Assembly: GCA_903945375.1 (NCBI GenBank) | Contig: CAJAVP010000116.1 | Coordinates: 1 to 50,615, forward strand | DNA length: 50,615 bases | Direction: 5' to 3' | Origin: an uncultured Methylococcaceae bacterium | Lineage (GTDB): Bacteria > Pseudomonadota > Gammaproteobacteria > Methylococcales > Methylomonadaceae | Shown here: positions 1 to 50,615 of the stretch, piece after piece | How the letters are laid out: the number at the start of each line of letters is the position of its first letter | Numbering within the stretch: position 1 is the first letter of the stretch | Made by a program: the position numbers and the translations under genes | The notes under the pieces: generated by a model | Told to the model about the DNA's origin: nothing | The model's database searches: none | Seen by the model: the letters and a program-made list of their open reading frames with translations, nothing else

Positions 1-73
1 TAGTCACTTTCCATTTACTTTTTGGCCGGCTTTCTTCGTTAGGAATGGCGTTTGATTCGGACTGACTGGTCAT
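1..73 (-). CDS. 5' end of an unknown gene running off the left edge
   Basis: On the minus strand an ATG at 71-73 is preceded by a good ribosome binding site (GGAGA, seven bases upstream) and opens a frame without stops to the window edge. The 24 visible residues begin MTSQSESNAIPNEESRP and end in a Lys/Trp-rich stretch (KSKWKV). A short polar, acidic start followed by a basic/Trp patch is common just before a first transmembrane segment in small inner-membrane proteins, but too little is visible to name a family. The start is convincing; the function is unknown. Confidence 0.55.
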   Translation of the reverse strand, partial: MTSQSESNAIPNEESRPKSKWKVT

Positions 74-188
74 GATAATTCTCCGGTACGGTTGCTTTTG
101 GGCGATAGTTTATAGCATTTGAGAGTTTATGCACCAACGCCATTACCATTCAAAAGCTCTCTAAACTGTCCTGTTTTAAGTTGGTAGC

Positions 189-212
189 ACTCCCAAGCTT
201 TAGCTTGGGAGT
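189..212. repeat. Palindromic dispersed-repeat-like element
   Basis: Two perfect 11-bp arms (ACTCCCAAGCT and AGCTTGGGAGT) are separated by only two bases. The right arm and the bases after it (GCTTGGGAGTGAGCGT) recur with one change at 37282-37297 (GCTTGGGAGCGAGCGT) and in weaker form at 594-608 (GCTTAGGAGCGAGCA). Three related copies in one window suggest a dispersed extragenic palindrome family. Confidence 0.6.
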
Positions 213-284
213 GAGCGTAAAATTTGCTGTTGATGCGTCTGAATTGGGGATGCTCGTAAGCTCCTTGTGTAAATTTTAGGCAAT

Positions 285-321
285 AAAAAACCCGCTCATG
301 CACGATGCAGAGGCGGGGGTT
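285..321 (-). terminator. Rho-independent terminator-like hairpin
   Basis: Read on the minus strand, a GC-rich stem (CCCGC paired with GCGGG, flanked by AA/TT) surrounds a loop containing the self-complementary TGCA/TGCA pair, and is followed directly by TTTTTTATTG. This is a classic terminator layout. It would end transcription coming from the cysJ-like gene about 380 bases upstream. Confidence 0.55.
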
Positions 322-701
322 AAATGGGTGGGTTTTAAATAGAGGCTTGACTTTTTGAAACTGGACAAAATAACATCTTGCTTGCTGTTTCATTGTGCGT
401 CTCACTATGACATCAAAATTGTTAGTTAATTTAAACCATAAACCATAATTTTTACAACTATATGACACACTGTCAGGCGGTAATTCTGATTATGAGCGCA
501 AATAAATCGCTTAATAATCAGAGAAACTCAGAGCTTTGGGCAATATCAACTTACGTTATACCGTTTAGCTCTGTTTTCGGAAGGCTCTTTAACGCTTAGG
601 AGCGAGCATGAAATAAAGTGAATAACTGTGTGCGGCTGGAGTGCTTTTTTTCGCCTAAAGCGCCTACTGTTGGTGTCTGCACTGCTATTCCAGCTCATTC
701 C

Positions 702-2444
702 TTAATAAACGTCTCTAACGTAACGTTTATCGCGTTTTAATTGATTGACATAATCAATGGCTTGCGCTTCTGATAACTGACCGTGGATAGCGATAACATC
801 TAACAGGGCTTTATCGACATCTTTTGCCATGCGATAGGCATCTCCGCAGACAAAAAAGTAACCGCCTTGTTCTAACCAATCGAAAAGTTCAGCACCGTGT
901 TCGCGCATTTTATCTTGTACATAGATTTTTTCTTCTTGATCTCTGGAGAATGCCAAGTCTAGGCGAGTTAATACGCCGTTGTCTTGGAGTGCTGCCAATT
1001 CTTCCTGGTAAATAAAATCCGTTGACGCATTGCGGTCACCAAAAAAGAGCCAGTTTTTGCCGGTTGCTTGGCGATATTGGCGCTCTTGTAAGAAGGCGCG
1101 AAACGGTGCAATGCCGGTTCCAGGCCCCACCATAATCATCGGTAGCGTGTTATCTTCAGGCACTCTAAATAACTTGTTGGGAATAAAGAAGCAGTTGACC
1201 TCGGTGTCGGCCTCCACTAAATCAGCCAAAAAGGTTGAGCAAACACCTTTGTGTTGTCGTCCATGTGCGTCATAACGAACGCTAGCTACGGTCAAATGAA
1301 CGTGCTCAGGATTGGGTTTGCTGCTGGAGGAAATCGAATACGCACGATGTTGCAAGGGCTTTAACAGCGCGATAAATTCTGCGGCTGAAAATTCAACATT
1401 GGGATTTTGCAATAATAAGTCTAAGGTGTCGCGTCCCCATAAATACTGACTGAGCGCTTCTTTGTCATTGGCTTGTAAGTGTGCATTCAATGTTTGGTTG
1501 CCAGAGCGTTTGGCAAGTTCTTCCAAAAATTCTTTGCTGGGTAGTTTGATTTCAAAATATTTCAGCAAGGCCTCACGTAAGCACATCAATTCGCCATTGA
1601 CTGGCTCTTCTTCTGCGCCACTGCAATGAATGGCGTTGAGCAGCTCATCGACTAATTTCGGGCAATTACGAGCAAAAATGCCTAAGGCATCACCCGCTTC
1701 GTAGTGTAGTCCTGAGCCTGCAATAGAGATTTCGTAATGGCGCGTTTCTTTGGATGATTCCGGCGCAGTAAGCAGTCGATTAACCAGAAGTTTGGCTGGA
1801 AAAGGATTTTTTCGAGTGTATTGTGGTTTATCGTCATTGATCGCTAAGGTATCAACAATGCTGGCGGTGGATGCACCACCTGATATTTGTGGAATAACCG
1901 TGCTAATCCAGGCTTTGGCGGGTTCTTCAAACGCGACATCCGCATCGATGCGATCGTATAAGCGCATTGCTCCTAAGGCGGTCAGTCGGTTATCCCAATC
2001 AATACCTGCTTGGCAAAATAAATCGTAGCTGGTGTCGCCTAATGCAAATACGGCGTAGTGCAGATTGGGCAGTTTAGGCGCTGAGTCTGCACTCATTTCT
2101 TCCCAGAGTAATTGGGCATTATCTGGCATTTCGCCTTCGCCATAGGTGCTGGTGATAATCAGTAGGTATTCCATCGTGCTCAGTGCATCCGCTGATAGCT
2201 CATCCATGCTCTTGACGATGGGTTTTAAGCCGTGCGCTTTGGCAACCGTCGCCGCATCATTGGCGACGGATTCCGCATTGCCGGTTTGACTACCGTATAA
2301 AATGTTAAGTGTACGGCTATCTGTTGCATTGATTGATCCGGCACTTTGAATCATGTGGGTGTGCATACCGGCAAAAAAGCCGCTTAGCCATGCGCGTTGG
2401 CTTGCACTGTAAGGCGCATCTGCTGGAATTTGAGGTGTTTTCAT
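702..2444 (-). CDS. cysJ: CysJ-type diflavin reductase (sulfite reductase flavoprotein alpha-component family)
   Basis: The 580-residue protein has the CysJ plan and length (E. coli CysJ is 599). An N-terminal segment contains APYSASQRAWLSGFFAG. A flavodoxin-like FMN domain (about 46-190) begins ILYGSQTGNAES. The FAD domain carries the RAYSISSSS motif near residue 367. The NADPH domain has GPGTGIAPFRAF near 440, and the C-terminus is KRYVRDVY as in CysJ. The family moves electrons from NADPH through FAD and FMN to an acceptor, normally the CysI haemoprotein. No cysI is visible here. Instead the gene lies 80 bases downstream of the GltB-like gene on the same strand, probably as one transcript. 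Family assignment is firm; that its partner is CysI is not, and electron supply to the GltB-like protein is a plausible alternative. Confidence 0.88.
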   Translation of the reverse strand: MKTPQIPADAPYSASQRAWLSGFFAGMHTHMIQSAGSINATDSRTLNILYGSQTGNAESVANDAATVAKAHGLKPIVKSMDELSADALSTMEYLLIITSTYGEGEMPDNAQLLWEEMSADSAPKLPNLHYAVFALGDTSYDLFCQAGIDWDNRLTALGAMRLYDRIDADVAFEEPAKAWISTVIPQISGGASTASIVDTLAINDDKPQYTRKNPFPAKLLVNRLLTAPESSKETRHYEISIAGSGLHYEAGDALGIFARNCPKLVDELLNAIHCSGAEEEPVNGELMCLREALLKYFEIKLPSKEFLEELAKRSGNQTLNAHLQANDKEALSQYLWGRDTLDLLLQNPNVEFSAAEFIALLKPLQHRAYSISSSSKPNPEHVHLTVASVRYDAHGRQHKGVCSTFLADLVEADTEVNCFFIPNKLFRVPEDNTLPMIMVGPGTGIAPFRAFLQERQYRQATGKNWLFFGDRNASTDFIYQEELAALQDNGVLTRLDLAFSRDQEEKIYVQDKMREHGAELFDWLEQGGYFFVCGDAYRMAKDVDKALLDVIAIHGQLSEAQAIDYVNQLKRDKRYVRDVY

Positions 2445-2489
2445 TTAAGTCACTGGTTGCGATTTAGGTCTGGATTCTGTAAGAAGCGT

Positions 2490-2515
2490 CCTATACCAAC
2501 CAAAGTCGGTATAGG
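2490..2515 (-). other. Stem-loop between the gltB-like and cysJ-like genes
   Basis: Eight-base perfect arms (CCTATACC and GGTATAGG) flank a ten-base loop in the 80-base gap between the two genes. No T-run follows on the minus strand, so it is not a standard terminator. It could slow polymerase or protect the upstream message and so set the ratio of the two products; that role is inferred. Confidence 0.4.
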
Positions 2516-2524
2516 TTATGACGT

Positions 2525-5500
2525 TTATGCGGCCTGACCGCTGAGCATCGTTTGGACAATGCCTAAACCCACCAGACCGGCCAAATATTCTTCAACAGCC
2601 GGAATACCGGCTAATGCTTGTTTATTGATGTTGTCTTGCTCAATAATCCAATGCGTTGAGCCTATGGAATAAATGCTTTGTACTGAGCGGTTAATCAAGG
2701 CGGTTTTATAGTCATTGAGCCGTTTGCTGGCTAACAACCAAGCCAATTGTTCATCCGCGTAGTTACTGTAGGCCTCGCGAGTGGTTTTTACCAAGGCTTC
2801 TTGCAATTTGCGTGGACGCTCAGTGATGATTTTATGCGCGGCTAATTCGATATGGTGTTGAGTGCGCTGTGCTTCAGGTGCAAATTTTAAGCTATCGAGA
2901 GCAACTTGCTGCGCTTTATCGAGTACGGCAAAACTGTTTATCAATTTAAACGTTAAGGCGTTATCGCTGGTTTCGCTAGGGATTAAACCAGCAAACAATG
3001 GCGTGGCGTGCAGATAGGCGTGTTTAACTTGTTCAATCTGCTGCCGAGCCAGTTCGAGTGATAATTCCTCAATCATGGCTTTACGGTCTAAGGCTTGTTG
3101 CAAATAGTGTGCGGTTTGGGTTTTGTACAACCACAGCGGCAGGGCAAATTTAAAATGCTGGCGCTCGCTTTCCCAGTTATTCAGTAGATTTCTCGCTTTG
3201 CTGGAATTGGCGTATTCGGCATGTTGTTCTAGCATCGCTAAAATGAATTGCTCATGCGCTTTTGCCATCTCAGTGTCTTCCGTTAGGCTATGCAATTCTA
3301 CGGAAGTTTTGTCATACAGTTTTTCCAAACGATGGTCAGGATCATACTGATAAGCGTTGCCGCCGGACATGCCATTGCAGAACCCTTTGCCGAAGCCGCC
3401 GATATTGAGTACCGCGCCATTGGTCATGTATTCGCAAGCGAAATCACCAACACCTTCAACAACCGCCATTGCACCTGAGTTTCTGACTGCAAAGCGATCG
3501 CCTGCTTCTCCATTGATAAAGGCTTTACCGCCGGTTGCGCCAAACAAGGCGAAGTTACCGATTAGGACATTATTGCCCGGGGTTTTAATGCCGCCACCGG
3601 GCGATTCAACCACAATCACACCGCCACAAGCTGACTTGCCCACGCCATCATTACACGTACCCAAATGCTCCATACGCATTCCGTCATTAAGGAAAGCGGC
3701 ATAGCTTTGTCCTGCCGAGCCGTGGGTGCGGATGATGACGCTATCAGGTGCCAAATACCGACGGCCGTTTTGATGGGTGTAGATAATTTTTGAGTTAGCG
3801 ACTTCTTGTTCACTCAGTTCATACGCTAACAGTCGTTCAATATCGATTGCGGCTTGACCACCAACGGTTTTATTGCAGTTGTTAAGTTTAAAGTCGCTGC
3901 CTTCAATAATCAGTTGCGTGGCTTGTGTCGGAATAAGCTCTGCTTTGACGCGCTCAATGATGGTGTTATCAATCGCAAAATTGGCTTCTAAGTAAACCGG
4001 TTTGGCGACGGTAATGACATCAACTTGATTGAGCATTTTGCATAAATTGACTTGTCCAATCAGGCTTGGATGATTGATTAAATGCAATAAATCCGTTTGG
4101 CCGCGTATTTCTCGTAAGCTGGTGTAGCCTAATTGTGCCAATATTTCTCTGACCTCATGCGCCAAGTTCATAAAGTATTGCGCGAGAATGCGAGCATCAC
4201 CTTTAAATTCTTCATGCGCGGTGGTTAAACCGGCTGGACATTTAATATTGCAGTTTTTTGCCATGACGCAACGCAGCATCATTAAGGCCGAGGTGCCAAA
4301 TTCAAATGAGTCCGCGCCGAGAATGGCCGATTTAACGACATCCACACCGCTTTGATGTGCGCCACTGCAACGTAAAATCACTTTATTACGCAAGCCATTG
4401 ACGGCTAAAGCCTGATGGACTTCAGCAATGCCAATTTCGGGCGAACGACCGCTGTTTTTCAGGCTAGTTACAGCGGCTGCACCGGTACCGCCCGTGTTGC
4501 CTGCAACGTTGATAACATCTGCGCCGGCTTTGGCAACGCCCACGGCAATGGTGCCGATACCTTCTGAGGAGACTAATTTAACGCCGACTTTAATACGAGC
4601 AGCTTTGGCATCATGGATGAGTTGACCTAAATCTTCAATCGAGTATGTGTCATGATGTGGTGGCGGGCTGACTAACTCAACTTGTGGTGTTCCACCGCGT
4701 AAAGAGGCAATTTCGACTGAGACTTTAGCGGCGGGCAATTGTCCGCCTTCGCCTGGTTTTGCACCTTGGGCTATTTTAATTTCGATTTCGCTGATATTGG
4801 GATCAGCCAAATACCCCGCCCAAACACCAAAACGTCCAGACGCAAATTGTTTGATTCTGCAAGAGCGCAGGCTATTAAAGCGGCTAGGGTGTTCGCCGCC
4901 TTCACCGGAATTACTGAGTGCGCCGACGATATTTGTGCCCAATGCGACCGCTTCATGCGCTTCAGCTAATAACGCTCCATGACTCATAGCACCTGAGGCT
5001 AAGGTCGGGGTGATTTCATGAGCGGGTTGCACTTGACTTAACGTAATAGGTTCGCGGGCTGTTTTTAAGCTGTCCAGATAAGAGGCTAGCAAGCTGTCTA
5101 CGCTATCCAGTGTTATCGTCAGATGTGGCTCGTCAATGTTTAGATCAACGATTTGGTTTTGAAAACGAGTTTTAAAATGAGTGCCTAACGCTTCTAATCG
5201 CAAACGGTTTGGGTTTTGAGTCAAACAGAGCTGATAAATTGTCGCGCCGATTTTGTTGACCGCCAAACCACGAACCAAGTAGTTTAGATTGCCGTGCAGA
5301 TTTTGTTTGCCCAAGCTGTGATCAAAATCCTCGCAACTTGAAGCATTTGTGACATCTACCGGAAAATCCATAATGTCGCGTAATGCAGCAGGGCGACAAT
5401 CACGCTCGAGATATAGATTTTTGGCAAAACTGCGATAAGCGGGTGTAATGCCGAATTGGTCAATTTGTTCATCGGTGCGTTTTTCATAACCGAGATCAAT

Positions 5501-8014
5501 ATAGGCGGTATCGCTGGCAACTGGCGTTTGCTCGGGAAGGTATGAAATCGCTTCGTCGGTCATATGGATATATTCCCGGACAGCTGTATTTCCGTATGAA
5601 TGACCGGCCCCCTCTTGACGCTCTTTAAACAATCCTAAGAACGGAATATCTTTTTCTTCGCGTACGGCTAAGGCTTTAAGATGCCATTCGGTTGCGCTGG
5701 CGGCAATATCGGCAAACCGCACTCCGCCCACAGACGCATGGATGTTGGGGAAGTAAGCCGTTAGTTTTGGCTCGTCGGTATCGAGATAATTGGACTCGAA
5801 AAATTCGCCACCGATATAGCTTTCAACGGTACATAAACCAAATTTACCCATTGTTTTCATGAGAGATTTTTCGGTTCCTTTTTGAAATTTCTCAAGAATT
5901 TTTTGCTGCTCATCAGCGGCATAATGACTGACGACGCGGTTGTGAACACTAATTGGGCAAATGGCAGATGCGCCAAAGCCTAATAAGGTGGCAATATCAT
6001 GTGGGCTGGCGGCTTGTCCGGTTTCAGCAATCAATGAGGAGTTAAAACGCAGTCCTTGTTTAACCAGTTGTTGGTTAGCGGCTGCAATCATTAATAAGGC
6101 TGGAATAGCGGCTTGATCGGGACAGATACCGGTGTCGCTGAGAATGATAATGCCGGTGTTGTTTCTGGCCGCTTGGACGACTTGCTCGCAGATTGCCATC
6201 AAGGATTGCTCGAGATTACGCTCGTTTTGTTCGGCATCCTGACTGTTCGGCGTGTACAGCATAGCTAAGGTTTTGGTGCTGACTGCGGTTTGTTGGCGAA
6301 TTTGTGCTAGTTGTGTGCGTTGCAAAATGGGCGATTCGATCATCAGCTGTTGATTGCTGTCATCGGAAAAATTGGGTTTAGCGCCTAATGCAACACGCAA
6401 GGTCATCCCATCACTCTCGCGGATGGAATCTAGCGGCGGATTGGTAACTTGAGCAAAGCGCTGGCTAAAATAGCGTGACATGCCACCTTCCGCGCTGGAT
6501 AACGCATTCGGTGCAATACCGTAGCCCATTGCCGAGACTTTTTCCATGCCTGTGGCAAGAATGGGATCGAGCAAAAACTTGAAGCTTTCTTGATTGAGCG
6601 AATAGGCGGTATGTTGCTGGTCAATATTGAAAGCCGATTGAGTGCGGTCGATTGACTCCAATTCCGCTAAACTGATTTTAGGCAGTTCAGCAAGGTGAAT
6701 ACAGCGTTGCGCCAATAAGGCTTGATAATCTTTTTCTTGGGCTAAGCGTTCCATGACTTGATGGCTGTTGTACGCTTCGCCGGTACGATGGTCGAAATAA
6801 AGCATTCCGCCCGCTTCGATACGTCCGCGTTTTAAGATGTCTTTGGGCGGAAAGTCAATTTGTCCCGCTTCAGACATAACCGCCAGATATTCGCCCGTTT
6901 CAACGGAACGCAAAGGACGTAAACCTAATCGATCAAGACGTGCACCAACGCAGAGACCGTCGAAGAAAATCAACGCGGCAGGGCCGTCATTTTTTTCTTC
7001 ATAAAGGCTAAAGTATTCCAACATGGCACGGACTTCTGGCGACAAAGTGGTATCGTTTTCCCAAGCGGGTGGCATCATTGCCAAAACCGCAGTGACGATA
7101 TCCATGTGATCTTCGTTGATGCGACGTGACAGGGTTTGATCTAGGCGACCTGAATCTGATTGTCCGCAGGGAAAAATAATATGTTTATTATTTTGGCGAG
7201 CAATCGCGCTTTCACTCAGGCGATTCTTCTTATCAGTATTGAGTTCGCCATTATGCGCCATGTAACGGAAGGGCTGAGCCATGATGGTGGCAGGTGCCGT
7301 GTTTGTTGAAAAGCGCGTATGGAAGAATAAGGTGCTGATTTCATGGTCAACATCATATAGGTCTTTGAAGTAGGGAATGACCTCAAAGGAATTAAGGCGA
7401 CCTTTGTACACTTGCGTGCGTGAGCTCATGGATAAAGGATAAAAACCATCCAGCTCATGGCGCGTAAAGCCTTCAACTTCAATTGATAATAAAACCTGTT
7501 GAATGTATTTTTCAAATTCATCATGCGAGGCATTTTTGAGCGAGTCGGGACGCGCAAACACACATTGCTTGATGGGAAATTGAGCTTTTACCGAAGCGGC
7601 ATTCAAAAAAGCGTTATCAACCGGCACCGCTCGCCAAATGAGAATAGGCAACGCTGCATTTTTGAAATGTCGCTCAACCAATTCTTGTGCCGCGCTATCG
7701 TAGTGATCGTGGTCTTCTGGAAAAAAGAAATTGGCGACTCCAAACTGTCCTAGTTCAAGCGTAGGCATGTTGGTGATTTTGCGAAAGAACTTAAGGGATA
7801 AATCAATATTAACGCCAGCGCCATCACCAATGCCTTCGGCACTCATGCCGCCACGATGCGGAATAGTGCATAAGGCTTCATGGGATTTAAGCAAAAGATC
7901 ATGCGTTTGCTTGCTTTGTTTGTGCGTTATAAAGCCTACGCCGCAGCTATCTTGAGAGAGTTCTGCGTTATAAAGCAGGGTATTTTGATTTTCTAATCGG
8001 GAATTTTTATTCAT
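2525..8014 (-). CDS. gltB: Large GltB-type glutamate synthase with extra segments
   Basis: This 1829-residue protein has the GltB order. An Ntn glutaminase domain starts at Cys24 (CGVGFITHK), implying removal of a 23-residue propeptide. A central domain follows, then the FMN synthase domain (PGEGGQLPAAKVS, AGNTGGTGAAAVTSLKNS) and a GXGXG beta-helix (GGFGKGFCNGMSGGNAY). GltB makes two glutamates from glutamine and 2-oxoglutarate. It is about 340 residues longer than E. coli GltB: roughly 100 lie before the FMN domain and nearly 200 form a mostly helical C-terminal extension. Near residue 1251 the cluster cysteines read CVMAKNCNIKC, spacing C-x5-C-x3-C, against C-x5-C-x4-C in the classical enzyme. 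No gltD follows; a CysJ-type reductase does. It is probably a distinct GltB subfamily; glutamate synthase activity is likely, electron donor uncertain. Confidence 0.85.
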   Translation of the reverse strand: MNKNSRLENQNTLLYNAELSQDSCGVGFITHKQSKQTHDLLLKSHEALCTIPHRGGMSAEGIGDGAGVNIDLSLKFFRKITNMPTLELGQFGVANFFFPEDHDHYDSAAQELVERHFKNAALPILIWRAVPVDNAFLNAASVKAQFPIKQCVFARPDSLKNASHDEFEKYIQQVLLSIEVEGFTRHELDGFYPLSMSSRTQVYKGRLNSFEVIPYFKDLYDVDHEISTLFFHTRFSTNTAPATIMAQPFRYMAHNGELNTDKKNRLSESAIARQNNKHIIFPCGQSDSGRLDQTLSRRINEDHMDIVTAVLAMMPPAWENDTTLSPEVRAMLEYFSLYEEKNDGPAALIFFDGLCVGARLDRLGLRPLRSVETGEYLAVMSEAGQIDFPPKDILKRGRIEAGGMLYFDHRTGEAYNSHQVMERLAQEKDYQALLAQRCIHLAELPKISLAELESIDRTQSAFNIDQQHTAYSLNQESFKFLLDPILATGMEKVSAMGYGIAPNALSSAEGGMSRYFSQRFAQVTNPPLDSIRESDGMTLRVALGAKPNFSDDSNQQLMIESPILQRTQLAQIRQQTAVSTKTLAMLYTPNSQDAEQNERNLEQSLMAICEQVVQAARNNTGIIILSDTGICPDQAAIPALLMIAAANQQLVKQGLRFNSSLIAETGQAASPHDIATLLGFGASAICPISVHNRVVSHYAADEQQKILEKFQKGTEKSLMKTMGKFGLCTVESYIGGEFFESNYLDTDEPKLTAYFPNIHASVGGVRFADIAASATEWHLKALAVREEKDIPFLGLFKERQEGAGHSYGNTAVREYIHMTDEAISYLPEQTPVASDTAYIDLGYEKRTDEQIDQFGITPAYRSFAKNLYLERDCRPAALRDIMDFPVDVTNASSCEDFDHSLGKQNLHGNLNYLVRGLAVNKIGATIYQLCLTQNPNRLRLEALGTHFKTRFQNQIVDLNIDEPHLTITLDSVDSLLASYLDSLKTAREPITLSQVQPAHEITPTLASGAMSHGALLAEAHEAVALGTNIVGALSNSGEGGEHPSRFNSLRSCRIKQFASGRFGVWAGYLADPNISEIEIKIAQGAKPGEGGQLPAAKVSVEIASLRGGTPQVELVSPPPHHDTYSIEDLGQLIHDAKAARIKVGVKLVSSEGIGTIAVGVAKAGADVINVAGNTGGTGAAAVTSLKNSGRSPEIGIAEVHQALAVNGLRNKVILRCSGAHQSGVDVVKSAILGADSFEFGTSALMMLRCVMAKNCNIKCPAGLTTAHEEFKGDARILAQYFMNLAHEVREILAQLGYTSLREIRGQTDLLHLINHPSLIGQVNLCKMLNQVDVITVAKPVYLEANFAIDNTIIERVKAELIPTQATQLIIEGSDFKLNNCNKTVGGQAAIDIERLLAYELSEQEVANSKIIYTHQNGRRYLAPDSVIIRTHGSAGQSYAAFLNDGMRMEHLGTCNDGVGKSACGGVIVVESPGGGIKTPGNNVLIGNFALFGATGGKAFINGEAGDRFAVRNSGAMAVVEGVGDFACEYMTNGAVLNIGGFGKGFCNGMSGGNAYQYDPDHRLEKLYDKTSVELHSLTEDTEMAKAHEQFILAMLEQHAEYANSSKARNLLNNWESERQHFKFALPLWLYKTQTAHYLQQALDRKAMIEELSLELARQQIEQVKHAYLHATPLFAGLIPSETSDNALTFKLINSFAVLDKAQQVALDSLKFAPEAQRTQHHIELAAHKIITERPRKLQEALVKTTREAYSNYADEQLAWLLASKRLNDYKTALINRSVQSIYSIGSTHWIIEQDNINKQALAGIPAVEEYLAGLVGLGIVQTMLSGQAA

Positions 8015-8208
8015 TGATACAGCCCGTCATTCTTGTTATGCCATGACCATACTGGGAGGTCATAGCGTTTTAAAGTCGTTTTTTGTTGTAATGCGTGATA
8101 GAGTCAGTTTGATAAAACGACTGCGGATCACGATTACCTTCCAGATAACTCACAGTTAAACTCGACAATTGTAATATAAGTTGGGCTAATCTGTCACATT
8201 GCTCCGCG

Positions 8209-8214
8209 TATAAT
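8209..8214 (+). promoter_or_regulatory. Putative -10 box of the ubiF-like gene
   Basis: A perfect TATAAT lies 32 bases before the ATG at 8247. No good -35 box is found at 16-18 bases upstream, so only the -10 element is supported. Confidence 0.35.
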
Positions 8215-8246
8215 TTGAAAATCAGATTACTTGATAGTTGATTAAT

Positions 8247-9473
8247 ATGAAAGAAATTTTTGATGTTGTTGTTGTCGGTGGCGGCATGGTTGGTGCGGCA
8301 GTAGCTTGTGGATTGGGTGGCAGTGATTTAAAAATTGCGGTCATCGAAACCTCAGCACCCTTACCGTTTAGTCCAGATCAAGCCCATGATTTAAGGGTTT
8401 CTGCGTTAAGTATCGCCTCGAAAAATATTCTGGAAACGGTGGGCGCTTGGGAGGGCGTACTCAAGCGACGCTATTGCCCATTCCGGCGTATGCGTGTCTG
8501 GGAGAATCAAGGCGATACTGAGTTTTGTAGCGATGATATCAGTTATCCTGAACTGGGTTATATTGTCGAAAATCGTGTGACACAATTGGCTTTGCTGGAG
8601 CGTTTACCTGATTTTGCTAATGTTGAGCTGATCTGTCCGGCTGAAATTAGCAAAATAACGTATAGCACGGGCAGTTTAAGTGAGGTGCTATTAGATAATG
8701 GTCGCGTTTTATCCGCTAAACTTATTGTTGCCGCAGATGGTGGGCAATCTCGGGTTAGGCAAACGGTGGGATTAGGGCTTACCAGTTGGGATTATGACCA
8801 ACAGGCCTTAGTCATTTATATTCAAACCGCTTATGGTCAGCAAGATATTACTTGGCAACGTTTTGTGCCCAGTGGCCCGCAGGCATTTTTGCCCTTGACC
8901 GGTCATCATGGCTCTATTGTCTGGTATAACTCGATTGATGAAATAAATCGCTTAAAAGTCTTGCCAAATGAGGAGCTTAAGGCGGAGTTAATCGCCGCCT
9001 TTCCAGATTGTTTAGGTCAAGTTGAGCAGGTTTTAGCCAGTGCAAGTTTTCCCCTGCGTCGTCAACATGCCCAGCAGTATGTCAAGCATGGCGTGGCATT
9101 AGTGGGTGATGCGGCACATACCATCAATCCCTTAGCGGGGCAGGGGGTAAATATCGGTTTATTGGATGCTGCGGCTTTGGCGGAAGTGATTCTTGAGGCA
9201 GCGTACAAAGGTCAAGATATTGCCGACTTAACAGTATTAAAACGCTATGAACACATGCGCCGCCTTGAGAATTTAAAAATGATGACGGTGATGGATGTTT
9301 TTTATCAAGTCTTTAGTAACGATGTATTGCCGTTAAAAATATTACGCAACTTAGGCTTAGGGGTAGCAGAGCGGGTTTTGCCTGTTAAAAATAAAGTCAT
9401 GCGTGGCGCAATGGGTTTAGAAGGTCGCTTGCCTAAGCTGGCGCAAGGTAAGTCTATCTTAAAATCAATTTAA
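8247..9473 (+). CDS. ubiF: FAD-dependent ubiquinone biosynthesis hydroxylase (UbiF/UbiH/VisC family)
   Basis: The product (408 residues from the ATG) starts with a Rossmann FAD motif (VVVVGGGMVGAA, residues 7-18). It has the family motif GDAAHTINPLAGQG near residue 288 and a central segment WQRFVPSGPQAFLPL closely like E. coli UbiF. These monooxygenases hydroxylate the aromatic ring of the ubiquinone precursor; UbiF acts at the last ring position. The ATG at 8247 is preferred over an in-frame TTG at 8238 because it starts right before the beta-strand of the FAD motif. UbiF is the best guess from remembered sequence, but UbiH-type paralogues are similar and some bacteria use one enzyme for several positions. 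The end overlaps mepA by nine bases, tail to tail. Confidence 0.82.
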   Translation: MKEIFDVVVVGGGMVGAAVACGLGGSDLKIAVIETSAPLPFSPDQAHDLRVSALSIASKNILETVGAWEGVLKRRYCPFRRMRVWENQGDTEFCSDDISYPELGYIVENRVTQLALLERLPDFANVELICPAEISKITYSTGSLSEVLLDNGRVLSAKLIVAADGGQSRVRQTVGLGLTSWDYDQQALVIYIQTAYGQQDITWQRFVPSGPQAFLPLTGHHGSIVWYNSIDEINRLKVLPNEELKAELIAAFPDCLGQVEQVLASASFPLRRQHAQQYVKHGVALVGDAAHTINPLAGQGVNIGLLDAAALAEVILEAAYKGQDIADLTVLKRYEHMRRLENLKMMTVMDVFYQVFSNDVLPLKILRNLGLGVAERVLPVKNKVMRGAMGLEGRLPKLAQGKSILKSI

Positions 9474-10304
9474 TAAAGCATTGCACAGCGAAGGTAAGTG
9501 CAGTGCGGGCTCTGGTTTGGTTTTGGGTGATGTGGGGTTTTTAGCTTCAGTGGAAAACCACCAAGCGAGTCCGGCATCGCAACCATCGCCAGCAGGCAGG
9601 GGTTCTTGGCTAACACAGTTCAGATTGCCAGCAGGGCAGTGTAAGCGAACATGAAAATGGTCATCATGCTTCCACCACGGTCTAATTTTTCTTAACCAGT
9701 CGTGATTTCCCTTAGTCTTGCATAATTCACGTTTTACACTTGGATTGACAAAAATCCTGTCCACACTCGGCATACGTGCCGCTGTTTCTAAAATTTTCTC
9801 ATGATTAATCGACCATTGTGCGGTGTTAATTTGGTCGCTGCTATTCAATAATACCGAGGTTGCGCTCCAGTTTTCTCGTTCGTTAGCACTTAATAAACGT
9901 GTATTGGCTTGTTGCGTCAGTAAAAACCAAATATCGACATCAAGCCCTGTCTGGTGGCTACGATGACCGCTGATTGTCGGCCCCCCTCGCACTTGACCTA
10001 AATCGCCAATCAACAGTGTGCCTAATCCTTGGTTGGCAGTGGCTTGTCCTAATTGTTCAATAAAAAGTTTTAATTCAGGGTGACCAAACACACGATTTCT
10101 GGATAAGCGCATCATTTGATAGCCGATGCCGTTGCTAGGCATTGCGACCGCACCACTGAGACAGCCGTTGTTATAGCTACCAATGCTTTGTGCCGTTGGA
10201 CTGATTTGTTTGGGTTGGGTCATTAATGACCAAGGATTAGCGACACCGAGTTTGGGTAGGGTAAAGATGAGCGTTAAAAAAAAGAAGCTAAAATTTTTAA
10301 ACAT
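9465..10304 (-). CDS. mepA: Penicillin-insensitive murein endopeptidase
   Basis: The product (279 residues from the ATG) opens with a signal peptide (MFKNFSFFFLTLIFTLPKLGVA). It carries the LAS-type zinc peptidase motifs of MepA: SGHRSHQTGLDVDIWF with its His and Asp ligands, and HDDHFHVRLHC near the C-terminus. MepA cuts D-alanyl-meso-diaminopimelyl cross-links in periplasmic peptidoglycan. A longer reading from a TTG at 10340 would place 12 residues before the signal peptide, so the ATG at 10302-10304 is used. It is convergent with the ubiF-like gene and seems to be a single-gene unit. Confidence 0.9.
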   Translation of the reverse strand: MFKNFSFFFLTLIFTLPKLGVANPWSLMTQPKQISPTAQSIGSYNNGCLSGAVAMPSNGIGYQMMRLSRNRVFGHPELKLFIEQLGQATANQGLGTLLIGDLGQVRGGPTISGHRSHQTGLDVDIWFLLTQQANTRLLSANERENWSATSVLLNSSDQINTAQWSINHEKILETAARMPSVDRIFVNPSVKRELCKTKGNHDWLRKIRPWWKHDDHFHVRLHCPAGNLNCVSQEPLPAGDGCDAGLAWWFSTEAKNPTSPKTKPEPALHLPSLCNALLN

Positions 10305-10699
10305 GGTCGTGTTAAATAAGTAGTAAAGAGGTGCGAGCAAGCGACGTAAGTTTTTGGCTATTTTCGAAAACTTAAAGAGCGTTTGACCGAAAAAGCAAAA
10401 AATCCAGCTGAATAAAGAGTCATTTTAAAAACTGTCCCTATTGTTTTGGAGTCAACCGATAAATACGATGCGGTATCGTTCATATCTAAAGAGGGTTATC
10501 CTGAAGTTATTACTCCTGATTAAATACTGGGGCGCTTCTGTTGTTCAATTAGTGGCGTAGGGCGGATAAGCGATAGCGCCATCCGCCAATAATCGTTAAG
10601 GTGCATGACGCTATCGCTTATGCACCCTACGCGAGCTTCAATTTAGCTCATCAACAAAGATTGAAAATGTTGTGGGCAGTGATGCATTGCGTGGCCCAT
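10305..10699. other. Gap between mepA and the YecA-family gene
   Basis: The 395-base gap contains one full copy of the 72-bp dispersed repeat (10555-10632). It also holds a short stop-to-stop plus-strand frame (10416-10523) encoding a peptide ending in KEGYPEVITPD. That frame has no start codon of the usual kind and may be the tail of a decayed gene. No RNA gene was recognised. Confidence 0.4.
10555..10632. repeat. 72-bp palindromic dispersed repeat, copy 1
   Basis: The element is bounded by GCGTAGGG and its complement CCCTACGC. Inside it GGCGGAT pairs with ATCCGCC, and AAGCGATAGCG pairs with CGCTATCGCTT further on, so it can fold in two ways. Positions 10558-10629 match 42481-42552 at 69 of 72 bases; a shorter decayed relative lies at 41794-41836. 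It looks like a REP/MITE-type extragenic repeat. Confidence 0.8.
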
Positions 10700-11422
10700 T
10701 TAACCACAACATTTTTTATATTTTTTCCCGCTACCGCAATGACAAGGGTCATTGCGCCCAATTTTAATCGCGGACTGGATTTGAGGTTGCTGTGCCGCCA
10801 GTTGCATCGTCTTAACGCCGTAGATATGCAGCGTTTTTACCGCAATCGGCACATTAGGAAATAAGGCAATCGCAATCATATCGCCGCTGGGCTCTTCGCC
10901 TTGCCCCATTAATAAGGCTTTAATTTCTTTGATTTTGGCTTGATCAAAATCGCTAAAATCTTTGGTTGCCAAGCCACCAAAAAGCTTTGCGCTATTTCTA
11001 ATGGATTCAAGCCCTGCATCACTAGGTTTTAATTTTTCCCCTTTTTTACCAAACCAAAAGACTTCATTGATGGCTAAGCCGGCAAAAAATCCTAGACACC
11101 AACTGTAAGCAATTTCCGCAAGCTCTTCGTCAAGCTGTTCAAAATCAAAGGGAAAAGCTAATTTGTTGGTGGTTAATAAGTCGTGATAAGCCGAATAAAC
11201 CGCTTGTGTTGCTTGGTTTAGCAGCGGTGCTTGGGTCTCACTAATCGCGGGGTGTTGACCTTTGAAAATGGCAGATAACCAAGGCAAAGCGTCATGTTGG
11301 GTAGGGGTTATCATTTGTGCATAAAACAAACCACGTAGTTCATCTAGGCTTAAGTGTTCCTCGGCAGGAACGATCGTATTTAAACAGTCATCAAGTGTTT
11401 GCAGTAATTTTGTATCAATCAT
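10700..11422 (-). CDS. YecA/UPF0149-family protein with C-terminal SEC-C zinc motif
   Basis: The 240-residue protein has a helical UPF0149 (YecA/YgfB-like) body, including [21 protein letters not shown] around residues 105-125. It ends in the SEC-C metal-binding motif [18 protein letters not shown], with C-x-C-x8-C-C ligands. The same zinc motif ends SecA and binds zinc and ribosomes or nucleic acid; in YecA proteins the role is not established. The ATG at 11422 starts a normal-looking N-terminus. An unknown gene lies 43 bases upstream on the same strand, so the two may be cotranscribed. Confidence 0.85.
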
Positions 11423-11465
11423 GGGAATATTTTAATTATTATTAGGGAATCGTCAGTAACGATGT

Positions 11466-12008
11466 TTATTGCAGTGGGGGACGGGTATATAGATTGGTGA
11501 ATAAACGCACAACCACAAATAGCATGGCTTTGAACATTTCAATGGTTGATTCATCACAGTCGTTTTCCTGTAAAAATAAATCAGCGGACTGATGCAAGAA
11601 ATCAAGCAAGCCAGATTGCTGTGTTTCGTCGTCTTTGGGCGTATAAAAATCCGTTTTAATTTGCTCGCTCCGTTTGGCATTAAGATGGCGACCTTGCATT
11701 AAGGGCTTAAGCTCTTTGTCCAATAAACCGGCTTGTCGCTCCATCCAGGTTGGATCATCTTTAAATTTGGGGAGATTGCCAAACGCTTTTTTATAAACCC
11801 CGCTGATATCAAAACATAAATCCATAAACAAGTGTGCTAAGTCTTGATTGCGCTCAGCAATAATCGCTGGGAAAGTATGAAAAATGGTTTGAAAAAATAA
11901 CGGTTGATCAATTTCAAATTGAATCATCATCCGTTTAGCGTTGTCTTCATCAATGCTTTTTGCATATTCAAGCGCTTGTTTAAGCTCTCGTGAGTTAAGT
12001 TCGTGCAT
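11466..12008 (-). CDS. Conserved-looking protein of unknown function
   Basis: I do not recognise this 180-residue protein. It is rich in charged residues, has no signal peptide or membrane segment, and looks mainly helical (for example SRELKQALEYAKSIDEDNAKR at the start and EMFKAMLFVVVRLFTNLY near the end). Codon use and base composition match the neighbours, which supports real coding. It lies directly upstream of the SEC-C gene, 43 bases apart, on the same strand, and the two may act in the same process. The ATG at 12006-12008 is the only good start. Confidence 0.65.
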   Translation of the reverse strand: MHELNSRELKQALEYAKSIDEDNAKRMMIQFEIDQPLFFQTIFHTFPAIIAERNQDLAHLFMDLCFDISGVYKKAFGNLPKFKDDPTWMERQAGLLDKELKPLMQGRHLNAKRSEQIKTDFYTPKDDETQQSGLLDFLHQSADLFLQENDCDESTIEMFKAMLFVVVRLFTNLYTRPPLQ

Positions 12009-12016
12009 TTTGAGCC

Positions 12017-12046
12017 TTCGTTTAAGATAAAATGGGGGCTTATAAT
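12017..12046 (+). promoter_or_regulatory. Possible promoter of the RND gene
   Basis: A perfect TATAAT at 12041-12046 is preceded, 18 bases earlier, by TTCGTT, a weak -35. It would start transcription about 100 bases before the RND gene at 12153. Only the -10 match is strong. Confidence 0.35.
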
Positions 12047-12152
12047 ATCATGACGGCGAAAAACACCTAGCCCACTTTGCCCAAGATTTCGATTGGCTAA
12101 CGCGGGGTCAAGCTGTACCGATACTCTACCTCTCAATCCCAAATAAAATACC

Positions 12153-15100
12153 ATGCTGGCTGCTCTCGTTCGCTTTTCTATTCGCTTCTATGGCGTCGTC
12201 ATTGCGCTTGCTGTGTTAATTCTGCTGTATGGCAGTTATCGCTTTGTTACGGCGGGTTTGGATATTTTTCCTGAATTTTCGCCCAAGCGCGTCATTATTC
12301 AAACTGAATCGCCCGGATTTTCTGCTGAACAAGTGGAGGTGTTAGTCACTCGCCCCATAGAACTGTCCCTTAGTGGTTTAGTGGGTTTAGCCTCGATACG
12401 GTCTGAATCTATACAAGGTTTATCGATTATTACCGCAACATTTGACGAGCAGACGGAAGTCTATCGCAACCGGCAATGGGTCAGTGAGCGCCTAGCCGGT
12501 TTAGCCGCTCAGTTACCCGCAGGTATCACGCCGATTGCTCTGCCTTTATCATCGTCTTCTTCAACCGTGTTAACCGTAGGCTTACAATCTGAAACCCAAA
12601 ACCTAATGCACTTACGCAGTTTAGTCGATTGGACAATCGTGCCGCGTTTGCTGGCTGTGCCGGGTGTTGCCGATGTGAATGTGTTTGGTGGTGATGTTCA
12701 GCAATTGCAAATCCAAGTAGATCCCGTGCAATTACGTCGCTTTAATCTCGCATTTGACGATATTATTCACGCCGCGAGTCAAGCTGCCAATCATCAAGGC
12801 GGCGGTTTTTTAGAAAATACAAACCAACGCTTCACTTTGCAAATTTTAGGGCCGGCAGCCACCCCTGAGCAGTATGCGAAGGTTTTGATTCACCTACCTA
12901 ATCCTCCCACTGGACAAGCACGCAGCATTACCTTAGATGAAATTGCCACGATAAGCTATGCTGCCGAACCGCCCATTGGTGCGGCGCAAGTCATGGGTAA
13001 GCCCGGTATTGTGCTAATGGTGATTGGTCAGTATGGTGCTAACACCTTAACCGTATCTAAACAAGTTGAGCAAGCACTCAAAGATTTTGAACCGGTATTT
13101 CAGCATGAGGCCATTCATTTCTATCCGCATTTATTTCGACCTGCCGATTATATTGAACGCTCGCTCGCCAGTTTGAGTGGACATTTACTCATTGGCGGCC
13201 TATTTGTTCTGCTTATCTTAGGTTTGTTTTTATATAACTTACGCACCGCCTTAATTTCTGCGCTAGCTATTCCGGTCTCGTTGATAGCCGCTGTGATTGT
13301 TTTATTAGAAACTGGCGTTCATTTAAATATCATGGTATTGGGCGGACTTGCTATCGCTTTGGGTGAAGTTGTTGATGATGCCATTATTGACACTGAAAAT
13401 ATTTATCGCCGCTTACGCGAAAATCATCGCGCCGATTTTCCCTTGCCGATTACCGAGGTTATCCATAGCGCTTCCTTAGAAGTGCGCGGCTCGGTTGTTT
13501 ATGCCAGTTTTATTGTTGCGTTAGTCTTTGTGCCTTTGTTAACCTTAAATGGCGTGGCTGGACGATTATTTGCGCCATTGGGTTTTTCTTATATTCTCGC
13601 CATTTTAGCTTCTTTGCTGGTCGCGCTGACGCTAACTCCCGCATTGTGCTATTTACTACTGCGCTCAGTTGCGGTTAGTGCAGAACCGCCACTGATTAAG
13701 CGCCTATTGCCGATTTATCAGCAATGGCTACAAAAAAGTAACCGTCATTTTAATTTGATTGTGGTCAGCAGCCTGTTGGTTTGCTTAACAGGTTTATCTG
13801 CATTTTTAAAATTAGATAGCCAGTTTTTGCCCGAATTACGCGAAGGTCATTATATTGTCCATACCAGTAGCATCCCCGGCACTTCTTTGCAGGAGTCTTT
13901 ACGAATTGGACGCAAGCTTACCGAGCAATTTCTAAACATTCCAGGGATTGAATCAGTCTCGCAATGGGCAGGACGCGCCGAACGAGGGGCTGATACTTAC
14001 GGCAGTCATTACAGTGAATACGAAGTGCGGCTCAAACCTTTATCAGGCGCAGAGCAACAACACATCATGGAACAGTTACGTGAAATTTTGGATAATTTTC
14101 CGGGCATTTCTGCCGAGGCCAACACCTTTTTAACTGAGCGTATTGATGAAACCATCTCTGGTTATACGGCTCCGGTCGTCGTTAATATTTATGGCAGTGA
14201 TTTAGCCCTATTAGATGATAAGGCGCAAGCGGTCGCTCGTATCATGCGCGGCATGACTGGTGCAACCGATGTGCAATTGCGCTCTCCGCCCGCAACGCCA
14301 TTGTTACAAATCAAGCTACAACAAGAACAAATGCAACTCTGGGACGTTTTGCCCGCCCAAGTGAGTACCGCCATACAAGCCGCGTTTGAAACGCACGTCA
14401 TCGGTCGCAATCGTCAAGGTGTCAATCCTTATGCGATTGTTGTTACTGTTAGCCCGGAACTCCGCCAACACATCGAAGCCATTGCGGAATTACCCATTCG
14501 CACTCAACAAGGTGGCTTAGTTAAACTGGGACAAGTCGCGCACATGGGGCAAACCGACAGTCGCTATAATATTTTGCACCAAAGCGCACAACGGCGACAA
14601 ACCGTCACCTGCCATGTTATCAATCGCGATATCGATGCGTTTATGCGTGAACTAAAAACCCAAGTGCTTGCTGAAGTACCTATTTCAGCTGACAGTTACC
14701 CCGAATTTACCGGTGTCGCTATCGAACAAGCAGACGCTCGTAATGCCTTGATTGTGCAATCATTACTCGCGGGTACAGGAGTGCTCCTGTTGATTTATAT
14801 CGCGATAGGCAATATCCGGCACGTTTTAATCACCTTATTAAATCTACCGTTTGCTTTGATGGGAGGGATTGCCGCCGTGCTAGTGACTCATGCCTCACTT
14901 TCCGTTGGCTCAGTCGTAGGTTTTGTGACGCTGTTTGGTATCACCGTCCGTAACAGCATTATGCTCTTAGCACATTATCGGCAATTAGTGGAAATAGAAG
15001 GCACGGCTTGGACGCTAGATTTGGCCATACGGGGCGCTCAAAAGCGATTACCCTCCATTTTGATGACCGCACTGGTCACCGCGCTAGCGATGTTTCCCAT

Positions 15101-15254
15101 TGCCTTTAATAGCGACAATCCCGGGCTTGAAATTATGGGACCAATGGCGGCAATTATCATAGGCGGTTTAATTTCTTCGACGTTATTAAATTTACTCTTG
15201 ATGCCTTTGTTACTACTGCGCTATGGCAAATGGCAGGGTGCTTCAACGCTATGA
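12153..15254 (+). CDS. RND efflux permease, heavy-metal (CusA/CzcA-like) type
   Basis: The 1033-residue protein has the full RND inner-membrane pump layout: TM1 at residues 12-32, a large periplasmic loop, TM2-TM6 around 335-500, a second periplasmic loop, and TM7-12 in the last 190 residues. The heavy-metal-type signature GEVVDDAIIDTENIYRRLRE lies in the fourth membrane segment, with acidic residues that serve in proton relay. CusA/CzcA proteins export metal ions with a membrane-fusion adaptor and an outer-membrane channel. Neither partner is next to it, so it must borrow them or have another job. The N-terminus MLAALVRFSIRFYGVV is typical and supports the ATG although no strong Shine-Dalgarno is seen. 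The substrate cannot be told. Confidence 0.85.
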   Translation: MLAALVRFSIRFYGVVIALAVLILLYGSYRFVTAGLDIFPEFSPKRVIIQTESPGFSAEQVEVLVTRPIELSLSGLVGLASIRSESIQGLSIITATFDEQTEVYRNRQWVSERLAGLAAQLPAGITPIALPLSSSSSTVLTVGLQSETQNLMHLRSLVDWTIVPRLLAVPGVADVNVFGGDVQQLQIQVDPVQLRRFNLAFDDIIHAASQAANHQGGGFLENTNQRFTLQILGPAATPEQYAKVLIHLPNPPTGQARSITLDEIATISYAAEPPIGAAQVMGKPGIVLMVIGQYGANTLTVSKQVEQALKDFEPVFQHEAIHFYPHLFRPADYIERSLASLSGHLLIGGLFVLLILGLFLYNLRTALISALAIPVSLIAAVIVLLETGVHLNIMVLGGLAIALGEVVDDAIIDTENIYRRLRENHRADFPLPITEVIHSASLEVRGSVVYASFIVALVFVPLLTLNGVAGRLFAPLGFSYILAILASLLVALTLTPALCYLLLRSVAVSAEPPLIKRLLPIYQQWLQKSNRHFNLIVVSSLLVCLTGLSAFLKLDSQFLPELREGHYIVHTSSIPGTSLQESLRIGRKLTEQFLNIPGIESVSQWAGRAERGADTYGSHYSEYEVRLKPLSGAEQQHIMEQLREILDNFPGISAEANTFLTERIDETISGYTAPVVVNIYGSDLALLDDKAQAVARIMRGMTGATDVQLRSPPATPLLQIKLQQEQMQLWDVLPAQVSTAIQAAFETHVIGRNRQGVNPYAIVVTVSPELRQHIEAIAELPIRTQQGGLVKLGQVAHMGQTDSRYNILHQSAQRRQTVTCHVINRDIDAFMRELKTQVLAEVPISADSYPEFTGVAIEQADARNALIVQSLLAGTGVLLLIYIAIGNIRHVLITLLNLPFALMGGIAAVLVTHASLSVGSVVGFVTLFGITVRNSIMLLAHYRQLVEIEGTAWTLDLAIRGAQKRLPSILMTALVTALAMFPIAFNSDNPGLEIMGPMAAIIIGGLISSTLLNLLLMPLLLLRYGKWQGASTL

Positions 15255-15334
15255 TGAGAGTTGCTGATGAGAGATAACGCCGTTGTTTGATACTGTGTGA
15301 ACGGGTTGTAAATTTTAATAAGGGCAGTTAATTT

Positions 15335-15354
15335 CCTCCTTTGAACAAGGGAGG
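15335..15354. repeat. Short palindromic repeat-like sequence
   Basis: CCTCC and GGAGG arms flank TTTGAACAAG, followed by GCTAGGGGATTTT. This type of sequence (purine-rich arms around TTTGAACAA) occurs as a dispersed intergenic repeat in many proteobacteria. Only one copy is seen here, so membership in a family is inferred. Confidence 0.35.
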
Positions 15355-15398
15355 CTAGGGGATTTTATTCATATAACTATTGGCTTCAGCCATTAATG

Positions 15399-15426
15399 TT
15401 GGGTTGCCAAACAGCAGGCAACCCAA
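15399..15426. other. Strong stem-loop between the convergent RND and dsbC genes
   Basis: Perfect 10-base arms (TTGGGTTGCC and GGCAACCCAA) enclose an eight-base loop. It lies between the 3' ends of two converging genes, a usual place for a bidirectional terminator, but no T-run follows on either strand. It may be a terminator helper, an mRNA-end stabiliser or a repeat. Confidence 0.45.
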
Positions 15427-15470
15427 GCTACGAGGTGATCACTTACCCCAAGGGGTTACGTAGACGACCC

Positions 15471-16193
15471 TTATTGAGGCTTCTTCTCCGCATCTAACGC
15501 TTCAACCAATTGCTTAGCGGGTAAATAACCTGGGTAAATATTGCCTTTTTCGGTGACGATCATAGGTGTGCCTTTAACACCAAAATCTTCGCCAAGCTGC
15601 ATGTGTGCATCGACGGGGTTATCGCAAGTTTTACTGGTGATTTTTTGGTCTTTTTTGGCAGCGGTTAGTGCGGCGTTACGGTCATCGGCACACCAGACGG
15701 AAACGGCTTTGTTGTAAGACTCAGAGCCTTTGCCTGCGCGTGGGAAGAATAAGTATTGAATCGTGATGCCTTCCGCTAGATATTGATCAATTTCTGAATG
15801 CAATTTACGGCAATAGCCGCAATCAATATCAGTAAATATAGATACGGTGTATTTCTTGATTTTTGGCGTGAACACGATCATGTTTTTTTGCCCGATTTTA
15901 TCCAAAGCTGCCAATCGTGTGCTGGAGAGTTTTTCTTCAGTTAAATCGGTACGTGTTTGGATGTCGACTAGGCGACCTTGCAATAAATATTTTCCGTTAT
16001 CAGATACATAAAATATATTTGCGCCGACGGCGACTTCATAAATTCCGCTGATAGGGGAGGGCGTAATAGCATCAATTTTGACATCCGGCATGGATTTGGC
16101 GAAGGCTTGTTTGACAGTATTCTCGTCTGCGTTGACATTGCATAGTGCTAAACTTAAAAGCGAAAAAGCGGCTAGTGTCGTGATTCTTTTCAT
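15471..16193 (-). CDS. dsbC: Thiol:disulfide interchange protein, DsbC family
   Basis: The product (240 residues) has a signal peptide (MKRITTLAAFSLLSLALCNVNA), a DsbC-type dimerisation domain, and a thioredoxin-like domain with the CGYC active site at residues 125-128. The cis-Pro loop follows (GVKGTPMIV). DsbC is a periplasmic isomerase that repairs wrongly paired disulfides and is kept reduced by DsbD. The ATG at 16193 is chosen because it starts the signal peptide; an upstream in-frame ATG at 16256 overlaps rseP. The gene starts 40 bases after rseP, in the place where bamA usually stands, so it is likely part of the long rpsB-rseP transcription unit. Confidence 0.9.
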   Translation of the reverse strand: MKRITTLAAFSLLSLALCNVNADENTVKQAFAKSMPDVKIDAITPSPISGIYEVAVGANIFYVSDNGKYLLQGRLVDIQTRTDLTEEKLSSTRLAALDKIGQKNMIVFTPKIKKYTVSIFTDIDCGYCRKLHSEIDQYLAEGITIQYLFFPRAGKGSESYNKAVSVWCADDRNAALTAAKKDQKITSKTCDNPVDAHMQLGEDFGVKGTPMIVTEKGNIYPGYLPAKQLVEALDAEKKPQ

Positions 16194-16233
16194 GGCATTC
16201 TCATCGGGGTTAAATAAAGATTGAGTTTTTGGA

Positions 16234-17595
16234 TTATTCAAAGAGCCGTTGTACATCTAAAAACATGGCTAAAGCCATTAAGGTGACGAGCAAGCTGATG
16301 CCTATTTGCTGAAAGCTCAGCTGAATTTTTTCGGAAACTGGACTGCCTTTGAGAGCTTCCAATCCAAAAAATAGCAAATGCCCGCCATCGAGCACAGGAA
16401 TGGGCAATAAATTTAATACGCCTAAACTGACGCTCACTAAGCCCATAAATTTTATAAAATGCACCAAGCCCATGCTGGCGGATTGACCCGCATATTGCGC
16501 GATACTGATAGGGCCGCTTAAATTTTCGACGGAGGCTTTGCCGATCAGCATTTTGCCCATCATTTTTAAGGTCGTCCACGAATAAAAATACGTGGTCTCA
16601 AATGCAGCGGGAATGGCGGCTAAGGGTGATAGCGAATATTCGATAGTTATGGCTTTCATCAGGTCTTCAGGGATGTAGACTGACGCGCCAATTTTACCCT
16701 CAGTGCCTTGTTCGGTGACAACCGACTTAGGTGTGACAGTGAGAGGACTTTGTACATCGTTGCGCTCAATGGTGAGTTGTATGGGCTTGCTGGGGTTGAG
16801 CTTGACGATTTCAACCCATTGCATCCAGTCGTCGATGTGTTCACTGTTGGCGCTGATGATGAGATCGCCCGCTTGTAAACCAGCGGCGAGCGCGGCACTG
16901 TCAGGTAGTACTTTGCCAATTACGGGTTTTAATTTAGGTGACCACGGATTAAAACCGAGTTGTTTGTAAAGTGCTTCAGCATTTCCGGTATCTACTCCCT
17001 GCATATCTAAGGTTTTAATTTGGGGCGTGTCATCATTTGTTTTGACTTGAATGGCAATGCGCGGCGTTCCTTCTAGGGCGGCGTTAATGACTACATTGAT
17101 GGCTTCTGACCATGTGGGAGTGGGTTTGTCATTAATCGCTAAAATTTCATCTCCTTCTGCAAGTCCGGCAGAAGCGGCGATTGTGCCTTGAGTTACCGCG
17201 CCGAGTATCGGTTTAATGCCAGTCTCACCCAAAACTAAGGCGCACCAAAACAGAAAAACAGCGAGGAATAGATTAAAGAGAGGGCCTGCGATGACGATTG
17301 CCGATCTAGCAAACAATGATTGGCGATTAAACGCGTGCGGTAAATCCTCAGGTTTAACGGGAGATTCACGTTCATCCACCATTTTGACATAGCCGCCTAA
17401 TGGAATGGCAGACAGCACGTATTCTGTGGCTTTGGGATGTTTTTGATAAGACCACAGCACTTTTCCAAAGCCTATTGAAAATCTCAGCACCTTTACACCC
17501 GCTTTACGGGCGACCCAAAAGTGTCCAAATTCGTGTATCGATACCAGAATGCCGATAACAATAGAGAAATAAAATAAGGTGTGTAAGGTTTCCAT
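16234..17595 (-). CDS. rseP: Site-2 regulated intramembrane protease RseP
   Basis: The 453-residue protein has the zinc site HEFGH at 21-25 in its first membrane segment and two PDZ domains between about 110 and 300. The second active-site motif LPIPVLDGGH (near 400) lies in a C-terminal membrane segment. RseP cleaves the anti-sigma factor RseA inside the inner membrane after DegS, releasing sigma-E; it also removes leftover signal peptides. Length matches E. coli RseP (450). Its ATG overlaps the dxr stop (TAATG), consistent with translational coupling in the conserved dxr-rseP order. Confidence 0.95.
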   Translation of the reverse strand: METLHTLFYFSIVIGILVSIHEFGHFWVARKAGVKVLRFSIGFGKVLWSYQKHPKATEYVLSAIPLGGYVKMVDERESPVKPEDLPHAFNRQSLFARSAIVIAGPLFNLFLAVFLFWCALVLGETGIKPILGAVTQGTIAASAGLAEGDEILAINDKPTPTWSEAINVVINAALEGTPRIAIQVKTNDDTPQIKTLDMQGVDTGNAEALYKQLGFNPWSPKLKPVIGKVLPDSAALAAGLQAGDLIISANSEHIDDWMQWVEIVKLNPSKPIQLTIERNDVQSPLTVTPKSVVTEQGTEGKIGASVYIPEDLMKAITIEYSLSPLAAIPAAFETTYFYSWTTLKMMGKMLIGKASVENLSGPISIAQYAGQSASMGLVHFIKFMGLVSVSLGVLNLLPIPVLDGGHLLFFGLEALKGSPVSEKIQLSFQQIGISLLVTLMALAMFLDVQRLFE

Positions 17596-18782
17596 TATTG
17601 AACAAGCCCGTTTTGAATGAATTGCTTAGCGAGGTCTCGCGTCTGATTGTCGGCAGTTAAAATCGTCTCTAAGCTGTCTGCCGGTTGGCTCGTCATTGTT
17701 TGCATACAGTGAGCAATGACAGTGGCAATATCGGTAAATCGCAAGTCGCCGTCTAAAAAGGCTTGTACGGCAATCTCATTGGCGGCGTTTAATACGGTCG
17801 GCATGATGCCGCCAGCATGAATGGCTTCATAGGCTAAACGAAGACAAGGGAAGCGTTCTAGGTCGGGGGCTTCAAAATCCATGCGAGCGACTTTGAATAT
17901 ATCTAAGGCTTGTGCGCCCGATTCAAAGCGCTCTGGCCAAGCCAAAGAATAGGCAATGGGGATACGCATATCCGGTGTGCCCATTTGCGCGAGTACTGTA
18001 CCGTCAACATAATCGACCATAGAGTGAATAACGCTTTGAGGATGAATGACGACTTGTATTTGCTCGGGCGACATATTGAACAATAAGCAGGCTTCGATCA
18101 TCTCTAGGCCTTTGTTCATCATAGTTGCGGAATCGACTGATATTTTTTTGCCCATATCCCAGTTAGGATGCGCTACGGCTTGCGCCGGTGTGACGTGTGC
18201 TAACTCTTCTAAGGGCGTTTGTCGAAAAGGGCCGCCAGAGGCGGTCAGTAAAATGCGTCTGGCTTGTTTAGTGACCATGCCGGTTTGATAGCCAGCGGGC
18301 ATACATTGAAAAATAGCATTGTGTTCGCTGTCGATAGGCAGTAAATGTGCGCCAGAGTCGGCGACGGCTTGCATAAAAATATCGCCGGACATCACTAAGG
18401 CTTCTTTATTGGCTAACAATACCGTTTTGCTTGCTTTTGCAGCGGCTAAGGTGGGCAGTAAGCCCGCTGCGCCAACAATCGCTGCCATAACAGAATGGAC
18501 TTGTGGCAAGGTGGCAACATACGTTAGAGCATCGGCACCCGATAATACGGTGATATCTGGAAATGCCGATGCGTTGAGGCAGTTTTTAAGTTCTTGAGCT
18601 TTATTGTCATCAACTAAAACGGCATATTCTGGTTGATGCGCGAGGCATTGTTCAAATAACCCTTGCACATTGTTGTTAGCCGTTAGAGCAATGACTTTGT
18701 ATTGATCGGTGTGTCGTGCAATGACATCTAATGTGCTAACACCAATGGATCCTGTGGCACCTAGTATGCAAATGCCTTTCAT
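17595..18782 (-). CDS. dxr: 1-deoxy-D-xylulose 5-phosphate reductoisomerase
   Basis: The product (395 residues) starts with the NADPH-binding loop GATGSIG at residues 8-14. It contains the catalytic region [15 protein letters not shown], the flexible loop with [23 protein letters not shown], and the C-terminal helical domain. Dxr converts DXP to 2-C-methyl-D-erythritol 4-phosphate, the first committed step of the MEP isoprenoid pathway. The ATG at 18780-18782 is chosen over an upstream frame because it overlaps the cdsA stop (ATGA) and lies directly before the nucleotide-binding strand. It shares an operon with uppS, which uses the isoprenoid product. Confidence 0.95.
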
Positions 18783-19651
18783 GATACGCCTCTGTAAATT
18801 AAGTAAACACCGGCGTAGAAAAATGGGCAAGCCGCAATAAGGCTGTCGATTCGATCGAGAATGCCACCATGTCCGGGTAATAATGAACCGCTGTCTTTAA
18901 CGCCACGCTGGCGTTTGATAAGACTAAAAAACAAATCACCATAAACGGAAATCAGCACGGTGAGTGCGGATAACAGGACAAAATCAGAGGCAATCATTAT
19001 GGGGAGTTGAAATAGTAAGCTTAAGATGATGGCGCATACCATGCCTGCCGCGACTGCACCATACATACCTTGTACGGTTTTACCTGGGCTGATCTCAGGT
19101 GATAATTTAACAGTGCCAAACTTTTTGCCAATAAAGTAGGCGGCAACATCCGCAGTCCATATTAAGAGCAAGAAATACATGGTCATATCCGTGCCATAAA
19201 AGGCTCTTAAGCGAGAGAGGAACATCCAAGTTGCCAATAATACAAACCAACCTATGACTAATTGATATCGGGTTTTTATTTTGATGGCTAAGGCGCCGCT
19301 AGGATTTTTGCGGATGATTAACATCACAAGAATCCAAAACAGCACGGGCGGTACAACCAGCCATTCGAGTGCGCCCGAATACGTTCTCACGTCTGTCCAA
19401 TCGAAACTTGAGGCAATCAGCTCAAGTAACAGTGTCCAGAAATGGATGCCGAGCATAGGTAGTGTCAGTGATAATAAAAACAGAACTCGCTTAAGGGTTG
19501 AGTTTAGACTAATTAGGTTGCTCCATTCCCAAGCCGCTAATAACGTGATTAGCCCCAATACTAATGAAAAATACTCGATGGCAAGCTGGTAAACTGCCAA
19601 AGCAATCAGGGCGGCCAGGATGGAGGCGGTTATAATTCGCTGTAATAACAT
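18779..19651 (-). CDS. cdsA: Phosphatidate cytidylyltransferase
   Basis: The 290-residue protein is very hydrophobic with about eight membrane segments. It has the CdsA signature near its C-terminus ([26 protein letters not shown]) and the [12 protein letters not shown] loop. CdsA makes CDP-diacylglycerol from phosphatidate and CTP in the inner membrane, the precursor of phosphatidylserine, phosphatidylethanolamine and phosphatidylglycerol. It links functionally to pssA in this window (39181-39921). It starts 14 bases after uppS and overlaps dxr by four bases. Confidence 0.94.
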
Positions 19652-19665
19652 TTTTGTGAGGGAGG

Positions 19666-20439
19666 TCAGGTTAAGTGGGCAGGTGGGGTGGATTGGTCAT
19701 TTATTTGTTCACCGGTTTGACCAAACCGGCGTTGGCGCATTTTGAAACTGCTAATGGCTTCAGCCAGCGCAGCGGGATCAAAATCAGGCCAGAGTGCTGA
19801 GGTAAAATACATTTCTGCGTAGGCGAGTTGCCAGAGCATAAAGTTGCTAACGCGCTGCTCGCCGCCGGTTCGGATAAACAAGTCAGGGTCAGGTAAGTCA
19901 GCGGTTGATAAATGCTGGTGAATCAGAGAGGGGCTAATGTCTGAACATTGCAAGACTCCGCTGCTGATTTTGTCATGAATCCTTTTGAACGCCTGTGTTA
20001 AATCCCATTGTCCGCCATAATTGACGGCAATCACTAAGCTTAACGCCTCATTGCGCTGAGTTTTTAACTCACTATCGGTCATTAGCTTTTGCAGTGCATC
20101 GGGGAATTGAGTCTGATCGCCAATAAAACGCAAGCGAATGTTATTGTCATGCAAACTATTGACTTCTCGTTGCAGAGTAGACAAAAACAAGCTCATCAAC
20201 AAGGAGACTTCCTCTTTAGGGCGTCGCCAATTTTCGCTACTGAAGGCGAATAAGCTTAATACTTCGATTTTCTCGGTAACACAATATTCAACGATTTTTT
20301 TTACCGCTTTCACACCGGCTTTATGACCGTAGAAACGGGGCATGAATCTTTTCTGCGCCCAACGACCATTGCCATCCATGATGATGGCAATGTGCCTAGG
20401 ATTGGGCGATGCCTTACAGTCAATAGGAGTGTCGGACAT
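19666..20439 (-). CDS. uppS: Undecaprenyl diphosphate synthase (cis-prenyltransferase)
   Basis: The 257-residue protein has the cis-prenyltransferase motif MDGNGRWAQ (Asp22 binds the magnesium-diphosphate), the FAFSSENWRRP segment, and the substrate motif PDLFIRTGGEQRVSNFMLWQ. UppS extends farnesyl diphosphate with isopentenyl diphosphate to the C55 lipid carrier for peptidoglycan and O-antigen assembly. It starts 11 bases after frr and is followed by cdsA, the usual gammaproteobacterial order. Confidence 0.95.
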   Translation of the reverse strand: MSDTPIDCKASPNPRHIAIIMDGNGRWAQKRFMPRFYGHKAGVKAVKKIVEYCVTEKIEVLSLFAFSSENWRRPKEEVSLLMSLFLSTLQREVNSLHDNNIRLRFIGDQTQFPDALQKLMTDSELKTQRNEALSLVIAVNYGGQWDLTQAFKRIHDKISSGVLQCSDISPSLIHQHLSTADLPDPDLFIRTGGEQRVSNFMLWQLAYAEMYFTSALWPDFDPAALAEAISSFKMRQRRFGQTGEQINDQSTPPAHLT

Positions 20440-20450
20440 AATAACCAGAC

Positions 20451-21008
20451 TTAAAGTGACATCAAGTCAGCTTCTTTTGATTCCAGTAATTTTTCGACTT
20501 CTTTGACATATTGATCGGTTAGTTTTTGAATTTTGTCTTCAGCGGCACGCGCGTCATCTTCTGAAATTAACTTTTCTTTCAGATTGTCTTTAATTTCTGA
20601 ATTTGCGTCGCGACGGATGTTGCGGATGGCGACACGTCCATTTTCGGCTTCATGTTTAACAACTTTAACTAAGCTGCGACGACGCTCTTCGGTCAGTGCG
20701 GGCAACGGCACGCGAATAATCATGCCATTGGTCGCGGGATTTAAGCCTAGATCAGATTTCATGATCGCTTTTTCAATGGCTTGTACCATCGGTTTTTCCC
20801 ACGGAGTAATAGTTAATGTCCGCGAATCTTCGACAGCAATGTTGGCCACCTGCGAGAGTGCTGTTTCTGTGCCGTAGTATGAAACGGTAATTTGATCTAA
20901 CAGGCTAGGATGCGCCCGTCCGGTTCGTATTTTTGAAAACTCATGCTTTAAAGCGTCAATACTTTTGCTCATGCGGGTTGCCGCATCTTCTTGAATATTA
21001 TTAATCAT
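20451..21008 (-). CDS. frr: Ribosome recycling factor
   Basis: The 185-residue protein matches the standard RRF length and motifs: [13 protein letters not shown] near residue 27, [11 protein letters not shown] near 102, and [11 protein letters not shown]. With EF-G, RRF splits post-termination ribosomes. It lies 10 bases after pyrH in the conserved rpsB-tsf-pyrH-frr order. Confidence 0.96.
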
Positions 21009-21018
21009 TAGTTGTTCC

Positions 21019-21732
21019 TCATTGGATAAGAGAGCCGATGTCTTCGCCTTGCATCAGTCTCATAATGGCACCTTGTTCAAATATGTTCATCACGCGCATC
21101 GGCATGTTATTTTCTTTACATAGCACTAATGCGGTGGTATCCATGACATTGAGGCGTTGATCTAATGCCTCGTCATAGCTAAGGTGCGTATAAAATTTTG
21201 CGTCTTTGACTTTTTCAGGATCGGCTGAATAAACGCCTTTGACCTTAGTGGCCTTAATCATTAATTCAGCGTTGATTTCTATGGCGCGTAGGCTGGCGGC
21301 TGAGTCGGTGGTGAAAAATGGATTCCCCGTGCCAGCAGCAAAAATAACGACGCGTCCTTTTTCCAAATGTCGAACCGCGCGTCTACGAATATAATCTTCG
21401 CAGACTTGATTAATTTTTAGCGCTGACATGACGCGCACGGGTTGGCCTAGGGCTTCTAAAGCATCCTGCATAGCCAAAGCATTGATGACCGTTGCCAACA
21501 TGCCCATTTGGTCGCCAGTGACCCTATTCAGTCCTTGCGACGCTTTTTGAGCGCCGCGCAAGATGTTGCCACCGCCGATAACTAAGCCAATTTGAACACC
21601 ACATTGACAAAGCTCTATGATTTCAGTTGCAAGACGATGCACAATATCCGCATCGATACTACCGCCGGTTTCGCTCATTAAAGCTTCACCGCTTAATTTG
21701 AGCAAAATCCTCTGGCAAATTAGATTAGTCAT
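21019..21732 (-). CDS. pyrH: Uridylate kinase
   Basis: The 237-residue protein belongs to the amino-acid-kinase fold UMP kinases: [12 protein letters not shown] at the start, the glycine loop [13 protein letters not shown] near 50, [15 protein letters not shown] near 130, and [19 protein letters not shown] near 200. It phosphorylates UMP to UDP, and in this family is activated by GTP and inhibited by UTP. Its ATG is 73 bases downstream of tsf. Confidence 0.95.
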
Positions 21733-21805
21733 ATTGAGTAGGCTCTAGGTTGGGTTTTAAATACAGTAGGGGCAACAGCTTGTCATGTTTTATGTCAGTC
21801 GAGCG

Positions 21806-22693
21806 TTAGCTGCCTCTGACTTGAGCCATCACTTCTTCAGCAAAGTTTTCTTCTTTCTTTTCGATGCCTTCTCCCACTTCAAAACGGCTGAAGCGGATAA
21901 CACTGTTACCTTTTGAAGCGGCTAATTTACCGACAGTGATTTTGTCATCTTTGATAAAAGGCTGACCTAATAACGTGACTTCCGCAAGGAATTTGCTGAC
22001 GCGACCTAACACCATTTTTTCAATGATCTCAGCAGGTTTGCCACTTTCAGCGGCTTGGGCGGCAAAAATTTCTTTTTCTTTTTCAATCGTTTCAGCGGAA
22101 ACTTGATCTTCAGAAACACAAATAGGTTTGCTAGCCGCGATGTGCATCGCTACATCTTTGCCTAAGTCTGCATCCGCAGCCGCCAATTCGACGATAACGC
22201 CAATTTTATTGCCGTGTAAATAGCAAGCGGTGCCGCCTTCGGCGGTATTGAATTTTTCAAAACGTCTGATGGTAATGTTTTCACCCAATTTTGAAATCAA
22301 ACCGCGACGGATTTCATCAACGGTCACGCCGTCTTCCAGTGGCATAGCCAATAATTCTTCTTCAGTGTTGATGTTGGCATTTAATAACGCCACGCTCACG
22401 TTTTTGACAAAGCTGACGAAATCATCGGCTTTGGCAACAAAATCGGTTTCGCAGTTGATGTCAACGATGACAACGGATTTGCCGTTTTCACTGACTTGAA
22501 CACCAATAATACCTTCGGCGGCAATACGTCCAGATTTCTTGTCGGCTTTTGCCAAGCCTGCTTTACGCATGTTCTCAATCGCTAATTCCATATCGCCATT
22601 GGACTCAACTAGGGCTTTTTTGCATTCCATCATGCCAGAGCCCGTTCGTTCGCGTAACTCTTTAACCATTCCTGCACTAATCGTATTGCTCAT
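21806..22693 (-). CDS. tsf: Translation elongation factor Ts
   Basis: The product (295 residues) has the N-terminal UBA-like domain with the signature LRERTGSGMMECKKAL and the core motif CETDFVAKADDF near residue 80. EF-Ts exchanges GDP for GTP on EF-Tu. The ATG at 22691-22693 has AGGAAA eight bases upstream; a GTG one codon earlier is less likely. An attenuator-like hairpin separates it from rpsB, which probably lowers its read-through relative to S2. Confidence 0.96.
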   Translation of the reverse strand: MSNTISAGMVKELRERTGSGMMECKKALVESNGDMELAIENMRKAGLAKADKKSGRIAAEGIIGVQVSENGKSVVIVDINCETDFVAKADDFVSFVKNVSVALLNANINTEEELLAMPLEDGVTVDEIRRGLISKLGENITIRRFEKFNTAEGGTACYLHGNKIGVIVELAAADADLGKDVAMHIAASKPICVSEDQVSAETIEKEKEIFAAQAAESGKPAEIIEKMVLGRVSKFLAEVTLLGQPFIKDDKITVGKLAASKGNSVIRFSRFEVGEGIEKKEENFAEEVMAQVRGS

Positions 22694-22734
22694 CACTTGT
22701 TTCCTCGTCTGTTTTAAAATATTTTGTCACTATA

Positions 22735-22760
22735 AAAACGCCCCCGAAAGGAGGCGTTTT
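22735..22760 (-). terminator. rpsB-tsf intergenic attenuator/terminator
   Basis: On the minus strand AAAACGCC and GGCGTTTT form an eight-base stem around TCCTTTCGGG, followed by a short T-run (TTTTTATAG). The rpsB-tsf gap of E. coli holds a partial terminator too, so this is most likely an attenuator that tunes the tsf level. Confidence 0.65.
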
Positions 22761-22816
22761 GGGTCTAGCATTTTTTTACGGCCTTCATTATAGGCGGCAA
22801 AAAGTTTACTGCGTAC

Positions 22817-23572
22817 TTACTCAGCGGCAACGGCTGCTGCCTCTTCGACAAAATCATCAGCTTCTGATTTTGCAGACAATCCTAAGGTAGCCGCTTTAGC
22901 TTCTAACACTGCCGCGCAAACGCTTTCACAATAAAGTTTAACGGCACGGATTGAGTCATCATTGCCCGGAATCACGTAGTCAATTTTATCAGGTGAATTG
23001 TTAGAGTCCACAATGCCCACAACGGGAATACCCAGTTTTTTGGCTTCGCTGATTGCATTTTTTTCATAGCCTACATCCAAGATAAAAATAACATCAGGGA
23101 TGCCTTTCATGTCTTTGATGCCGCCTAAACTACGTTCCAGTTTCTCAAGTTCGCGCTCCATGCCTAAGGCTTCTTTTTTGGCGAAACGTTGGTACAACGT
23201 ACCGTCGGCCTTCATAGCCTCGAGTTCTTTTAGGCGGTTAATTGATTTTTTGATGGTTTTGAAGTTAGTCATCATGCCACCCAACCAACGGTGGTTAACA
23301 TATGGCATACCACAACGAGCCGCTTCTTCAGCGACCACCTTACGAGCTGCTTTTTTGGTGCCAACAAACAGGATAGTGCCTTTATTTGCTGCCATTTGCC
23401 CTAAGTAATTCATAGCGTCATTAAACAAGGGAAGCGTTTTTTCCAAATCGATGATGTGGATTTTGTTACGTGCTCCAAAGAGGTAGTTAGCCATCTTTGG
23501 ATTCCAATAACGGGTTTGGTGTCCAAAGTGAACACCCGCTTCAAGCATTTGACGCATGGATACTGCTGCCAT
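22817..23572 (-). CDS. rpsB: 30S ribosomal protein S2
   Basis: The 251-residue protein shows S2 motifs: [19 protein letters not shown] near the start, [12 protein letters not shown] near 68, [14 protein letters not shown], and [15 protein letters not shown] near 180. The ATG is preceded by a strong ribosome binding site (AAGGAG, six bases upstream). It heads the tsf-pyrH-frr-uppS-cdsA-dxr-rseP group and has its own promoter at 23719-23747. Confidence 0.97.
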
Positions 23573-23712
23573 TTATTTCTCCTTAAGTGATATTCGGAAC
23601 ATTGTCCGATGGGTTACGCCTCCACTTATCCCGCTTGGCAACCAGCTACAATAATATTGCGCTGACACCCTACCAAACGTGACGATAAGCGTGAGTATTG
23701 ATACAAAAATGA
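23573..23712 (-). promoter_or_regulatory. rpsB mRNA leader, possible S2 autoregulatory site
   Basis: About 140 bases separate the predicted start of transcription from the rpsB ATG. Several pairings are possible in the RNA: CTTATC with GATAAG, GGTTGCC with a downstream GGCGTAACC, and CGGA with TCCG just before the ribosome binding site. S2 represses its own mRNA through a structured leader in gammaproteobacteria. That this leader does so is inferred from position and foldability only. A 75-codon frame across it (23573-23800) is not considered a gene. Confidence 0.35.
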
Positions 23713-23718
23713 ACTTAG

Positions 23719-23747
23719 CTTTATACCATACGAGCCTATTTTTTACA
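23719..23747 (-). promoter_or_regulatory. Sigma-70 promoter of the rpsB operon
   Basis: On the minus strand TTGTAA (23742-23747) and TATAAA (23719-23724) are spaced by exactly 17 bases, pointing at rpsB 147 bases downstream. Both hexamers are near consensus. Confidence 0.75.
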
Positions 23748-23765
23748 ATAAGCTGTGGTTTTAAC

Positions 23766-24052
23766 CAGCAATTCTCATAATGGTTTTGGGCAAGCGTCAA
23801 GTTGAGTTACTACAGTAAAGGAGTCCAAACCCTTTAGGGTTTACAAAGGTAAGCGGACTACCAACTAAGACGGGACAGTGCTTTACCAAGGGCTTTAGCT
23901 GGTGAGAAAGCAGCTAAAGCGGTTTTACCCCGTAAGGACTTTTGAGCGATGAATCATAAGCAATGAAATCCTGCAACACGTTTGTTGTACCCTTCAATGA
24001 CTGAAGCTATTGGGCTATGTTTTTACTGTGATGGCTATAACGAGAATTGCTG
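23766..24052. repeat. 11-bp inverted repeats flanking the omega-RNA-like element
   Basis: CAGCAATTCTC at 23766-23776 and its exact complement GAGAATTGCTG at 24042-24052 enclose the structured RNA-like segment. The next five bases are also partly matched, giving 14 of 16. The left copy sits just upstream of the rpsB -35 box. They may be ends of a small non-autonomous element, though IS605-type transposons do not normally have terminal inverted repeats. Confidence 0.4.
23821..23989 (+). ncRNA. Orphan TnpB-type omega RNA / IS605-family right-end remnant
   Basis: The segment has ordered structural elements. AGTCC and GGACT close a perfect hairpin (AAACCCT-tt-AGGGTTT, 23827-23842). GGTAA pairs across to TTACC at 23884-23888. 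A perfect 10-base stem follows (23892-23901 with 23911-23920), and a terminal hairpin (TGCAACA/TGTTGTA, 23972-23989) is preceded by GAAATCC. I recognise this layout, and stretches such as AAAGGTAAGCGGACTACC and AAGACGGGACAGTGC, from the RNA at the 3' end of tnpB genes. That RNA acts as the guide of the TnpB nuclease and marks the right end of IS200/IS605 elements. No tnpB lies upstream: the rpsB promoter begins 74 bases away. It is therefore a solo copy. The identification is from memory of the motif. Confidence 0.6.
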
Positions 24053-24157
24053 TATGCCTAAGCACTGATGGTATTACGTCGTGGTTGGGAAGATTAATAT
24101 TCGTTTGGCAAGAGTGAACGTTTACTTTAAAACAGTAATACTGTTTTAGACTCATAG

Positions 24158-24796
24158 CTATTTGTGATAACCCGACATAAACTGGATTCTAAAATCTTGG
24201 ACAACGGGTGGATTAGCAAAAGCACTTGTCGATTTTGTTGCACTCGTATCTTTCTGTGAATTAATCGTGTTGTACTCCGTCAGTGACGTCGGCTTGCAAA
24301 GTGTGGCTGTCGTATCATAGGAATAAGGGCCTCGATCGTAGACCAAAAACACGCCGCTTCTCACATTACCCACTAGACTGAAGATGTTGGCATAATGCGA
24401 GGATTTAATCTCTGCCGCGTTAGTAATCGTTTTAAGCCATGCCGTACCCGCACCACCTGAGTTTTGAGTACTGTCGCCATGACAATCCGTGACAAAATTA
24501 CCAATCAACTGTGCTGTCGTCGCGGCATTGCCAGTTGGCAACCAATACACCTCATAAAGACTATAAGGATCGGCTAATGCGCCTTTGACGGTCACTGACA
24601 CCTTACCCGAAGAGGTGACTTGGATAATGCCGCTTTTTAAATTATCGCCACCGCAAGAATCAGGGGTTGAGCCGATATAACCGGTTTCAAGACAACGACC
24701 GAGGTCATTTTTGCTCGCGGCTAAGGTGGTGTTATTAGCCAATAGTGTCGTGCCGATTAAGGCAAAGAGGGTTGACGTCAATTTTAGGTAGTTCAT
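24158..24796 (-). CDS. Secreted protein of unknown function
   Basis: The 212-residue protein starts with a clear signal peptide (MNYLKLTSTLFALIGTTLLA, likely cut near Ala26-Ala27). The mature part is rich in Ser, Thr, Gly and Asn and looks like a beta-sandwich, with alternating strands such as SGKVSVTVKGAL and SGVFLVYDRG. Four cysteines after the signal (CLETG, DSCGG, TDCHG, TLCKP) could form two disulfides. I do not recognise a family. The ATG has GGAG seven bases upstream. It stands alone between the omega-RNA-like element and recJ. Confidence 0.7.
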   Translation of the reverse strand: MNYLKLTSTLFALIGTTLLANNTTLAASKNDLGRCLETGYIGSTPDSCGGDNLKSGIIQVTSSGKVSVTVKGALADPYSLYEVYWLPTGNAATTAQLIGNFVTDCHGDSTQNSGGAGTAWLKTITNAAEIKSSHYANIFSLVGNVRSGVFLVYDRGPYSYDTTATLCKPTSLTEYNTINSQKDTSATKSTSAFANPPVVQDFRIQFMSGYHK

Positions 24797-24904
24797 AATA
24801 TATCTCCGAATTGATGGATTTAAGAGCTTAAAATTTTACCCGTTTTTCTTTGTAATATGAATTGGTTTATCAGTTAGATCCACGTCACAAAACGAGATAG
24901 GGCT

Positions 24905-26644
24905 TTAAATAATTTTCTCCATGTATTGCAACATCAGTTGTACGCTACGCTCCCCTCTAAACTCGTTCACCTCTAAACGGTACGCAGCAAGAATTTGCCT
25001 CATACCTAGCCATTGCTCGATATGATCGACGAAAAAAATTATAGCATCGACCGGCAAATGACCTTCGGGGCGACGTAAAATCAATTTTAAATGTCGCTGT
25101 CCAACAATACGTGCTTGAATGACATCAAATAGCCCATGAAAAACCGGCTCGGGAAACGCCTGTCCCCATGTCGCTGAACGCTGTAATAATTCCGCCATTT
25201 CAAGCGTCATGTGTCGCTCATGCAATTCGCCATCCGATAAAATTTTGGGCTCTAAATCAACCTCCACCAGACGTTTACTCACCATCGTATCAAAAGCCAG
25301 TGCAAACGCTGGATAATCGTGCATGGCAAGACTTAAGCCTGCCGCCATTGCATGACCGCCAAATTTAGATAATAATTTGGGTTGCGCGGCGGCAATATCA
25401 CTTAAAACATCACGAATATGTACACCAGGAATAGAACGGGCAGAGCCTTTAATTTGGTCTTTATCTGCCTGGGCAAATGCAATCACCGGTCGATGTATGC
25501 GGTCTTTTATTCGGGCCGCCACAATGCCAATAACGCCTTGATGCCACTGTGCATCGTATAAACACACACCAGCGGGTAAATGATGTTCATCGAGGGCTTT
25601 CATCTCGGCGATTAATGCCATCGCCTCTAGCTTCATTTGTTCTTCTACGTCGCGGCGATCATTATTTAGCTCTTCCAATTGTAAGGCTATATTTTTTGCT
25701 AAAACCGGATCATCCGTCAGTAAACATTGAATCCCTAAAGTCATATCATCCATACGTCCGGCGGCATTTAATCGAGGTGCTAACGAAAAACCTAAATCCG
25801 ATACGCTCAGCGATTCCTGTTTTTTTCCGGCGACTTCAATTAAAGCCGTTATACCCGGATGGCTTCGATTGGCTTTTATTCGCGCTAAGCCCTGATAAAC
25901 TAAAACACGGTTCGTAGCATCCAACGCGACGACATCCGCAACAGTTCCTAAGGCGACATAATCCAACAAATCACCTAGATTGGGTTCTTTCCGCTCAGCA
26001 AACCAGCCTTGTTCACGCATTCGATGACGCAATGCTATTAAGACGTAAAACATCACACCGACACCCGCTAAGGCTTTACTGGGAAAATTATCGTGTAGCA
26101 AATTTGGATTAACAATGGCATCCGCTGCCGGTAATTGTGCGCCTGGCAAATGGTGATCGGTGACTAGCACCTTGAGGTTAGCCGCTTTTGCAGCCGTTAC
26201 GCCTTCAATGCTGGAAATACCATTATCTACAGTAATAATCACTTTTGGGTGTTGCAACTTAACCAACTCAACAATTTCTGGCGTTAAGCCATAACCGTAT
26301 TCAAAACGATTGGGAACGACAAACGTCACCTGCGTAAACCCAAACATTTGCAATCCTTTTAAGGCAAGCGCACAACTGGTTGCTCCGTCTGCATCAAAAT
26401 CTGCAACGACACAAATAGGCAATTGTTTATCTAGTGCATCGAGCAAATGCACCACCATTGCCTCCATGCCCGACAACAGCCACGGAGAGGGGAGTCGTTG
26501 TAATGACCTATCCAATTCAGCCGGTGACTGTATCCCTCTTGCTAAAAAAATACGCTCCAATAATGGATTGATTTCACCTAATTGACCGCGCGTTGCGGAG
26601 CAGGGACGTAGCACAATGGATTTTTTTACACCTTGGTAATACAT
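24905..26644 (-). CDS. recJ: Single-strand-specific 5'-3' exonuclease RecJ
   Basis: The product (579 residues from the ATG) has the DHH-phosphoesterase motifs in order: VVADFDADGATSCA near 76, ITVDNGIS, VTDHHLPG near 160, and APRLNAAGRMDD near 310. The DHHA1 segment (GIVAARIKDR, SKFGGHAMAAGLSL) and a C-terminal OB-like domain follow. RecJ degrades single-stranded DNA 5' to 3' in RecF recombination and mismatch repair. An upstream in-frame TTG at 26686 is rejected for the ATG at 26642-26644. It is divergent from the amine oxidase gene. Confidence 0.93.
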   Translation of the reverse strand: MYYQGVKKSIVLRPCSATRGQLGEINPLLERIFLARGIQSPAELDRSLQRLPSPWLLSGMEAMVVHLLDALDKQLPICVVADFDADGATSCALALKGLQMFGFTQVTFVVPNRFEYGYGLTPEIVELVKLQHPKVIITVDNGISSIEGVTAAKAANLKVLVTDHHLPGAQLPAADAIVNPNLLHDNFPSKALAGVGVMFYVLIALRHRMREQGWFAERKEPNLGDLLDYVALGTVADVVALDATNRVLVYQGLARIKANRSHPGITALIEVAGKKQESLSVSDLGFSLAPRLNAAGRMDDMTLGIQCLLTDDPVLAKNIALQLEELNNDRRDVEEQMKLEAMALIAEMKALDEHHLPAGVCLYDAQWHQGVIGIVAARIKDRIHRPVIAFAQADKDQIKGSARSIPGVHIRDVLSDIAAAQPKLLSKFGGHAMAAGLSLAMHDYPAFALAFDTMVSKRLVEVDLEPKILSDGELHERHMTLEMAELLQRSATWGQAFPEPVFHGLFDVIQARIVGQRHLKLILRRPEGHLPVDAIIFFVDHIEQWLGMRQILAAYRLEVNEFRGERSVQLMLQYMEKII

Positions 26645-26781
26645 AGTTAGGGATAACCTGAAAAATGGACGTTGAGAACGTCGCAAAAAATTTAAAAATC
26701 GGCTAACGATTGCAAAAAGCCTAATGAAGTTTAAGATTGTACTCAGCCATTCTCTCCACTGATAGAGTAAATATTAAAAAG

Positions 26782-28194
26782 ATGTTTAGACGTGAATTTA
26801 TAAAGCGATCATTGCAAATTTCAGCACTCACTGTTTTCAATAAGGCTTGGGGTTTAACGCCTCTTCCACCTGCTGTTCAGGCGGATGTGATTATTATCGG
26901 TGCGGGAATAGCTGGACTCTCGGCTGCTAAAATCCTTAAAAACAAAGGGCTTAGTGTGTTGATATTGGAAGCGCGTGGACGCATTGGAGGGCGAATTTGG
27001 ACGGATAAGTCATTGGGTTTTCCTGTAGATTTAGGGGCATCTTGGATACATGGCATCAACAAGAATCCCATCAAACAGTTAGCCGATCAGTTTCACATCA
27101 AAACCGTTCCTACGAACTACAATGCCAGCCAAGTTTATCATCCCAATGGCAAGCTTCTTAGTGGCAGTGAAGAGAATCAACTTTACAAGCGTTATGATGG
27201 CATTTACCGTTTGCTCATGGACATCAGAAGAAAACGGATGCAGCAACGTTTGCCTGATATCTCTTGGCAACAAGCACTGGATCAAGTATTAAGCCAACAA
27301 TCGTTCAATGCTAATGCCTTAGCGGAACTCTATTTTGCTTTAAATACTGAAATAGAACACGAATATGCAGCTGATTTAAGTCAGCTCTCTTTATTTAACT
27401 GGGATGTAGAGACCCCATTCGGGGGCAGCGATCATCTCGTTCTCAATGGTTACAGTCAGATTGTCGAGAACATAGTAAAAACGGCTGGTTTAACTGCTAA
27501 CATTTTGACCCATCAGGTTGTTCAGCACATTGATTATGGCAGCGCAAGCGGTGTACAAATCACAACTAATCAAGCGGTATTTAGCGCCAGCAGGGTCATT
27601 GTTACGTTGCCCTTAGGTGTATTGAAAGCCAATACCGTGGAATTTTATCCCGCCTTACCCAAAGCAAAGCAAGTTGCGATTGCACGTTTAGGCATGGGCA
27701 TTTTAAATAAAACTTATCTTCATTTTCCCGACTATTTTTGGCAACAAGATGAACGTATACAAATTATCGATTCAATTTCGATGGTTAAAGGACACTGGGC
27801 GGAATGGTTAAACAGCCATTATTATACCCGCCAACCCGTTTTATTAGGTTTTAATGCCGGACAACACGGTAGCGAGATTGAAGCCATGAGTGATGGCGAG
27901 ATTATTGATGAAGCGATGCAAACGTTGTTTCAGCGTTACGGTAATGACATCCCGCAGCCTGAAGCGCAGCTGATTACCCGCTGGGGTAGTGATCCTTTTT
28001 CATTAGGCTCTTACTCTTACATTGCAACGGGTGCGAGTGTCGCCGATTACCAAGAGCTGGCTAAATCGGTCAATCAGCGTTTATTTTTTGCTGGTGAAGC
28101 GACCTCCAGCGATCATCCATCAACCGTACACGGGGCTTTTTTATCCGGTCTTCGAGAAGCTAACAAGGTGTGGGCTATAACGAACAAACGATAA
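26782..28194 (+). CDS. Tat-exported flavin amine oxidase
   Basis: The product (470 residues) starts with a twin-arginine signal (FRREFIKRSLQISAL), so it should fold with FAD in the cytoplasm and be exported. The FAD motif follows (VIIIGAGIAGLSAAKIL), then the amine-oxidase GG-doublet motif EARGRIGGRIW and the LGASWIHG segment. It ends in the C-terminal FAD motif FAGEATSSDHPSTVHGAFLSG. The family oxidises polyamines, monoamines or amino acids, producing an aldehyde, ammonia or amine and hydrogen peroxide. The substrate cannot be read from sequence; the layout is closest to polyamine oxidase/LSD1-like enzymes. The ATG at 26782 starts the Tat signal exactly. A universal stress protein follows 37 bases later. 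Confidence 0.85.
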   Translation: MFRREFIKRSLQISALTVFNKAWGLTPLPPAVQADVIIIGAGIAGLSAAKILKNKGLSVLILEARGRIGGRIWTDKSLGFPVDLGASWIHGINKNPIKQLADQFHIKTVPTNYNASQVYHPNGKLLSGSEENQLYKRYDGIYRLLMDIRRKRMQQRLPDISWQQALDQVLSQQSFNANALAELYFALNTEIEHEYAADLSQLSLFNWDVETPFGGSDHLVLNGYSQIVENIVKTAGLTANILTHQVVQHIDYGSASGVQITTNQAVFSASRVIVTLPLGVLKANTVEFYPALPKAKQVAIARLGMGILNKTYLHFPDYFWQQDERIQIIDSISMVKGHWAEWLNSHYYTRQPVLLGFNAGQHGSEIEAMSDGEIIDEAMQTLFQRYGNDIPQPEAQLITRWGSDPFSLGSYSYIATGASVADYQELAKSVNQRLFFAGEATSSDHPSTVHGAFLSGLREANKVWAITNKR

Positions 28195-28231
28195 GCTAAA
28201 AAACGTCTCCCTTAATTTTTAACAAATCATT

Positions 28232-28672
28232 ATGCAAAATTATCAACATCTCTTATTAGCCATCGATTATTCCACAGAGACCTGCGCTATCGCCGAAAAA
28301 GCCAAAGCCTTAGCTTTTTGTTATCACGCTAAACTCAGCATTATTCATATTTTGGATAATATCCCAATGCCCGACACGCCTTATGGCGCGGTAATCCCCT
28401 TGTCTATACCCGCTGACAATGTGTTATTGGAAGAGGAAAGGCTTAAATTCAATCAATTGTGTGACAAACTCGACATCGAATTTAATCAGCGTTGGCTTAT
28501 TTGGGGTGTTCCCAAACAAGCGATTACTGAATTTGCTTCACAACAGCAGATTGATTTAATTGTTACAGGTTCACATGCTCGACACGGCTTAGGTTTGTTA
28601 ATAGGGTCGACAGCAAACAGTGTCTTACATCATGCGGTTTGTGACATTCTAGCGGTACGAATTAGCGACTAG
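28232..28672 (+). CDS. Universal stress protein (UspA family)
   Basis: The 146-residue protein has the UspA fold. It starts with a beta-strand and Asp (HLLLAIDYS) and ends in the nucleotide-binding motif GSHARHGLGLLIGSTANSVLHH, matching G-x2-G-x9-G-(S/T). ATP-binding Usp proteins help survival under starvation and oxidative stress, with unclear mechanism. It sits 37 bases after the amine oxidase gene, whose peroxide product could be the stress it responds to (inference). Confidence 0.88.
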   Translation: MQNYQHLLLAIDYSTETCAIAEKAKALAFCYHAKLSIIHILDNIPMPDTPYGAVIPLSIPADNVLLEEERLKFNQLCDKLDIEFNQRWLIWGVPKQAITEFASQQQIDLIVTGSHARHGLGLLIGSTANSVLHHAVCDILAVRISD

Positions 28673-28725
28673 AGAATCGAGGGACGATCTAAGCTAACTC
28701 GTCGCGTTAGCAAAACCATATTAGA

Positions 28726-28765
28726 TGTGGTTAGGGGATATCTAGGCGATCAGCCCCCAACCACA
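28726..28765. terminator. Stem-loop between convergent uspA-like and gltA genes
   Basis: TGTGGTTAGGGG and CCCCCAACCACA form a long near-perfect stem with an 18-16 base loop between two converging genes. A second small stem (GCTAAC/GTTAGC, 28693-28711) lies beside it. T-runs are absent, so intrinsic termination is uncertain, but position and strength fit a bidirectional terminator. Confidence 0.45.
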
Positions 28766-28776
28766 TAATTTATCGA

Positions 28777-30078
28777 TTAATTGGATTTACGATGATCAGC
28801 GGGTACATCTCTTCGCATTGCGCCGGTGTAAAGCTGTCTAGGTCTGCCAATTTTTTGCTCAGGATCGGCAATCATTTCATCCCAATGTGCAATCCAGCCA
28901 ACGGTTCTACCCATAGCAAACATCGCGGTGAACATATTAGTAGGAATACCCAAAGCATGTAACACAATGCCTGAATAAAAATCGACATTAGGATATAGCT
29001 TTTTCTCAATGAAATACTCATCTTCCAAGGCAATACGCTCTAGTTCTAAGGCTAACTCAAATAATTTAATATCATGTAAACCGAGTTCATTAAGCACTTC
29101 ATGGCAGGTGGTGCGCATTAATCTAGCGCGTGGGTCATGGTTTTTATAAACCCGATGTCCGAAGCCCATTAAACGGAAAGGATCATTTTTATCTTTTGCC
29201 TTGTTAATAAATTCAGGAATTTTCGAGACATCGCCAATTTTTTCCAGCATATTTAACACCGCCTCGTTGGCGCCACCATGTGCGGCTCCCCACAAGCAAG
29301 CAATACCCGCTGTGATACAGGCAAAGGGATTCGCACCACTAGACCCTGCTAAACGTACCGTTGAGGTCGATGCATTTTGTTCATGATCGGCATGAAGAAT
29401 CAGTATTCTATCTAACGCACGAACCAAGACGGGATTAGCTTGATAATCATCACAAGGCGTCGCGTGCATCATACGCAAAAAGTTTTCCACGTAGCTCAAT
29501 TTATTATTGGGATACATGAATGGCAGTCCCGTACTGTATTTATGACACATCGCCACAATAGTAGGTACTTTCGCAATTAAGCGGATAGAGCACATTTCTC
29601 GGTCTTTTTTAGAACGAATATCTAGCGCATCATGATAGAAAGCCGATAACGCCCCAACGACTCCAACCATAATGGCCATCGGATGAGCATCACGACGAAA
29701 CCCTTTGAAGAAATTGGTCAATTGATCGTGCACCATCGTGTGCATGGTGATGTTATGTTGAAAGCTATCTAATTGCGTGGTGGTAGGTAACTCACCTTTG
29801 AGAATCAAGTAGCAAACTTCTAAAAAATTGCATTGCTCGGCTAATTGCTCAATAGGATAGCCTCGATACAATAAAACGCCCTCTTCACCATCAATAAACG
29901 TGATAGTCGAGCGACAACTCGCAGTTGAGTTAAACCCGGGGTCATAAGTAAATAAACCCGTTTCCCGATATAGATGCTGAACATCGATAACATTGGGCCC
30001 AGTGGTTCCAGTTAAAACAGGTAACTCACATAAAGACTGTGCATCGTCATTCAAAGTAAGACTGCGAAGATTATTCAT
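28777..30078 (-). CDS. gltA: Citrate synthase (type II)
   Basis: The 433-residue protein has citrate synthase active-site segments: [13 protein letters not shown] (His), [16 protein letters not shown] (His) and [10 protein letters not shown] (Asp), plus [16 protein letters not shown]. The length fits the hexameric, NADH-regulated type of Gram-negative bacteria. It condenses oxaloacetate and acetyl-CoA. It starts only 54 bases after eda on the same strand and is likely the last gene of the zwf-uma2-edd-eda operon, tying Entner-Doudoroff pyruvate to TCA entry. Confidence 0.95.
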
Positions 30079-30132
30079 GGATTTTCTCTCTGTTTTTTAG
30101 AAACGTTAGGTGCAAGTCTAATCAAAAAAGAA

Positions 30133-30780
30133 TTAGACCTTAACACTATCAATGGCTTGTTTTGCCAATTCGGTGACTTTCGCCCAGTTTTTGGCGTTGA
30201 CGACATCCTGTGGTGCTAACCAGGATCCGCCTACGCAGGCGACATTGCTTAAAGCGAGATACGCTAAGTAATTTTCAGGGGAAATACCGCCAGTTGGACA
30301 AAACGTCACCTGCGGTACAGGGCCTGCTATGGCTTTCAGCATCGGAATACCACCAGCGGCTTCGGCGGGGAAAAACTTAAAATGATCTAAGCCGTATTCC
30401 ATGCCCAACATTAACTCAGATAATGACGCAATGCCGGGAATCAAGGCAATCGAACTGTTTTGCGCGGCGGCTAATAGTTTAGGGGTTAAACCGGGGCTGA
30501 TCGCAAAAACAGCACCAGCCGCTTCTGCGGCACTCAGTTGTTCGGGTGTGGTAATCGTGCCTGCACCCACAATTGCGTCTTTGACGTTTTCACTAATCAA
30601 TTTAATGGCTTCTAAGGCAATGGGAGTTCGCAAAGTAATTTCCAAGACTTTAATTCCGCCGGCAACCAAGGCTTTTGCTAAAGGTACCGCATTTTCAAGA
30701 TCTTGGATGACCATAACCGGCATAACCGGACCTGCGTTTAATACGTCTTTAGGTTGAATTTTCCAATTTTTTTGATTCAT
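30133..30780 (-). CDS. eda: KDPG/KHG aldolase
   Basis: The product (215 residues; E. coli Eda is 213) has the class I aldolase motifs EITLRTPIALEAI (catalytic Glu and phosphate-binding Arg) and FKFFPAEAAGGIPMLKAI with the Schiff-base Lys. It splits 2-keto-3-deoxy-6-phosphogluconate into pyruvate and glyceraldehyde 3-phosphate. An upstream extension into edd is rejected for the ATG at 30778-30780, 37 bases after edd. It catalyses the step after Edd. Confidence 0.95.
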   Translation of the reverse strand: MNQKNWKIQPKDVLNAGPVMPVMVIQDLENAVPLAKALVAGGIKVLEITLRTPIALEAIKLISENVKDAIVGAGTITTPEQLSAAEAAGAVFAISPGLTPKLLAAAQNSSIALIPGIASLSELMLGMEYGLDHFKFFPAEAAGGIPMLKAIAGPVPQVTFCPTGGISPENYLAYLALSNVACVGGSWLAPQDVVNAKNWAKVTELAKQAIDSVKV

Positions 30781-30817
30781 TTTAAATACTATTGTGAGTG
30801 AGTAAAAAGATAGAGTG

Positions 30818-32638
30818 TTAATCGCAGACAAATAAATTAGATGCGCCGGTTTCAGCCGAAGAAGCATTTAAGCGGAAACGCCCAAACATTTCTCGTCCCA
30901 TACCGTAATGATGATTTTTAGCGGAATTAGGCAACGGTTCGCGAGCGTTAAATTCATCCGCATCCACCAAAACATTGATATCACCGGTTTGCAAATTCAT
31001 CGAGATAATATCGCCATTACGAACTTTAGCTAATGGACCACCGACTTCACATTCAGGACACATATGAATGGCAGAAGGCACTTTACCGGATGCACCTGAC
31101 ATACGCCCATCTGTTACCAATGCCACTTTAAAGCCTTTATCTTGCAAAACACCTAAGGGTGGTGTCAATTTGTGTAACTCAGGCATTCCGTTCGCTCTAG
31201 GGCCTTGGAAGCGTATTACGGCTACAAAATCTTTTTCTAATTCGCCACGTTTAAACGCGGCCAGCATATCCTCTTGATCATCAAACACAATGGCTGCGGC
31301 TTCAACGTGTTGATGGTCTGCCGAGACAGCGGACAATTTAGAAATACCGCGTCCCAAATTACCGTGCATGACATGTAACCCGCCACCGGTTGCAAAAGGC
31401 TTCGCAATATCACTTAACACGTCGGTATCCAGTGAGGCCTCTGGAACAGACTCATAAACCAATTGACCGTCGATCAGTTTGGGCTCTTGCAAATAGCTGC
31501 TCATGCCACGCTTGTCAGCAACAGTTAATAAATCCTCATGCAGCAAGCCATTTCTAAGTAATTCAGCAATTAAAACCCCCATGCCGCCAGCTGCTTGGAA
31601 GTGATTAACATCCGCTGGACCATTGGGGTAGATTTTGGCGATTAATGGAATGGCTTTGGACAAGTTATCAAAATCGTCCCAGTTCAGCACGATACCTGAG
31701 GCGCGAGCAATAGCGATTAAGTGCATGGTGTGATTGGTGGAACCGCCTGTTGCCAATAATCCGATCACCGCATTAACAATCGCTTTTTCAGAAATCATGT
31801 GGGCAATAGGACGGTAATCGTCACCCAACGCGGTAAATTTTAAAACTTGCCGACCTGCTGCTTTAGTGAGTTCGTCACGCAATGGCGTGTAAGGATTGAT
31901 AAAAGAACTGCCGGGTAAATGTAAGCCCATGATTTCCATCATCATCTGATTGCTATTGGCGGTTCCATAAAAAGTACACGTACCCGGGCTGTGATAGGAG
32001 GCGGACTCGGCTTCCAATAATTCTTTACGCCCAATTTTACCGATGGCATACGCTTGTCTGGCACGCGCTTTTTCTTTATTGGTTAAACCGCTAGGCATAG
32101 GGCCTGCGGGCACAAAAATAGCGGGTAAATGACCAAAACTTAACGCCCCAATCAGCAAGCCTGGAACAATTTTATCGCACACCCCCAAATACAATGCACC
32201 ATCGAACATGTTATGACTCATGCCAATCGCGGTTGCCATGGCAATTAGATCACGACTGAATAAAGACATTTCCATACCCGCTTGACCTTGGGTAATACCA
32301 TCACACATAGCGGGTACACCACCTGCCACTTGCGCCACACCACCGGCTTCTCTAACCGCCGCTTTAATCAAATCGGGCGCGTCTTTATAAGGTTGATGCG
32401 CGGACAACATATCGTTGTATGCGGTAATAATCGCAATATTGGGTTTTTGATCGCCAGTTAAATCGGCTTTTTCTATCGCACTACACGCGGCGAAGCCGTG
32501 GGCTAAGTTACCACAGCCCATGCCGGAGCGAATTGGCTCTTTTTTTACAATACTATCAATGTATTTGAGGTAGGCTGAGCGCGTCGGATGACTGCGTTCA
32601 ATAATCTCTTGGGTTACTTTTTCAATAATGGGGTGCAT
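30818..32638 (-). CDS. edd: 6-phosphogluconate dehydratase
   Basis: The 606-residue protein is an IlvD/Edd family dehydratase. The Edd-specific N-terminus ([16 protein letters not shown]) is followed by iron-sulfur ligand segments [24 protein letters not shown] and [28 protein letters not shown] lies near residue 520. It converts 6-phosphogluconate to KDPG, the defining Entner-Doudoroff step. It lies between a Uma2-family gene and eda with gaps of 44 and 37 bases. Confidence 0.96.
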
Positions 32639-32682
32639 AGTTTGTCCTGTTGTTTTAACGTGTTTGCTAGGTACTTTACGGG

Positions 32683-33297
32683 TTAATCGTTATTCCATGT
32701 GTCAAAAATCTCATTAACATCGATTGCCAAATCAGGAAAACGATGCGGGCTGACCATATCATCATTGGTGTACATCGCTTTGAGTTGAAAAAGTCCATTG
32801 TCATCCAAAATAAATTGGTGAATTGCTTGCATATCGGGGTAGACCAGCCAATATTCAGCTACGCCGCTTTCCTGATAAAGCGTGTATTTCAAGTGTATGT
32901 CGCGTTTAGCATTGCCCTTGGATAAGATTTCAATAATCCATTCAGGTGCCCCCATACAGCCTTGTGTATCGATTTGTTCAGGATTGCAAATGACACATAA
33001 ATCCGGCTGAACAACTGTATGAATCTCAGTATTGGCTAAACAAGATTGCTCTCTATTGTATAAGCGCACATCAAAGGGTGCTGCATAAACACGGCAATTG
33101 TTGTGTTTAAAATAGTGATGTAACAGGCTGCTTAAATTCATCGAAATAGCTTGATGCTTGGCATTGGGTGCCGGAGACATCAACATTATTTTGCCTTTAA
33201 TCAGTTCAATGGCTTCTTTAATGTGCCAGTTTAAATAATCGGCATAACTATACGTTTGCTGTAAGTCCAATTGAGACAATTCAGTGATTTTTAGCAT
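32683..33297 (-). CDS. Uma2 family (DUF820) nuclease-like protein
   Basis: The 204-residue protein has Uma2 landmarks: [19 protein letters not shown] near 33, [10 protein letters not shown] near 97, [25 protein letters not shown] near 118-142, and AEYWLVYPD. Uma2 proteins have a PD-(D/E)xK restriction-endonuclease fold, here the Asp of QPDLCV and the Glu of WIIEIL. They are numerous in cyanobacteria and some proteobacteria with no defined role. It is inside the Entner-Doudoroff operon, between zwf and edd (gaps 45 and 44 bases), where a lactonase gene (pgl) might be expected; it does not resemble Pgl. Either it is a late insertion that kept the operon intact or its presence is functional. Confidence 0.85.
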
Positions 33298-33342
33298 GGT
33301 TCAAGTCTCACGCTTTAAAAGCATGAGGCATACCATCGCCTG

Positions 33343-34812
33343 CTATTCTTCCCACGCTCGACCATCTCGGGCAATGAGTGCTACGGAAGCCACGGGGCCC
33401 CATGTACCCGCAGGATAAACGCTGGGGGTTGCATTTAAATGTTGCCAAGCATCTTGAATGGAATCAATCCACGTCCACGCTTGCTCAATTTCTTCACGAC
33501 TTAAAAACAAGGTCGGATTGCCACGCATGGCTTCTAAGACCAATTTTTCGTAACCACCAAAAATACGGCTTTTTTTGAAAGCTTCAGAAAAGCTTAAATC
33601 TAACTTGGTCTTTTTTAGCTTAATGTGTTCGTCAATACCGGGGATTTTATTAAGGATTTCAATTTCAACCCCTTCGTTGGGCTGCAAATGAATAATCAGT
33701 TTATTAGGCGGTAGCTCGCGGAAACTGTCTTTAAAAATATTGTGCGGTAATTGTTTGAAGTAAACGACAATTTCTGTACGCTTTCCTTGCAGACGTTTAC
33801 CTGTCCGCAAATAAAACGGCACACCTGCCCACCGCCAGTTGTCAATATCAACGCGCAAGGCAACAAAACTTTCTGTGGTACTTTCAGTGTCTGCGCCTTC
33901 TTCTTCCAGATAACCCGGAACCGCCTGACCTTTCATGTAACCGGCGGTATACTGACCCCGCACCGTTTTTTCTTCAACATTACTTAGCGTAATCGGGCGT
34001 AAGGCTTTAAGGACTTTTATTTTTTCGTTGTGGATACTCTCCGCTTCGAGATTGACGGGAGGCTCCATTGCAATAAATGTCAAAATCTGTAACAAATGGT
34101 TTTGCACCATATCACGCAATTGACCGGTTTTATCAAAATACTCCCAGCGTCCTTCAATACCGACTTCTTCGGCTACCGTAATTTGAATATGGTCGATAGT
34201 ATTGTGATTCCAGTTGGTGGTAAAAATTGAATTGGCAAAACGTAATGCCAATAAATTCAATACCGTTTCTTTGCCCAAATAATGATCAATACGAAAAACT
34301 TGATGCTCATTAAACACTTTGGCAACTTCATCATTGATTTCTTTGGAAGACTTCAAATTATGACCAATGGGTTTTTCCATCACCATGCGGGATTCTTTAG
34401 TCAAAATACCGGCTTGATTTAAACCTTGGCAAATGTTTTTAAACAAAAACGGGGATACTGCAAAATAATTAACCATGACCCGCGTTTTAGCATCGGTCAC
34501 GGTTTTAAGGAGTTTGTATTGATCAAACTGAGTTAAATCGATCTGCACATAAGCCAGCCGCGCCGAAAAACGCAGCCAAACCGTCTCATCCAATTGATCG
34601 CTTAAAAACTCCTGCAAACTCGCATGAGCAATTTCGATAAATTGTGCTTGATCATAGGCATGACGATCAACGCCTATAATGCGAGTATCTCTCTCTAGTA
34701 AATTGGCATTTTCTAGTCGATAAAGTGAAATAATCAGCTTGCGACGAGATAAATCGCCAAGTGCGCCGTAGATAACCAAATCACAGGGTTTATATGCTTT
34801 TTTGTCTTTCAT
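33343..34812 (-). CDS. zwf: Glucose-6-phosphate 1-dehydrogenase
   Basis: The product (489 residues; E. coli Zwf is 491) has the coenzyme motif VIYGALGDLSRRK near residue 12, the substrate-binding RIDHYLGKETV near 180 and the later EKPIGHN-type segment. It oxidises glucose-6-phosphate to 6-phosphogluconolactone, making NADPH (or NADH). The ATG at 34810-34812 is chosen over an in-frame TTG 48 bases upstream. It heads the zwf-uma2-edd-eda-gltA run. No pgl is in the operon, so the lactone is opened by an enzyme encoded elsewhere or spontaneously. Confidence 0.95.
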   Translation of the reverse strand: MKDKKAYKPCDLVIYGALGDLSRRKLIISLYRLENANLLERDTRIIGVDRHAYDQAQFIEIAHASLQEFLSDQLDETVWLRFSARLAYVQIDLTQFDQYKLLKTVTDAKTRVMVNYFAVSPFLFKNICQGLNQAGILTKESRMVMEKPIGHNLKSSKEINDEVAKVFNEHQVFRIDHYLGKETVLNLLALRFANSIFTTNWNHNTIDHIQITVAEEVGIEGRWEYFDKTGQLRDMVQNHLLQILTFIAMEPPVNLEAESIHNEKIKVLKALRPITLSNVEEKTVRGQYTAGYMKGQAVPGYLEEEGADTESTTESFVALRVDIDNWRWAGVPFYLRTGKRLQGKRTEIVVYFKQLPHNIFKDSFRELPPNKLIIHLQPNEGVEIEILNKIPGIDEHIKLKKTKLDLSFSEAFKKSRIFGGYEKLVLEAMRGNPTLFLSREEIEQAWTWIDSIQDAWQHLNATPSVYPAGTWGPVASVALIARDGRAWEE

Positions 34813-34972
34813 AAAGGTGTTGCCAAATAAAAAAGTTGGGCTAGTCCGGATATTGAGCAAGTAATATGCCGGAAATTCAGGCTCGTATTATCGCAGAATT
34901 TGCGCCATTTTGCTGTATTGATTGCACCAAGCCTAAGCATACAACTGGCTTAGTCCGCTATTTTTCTAGGAA

Positions 34973-34993
34973 TTTGCACAAATTAAGTGCAAA
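34973..34993. promoter_or_regulatory. 21-bp palindrome between divergent zwf and mtnB
   Basis: TTTGCAC and GTGCAAA arms flank a seven-base AT-rich spacer in the 294-base gap between two divergent operons. Size and symmetry suit an operator for a dimeric repressor, placed to affect either side. The regulator is unknown. Confidence 0.4.
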
Positions 34994-35106
34994 TAATCGG
35001 CGCATCTAGCTCCTAAAGAATGCCTCAAAAATCAGTATGACGATATACAAAAAAGTCATAAATATCTGCTAAAGTAAGCACTCATTTTTTTAAATGGCAA
35101 CTGACT

Positions 35107-35727
35107 ATGATTTATACGGAAGATTTTTATAAAGCAGCCAACGAACTGATAAAAGCAGGACAGTTTATTGACAAAAAAGGCTGGGTTCCAGCGACTAGCG
35201 GTAACTTTTCGGCACGTTTACCTGATGGGACGATCGCCATCACGGTTTCTGGTAAACACAAAGGTCTATTACAAACAGAAGACATTATGTTGATTGATGC
35301 CGAAGCGAGATCCTTAGACGGTAAACAACCTTCTGCTGAAACCTTGTTACATACCTTGATTTATCAACGCTATCCGGATATTCATGCTGTTTTGCACCCG
35401 CATTCGCTTAACTCAGTTTTAATCTCACGACTTTTTAAGGGGGCTTGTCGTTTGGAAAATTACGAGTTATTAAAAGCGTTTAATGGTATAAACAGTCACG
35501 AAACCTGTATCACCATACCTATTTTTGCTAATGATCAAGATATTCCTCGTTTAGCGGCACACGTTGAAACCTATTTGGATCAACAGCCAACGTGCTATGC
35601 TTATCTCATTGCGGGGCATGGTCTTTATACGTGGAGTAAATCCGTCAATCAAACCTTGCGTTACCTTGAAGCACTAGATTTTTTATTTTCCTGTGAACTA
35701 CATCTTTACGGAGCTAATCACTCATGA
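35107..35727 (+). CDS. mtnB: Methylthioribulose-1-phosphate dehydratase
   Basis: The 206-residue class II aldolase-fold protein has the substrate loop PATSGNFSARLPDG near 28, the zinc-binding HPHSLNSVLIS near 98, and the third ligand AGHGLYTWSK near 175. It dehydrates 5-methylthioribulose 1-phosphate to the diketone phosphate in the methionine salvage pathway, which recycles methylthioadenosine from polyamine synthesis. It is the first gene of mtnBDC and overlaps mtnD by four bases (ATGA). Confidence 0.92.
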   Translation: MIYTEDFYKAANELIKAGQFIDKKGWVPATSGNFSARLPDGTIAITVSGKHKGLLQTEDIMLIDAEARSLDGKQPSAETLLHTLIYQRYPDIHAVLHPHSLNSVLISRLFKGACRLENYELLKAFNGINSHETCITIPIFANDQDIPRLAAHVETYLDQQPTCYAYLIAGHGLYTWSKSVNQTLRYLEALDFLFSCELHLYGANHS

Positions 35728-36302
35728 GCGTACTAAGTATTTATGATTTGAACACCCTAAAAGGCAATACTGCCCCCCAGCCTCTTGAGCGTTTTACGGA
35801 TTATCCTAGCATTAAAAATTATCTGGAATCCTTGAATGTGCAATTTGAACGTTGGGTCACGCATGACGAACTTGCCGATTACGCCGATCAAGACACGGTT
35901 ATCGCGGCTTATGAGCCAGAAATTAAGCGATTGATTGAAATCTACAAGTTTCAGTCCATTGATGTCATTCAAGTAAAACCCGACCATATAGACAAGCAGG
36001 CTCTGAGACAAAAGTTTCTATCTGAGCATATTCACGATGATTTTGAGGTACGTTTTTTTATAGCGGGTCACGGACTTTTTTACTTGCATGTTGACGATAA
36101 AGTATATTCGGTATTATGCGAAAAAGGTGATCTTATCAGCGTTCCATCCAACACTCCGCATTGGTTCGATATGGGAGAAAATCCCAACTTCAAAACCATT
36201 CGCCTGTTTACGACCCCCTACGGTTGGGTCGCCAACTTTACTGGCAATGAACTGGCTAAACAATTTCCAACGCTTGATCAAATCGTCAGCGAATTAGCAT
36301 GA
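35724..36302 (+). CDS. mtnD: Acireductone dioxygenase
   Basis: The 192-residue cupin has all four metal ligands: HIHDDFE near 97 (His, His, Glu) followed by VRFFIAGHGLFYLHV, and the His of SVPSNTPHWFDMG near 142. With Fe2+ it makes the 2-oxo acid precursor of methionine; with Ni2+ the same protein makes methylthiopropionate, carbon monoxide and formate. It overlaps mtnB and mtnC by ATGA at each end, so translation is coupled. Confidence 0.94.
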   Translation: MSVLSIYDLNTLKGNTAPQPLERFTDYPSIKNYLESLNVQFERWVTHDELADYADQDTVIAAYEPEIKRLIEIYKFQSIDVIQVKPDHIDKQALRQKFLSEHIHDDFEVRFFIAGHGLFYLHVDDKVYSVLCEKGDLISVPSNTPHWFDMGENPNFKTIRLFTTPYGWVANFTGNELAKQFPTLDQIVSELA

Positions 36303-36973
36303 TTAAAGCTATTGTAACGGATATTGAAGGTACAACCTCCTCTTTAACGTTTGTTAAAGAGGTTTTGTTTCCTTATGCGTACCAACATTTAGCCCACTTT
36401 GTACGTAGCCATGCTCAAGATCCAGAGATTCAAGCTCTGTTACGCGCAACAGCTGAACAAGCTGACATATCGACAGATACTGAAGTCGTGATTGTACAAT
36501 TACTCAATTGGATAGAATCCGACACTAAAGCGACTCCGCTAAAAGCCTTGCAAGGTTTAATTTGGGAAGCAGGTTACCAACAAGGTGATTTTACAGGGCA
36601 TATCTATCCCGATGCCGTCGCAAGCCTTAAAGCTTGGCATCGACAAGGGCTTAACTTATATATTTACTCCTCTGGCTCAATTCATGCACAGCAACTGTTG
36701 TTTGGTCATACCGAGTATGGCAACTTAAATTCCTTATTTGCCGGCTATTTTGATACACAAATTGGCGCTAAACGCGAACTTGAGTCCTATCAACGAATTG
36801 CACAAAAAATCGACCTACCTCCGCAAGACATTGCCTTTTTATCGGACATTAAAGAAGAATTAGATGCCGCAGCAAGTGTGGGTTTTAAAACCTTTTGGTT
36901 AAAACGAACCGAGCCATTTGCGCCACATGCAGCACATTCTCAAGTAAGCGACTTTACCGCTATTGTTATGTGA
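36299..36973 (+). CDS. mtnC: Enolase-phosphatase E1
   Basis: The 224-residue HAD-superfamily protein has VTDIEGTTSSLTFVKEVLFPYA at the N-terminus (Asp8 and Glu10, the E1 form of the DxD motif), YIYSSGSIHAQQLLF near 120 and a late IAFLSDIKEELDAA. It enolises and then dephosphorylates the diketone made by MtnB, giving the acireductone used by MtnD. The three genes carry three successive activities; mtnA, mtnN/mtnP and the final transaminase are not in this window. Confidence 0.94.
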   Translation: MIKAIVTDIEGTTSSLTFVKEVLFPYAYQHLAHFVRSHAQDPEIQALLRATAEQADISTDTEVVIVQLLNWIESDTKATPLKALQGLIWEAGYQQGDFTGHIYPDAVASLKAWHRQGLNLYIYSSGSIHAQQLLFGHTEYGNLNSLFAGYFDTQIGAKRELESYQRIAQKIDLPPQDIAFLSDIKEELDAAASVGFKTFWLKRTEPFAPHAAHSQVSDFTAIVM

Positions 36974-37048
36974 TCTAGCAAAGCACATGACCATTTTTAA
37001 TGACTACGAGTAGCACAATAGCCGACTACAAACTGCGGGTAATCGTTT

Positions 37049-37072
37049 AGCCCCCTGTAAAAATGGGCGGCT
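37049..37072 (+). terminator. Possible terminator of mtnBDC
   Basis: AGCCCCC pairs with GGGCGGCT (one bulge) around a TGTAAAAAT loop, followed by TGTTCC. The T-run is poor, so it is a weak candidate. Confidence 0.3.
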
Positions 37073-37123
37073 TGTTCCTAAGCCAGGGTCTCATTGTTAT
37101 ACACAAATGTTCTTATGCTCGTC

Positions 37124-37241
37124 ATTCCGGTATGGATTGCCGGAATCCAAAAGCCAAGGCGGGTAATAATTGGTGTTTTCACATCCCTGTGATCTGGATT
37201 CGCTAACGCGGTCTGACGGCTCCGGCAATCCATGCCGGAAT
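37124..37241. repeat. Long inverted repeat (21-bp arms)
   Basis: ATTCCGGTATGGATTGCCGGA at 37124-37144 pairs with 37221-37241 at 20 of 21 positions, with a 76-base interior. The arms themselves are near palindromes (TCCGGCAATCCATGCCGGA). This kind of unit is widely dispersed in proteobacterial genomes. A related small hairpin (CGGCAATCCTTGCCG) lies at 41757-41773. The rest of the 443-base gap between mtnC and the HerA-like gene holds a copy of the GCTTGGGAG repeat at 37282-37297 and no gene. Confidence 0.7.
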
Positions 37242-37340
37242 AACGGTTTGGAAGAACTAAATGTATAACGATAAGAAGTAGCGCTTGGGAGCGAGCGTGT
37301 AATGAATGGACAAGCTTTACCAATAAATAGGGGCTAATCG

Positions 37341-37370
37341 ATTACAACTGCGGTTTGTTTTTGCTATGAT
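37341..37370 (+). promoter_or_regulatory. Putative extended -10 promoter of the HerA-like gene
   Basis: TATGAT at 37365-37370 is preceded by TGC (extended -10) and, 18 bases upstream, by ATTACA. It lies 46 bases before the ATG at 37417. Confidence 0.4.
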
Positions 37371-37416
37371 GGTTTCATTAAGATAATAGAACAAACCTCT
37401 TCTGCATTATTCAGCT

Positions 37417-39090
37417 ATGATTCAATCATCCACCGTTCAACCTAGCAATACGCCTGTTGGTCAACTCACCGAAGTACGTGGTAATGGCATGATAGCTCGA
37501 TTGCTTGATGAGTATTGCAACGCAAATCCGCAAATCATTATTAATGGTGAAACGCTACTGGTCGGACAAATTGGTTCCTACCTAGTAATCAAACAAGCGT
37601 CCGTTTATATTTTAGCTATCGTTTATAAACTATGGGAGACTGATCGCTATAATCAAACCGGACAGCGTATCGCTGACCGTTTTGTCGCACTAATCCCCGT
37701 TGGCGAAATGACAGAAGAGGGACATTTTCTTCGAGGCATACGTCATTATCCAACTGCCGGAGCTTATATTTACTTGGTAGGTATGAATGAAATTAATGCC
37801 ATTTTTGCAAAATTCAGGGATTATAATTTTTTTGTTGGCACCCTATCATCACACCATAATTATCAGTTAAGCCTGGATCCGCGTGCTTTATTTGGTCGGC
37901 ATTTTGCCATTGTTGGACAATCTGGCTCCGGCAAATCTTGGACGGTGACCAGTTTATTGCAAAATACCGTTAAGGCTATGCCCAAAAGTCACATGATTGT
38001 GTTAGATCTGCATGGCGAATATTGCTGGAAAGATACACAAGGTAAAATTCAATCGGCTTTTGCAGAAAATCAAGTCAATTATGTGGATGCTGTCAGCTTG
38101 GAAATGCCGTATTGGATTATGAGTTTTTCTGAGTTAATTGATCTATTTGTTGATCGTGACAACACCAGTGCAACCTTGCAAATTTCATTTTTACGCGAAG
38201 TTATCCAGCAATTAAAATCCAAAGAAGCGAAATCGATTGGCTTAACTTTTGTTTCCGTAGATACCCCTATTTATTTTCCGCTATCAGAGCTGTATTTACA
38301 GTTTAAAAGCGCCAATGAAGAGCGCAAGGAATTTGGTAAAGTTCATGGTTCGTTGTTTGGTCAATTCGATGAATTTTTAATCCGGATGCAAAGTCGTTTA
38401 AACGATATCCGTTACAATTTCTTATTAAAACCCAGACTGCATAACAGCTCCGATAGTATGAACCATTTATTGCGGCAATTTTTTGGTCTAGGTGAAAAAA
38501 AGGCCAATATTACCGTTATTGATCTAAGCGCCGTACCTACCGATATCCGCCCGGCCATTTGTTCACAGGTGGGGCGCTTAACCTATGAATTTAACTATTG
38601 GAATCCTAAACGGCGCGAATTCCCTATTACGCTGATTTGTGAAGAGGCACATGCCTATATTCCGCGTGAAAAAAACAGCCAATTTAGTGGGAGTAAGCGC
38701 ATGATGGAGCGTATCGCAAAAGAAGGTCGCAAATACGGCGTATCTATTGGCGTGGTCAGTCAACGCCCAACAGAATTATCTGAGACCATGTTAGCGCAAT
38801 GCAGCTCCTTTATTTGTCTGCGGACTACAAATCCTGACGACCAAGCGTATATCAAAAAATTAGTGCCCGAGGCTGAAGGCGACTTAACTGATACCTTAAG
38901 CTCATTGGGCAGAGGCGAAGCTTTGGTGCTCGGTGAAGCCACGCCAATCCCAACTAGGGTACAAATTTATCGCCCTAATCCTGAGCCAAAGAGTAATGAC
39001 GTTGATTATTTTTCAGGCTGGTGTGATGGCCCTGATGATTTAGATGTTAAAGAAATCATCCGCCTATGGCGCACGCAAACACGCCGATAA
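37417..39090 (+). CDS. HerA-type hexameric ATPase (DUF87 family)
   Basis: The 557-residue protein has an N-terminal beta-barrel-like region and Walker A GQSGSGKSW near 167. MIVLDLHGEY is near 195 and Walker B ITLICEEAHAYIPRE near 404. A C-terminal Arg-finger/sensor segment reads GVVSQRPTELSETMLAQC. These FtsK/HerA-like ATPases move DNA and in archaea work with NurA nuclease in end resection; in bacteria they often pair with nuclease or SIR2 partners in anti-phage defence. No partner gene is adjacent: mtnC lies 443 bases upstream and pssA 90 bases downstream. It may therefore act alone or with a distant partner. Confidence 0.85.
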   Translation: MIQSSTVQPSNTPVGQLTEVRGNGMIARLLDEYCNANPQIIINGETLLVGQIGSYLVIKQASVYILAIVYKLWETDRYNQTGQRIADRFVALIPVGEMTEEGHFLRGIRHYPTAGAYIYLVGMNEINAIFAKFRDYNFFVGTLSSHHNYQLSLDPRALFGRHFAIVGQSGSGKSWTVTSLLQNTVKAMPKSHMIVLDLHGEYCWKDTQGKIQSAFAENQVNYVDAVSLEMPYWIMSFSELIDLFVDRDNTSATLQISFLREVIQQLKSKEAKSIGLTFVSVDTPIYFPLSELYLQFKSANEERKEFGKVHGSLFGQFDEFLIRMQSRLNDIRYNFLLKPRLHNSSDSMNHLLRQFFGLGEKKANITVIDLSAVPTDIRPAICSQVGRLTYEFNYWNPKRREFPITLICEEAHAYIPREKNSQFSGSKRMMERIAKEGRKYGVSIGVVSQRPTELSETMLAQCSSFICLRTTNPDDQAYIKKLVPEAEGDLTDTLSSLGRGEALVLGEATPIPTRVQIYRPNPEPKSNDVDYFSGWCDGPDDLDVKEIIRLWRTQTRR

Positions 39091-39180
39091 GATGAACTAA
39101 TTCACAGCGATTGCTAGGATCGCCTTATCGGCTCTTGTATAATCCAGACTCATTTTTTTTTCTACTTGGTACATAGGCAC

Positions 39181-39921
39181 ATGGCTTCTAATTCAAATAC
39201 TATCCGCCGTCGTGGCATCTATTTATTGCCAAATTTATTTACCACTGGGGCAATGTTTGCCGGATTTTACGCCATCACTTCAGCGATGAACGCACACTAT
39301 GAAACTGCTGTTATTTCTATTTTTGTAGCGATGATTTTAGATGGTTTAGATGGTCGAGTGGCGCGTCTGACTAATACCCAAAGTGAGTTTGGTGCACAAT
39401 ATGATAGCCTATCCGACATGGTTTCATTTGGTGCTGCACCCGCCTTAGTCATGTACTTATGGGCATTTTCAAGTCTGGGTCGTTTGGGCTTATTTGCCGC
39501 ATTTGTTCATACCGCAGGTGGTGCCTTACGTTTGGCACGCTTTAACACGCAATTAGAAACCGCCGACAAACGTTATTTTCAGGGCTTGCCCAGTCCCGCC
39601 GCCGCTGCAATTTTGGCAGGATTTATCTGGATTTGTCTTGAGCATGGCTATGATATCAATGTGATCAAGTATCTAGCGATTGCTTTAACTATCAGTACTG
39701 GTTTATTGATGGTGAGTAATTTTCGTTACTCTAGCTTTAAAACCATAGATTTAAAAGGTAAAGTGCCATTTTTTGTTGCCACGGTCATGATGCTAAGTAT
39801 TGCGTTTATCATGGCTCAGCCACAAACCATGTTGTTTTTGCTATTCTTGGCTTACGCGCTTTCAGGCCCAATTATCACCTTAGTGCAACGTCGACGCATG
39901 TTGCAAGAGCGCAAAAGCTAA
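39181..39921 (+). CDS. pssA: CDP-diacylglycerol-serine O-phosphatidyltransferase
   Basis: The product (246 residues) is a membrane CDP-alcohol phosphatidyltransferase. Its signature DGLDGRVARLTNTQSEFG-AQYDSLSD fits D-G-x2-A-R-x8-G-x3-D-x3-D, near 57-79. The N-terminal RRRGIYLLPNLFTTGAMFAGF is typical of PssA rather than PgsA. It makes phosphatidylserine from CDP-diacylglycerol and serine in the inner membrane. The ATG at 39181 is taken over a TTG at 39166. A TATAAT at 39138-39143 may be its -10 box. leuA follows 87 bases later. Confidence 0.9.
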   Translation: MASNSNTIRRRGIYLLPNLFTTGAMFAGFYAITSAMNAHYETAVISIFVAMILDGLDGRVARLTNTQSEFGAQYDSLSDMVSFGAAPALVMYLWAFSSLGRLGLFAAFVHTAGGALRLARFNTQLETADKRYFQGLPSPAAAAILAGFIWICLEHGYDINVIKYLAIALTISTGLLMVSNFRYSSFKTIDLKGKVPFFVATVMMLSIAFIMAQPQTMLFLLFLAYALSGPIITLVQRRRMLQERKS

Positions 39922-40008
39922 CTGTTTACTTCCCATATCCACTAAGCTCAGTAGGTCGGGTAGATAAAGCGTCGCCCATCCTGCCAGCTCTCCATGTCCG
40001 GAGTATTT

Positions 40009-41553
40009 ATGAAAGACCATTTAATTATTTTTGATACTACCTTACGCGACGGCGAACAAAGTCCCGGCGCATCTATGACCCGTGATGAAAAAGTTCGCAT
40101 TGCCAAAGCCTTAGAACGGCTAAAAGTCGATGTCATTGAAGCCGGATTTCCAGCCGCCAGCCCGGGAGACTTTGAAGCGGTGCAAGCCGTTGCCCGTGTC
40201 ATTAAAGACAGTACCGTTTGTGGTTTATCCAGAGCTTTAGACAATGACATTGATCGTGCCGGTGCAGCATTAAAAGAGGCCTCGCGTTCGCGCATTCACA
40301 CCTTCATTGCAACCTCGCCCATTCATATGGAGCGAAAACTACAAATGACACCCGAGCAAGTCATCGAACACGCGGTCAGAGCCGTTAAGCGTGCGCGTCA
40401 ATTTACTGATGATGTAGAGTTTTCACCCGAAGATGCAGGGCGCTCGGAAGAAGATTTTTTATGTCGTATTTTAGAAGCCGTCATTGATGCCGGTGCGACC
40501 ACGCTAAACATCCCTGATACTGTCGGTTATAGTATTCCTCAGCAGTTTGGTGCAACGATTGCCAATTTAATCAACCGTATACCTAATTCTGATAAGGCTA
40601 TCTTCTCGGTTCATTGTCATAATGATCTGGGTTTGGCAGTAGCCAATTCATTATCAGCGGTAATGAATGGCGCCCGTCAAGTCGAATGTACCATTAATGG
40701 CTTAGGTGAACGCGCAGGTAATGCCTCATTGGAAGAGGTGGTTATGGCCGTACGTACTCGACAAGACATGTTCGATTGCCAAACGCGTATTGATACCCGT
40801 GAAATTTTAACCTGCTCCAAACTGGTCTCGTCAATCACCGGCTTCCCGGTGCAGCCCAATAAAGCCATTGTTGGCGCTAATGCGTTTGCACATGAAGCCG
40901 GCATTCATCAAGATGGTGTTTTAAAAAGTCGTGAAACCTATGAAATTATGCGGGCCGAAGATGTCGGCTGGTCGGCTAATCGTATGGTCTTAGGTAAACA
41001 TTCCGGCAGAAATGCGTTTAAAAGTCGTATTACAGAACTGGGCTTTGAATTTGCATCAGAAGCCGACATTAATGAAGCCTTCACCCGTTTTAAGCAATTG
41101 GCAGATAAAAAACACGAAATTTTTGATGAAGACTTACAAGCCTTGATTTCAGAAAGTAGTGTAGATGCAGAAGAAGAGCTGGTTAAATTAATCGCCTTAA
41201 AAGTCTGTTCAGAAACGGGCGAAGTCCCTAATGCTCACGTTACACTGCGGATTGATAACAAAGAAGTCAAAGGCTCTGCCGAAGGTGGTGGTGTTGTCGA
41301 TGCGTCATTAAAAGCGATTGAAAAGTTAGTGCAATCAGAAGCAACCTTAGCGTTATACTCGGTCAACAACATTACCAATGGCACCGATGCACAAGGTGAA
41401 GTGACAGTTAGACTGGAAAAATCCGGTCGCATTGTTAATGGCTTAGGCGCGGATACCGATATTGTGATTGCCTCAGCAAAAGCCTACATCAACGCGATCA
41501 ATAAGCTACAATCGCCCGACCAGCGCAGACATCCGCAAAAGGGTAATGTCTAA
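40009..41553 (+). CDS. leuA: 2-isopropylmalate synthase
   Basis: The product (514 residues) has the HMGL-like lyase motifs [18 protein letters not shown] at the start and [14 protein letters not shown] near 204. [15 protein letters not shown] is near 230, and a C-terminal regulatory domain (about 390-500) is where leucine binds in the family. It condenses acetyl-CoA with 2-oxoisovalerate, the first step of leucine synthesis. The start at 40009 is chosen because GGAG lies at the right distance (five bases); an in-frame ATG at 39994 would put that GGAG inside the gene. The pssA-leuA neighbourhood is common in proteobacteria. Confidence 0.95.
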
Positions 41554-41898
41554 AATTGGCGCTCAGAGGCTTCCTCTTCCGAGCGCCTAACTCATCTCAA
41601 TCGCGTGTTAGAGAGCAACTCTAACTCTCGTAAGAGATTCGCCGATAGGCAGACGAGATAAGTTCCCAATACGGTTGATTTAAGCCGTCATACCAGCGAA
41701 TCGCCGATACCAGAGCACCGGGATGTGCTTGCAATTACCCTCCAGGCTTCTGAATCTCGGCAATCCTTGCCGAGATGACGCCCACTTAAGTCACGTAGAG
41801 CAAAGCGCCATCCGCCAGATCGTTAAGGTGCTACGCAAGCTGTGAGGCATTTTTTTCGTGCTATGGTTTGCACTGTTAACTAACCTGAGGAGCAAAAC
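41554..41898. other. Intergenic region after leuA with several stem-loops
   Basis: The 345-base gap is packed with inverted repeats. GGCGCTC/GAGCGCC (41558-41587), with an inner AGAGG/CTCTT pair, is the likely leuA 3' hairpin, though without a T-run. GTTAGAG/CTCTAAC lies near 41608-41627. TCTCGGCAA/TTGCCGAGA, a 9-base stem with a 3-base loop, is at 41755-41775. A decayed 72-bp-repeat relative is at 41794-41836. No gene is seen. Confidence 0.5.
41794..41836. repeat. Decayed copy of the 72-bp dispersed repeat
   Basis: CGTAGAGC, AGCGCCATCCGCCA, GATCGTTAAGGTG and CTACGC appear in the same order as in the copies at 10555-10632 and 42481-42552, with the second palindromic half deleted. Confidence 0.55.
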
Positions 41899-42457
41899 AT
41901 GAGTGAGCAGTCAGATGAGATTTGGGTGATTTTGCGTGAACTAAGTGAATCGCAGAAGAAAACAGAGCAGCAAATGCGTAAAACAGATGAACAAATGCGC
42001 AACACCGATAAAAAATTAAATCGTATTGGTGACATGGTCGATGGGATTGGCAAAAATCAAGGTTTCGTTGCCGGAGAATTTTTCTTTAATAGCCTACTTG
42101 AAGATACGCATTTGGGTTCGATTTACTTTGATGATATGTCCAAAAATGGATTTAAACATCGTGGTACAACTCAAGAAGAATACGATATTGTTATGACCAA
42201 CGGTAATGTGATTGGTATTGTTGACGTGAAATATAAAGCCCACGAAAAGGATTTGGATAAATTAGAACGTAAGATGCGTAATTTTAAGACGCTGTTTCCT
42301 TGGTTTAAAGATTACAAACTTTACGGTGCGATAGCCTCATTTCATATTTATGAGGATGCAAAAAAAAGTGGCTTTGGAACGAGGTTTTTTTGTGTTGCAA
42401 CGTAGCGGAAAAGTCATTACAACCGAAGCAGCGGAAAACTTGTTAGTATTATTGTGA
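41899..42457 (+). pseudogene. PD-(D/E)xK nuclease-like protein with coiled coil, frame broken at an A8 run
   Basis: The first frame gives 168 residues. It has a heptad-like coiled coil (EQQMRKT-DEQMRNT-DKKLNRI, about 21-41) and a nuclease-like core with Asp in QEEYDIVM followed by GIVDVKYK near 110, fitting D-x(n)-(E/D)xK. It stops at 42405 after a frame that turns unlikely just past eight A bases (42360-42367). Reading with one A fewer gives KKVALERGFFVLQRSGKVI and ends at TGA 42455-42457, the kind of hydrophobic end I expect for this group. The gene is thus frameshifted, slips at the A8, or contains a sequence error. The family has no known function; some members sit near toxin or defence genes. 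Confidence 0.65.
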
Positions 42458-42480
42458 CTTGTTGCCAACTATCCGTCGTG

Positions 42481-42552
42481 TAGGGCGGATAAGCGATAGC
42501 GCCATCCGCCAATGATCGTTAATGTGCATGACGCTAACGCTTATGCACCCTA
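42481..42552. repeat. 72-bp palindromic dispersed repeat, copy 2
   Basis: This copy matches 10558-10629 at 69 of 72 bases and keeps the GGCGGAT/ATCCGCC pair. Directly after it, TGCAAGC/GCTTGCA (42559-42575) forms another hairpin. It lies between the converging nuclease-like and glutamate dehydrogenase genes. Confidence 0.8.
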
Positions 42553-42595
42553 CCGAGCTGCAAGCGCAGCTTGCACACCAGTCGCACACAGTTGT

Positions 42596-45500
42596 TCACT
42601 TTATTTCTTGCTCGCTCCTTAATTTTACCAGCACTTTGCTCAAGGCAATATAGGGTAATAAATGAGTCGGCACGCTGTTGTCGATGTCTTGGCGAATGAC
42701 TTGATAACGACGCAGTGCGGCGTGTTTAGTAGGCTGAGTCAGATAGGCCGTAGGGTTTATTGATGCCTCAGCGAGGCTGTTTTCAATAATGAGGCAAAGG
42801 GATTGTTTTAGCTCTTCTTGTATGATCGGGGCAAGATTTTGTTCCCAATGATCGTGGGCGTGGTATTGAGCTAGGTGCTCGATGAGCGTATCTAAACCAA
42901 GATAATGACGCGCTTCCTCATACCAATGAACAATGGTTTTAAATGCCGCTGCTGTGTGTTCTGCCAAATTCACCAGACGCGGAAAATCGCTTAGGCTTGT
43001 GGTGAGTGCAAGTTGCTCAGCCGATTCTTTGCTCAATCCTATTTGCTGATAATTCAGTGCTTGTTTTTGCCATACGGAATCCACTGTAAGTATCTCACGG
43101 TAAATGTTGAGGTAATAGTGATAACGTGCCAGCGTTGGTGGATTAGGTTGAAGGTGTTGACCCTCTGCTAACGCCCATTGGCAAAATTGTAGTAATACCG
43201 ATTCCAGTTGTATCAGTAGAGGGTACTGCACATTTGGGTCGGCTATCTGGGCAATGGCTTCACGCAATGACTGAGCGTTGATAATGTGCTCAAAACTCAG
43301 ATAACACGCTGCGAGTTCACTCCAATCTAAGCGATTCACTTCGTCTTGTTCCAGTTTTAGTGTTAAAAAACGGCAGCCAGCTTGGTTGATGATTCGGTTA
43401 CTGAGCTGCGTTGCGCGGATTTCATTGGCGAGTGGATGTGTTGTCAAATGAGCCAAAAATGTTGTCTTAATGGGTTCAGGGAAATAATCCGTTAGGCTCG
43501 TCTCTTCTTGCCAGCAAGGGGTGTTTTGTAATTGCTGGGTCAAATACATTTTACTGGCGGCCATGAGAATGGCTAATTCTGGACGGGTCAAAATTTGCCC
43601 AGGGCGTGCTAAAACGTCTTTATCGCTGGGAAATGACTCTTGTGCTTTATCAAGAAAATCATTGTCGTCTAAGAAAGCCGCCCATTGTAAAAAAGCTTTG
43701 GGTGTTTCTTGGCAACGCCGTTGTTCTAAGGATAAGCAAAGACTTTGTGCGGTGTTGTTTGCCAACACTAAAGCACATACTGGCTCGGTGATATGGGTGA
43801 ATAAGGTCTGGTAATCGTCAATGTGTTTCTGTTTTTGTAAGCCCATGAGTAAAATTTTCAAGTTGACTTCATGGTCAGAGGTGTCAACGCCCGCTGAATT
43901 ATCAACGGCATCGGTGTTAATGCGCCCGCCTTGCAAGGCGTATTCAATTCGGGCTTTTTGGGTAAAACCGAGATTGGCACCTTCCCCAACGACAGTGGCA
44001 TTTAGTTGTGTCGCATCAATTCGTACCTGATCATTATGGCGATCACCCACCTCTTCGTTTTTTTCGCTGCTGGCTTTAACGTAAGTGCCTATGCCCCCGA
44101 GCCAGAGCAAGTCAACTTTTGCCATGAGCAAATAACGAATCAGCGATTCGCCATCCAGCGATTTATAATGGATGCCCAGCCATTGTTTCAGTTCGACCGA
44201 TAAGGGAATATCTTTGTCTGAACGCAAATAAACACCACCGCCATTTGAAATCAGCCGACGGTCATAATCGTTCCAGCTTGAGCCAGATAATTCAAATAGG
44301 CGTTTACGTTCATTAAACGAGGCGTCAAGAGCAATAGGCTTTGGATCGAGAAAAATATGTTGTCCGCTGAATGCCGCTAATAACTGAATACAAGGCGACA
44401 GTAATAGGGCATTACCGAAGACATCGCCATCCATGCTACCAATACCTACGACACTAAAGGGTTCTTGTTGTATGTTTTTGCCCAATTCAAGAAAATGCCG
44501 CTTGACACATTCCCAAGCACCGCGAGCGGTAATACCTAAGGCTTTATGGTCATAACCATGAGAGCCACCACTGGCAAACGCATCGCCTAGCCAAAATTGA
44601 TAGTCGGCGGCGACAGCATTGGCGATGTCAGAAAATGATGCTGTGCCTTTGTCCGCTGCAACGACTAAGTAAGGATCGGGGTTGTCATAGGCTACGATGT
44701 GAGCCGCTTGAACAATGCGACCGTCTTGATAATTATCGGTTAAATCTAGCAAACCGCGTATTAAACGTAGATAGGCTTGTTGTCCTGCTGCCTTGAGCTT
44801 GGTTACTCCCTGTTGTTTAACAACAAATCCGCCTTTTGCTCCGGTGGGTATAATGAGTGCATTTTTGCTGACCTGAGTTTGCATCAGCCCTAAAATTTCG
44901 GTTCTAAAATCATCCGGGCGATCTGACCATCGAATGCCGCCGCGTGCTATTTTGCCGGCGCGTAAATGAATCCCTTGCACATCAACAGCATGGACATAAA
45001 TTTCGCTTCTAGGCTTAGGCGAGGGTAAGTCGATTACACCTAAGCTATTTATTTTAAAGGCGATAAAATAATCCGCATGGTCGCGTCGCCAGTGAAAATT
45101 GCTGCGTACTGTGGCATCAATCAGATTAAATAAAGTTCGCAAAATGCGGTCGTCGTTAAGCTCCGCCACGAGGCTCAGACTGTTTAATAACTGCCAGCGC
45201 AAAGGGGATAATAACTGTTCTTCTCGGCTTGAAATATCTTCCCCAGCCGGTATCGGTCTAAACCGCGCTTCAAAATAAGCAAATAAATCATGTGCAACCG
45301 TGTCGTTATGCACAAGGGCGCGATGAATGCTGGCTTTGCTGGTGTGTTGTTCCAGTTGCAAAAAATAATTGCGATAGGCTCGGAGTAAATCAATGTCCTG
45401 CCATGCCATACCCGCTAGGATACAAAGCTTGTTTAGGGCATCGTTGTCAACTCGATCTTCCATCACGGCGTGCAAGGTTGCTAATAAGCGCTGTTGTAAA

Positions 45501-45916
45501 TGCCTTAACGAGGGATGTTGCGTTTTTTCGGCTTTGATGCTGAAGCTTTTAATGAATTGCGTGGAATCTTCCTGTGAGAAACAAAATTGCATTTGATCCA
45601 TTACCCGCAAGCCTAGGTTTTCCAGTAGCGGGATGTACTCGTCCAAATAACGCGCTTGTCCACTGTAAAAGTGTAGGCGATAAGGGTCTTGCGGGCGTTT
45701 GGGTTTTATCAAGCTTACCGTTTGCTGATCAGCTTGTGTGATTTGCTCAAGATGTAGCAAATCTTGTAAGCCGTGGCGTGGTGCAAAACTGTTTTGATAG
45801 TCTGCACTAAAGAGATTGGCGTATTTTTGCAGCAGCCATTTTGCGTTGGCAGGCGTTAAGGCTTTTGCGGTTAGACGCTGTAACTGGGCTAACCAAGGGG
45901 ATATCGGCGTATTCAT
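42596..45916 (-). CDS. NAD-dependent glutamate dehydrogenase, short form
   Basis: The 1106-residue protein has the large NAD-GDH signature RGGIRWSDRPDDFRTEILGL and IIPTGAKGGFVVK (about 320-365), with the catalytic lysine region. DVFGNALLLSPCIQLLAAF and the nucleotide-binding SGSSWNDYD region are further on. It oxidises glutamate to 2-oxoglutarate and ammonia with NAD. The common bacterial 180-kDa form has about 1600 residues; this one lacks the roughly 500-residue N-terminal regulatory part and is near the 115-kDa size. Its ATG overlaps the stop of the upstream kinase gene (ATGA), so translation is coupled to a partner-switch module. Family is firm; the loss of the N-terminal domain is inferred from length. 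Confidence 0.88.
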   Translation of the reverse strand: MNTPISPWLAQLQRLTAKALTPANAKWLLQKYANLFSADYQNSFAPRHGLQDLLHLEQITQADQQTVSLIKPKRPQDPYRLHFYSGQARYLDEYIPLLENLGLRVMDQMQFCFSQEDSTQFIKSFSIKAEKTQHPSLRHLQQRLLATLHAVMEDRVDNDALNKLCILAGMAWQDIDLLRAYRNYFLQLEQHTSKASIHRALVHNDTVAHDLFAYFEARFRPIPAGEDISSREEQLLSPLRWQLLNSLSLVAELNDDRILRTLFNLIDATVRSNFHWRRDHADYFIAFKINSLGVIDLPSPKPRSEIYVHAVDVQGIHLRAGKIARGGIRWSDRPDDFRTEILGLMQTQVSKNALIIPTGAKGGFVVKQQGVTKLKAAGQQAYLRLIRGLLDLTDNYQDGRIVQAAHIVAYDNPDPYLVVAADKGTASFSDIANAVAADYQFWLGDAFASGGSHGYDHKALGITARGAWECVKRHFLELGKNIQQEPFSVVGIGSMDGDVFGNALLLSPCIQLLAAFSGQHIFLDPKPIALDASFNERKRLFELSGSSWNDYDRRLISNGGGVYLRSDKDIPLSVELKQWLGIHYKSLDGESLIRYLLMAKVDLLWLGGIGTYVKASSEKNEEVGDRHNDQVRIDATQLNATVVGEGANLGFTQKARIEYALQGGRINTDAVDNSAGVDTSDHEVNLKILLMGLQKQKHIDDYQTLFTHITEPVCALVLANNTAQSLCLSLEQRRCQETPKAFLQWAAFLDDNDFLDKAQESFPSDKDVLARPGQILTRPELAILMAASKMYLTQQLQNTPCWQEETSLTDYFPEPIKTTFLAHLTTHPLANEIRATQLSNRIINQAGCRFLTLKLEQDEVNRLDWSELAACYLSFEHIINAQSLREAIAQIADPNVQYPLLIQLESVLLQFCQWALAEGQHLQPNPPTLARYHYYLNIYREILTVDSVWQKQALNYQQIGLSKESAEQLALTTSLSDFPRLVNLAEHTAAAFKTIVHWYEEARHYLGLDTLIEHLAQYHAHDHWEQNLAPIIQEELKQSLCLIIENSLAEASINPTAYLTQPTKHAALRRYQVIRQDIDNSVPTHLLPYIALSKVLVKLRSEQEIK

Positions 45917-46335
45917 AGGTATTTAATAATTTCCAAAACGTTGCTATTAGGGAGTTTGCTGTAAGTGACAGAATCCATAAACGTGCGGATAAAAAATAAG
46001 CCCATGCCATCCGCTTTAGGGTGTTCAAAATCGGGTAAAGGTACGGTCTCTAAATCAAAGCCTTGACCGTGGTCATAGACCTTAATGTTTAACTCCCGAT
46101 CTTCGATATGAATGAGGATTCTTACCGTGTCTTTAGGGTCGTTGCGCTTGCTGTGTTTGATAGCATTGGCCGTCGCTTCGGTTAAGACTAGATTTAAATG
46201 GTAAGCCAAGGCGATTTTATCGCCGGAATAATGATCGAGTTCTTTAGCAATCCGTTCGCCGATACTGCCAATTAAATCCAAATATTTCGTCTGGTTTGGG
46301 ATGATGACATCAACTTGCAGTACCGGCATATTCAT
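45913..46335 (-). CDS. RsbW/SpoIIAB-type anti-sigma serine kinase (HATPase)
   Basis: The 140-residue protein is a small GHKL ATPase. Its N-box is LVLTEATANAIKHS near 47-60, its G1 box is VYDHGQGFD near 88, and its G2 is ADGMGLFFIRTFMDSV near 109. Such kinases hold a sigma factor or other target and phosphorylate a STAS-domain antagonist. The STAS gene is 29 bases upstream and the NAD-GDH gene overlaps its stop by four bases. No sigma factor or PP2C phosphatase is nearby, so the target is open. Confidence 0.85.
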   Translation of the reverse strand: MNMPVLQVDVIIPNQTKYLDLIGSIGERIAKELDHYSGDKIALAYHLNLVLTEATANAIKHSKRNDPKDTVRILIHIEDRELNIKVYDHGQGFDLETVPLPDFEHPKADGMGLFFIRTFMDSVTYSKLPNSNVLEIIKYL

Positions 46336-46364
46336 AATAAACCTCTTGTTTTGCTGGGTAACGA

Positions 46365-46700
46365 TTATTCTATTTCGGTTAAATCCGCGTATATCTCAAA
46401 GACGCGATTGAGTCGGGTCAATTCAAACATCGACAGCACTTGAGGTTGTATTGAGACTAACACTAATTTGCCGGCTTTTGCCGCCGCATTTTTATGGCCT
46501 GACAATAATGCGCCTAGGCCAGAGCTATCTATAAAGCGTACTTTTTCTAGTTGTACAATAATCTGCGTTTCGCCTTGTTCGATAACATGCAAAATGGCAT
46601 CTTTTAAAGCACTGGAATTGTGAGCATCTAATCTTTCTTCATTAATAGAAAAAAGCTGATAATTGTTGAGTTTTTCAAGCGTGAAGTTCATGGCAGTCAT
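46365..46700 (-). CDS. STAS-domain anti-sigma factor antagonist
   Basis: The 111-residue protein is a single STAS domain with the phosphorylation motif VRFIDSSGLGALLSGHK; the conserved serine is Ser59 or Ser60. Unphosphorylated STAS proteins bind the partner kinase and release its target. The gene starts at 46700 (a second ATG at 46691 is possible) and is followed by the kinase and the NAD-GDH gene. It is likely the first gene of this three-gene operon. Confidence 0.87.
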   Translation of the reverse strand: MTAMNFTLEKLNNYQLFSINEERLDAHNSSALKDAILHVIEQGETQIIVQLEKVRFIDSSGLGALLSGHKNAAAKAGKLVLVSIQPQVLSMFELTRLNRVFEIYADLTEIE

Positions 46701-46740
46701 TAATTGGGTGTAAAAAGGGCGTAAGTCATCCGCAACAATA

Positions 46741-46778
46741 ACTCCCGTTGGCGGAGCGGAGTCGATGCCAACGGGAGT
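46741..46778. other. Strong hairpin upstream of the STAS operon
   Basis: ACTCCCGTTGGC and GCCAACGGGAGT form a perfect 12-base stem around GGAGCGGAGTCGAT. The flanks (AACAA and TTGTT) extend the pairing. On the plus strand the stem is followed by TTTGTTGTT. It lies in a divergent gap where no gene ends, so it may be a regulatory RNA hairpin or a repeat, not a simple terminator. Confidence 0.5.
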
Positions 46779-46794
46779 TTGTTGTTACAGCTTG

Positions 46795-46826
46795 TTTTTA
46801 AGTGAGTAACGATATTCACTTAAAAA
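46795..46826. other. Second perfect hairpin in the same divergent gap
   Basis: TTTTTAAGTGA and TCACTTAAAAA are perfect 11-base arms around a ten-base loop, 16 bases from the previous hairpin. Each strand ends its stem in a run of A or T. It could be an operator or a bidirectional terminator-like insulator between the STAS operon and the small acidic gene. Confidence 0.45.
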
Positions 46827-47005
46827 GGATCGAGAGTTAAGCATAACGCTTTTTTTGAGTTCTACAATCTCAGATTAGTAGAGATGACTACTCGGTCTTG
46901 TGACACTAACTCAACTGTACAAAGCCAATCTGTGTTAGCTCTGGTATACTTTAACAAGCAGTGCAGGCTTTCTGCATAAACCATAGTGCCTCTGGAGCAA
47001 TGACC

Positions 47006-47248
47006 ATGAATGAAACTATCTCAAACAATGCCATTATTTACGCAACACTCGCTTTAAATAGCGAAGTTGCTTTACAACGCGAATATCTCGATTCGGATGA
47101 TGTACCATCTGAGGATCGCGAAAATGAAGAAGAAATTTTGTCAGATTTAGAGCAAGCTCTAATGGAATTTATTGATATTTATAAAGTTCGTTGCAAAGAA
47201 GACAAGGAGCTGCCCACCGTTGATGAATTATTAAATAGCGAATTATAA
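47006..47248 (+). CDS. Small acidic protein of unknown function
   Basis: The 80-residue product is strongly acidic (for example DSDDVPSEDRENEEEILSDL) with a helical second half ending KVRCKEDKELPTVDELL. I do not recognise it. The ATG at 47006 is preferred since GGAG lies eight bases upstream; a longer frame from a GTG at 46961 would include this site. It sits seven bases before yffB, so it is likely cotranscribed with yffB-dapE. A TATACT near 46945 may be the -10 box. Confidence 0.6.
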   Translation: MNETISNNAIIYATLALNSEVALQREYLDSDDVPSEDRENEEEILSDLEQALMEFIDIYKVRCKEDKELPTVDELLNSEL

Positions 47249-47255
47249 CCTCGAT

Positions 47256-47630
47256 ATGATGATTCTTTATGGCATCAAAAATTGTGGTACGGTCAAAAAA
47301 GCTAAATTGTGGCTAAGTCAACATCAGCAAGATTACCGTTTCCATGATTTTCGCAGTGAGGGTGTCAGTATTGAGTTATTGGAAAATTGGGTCAATCGTG
47401 TTAATTGGGAGGCTTTGTTGAATAAAAGTAGTACCAGTTGGCGGCAATTGACCGATCATCAAAAAACCGATTTGACTCAGCAGACCGCTATTGACTTAAT
47501 GTTTGCTTTTCCCACCCTGATAAAGCGCCCGGTTTTGGATTCCGGCGAAAAACTGTTGCTCGGTTTTAAACCGGAATGGTATGCAGCACACTTTATAACA
47601 GACAGTACCTTTGATTTAACTGATGAGTGA
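47256..47630 (+). CDS. yffB: ArsC/Spx-family thioredoxin-fold protein (YffB-like)
   Basis: The 124-residue protein has MILYGIKNCGTVKKAKLWL with one active-type Cys at position 10, FHDFRSEGVS, and KRPVLDSGEKLLLGF near 88-103, which match the ArsC-like family. E. coli yffB stands next to dapE in the same order, and the genes overlap by eight bases here. True arsenate reductases of this family are longer and are found with ars genes, so arsenate reduction is unlikely; a glutathione-linked thiol role has been proposed for YffB. Confidence 0.88.
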   Translation: MMILYGIKNCGTVKKAKLWLSQHQQDYRFHDFRSEGVSIELLENWVNRVNWEALLNKSSTSWRQLTDHQKTDLTQQTAIDLMFAFPTLIKRPVLDSGEKLLLGFKPEWYAAHFITDSTFDLTDE

Positions 47631-48762
47631 TACCCTAGACCTTCTTAAAAATCTGATTACCCGCGCTTCGATCACACCCAAAGACGCAGATTGTCAGCAT
47701 TTACTGGCAGAGCGATTAACGCCTCTGCACTTTACTGTTGAGCCACTCAATTTTGCTGATACTCAAAATACTTGGTATCGGCGCGGTTCAGCAGAACCAT
47801 TATTTTGTTTTTTGGGTCATACAGATGTCGTTCCGACGGGTGATCTAGCGGCTTGGCAATCTCCCCCGTTTGAACCTACGCTACGTGACGGTAATTTATA
47901 CGGACGCGGTGCGGCGGATATGAAAGGCGGTATCGCCGCGTTTATTACCGCCGTTGAGCGTTTTGTCGCGGCTTATCCCGAACATCGAGGCTCGATTGCG
48001 ATACTCATGACCAGCGATGAAGAAGGCATTGCCTCGCATGGTGTGGTTAAAGTCGTTGAAGTGTTGCAGCAGCGTCGTGAAAAAATCGATTGGTGTTTAG
48101 TGGGTGAGCCCTCTAGCGATAAACACATCGGTGATGTGATTAGGGTAGGGCGGCGTGGCTCTTTATGCGCTAAGCTGACAGTTAGGGGTATTCAAGGTCA
48201 TGTCGCCTATCCTGAGCTGGCTGAAAATCCGATTCATACCTTTGCCCCCGCATTAACCGCCTTAACGGAAGAAATTTGGGATCAAGGCAATGCGTTTTTT
48301 CCGCCGACACGCTTGCAAATTTCTAATATCAATGCAGGTACAGGGGCAGAAAATATTATCCCGGGCAGTTTAGATGTGCAGTTTAACTTGCGCTTTTCAA
48401 CAGAGTTAGATGAAGAACGCATTAAACAACGAACCCATGCCATTTTGGATCGCTATGCCTTTAGCTATAATTTGCAATGGCGATTATCGGGTCAGCCATT
48501 TTTGACACAATCTGGTCAATTGATTGATGCGGTGCATTTAGCGGTTAAATCGGTGACCGGTTATGAACCGCGTAATGATACGGGAGGCGGCACCTCAGAC
48601 GGGCGTTTTATTGCGCCAACCGGAGCGCAGGTGATTGAGCTGGGCCCTTTAAATGAAAGTATCCACAAAATTAATGAACATATCGGTATCGCCGATTTGG
48701 ACATTTTATCTAACATTTATGAGCGCGTGTTGTTTAATCTGTTGATTAGCGACAACGTTTAG
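47623..48762 (+). CDS. dapE: Succinyl-diaminopimelate desuccinylase
   Basis: The 379-residue M20 metallopeptidase has FLGHTDVVPTGD (His ligand), GRGAADMKGG (Asp ligand), TSDEEG (catalytic and ligand Glu), LVGEPSS, NDTGGGTSDGRF, and the final His in ELGPLNESIHKINEH. It splits N-succinyl-LL-diaminopimelate to diaminopimelate and succinate on the lysine/peptidoglycan route. Length is standard. It overlaps yffB by eight bases. Confidence 0.96.
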   Translation: MSDTLDLLKNLITRASITPKDADCQHLLAERLTPLHFTVEPLNFADTQNTWYRRGSAEPLFCFLGHTDVVPTGDLAAWQSPPFEPTLRDGNLYGRGAADMKGGIAAFITAVERFVAAYPEHRGSIAILMTSDEEGIASHGVVKVVEVLQQRREKIDWCLVGEPSSDKHIGDVIRVGRRGSLCAKLTVRGIQGHVAYPELAENPIHTFAPALTALTEEIWDQGNAFFPPTRLQISNINAGTGAENIIPGSLDVQFNLRFSTELDEERIKQRTHAILDRYAFSYNLQWRLSGQPFLTQSGQLIDAVHLAVKSVTGYEPRNDTGGGTSDGRFIAPTGAQVIELGPLNESIHKINEHIGIADLDILSNIYERVLFNLLISDNV

Positions 48763-48796
48763 GTCATCTCCTTTCTCTATTTTCACTAGGATTTGT

Positions 48797-50365
48797 ATGG
48801 CAATCGAGATTATTTCAGGCGAACAGGCAAGGGAATCGTTGCAGGGCAACCAAACTGCTCGTTGGCCTTCTCGGCAAGTGGGAGATCGTCTTTATCCCGT
48901 GGCGACGCCTATAGCCGCCCCCCGTTTTAGCATCCAACTAGACGATCGTGTTTTTTGTATAGGCTCTTGTTTTGCAAGAGAAATCGGCGAAGCATTAACA
49001 CGACTTGATTTTAATGTCTTATCTTCGTTTGATGACTTGCCAAAATCTGTGTATCGCAAGCGCAGAGATGTCACAATGTTCAATAAATACAATGTGGCGT
49101 CTATTTACAACGAGCTTTATTGGGCGTTTCATCCAGAAACTTACTGTCATGACCAGGTATTAATCGAAACATCCAGTGGGCAACTACAAGATTATCAACT
49201 CACTGGTGCGGGTTATACGGATGAATCGGTTGCAGTGAAGCGCTTTCGCGAGGCGTTTAATTGTGCATTTCAGCAAATTAAACAGGCGGATTTAGTAGTG
49301 TTAACGCTAGGCTTAAGTGAGGTTTGGTTTGATAAACAAACTGGCTTATATTTAAACATGGCGGTTTCTAAGGCTTTACTCAAACGATACCCAGACCGTT
49401 TCCAATTGCATGTGTTCGATTATGAGCAAACCTTGTCATTTTTAGACGATATTTACCGACTGCTCGACGCAAATTTGAAACCTGGTTTTCGAGTATTGAT
49501 TACTGTCTCTCCGATCCCATTAAATGCGACATTTCGTCAACAAGATGTTTTACTTGCTAATGCGTATTCAAAAGCAGTTTTGAGGTCAGCTGTTGAGCGT
49601 TTCGTGAGCGATAAATCGAATGTTAATTATTTTCCGAGCTATGAATTTGTGACATTAAGTAATCCGACCTTAGTTTGGCGAGAAGACGATTATCGCCATG
49701 TCGACCGGAGTTTTATTGATTACATTATGAGTAATGTCTTGGCGCAATTTATGGCATCGACCCCCGAATTAGTTGAAGCCAATGCACTTGCGAAGGCAAG
49801 ATCTTTGTATCAGGGTAATTTTTTTACCGAAGCAACGGCAGTGTTAGCCCCTTTCATTTATGCAAAAGATGTCAAACCGTCTCGTGAGCTACGTATTTTA
49901 TGGGCTGCGATACGATTGCATGTGCATGGAAAATACAAAACTTTATTATTGGACGGCTTAATTCACTTGCGTAAGCGAGCAGACAACACCCCATTACAAT
50001 TATTTTTTGAACTGATTAATCGTTTTCGTAAACTCTCGGCCAGTACCTATGTAGGTTACGCTGAACATTGGGATGGTGAGTATTTAACCGGCTGGGCGTG
50101 TTGTTTGCGAAAACGGGAGTCTATTAAAGTAAAAGTAATAGTTAATAATCGAGTCATTATGACCGTGAAGGCCGAACTACCGCGAGATGACGTAGCGGCA
50201 ATTCGTGGTAACGATCATCTGCGTTGTGGTTTCCGTATTCCACTCAGTAAAGAAAAAGTGGCCAATCATGCAGTGAAGATCGTATTTGCTGATAATGGGC
50301 TGGAATTAGGAAATAGCCCGTTAAGATTCTCAGAAGCAACGGTTAGTCAATTTGGTAGTGGGTAA
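48797..50365 (+). CDS. GSCFA-domain protein with extra C-terminal module
   Basis: The 522-residue protein carries the defining GSCFA motif (FCIGSCFARE, near 53-62), LTLGLSEVWFDKQTG near 174, and the late WREDDYRHVDRSFIDYIM, as in the SGNH-hydrolase-like GSCFA family. Family members often lie in surface polysaccharide clusters, and acyl-ester hydrolase or transferase activity is suspected. After about residue 330 a helical stretch and then a beta-rich module (YAEHWDGEYLTGWACCL to the end) are attached, similar in type to modules appended to glycan-related enzymes. The gene starts 34 bases after dapE. The last 250 bases of the window after it hold no gene that I can see. Confidence 0.8.
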   Translation: MAIEIISGEQARESLQGNQTARWPSRQVGDRLYPVATPIAAPRFSIQLDDRVFCIGSCFAREIGEALTRLDFNVLSSFDDLPKSVYRKRRDVTMFNKYNVASIYNELYWAFHPETYCHDQVLIETSSGQLQDYQLTGAGYTDESVAVKRFREAFNCAFQQIKQADLVVLTLGLSEVWFDKQTGLYLNMAVSKALLKRYPDRFQLHVFDYEQTLSFLDDIYRLLDANLKPGFRVLITVSPIPLNATFRQQDVLLANAYSKAVLRSAVERFVSDKSNVNYFPSYEFVTLSNPTLVWREDDYRHVDRSFIDYIMSNVLAQFMASTPELVEANALAKARSLYQGNFFTEATAVLAPFIYAKDVKPSRELRILWAAIRLHVHGKYKTLLLDGLIHLRKRADNTPLQLFFELINRFRKLSASTYVGYAEHWDGEYLTGWACCLRKRESIKVKVIVNNRVIMTVKAELPRDDVAAIRGNDHLRCGFRIPLSKEKVANHAVKIVFADNGLELGNSPLRFSEATVSQFGSG

Positions 50366-50615
50366 ATTGCTAAAATCACAGGGTTGGCAGTGATGAGGCT
50401 ATGATTGTGGCGTAGGTAACTGGCTTAAGCGAAGAGACTAATATTAAACCGGTATTCCGGTAATCTCTAAAAATCAGGTCAATGATGTGATTGTTCTGTT
50501 GCTAGTTGAAATTAATTATTGACATTAGGTATTGAGAAACTATAATGACCGGCTTTCCAGCGAACCTTAGCTCGTGAATGGGTTGGGTTAGCAAGAAAAA
50601 GATTAACAAAAAAGA

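Follow-up and report, generated by a model that had tools for sequence, protein, structure and literature searches.

Bacterial GltB normally receives its electrons from GltD, and CysJ normally feeds the haemoprotein CysI. PMC8097209 lists GltD, ferredoxin and fused NADH as donor arrangements of glutamate synthase, and the ferredoxin-dependent enzyme is described there as one in which a one-electron donor docks from outside. Here, we describe a gene pair from an uncultured Methylococcaceae bacterium, presumably a type I methanotroph, in which a long GltB-like protein is followed by a CysJ-like diflavin reductase. The pair lies within the 50,615-nucleotide stretch of DNA that was analysed (the window). 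We consider it probable, at about 0.82, that the pair specifies a single NADPH-dependent glutamate synthase, with a CysJ-type diflavin reductase in place of GltD. Features of the window are as follows.

2525..8014, minus strand: long GltB-like protein, 1829 aa, homologue of the glutamate synthase large subunit (ORF, Pfam, NCBIfam)
6719..7945, minus strand: class-II glutamine amidotransferase domain, residues 24-432 (Pfam GATase_2)
7943-7945, minus strand: nucleophile Cys24 (invariant in the long-form alignment of 76 sequences)
5792..6616, minus strand: central domain, residues 467-741 (Pfam Glu_syn_central)
5066..5581, minus strand: insertion before the FMN domain, about residues 812-983, ~170 aa (comparison with ordinary GltBs)
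4124..5068, minus strand: FMN/synthase domain, residues 983-1297
4238..4270, minus strand: Fe-S cluster motif Cx5Cx3C, with C1249, C1255 and C1259 (alignments)
3269..3778, minus strand: GXGXG beta-helix domain, residues 1413-1582 (Pfam)
2528..3142, minus strand: C-terminal extension, about residues 1625-1829, all-helical (model and alignment)
2445..2524, minus strand: intergenic gap of 80 bases with a short inverted repeat and no T-run
702..2444, minus strand: CysJ-like NADPH-FAD-FMN diflavin reductase, 580 aa (ORF, Pfam, TIGR01931)
1908..2303, minus strand: flavodoxin-like FMN domain of the reductase, residues 48-179 (Pfam Flavodoxin_1)
1230..1817, minus strand: FAD domain of the reductase, residues 210-405 (Pfam FAD_binding_1)
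813..1133, minus strand: NADPH domain of the reductase, residues 438-544, with SRDQxxKxYVQ (Pfam NAD_binding_1)
42596-45916, minus strand: large NAD-glutamate dehydrogenase (Bac_GDH_CD, 711 bits), an alternative ammonium-glutamate link within the window

The long GltB-like protein has the domains and catalytic motifs of a glutamate synthase large subunit. Both open reading frames described in the initial annotation, an 1829-residue GltB and a CysJ-type reductase 80 bases downstream on the same strand, are present, and the larger one matches all four glutamate synthase domains in Pfam (GATase_2, Glu_syn_central, Glu_synthase and GXGXG). Its closest matches among sequences of solved structures are glutamate synthase large chains. 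The glutaminase Cys24, HNGE and the FMN-domain motifs GAKPGEGGQLP and SPPPHHD were invariant across 76 aligned long forms. On the NCBIfam model PRK11750 (cut-off 1047), the window protein scored 1068 bits, a relative (L085) 1038 and one of the family's ordinary GltBs 1771.

The same protein differs from ordinary GltBs in several places. Comparison with these confirmed the C-terminal extension and the insertion before the FMN domain that had been claimed for it, and also showed a smaller insertion near residues 1390-1410. Part of the pre-FMN insertion is a small alpha/beta unit in the predicted model; the window segment had no Pfam match, and its best PDB profile match reached only E 0.31. The model of residues 1609-1829, covering the C-terminal extension, had a pLDDT of 91.3 and a pTM of 0.84, and searches with the extension returned no convincing relatives (best PDB profile E 0.13, Foldseek E 0.79, Pfam E 0.07 [three members]). 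The cluster motif was Cx5Cx3C in all 76 aligned long forms, whereas ordinary GltB has Cx5Cx4C, one residue longer; that ordinary spacing is not found in the long form, though the three cysteines are kept.

The reductase resembles CysJ and is distinct from the CysJ proteins linked to CysI. It matches Flavodoxin_1, FAD_binding_1 and NAD_binding_1 in Pfam, its closest match among solved-structure sequences is CysJ, and it is 41% identical to E. coli CysJ. Core residues of the NADPH, FAD and FMN motifs, as well as the letters of SRDQxxKxYVQ, were invariant across 78 GltB-linked reductases. The window reductase scored 643 on the cysJ equivalog TIGR01931 (cut-off 668), and the three GltB-linked members that were scored all fell below the cut-off (643, 562 and 590), while E. 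coli CysJ (960) and the CysI-linked CysJ of L046 (775) passed it. In the reductase tree, the 78 GltB-linked sequences formed one clade against eight others (support 1.0), with CysI-linked CysJ outside. A signature stretch read RAYSISSS in 75 of the 78, compared with RLYSIASS in all eight others. Other CysJ-like reductases were longer: those of L050 (4428-6704) and L051 (3834-6044), of 736-758 aa, lie by genes reading as formylmethanofuran dehydrogenase subunits, and the one in L049 (1672-5988) sits in a 1438-aa frame. An apparent GltB-CysJ fusion in L148, suggested by a long frame, was rejected: in this GC-rich DNA we read the frame as merely remaining open ahead of a reductase gene of its own.

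The immediate surroundings of the pair were also inspected. A terminator-like site was looked for on the minus strand of the gap (2445-2524) and none was found; the inverted repeat there, CCTATACC...GGTATAGG, lacks a T-run. A FAD-monooxygenase gene, read as ubiH-type, adjoins the pair in the window, and a similar gene lies by ordinary gltBD in L040, L053 and L054.

Genome-wide searches support the absence of an ordinary GltD partner. The window genome (G000) is 3.59 Mb with a completeness of 100, and has one GltB above the Pfam cut-off plus one weak match under it. Searches of the whole genome with Fer4_20 and NIR_SIR gave zero matches inside the window, in agreement with the original statement that no gltD and no cysI lie nearby. 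An ordinary GltD, looked for genome-wide with Fer4_20, was not found; the sole match was a GltD-like/ferredoxin fusion on another contig. We rejected this 563-aa frame as a hidden GltD, as its neighbours look like genes for pyruvate formate-lyase and the corresponding activase. GltD-like/ferredoxin matches of this type occurred in 12 of 61 family genomes irrespective of GltB type (8 of 45 with the long form and 4 of 16 without), so 37 genomes with long GltB have no such protein. The one that was looked at, that of G000 (L003 1354-3033), is a GltD-like protein with a C-terminal ferredoxin-like part. The small GDH family was searched for in G000 and nothing was found. Given the large NAD-glutamate dehydrogenase, the GltB/CysJ-like pair need not be the sole glutamate route in this genome.

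Within the family, GltB type and putative electron donor changed together. We searched 61 family genomes, including G000, for long GltB, Fer4_20/GltD, CysJ-like protein and CysI. Long GltB was found in 45 (some in pieces), and a CysJ-like protein (at least 66% identity, some in pieces) in 45 of these 45 and in none of the 16 others. GltD was present in 20 of 20 genomes with ordinary GltB and in 0 of 41 others; for one of them, G023, the ordinary GltB was assigned from the genome table and its GltD. Forty genomes were counted as having only the long form, including six (G014, G021, G027, G031, G035 and G036) that each had one further GltB match of lower strength than the listed ones (in this search a full ordinary GltB typically produced two matches, mostly at ~1e-100 or better). 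Fifteen had only the ordinary form, five had both (G024, G025, G041, G051 and G057) and one had neither (G043, 76% complete). None of the 40 genomes counted as long-only had an ordinary GltD. A normal gltD elsewhere, which would have offered the long GltB its usual partner, is absent from G000 and from all 40 genomes counted as long-only. Fisher tests gave p 5e-15 for CysJ-like protein against long GltB and 0.46 for CysJ-like protein against CysI, although these values overstate independence because the 61 genomes are related. The swap is visible within a single genus (g3), where G021 has long GltB and a CysJ-like protein without GltD, and G048 has ordinary GltB and GltD without a CysJ-like protein. 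Arrangements varied: G041 interleaves both systems in a single cluster (long gltB, ordinary gltB, gltD, cysJ-like), two small ORFs separate long gltB from the cysJ-like gene in G027, and G053 retains the cysJ-like gene on another contig beside unrelated genes.

These counts bear on whether the CysJ-like protein instead serves sulfite reductase (CysI) and merely sits by gltB. Its resemblance to E. coli CysJ is in keeping with such a role, as is its position as the only full CysJ homologue in a genome where a CysI-like gene exists: G000 has a single CysI-like gene, on contig C104 away from the pair, and a search for a second full CysJ gave only a weak flavodoxin-region match. Yet CysI of the G000 type was found in 59 of 61 family genomes, 44 with and 15 without the CysJ-like protein, and in G021 the CysJ-like gene occurs but that CysI does not, so presence of one is independent of the other. 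The concern that sulfur genes might depend on this reductase only is therefore not borne out across the family. CysI-linked CysJs also form the separate clade noted above and adjoin their own CysI-like gene; G022, G029 and G049 carry the GltB-linked reductase together with a second CysJ of this kind (44% identity). With the equivalog cut-off failed by the window reductase and passed by E. coli CysJ and L046, we regard a sulfite reductase role as very unlikely.

That the two proteins cooperate on another substrate, with some other 2-oxo acid as acceptor or in a reductive amination of similar type, is improbable. The subfamily has its own substitutions in the FMN domain and the cluster loop; the long form has GNTGGTGA where ordinary GltB has GYDGGTGA, which leaves room for a changed substrate. 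Some carriers also retain ordinary gltBD alongside, for example Vibrio L104, L119 and L159. Against this, the long form was counted as the only full GltB in 40 of the 61 family genomes, and among those 40 only G047 strongly matched the small hexameric GDH family. The GAKPGEGGQLP, SPPPHHD and glutaminase motifs are, moreover, unchanged.

The association of the two genes extends well beyond the family. Full-length long GltB was found in 0 of 40 further relatives at the order level, and evenly drawn samples contained it in 4 of 369 class genomes and 6 of 398 phylum genomes at E 1e-200 or better. In all six sampled carriers outside the family (G248, G393, G520, G626, G806 and G823), a CysJ-like gene adjoins. 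A scan of 84,980 species for a motif region, with a GltB fragment and not the reductase as query, gave at least 523 relatives, of which the best 80 were used. These 80 include Rhizobiales, Rhodobacterales, Vibrio, Pseudoalteromonas, methanotrophs and Microbacterium, as well as MAGs called Verrucomicrobiales, Planctomycetaceae and Rhodococcus. Together with the six sampled carriers this gave 86 loci, 74 with a full-length protein (1772-1922 aa) and 12 non-full-length ones that were left out.

A CysJ-like gene was present in 72 of the 74 full-length loci and lay directly downstream on the same strand in 71, at a spacing of about -4 to 177 bases as estimated from BLAST alignments. The exceptions were L103 (reductase on another contig; this is G053), L127 (a 404-aa match only, 42%) and L149 (reductase on the opposite strand). 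Flanking genes differed between loci while the pair stayed constant, and we rejected chance adjacency on these grounds. A lack of conserved adjacency in relatives, which would have counted against the proposal, is thus not what was seen in these loci from several phyla. Nine records of a plasmid collection matched at least 80% of the long form, and in the four whose annotation was examined (Tsukamurella, Ketogulonicigenium, Neorhizobium and Shinella) the reductase follows long gltB, with a 4-base overlap of the genes in Tsukamurella. Their annotations read gltB or large subunit twice and otherwise "glutamate synthase-related protein", with the neighbour named as "sulfite reductase" alpha or flavoprotein subunit. 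In L104 and L119 (Vibrio) and in L081, ordinary gltB-gltD immediately precedes the long gltB-cysJ pair on the same strand, ~460 bases away.

Phylogenies of the two proteins were correlated, and each forms its own distinct clade in its tree. A mirror-tree comparison gave r 0.949, with a maximum of 0.22 in 999 permutations; we note that this correlation is not independent of adjacency, because neighbouring genes share history. For the GltB tree, four truncated long forms were removed from the "classic" set, and L153, which was left there, is a long form by position; an initial monophyly test was negative because truncated long forms had been sorted as classic. Some gammaproteobacterial members and two PVC MAGs fell inside alphaproteobacterial clades, with most nodes well supported and one at 0.15. 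This nesting suggests that the pair may have moved by transfer between lineages.

Gene presence, adjacency, co-occurrence, correlated trees and conserved catalytic motifs are directly established, and they support the initial annotation's interpretation of the CysJ-like protein as a likely donor for long GltB. From these we infer complex formation, the electron route and the identity of the substrate. Electrons from NADPH would pass through FAD to the flavodoxin-like FMN within the CysJ-like subunit. The flavodoxin-like domain would dock on long GltB, at a new docking site putatively formed by the insertion, the helical C-terminal domain and the shortened cluster loop, and its FMN would give single electrons to the GltB Fe-S cluster, in parallel with the feeding of ferredoxin-dependent glutamate synthase by ferredoxin. 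The cluster would then reduce the GltB FMN, which would reduce 2-iminoglutarate, made from 2-oxoglutarate and glutamine-derived ammonia, to glutamate. The low-potential FMN couple of CysJ lies near -330 mV. Set beside the cluster potential of about -280 mV stated for GltBD in PMC8097209, this makes the electron transfer feasible.

A role in iron sparing is a further, tentative reading. GltBD contains one 3Fe-4S and two 4Fe-4S clusters, or 11 Fe per protomer. Long GltB with a cluster-free CysJ-like partner would need 3 Fe, and at somewhat less than even odds the pair could be an iron-sparing glutamate synthase, expressed in iron limitation where GltBD is also kept. With the same reserve, Fur, IdeR/DtxR or a rhizobial iron regulator might control it, in some carriers from an operon shared with haem or siderophore genes, and some methanotrophs might, just as tentatively, have adopted the pair as their only glutamate synthase. 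In Caulobacter, gltBD is reported to be turned down under iron limitation, and this is called iron sparing in PMC3751524.

Features in subsets of the non-methanotroph carriers lend this reading partial support. Of 90 loci, 16 have a third gene, related to HemS/ChuX, behind cysJ (for example L168 14448-15257, L148 9501-10331 and L085 12960-13802); in a Pfam scan of 12 of these proteins, six were above the cut-off and six weaker. This gene may mark iron-linked operons, and in Ketogulonicigenium it leads into a co-directional run of AraC, TonB receptor, siderophore ABC and siderophore-interacting genes. As a minority feature, it was nonetheless counted against the iron-sparing reading. Outside the family, five of 22 gammaproteobacterial regions had Fur-like sites (shuffle p <=0.02), two of these five belonging to the same species; the figures were 2 of 46 for other regions and 0 of 50 for methanotroph regions, which include some duplicates. 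DtxR/IdeR-like sites were found in both actinobacterial regions tested (16/19 and 14/19 matches, 0/300 shuffles), and none of 68 other regions had one at p 0.01. Fourteen of 20 rhizobial regions had a TTGACT element no more than ~85 bases from the gene, seven of them with TGA-N9-TCA by eye. Among 125 flanking ORFs, a raw tally gave four TonB receptors and two FecCD permeases. There was no site enrichment over all 120 upstream regions, and no iron-regulator signal was found within the window's family.

Thirteen Rhizobiales loci (L097, L102, L105, L117, L135, L107, L109, L108, L156, L138, L147, L170 and L171) have a conserved AACTTGACT element ~47-82 bases before long gltB, single in each locus except L108, where it occurs twice. 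It is a candidate promoter or iron-regulator site.

The HemS-like gene could also be taken to mean that ferredoxin or flavodoxin supplies long GltB and that the CysJ-like protein has another client, such as this neighbour; diflavin reductases can feed haem oxygenases. The gene follows cysJ in the 16 loci above, but it was not found in the other 74, methanotrophs included, and the GltB-CysJ association is nearly universal. We therefore give this alternative only a slight chance, and prefer the CysJ-like protein as the predicted donor of long GltB.

Glutamate synthase is a main nitrogen entry point of cells, and the pair probably represents a fourth, widespread donor class of this enzyme, in which a flavodoxin-type diflavin protein serves methanotrophs, rhizobia, marine Rhodobacterales, vibrios and actinobacteria. 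Its recognition would mean corrections to metabolic models and to nitrogen and sulfur annotations, and would show a redox subunit exchanged together with the elements on which it likely docks; the four annotated records examined name two unrelated proteins. Should the iron reading be true, it would explain how ammonium assimilation could continue in some bacteria when iron-rich GltBD falls, as described for Caulobacter in PMC3751524, and nitrogen assimilation with less iron may be possible.

Compared with known systems, the predicted enzyme combines features of three. Like GltBD of Azospirillum and E. coli, long GltB has glutaminase, central, FMN/synthase and beta-helix domains with the same catalytic motifs, and NADPH is the predicted donor. 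Unlike in GltBD, the place of GltD (FAD and two 4Fe-4S clusters) would be taken by a CysJ-type FAD/FMN protein in which no Fe-S domain was found, and the large subunit has Cx5Cx3C rather than Cx5Cx4C, plus the insertion and the helical C-terminal domain. It shares FMN and one Fe-S cluster in the large subunit with the ferredoxin-dependent glutamate synthase of plants and cyanobacteria, but differs in having a dedicated NADPH diflavin reductase encoded adjacent to it and in forming its own clade with extra domains. The reductase, in turn, has the FMN-FAD-NADPH order and nucleotide-binding motifs of CysJ from assimilatory NADPH sulfite reductase. Unlike CysJ, it belongs to a separate clade under the cysJ equivalog cut-off, has a shorter N-terminus than E. 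coli CysJ, and is linked to GltB rather than to CysI.
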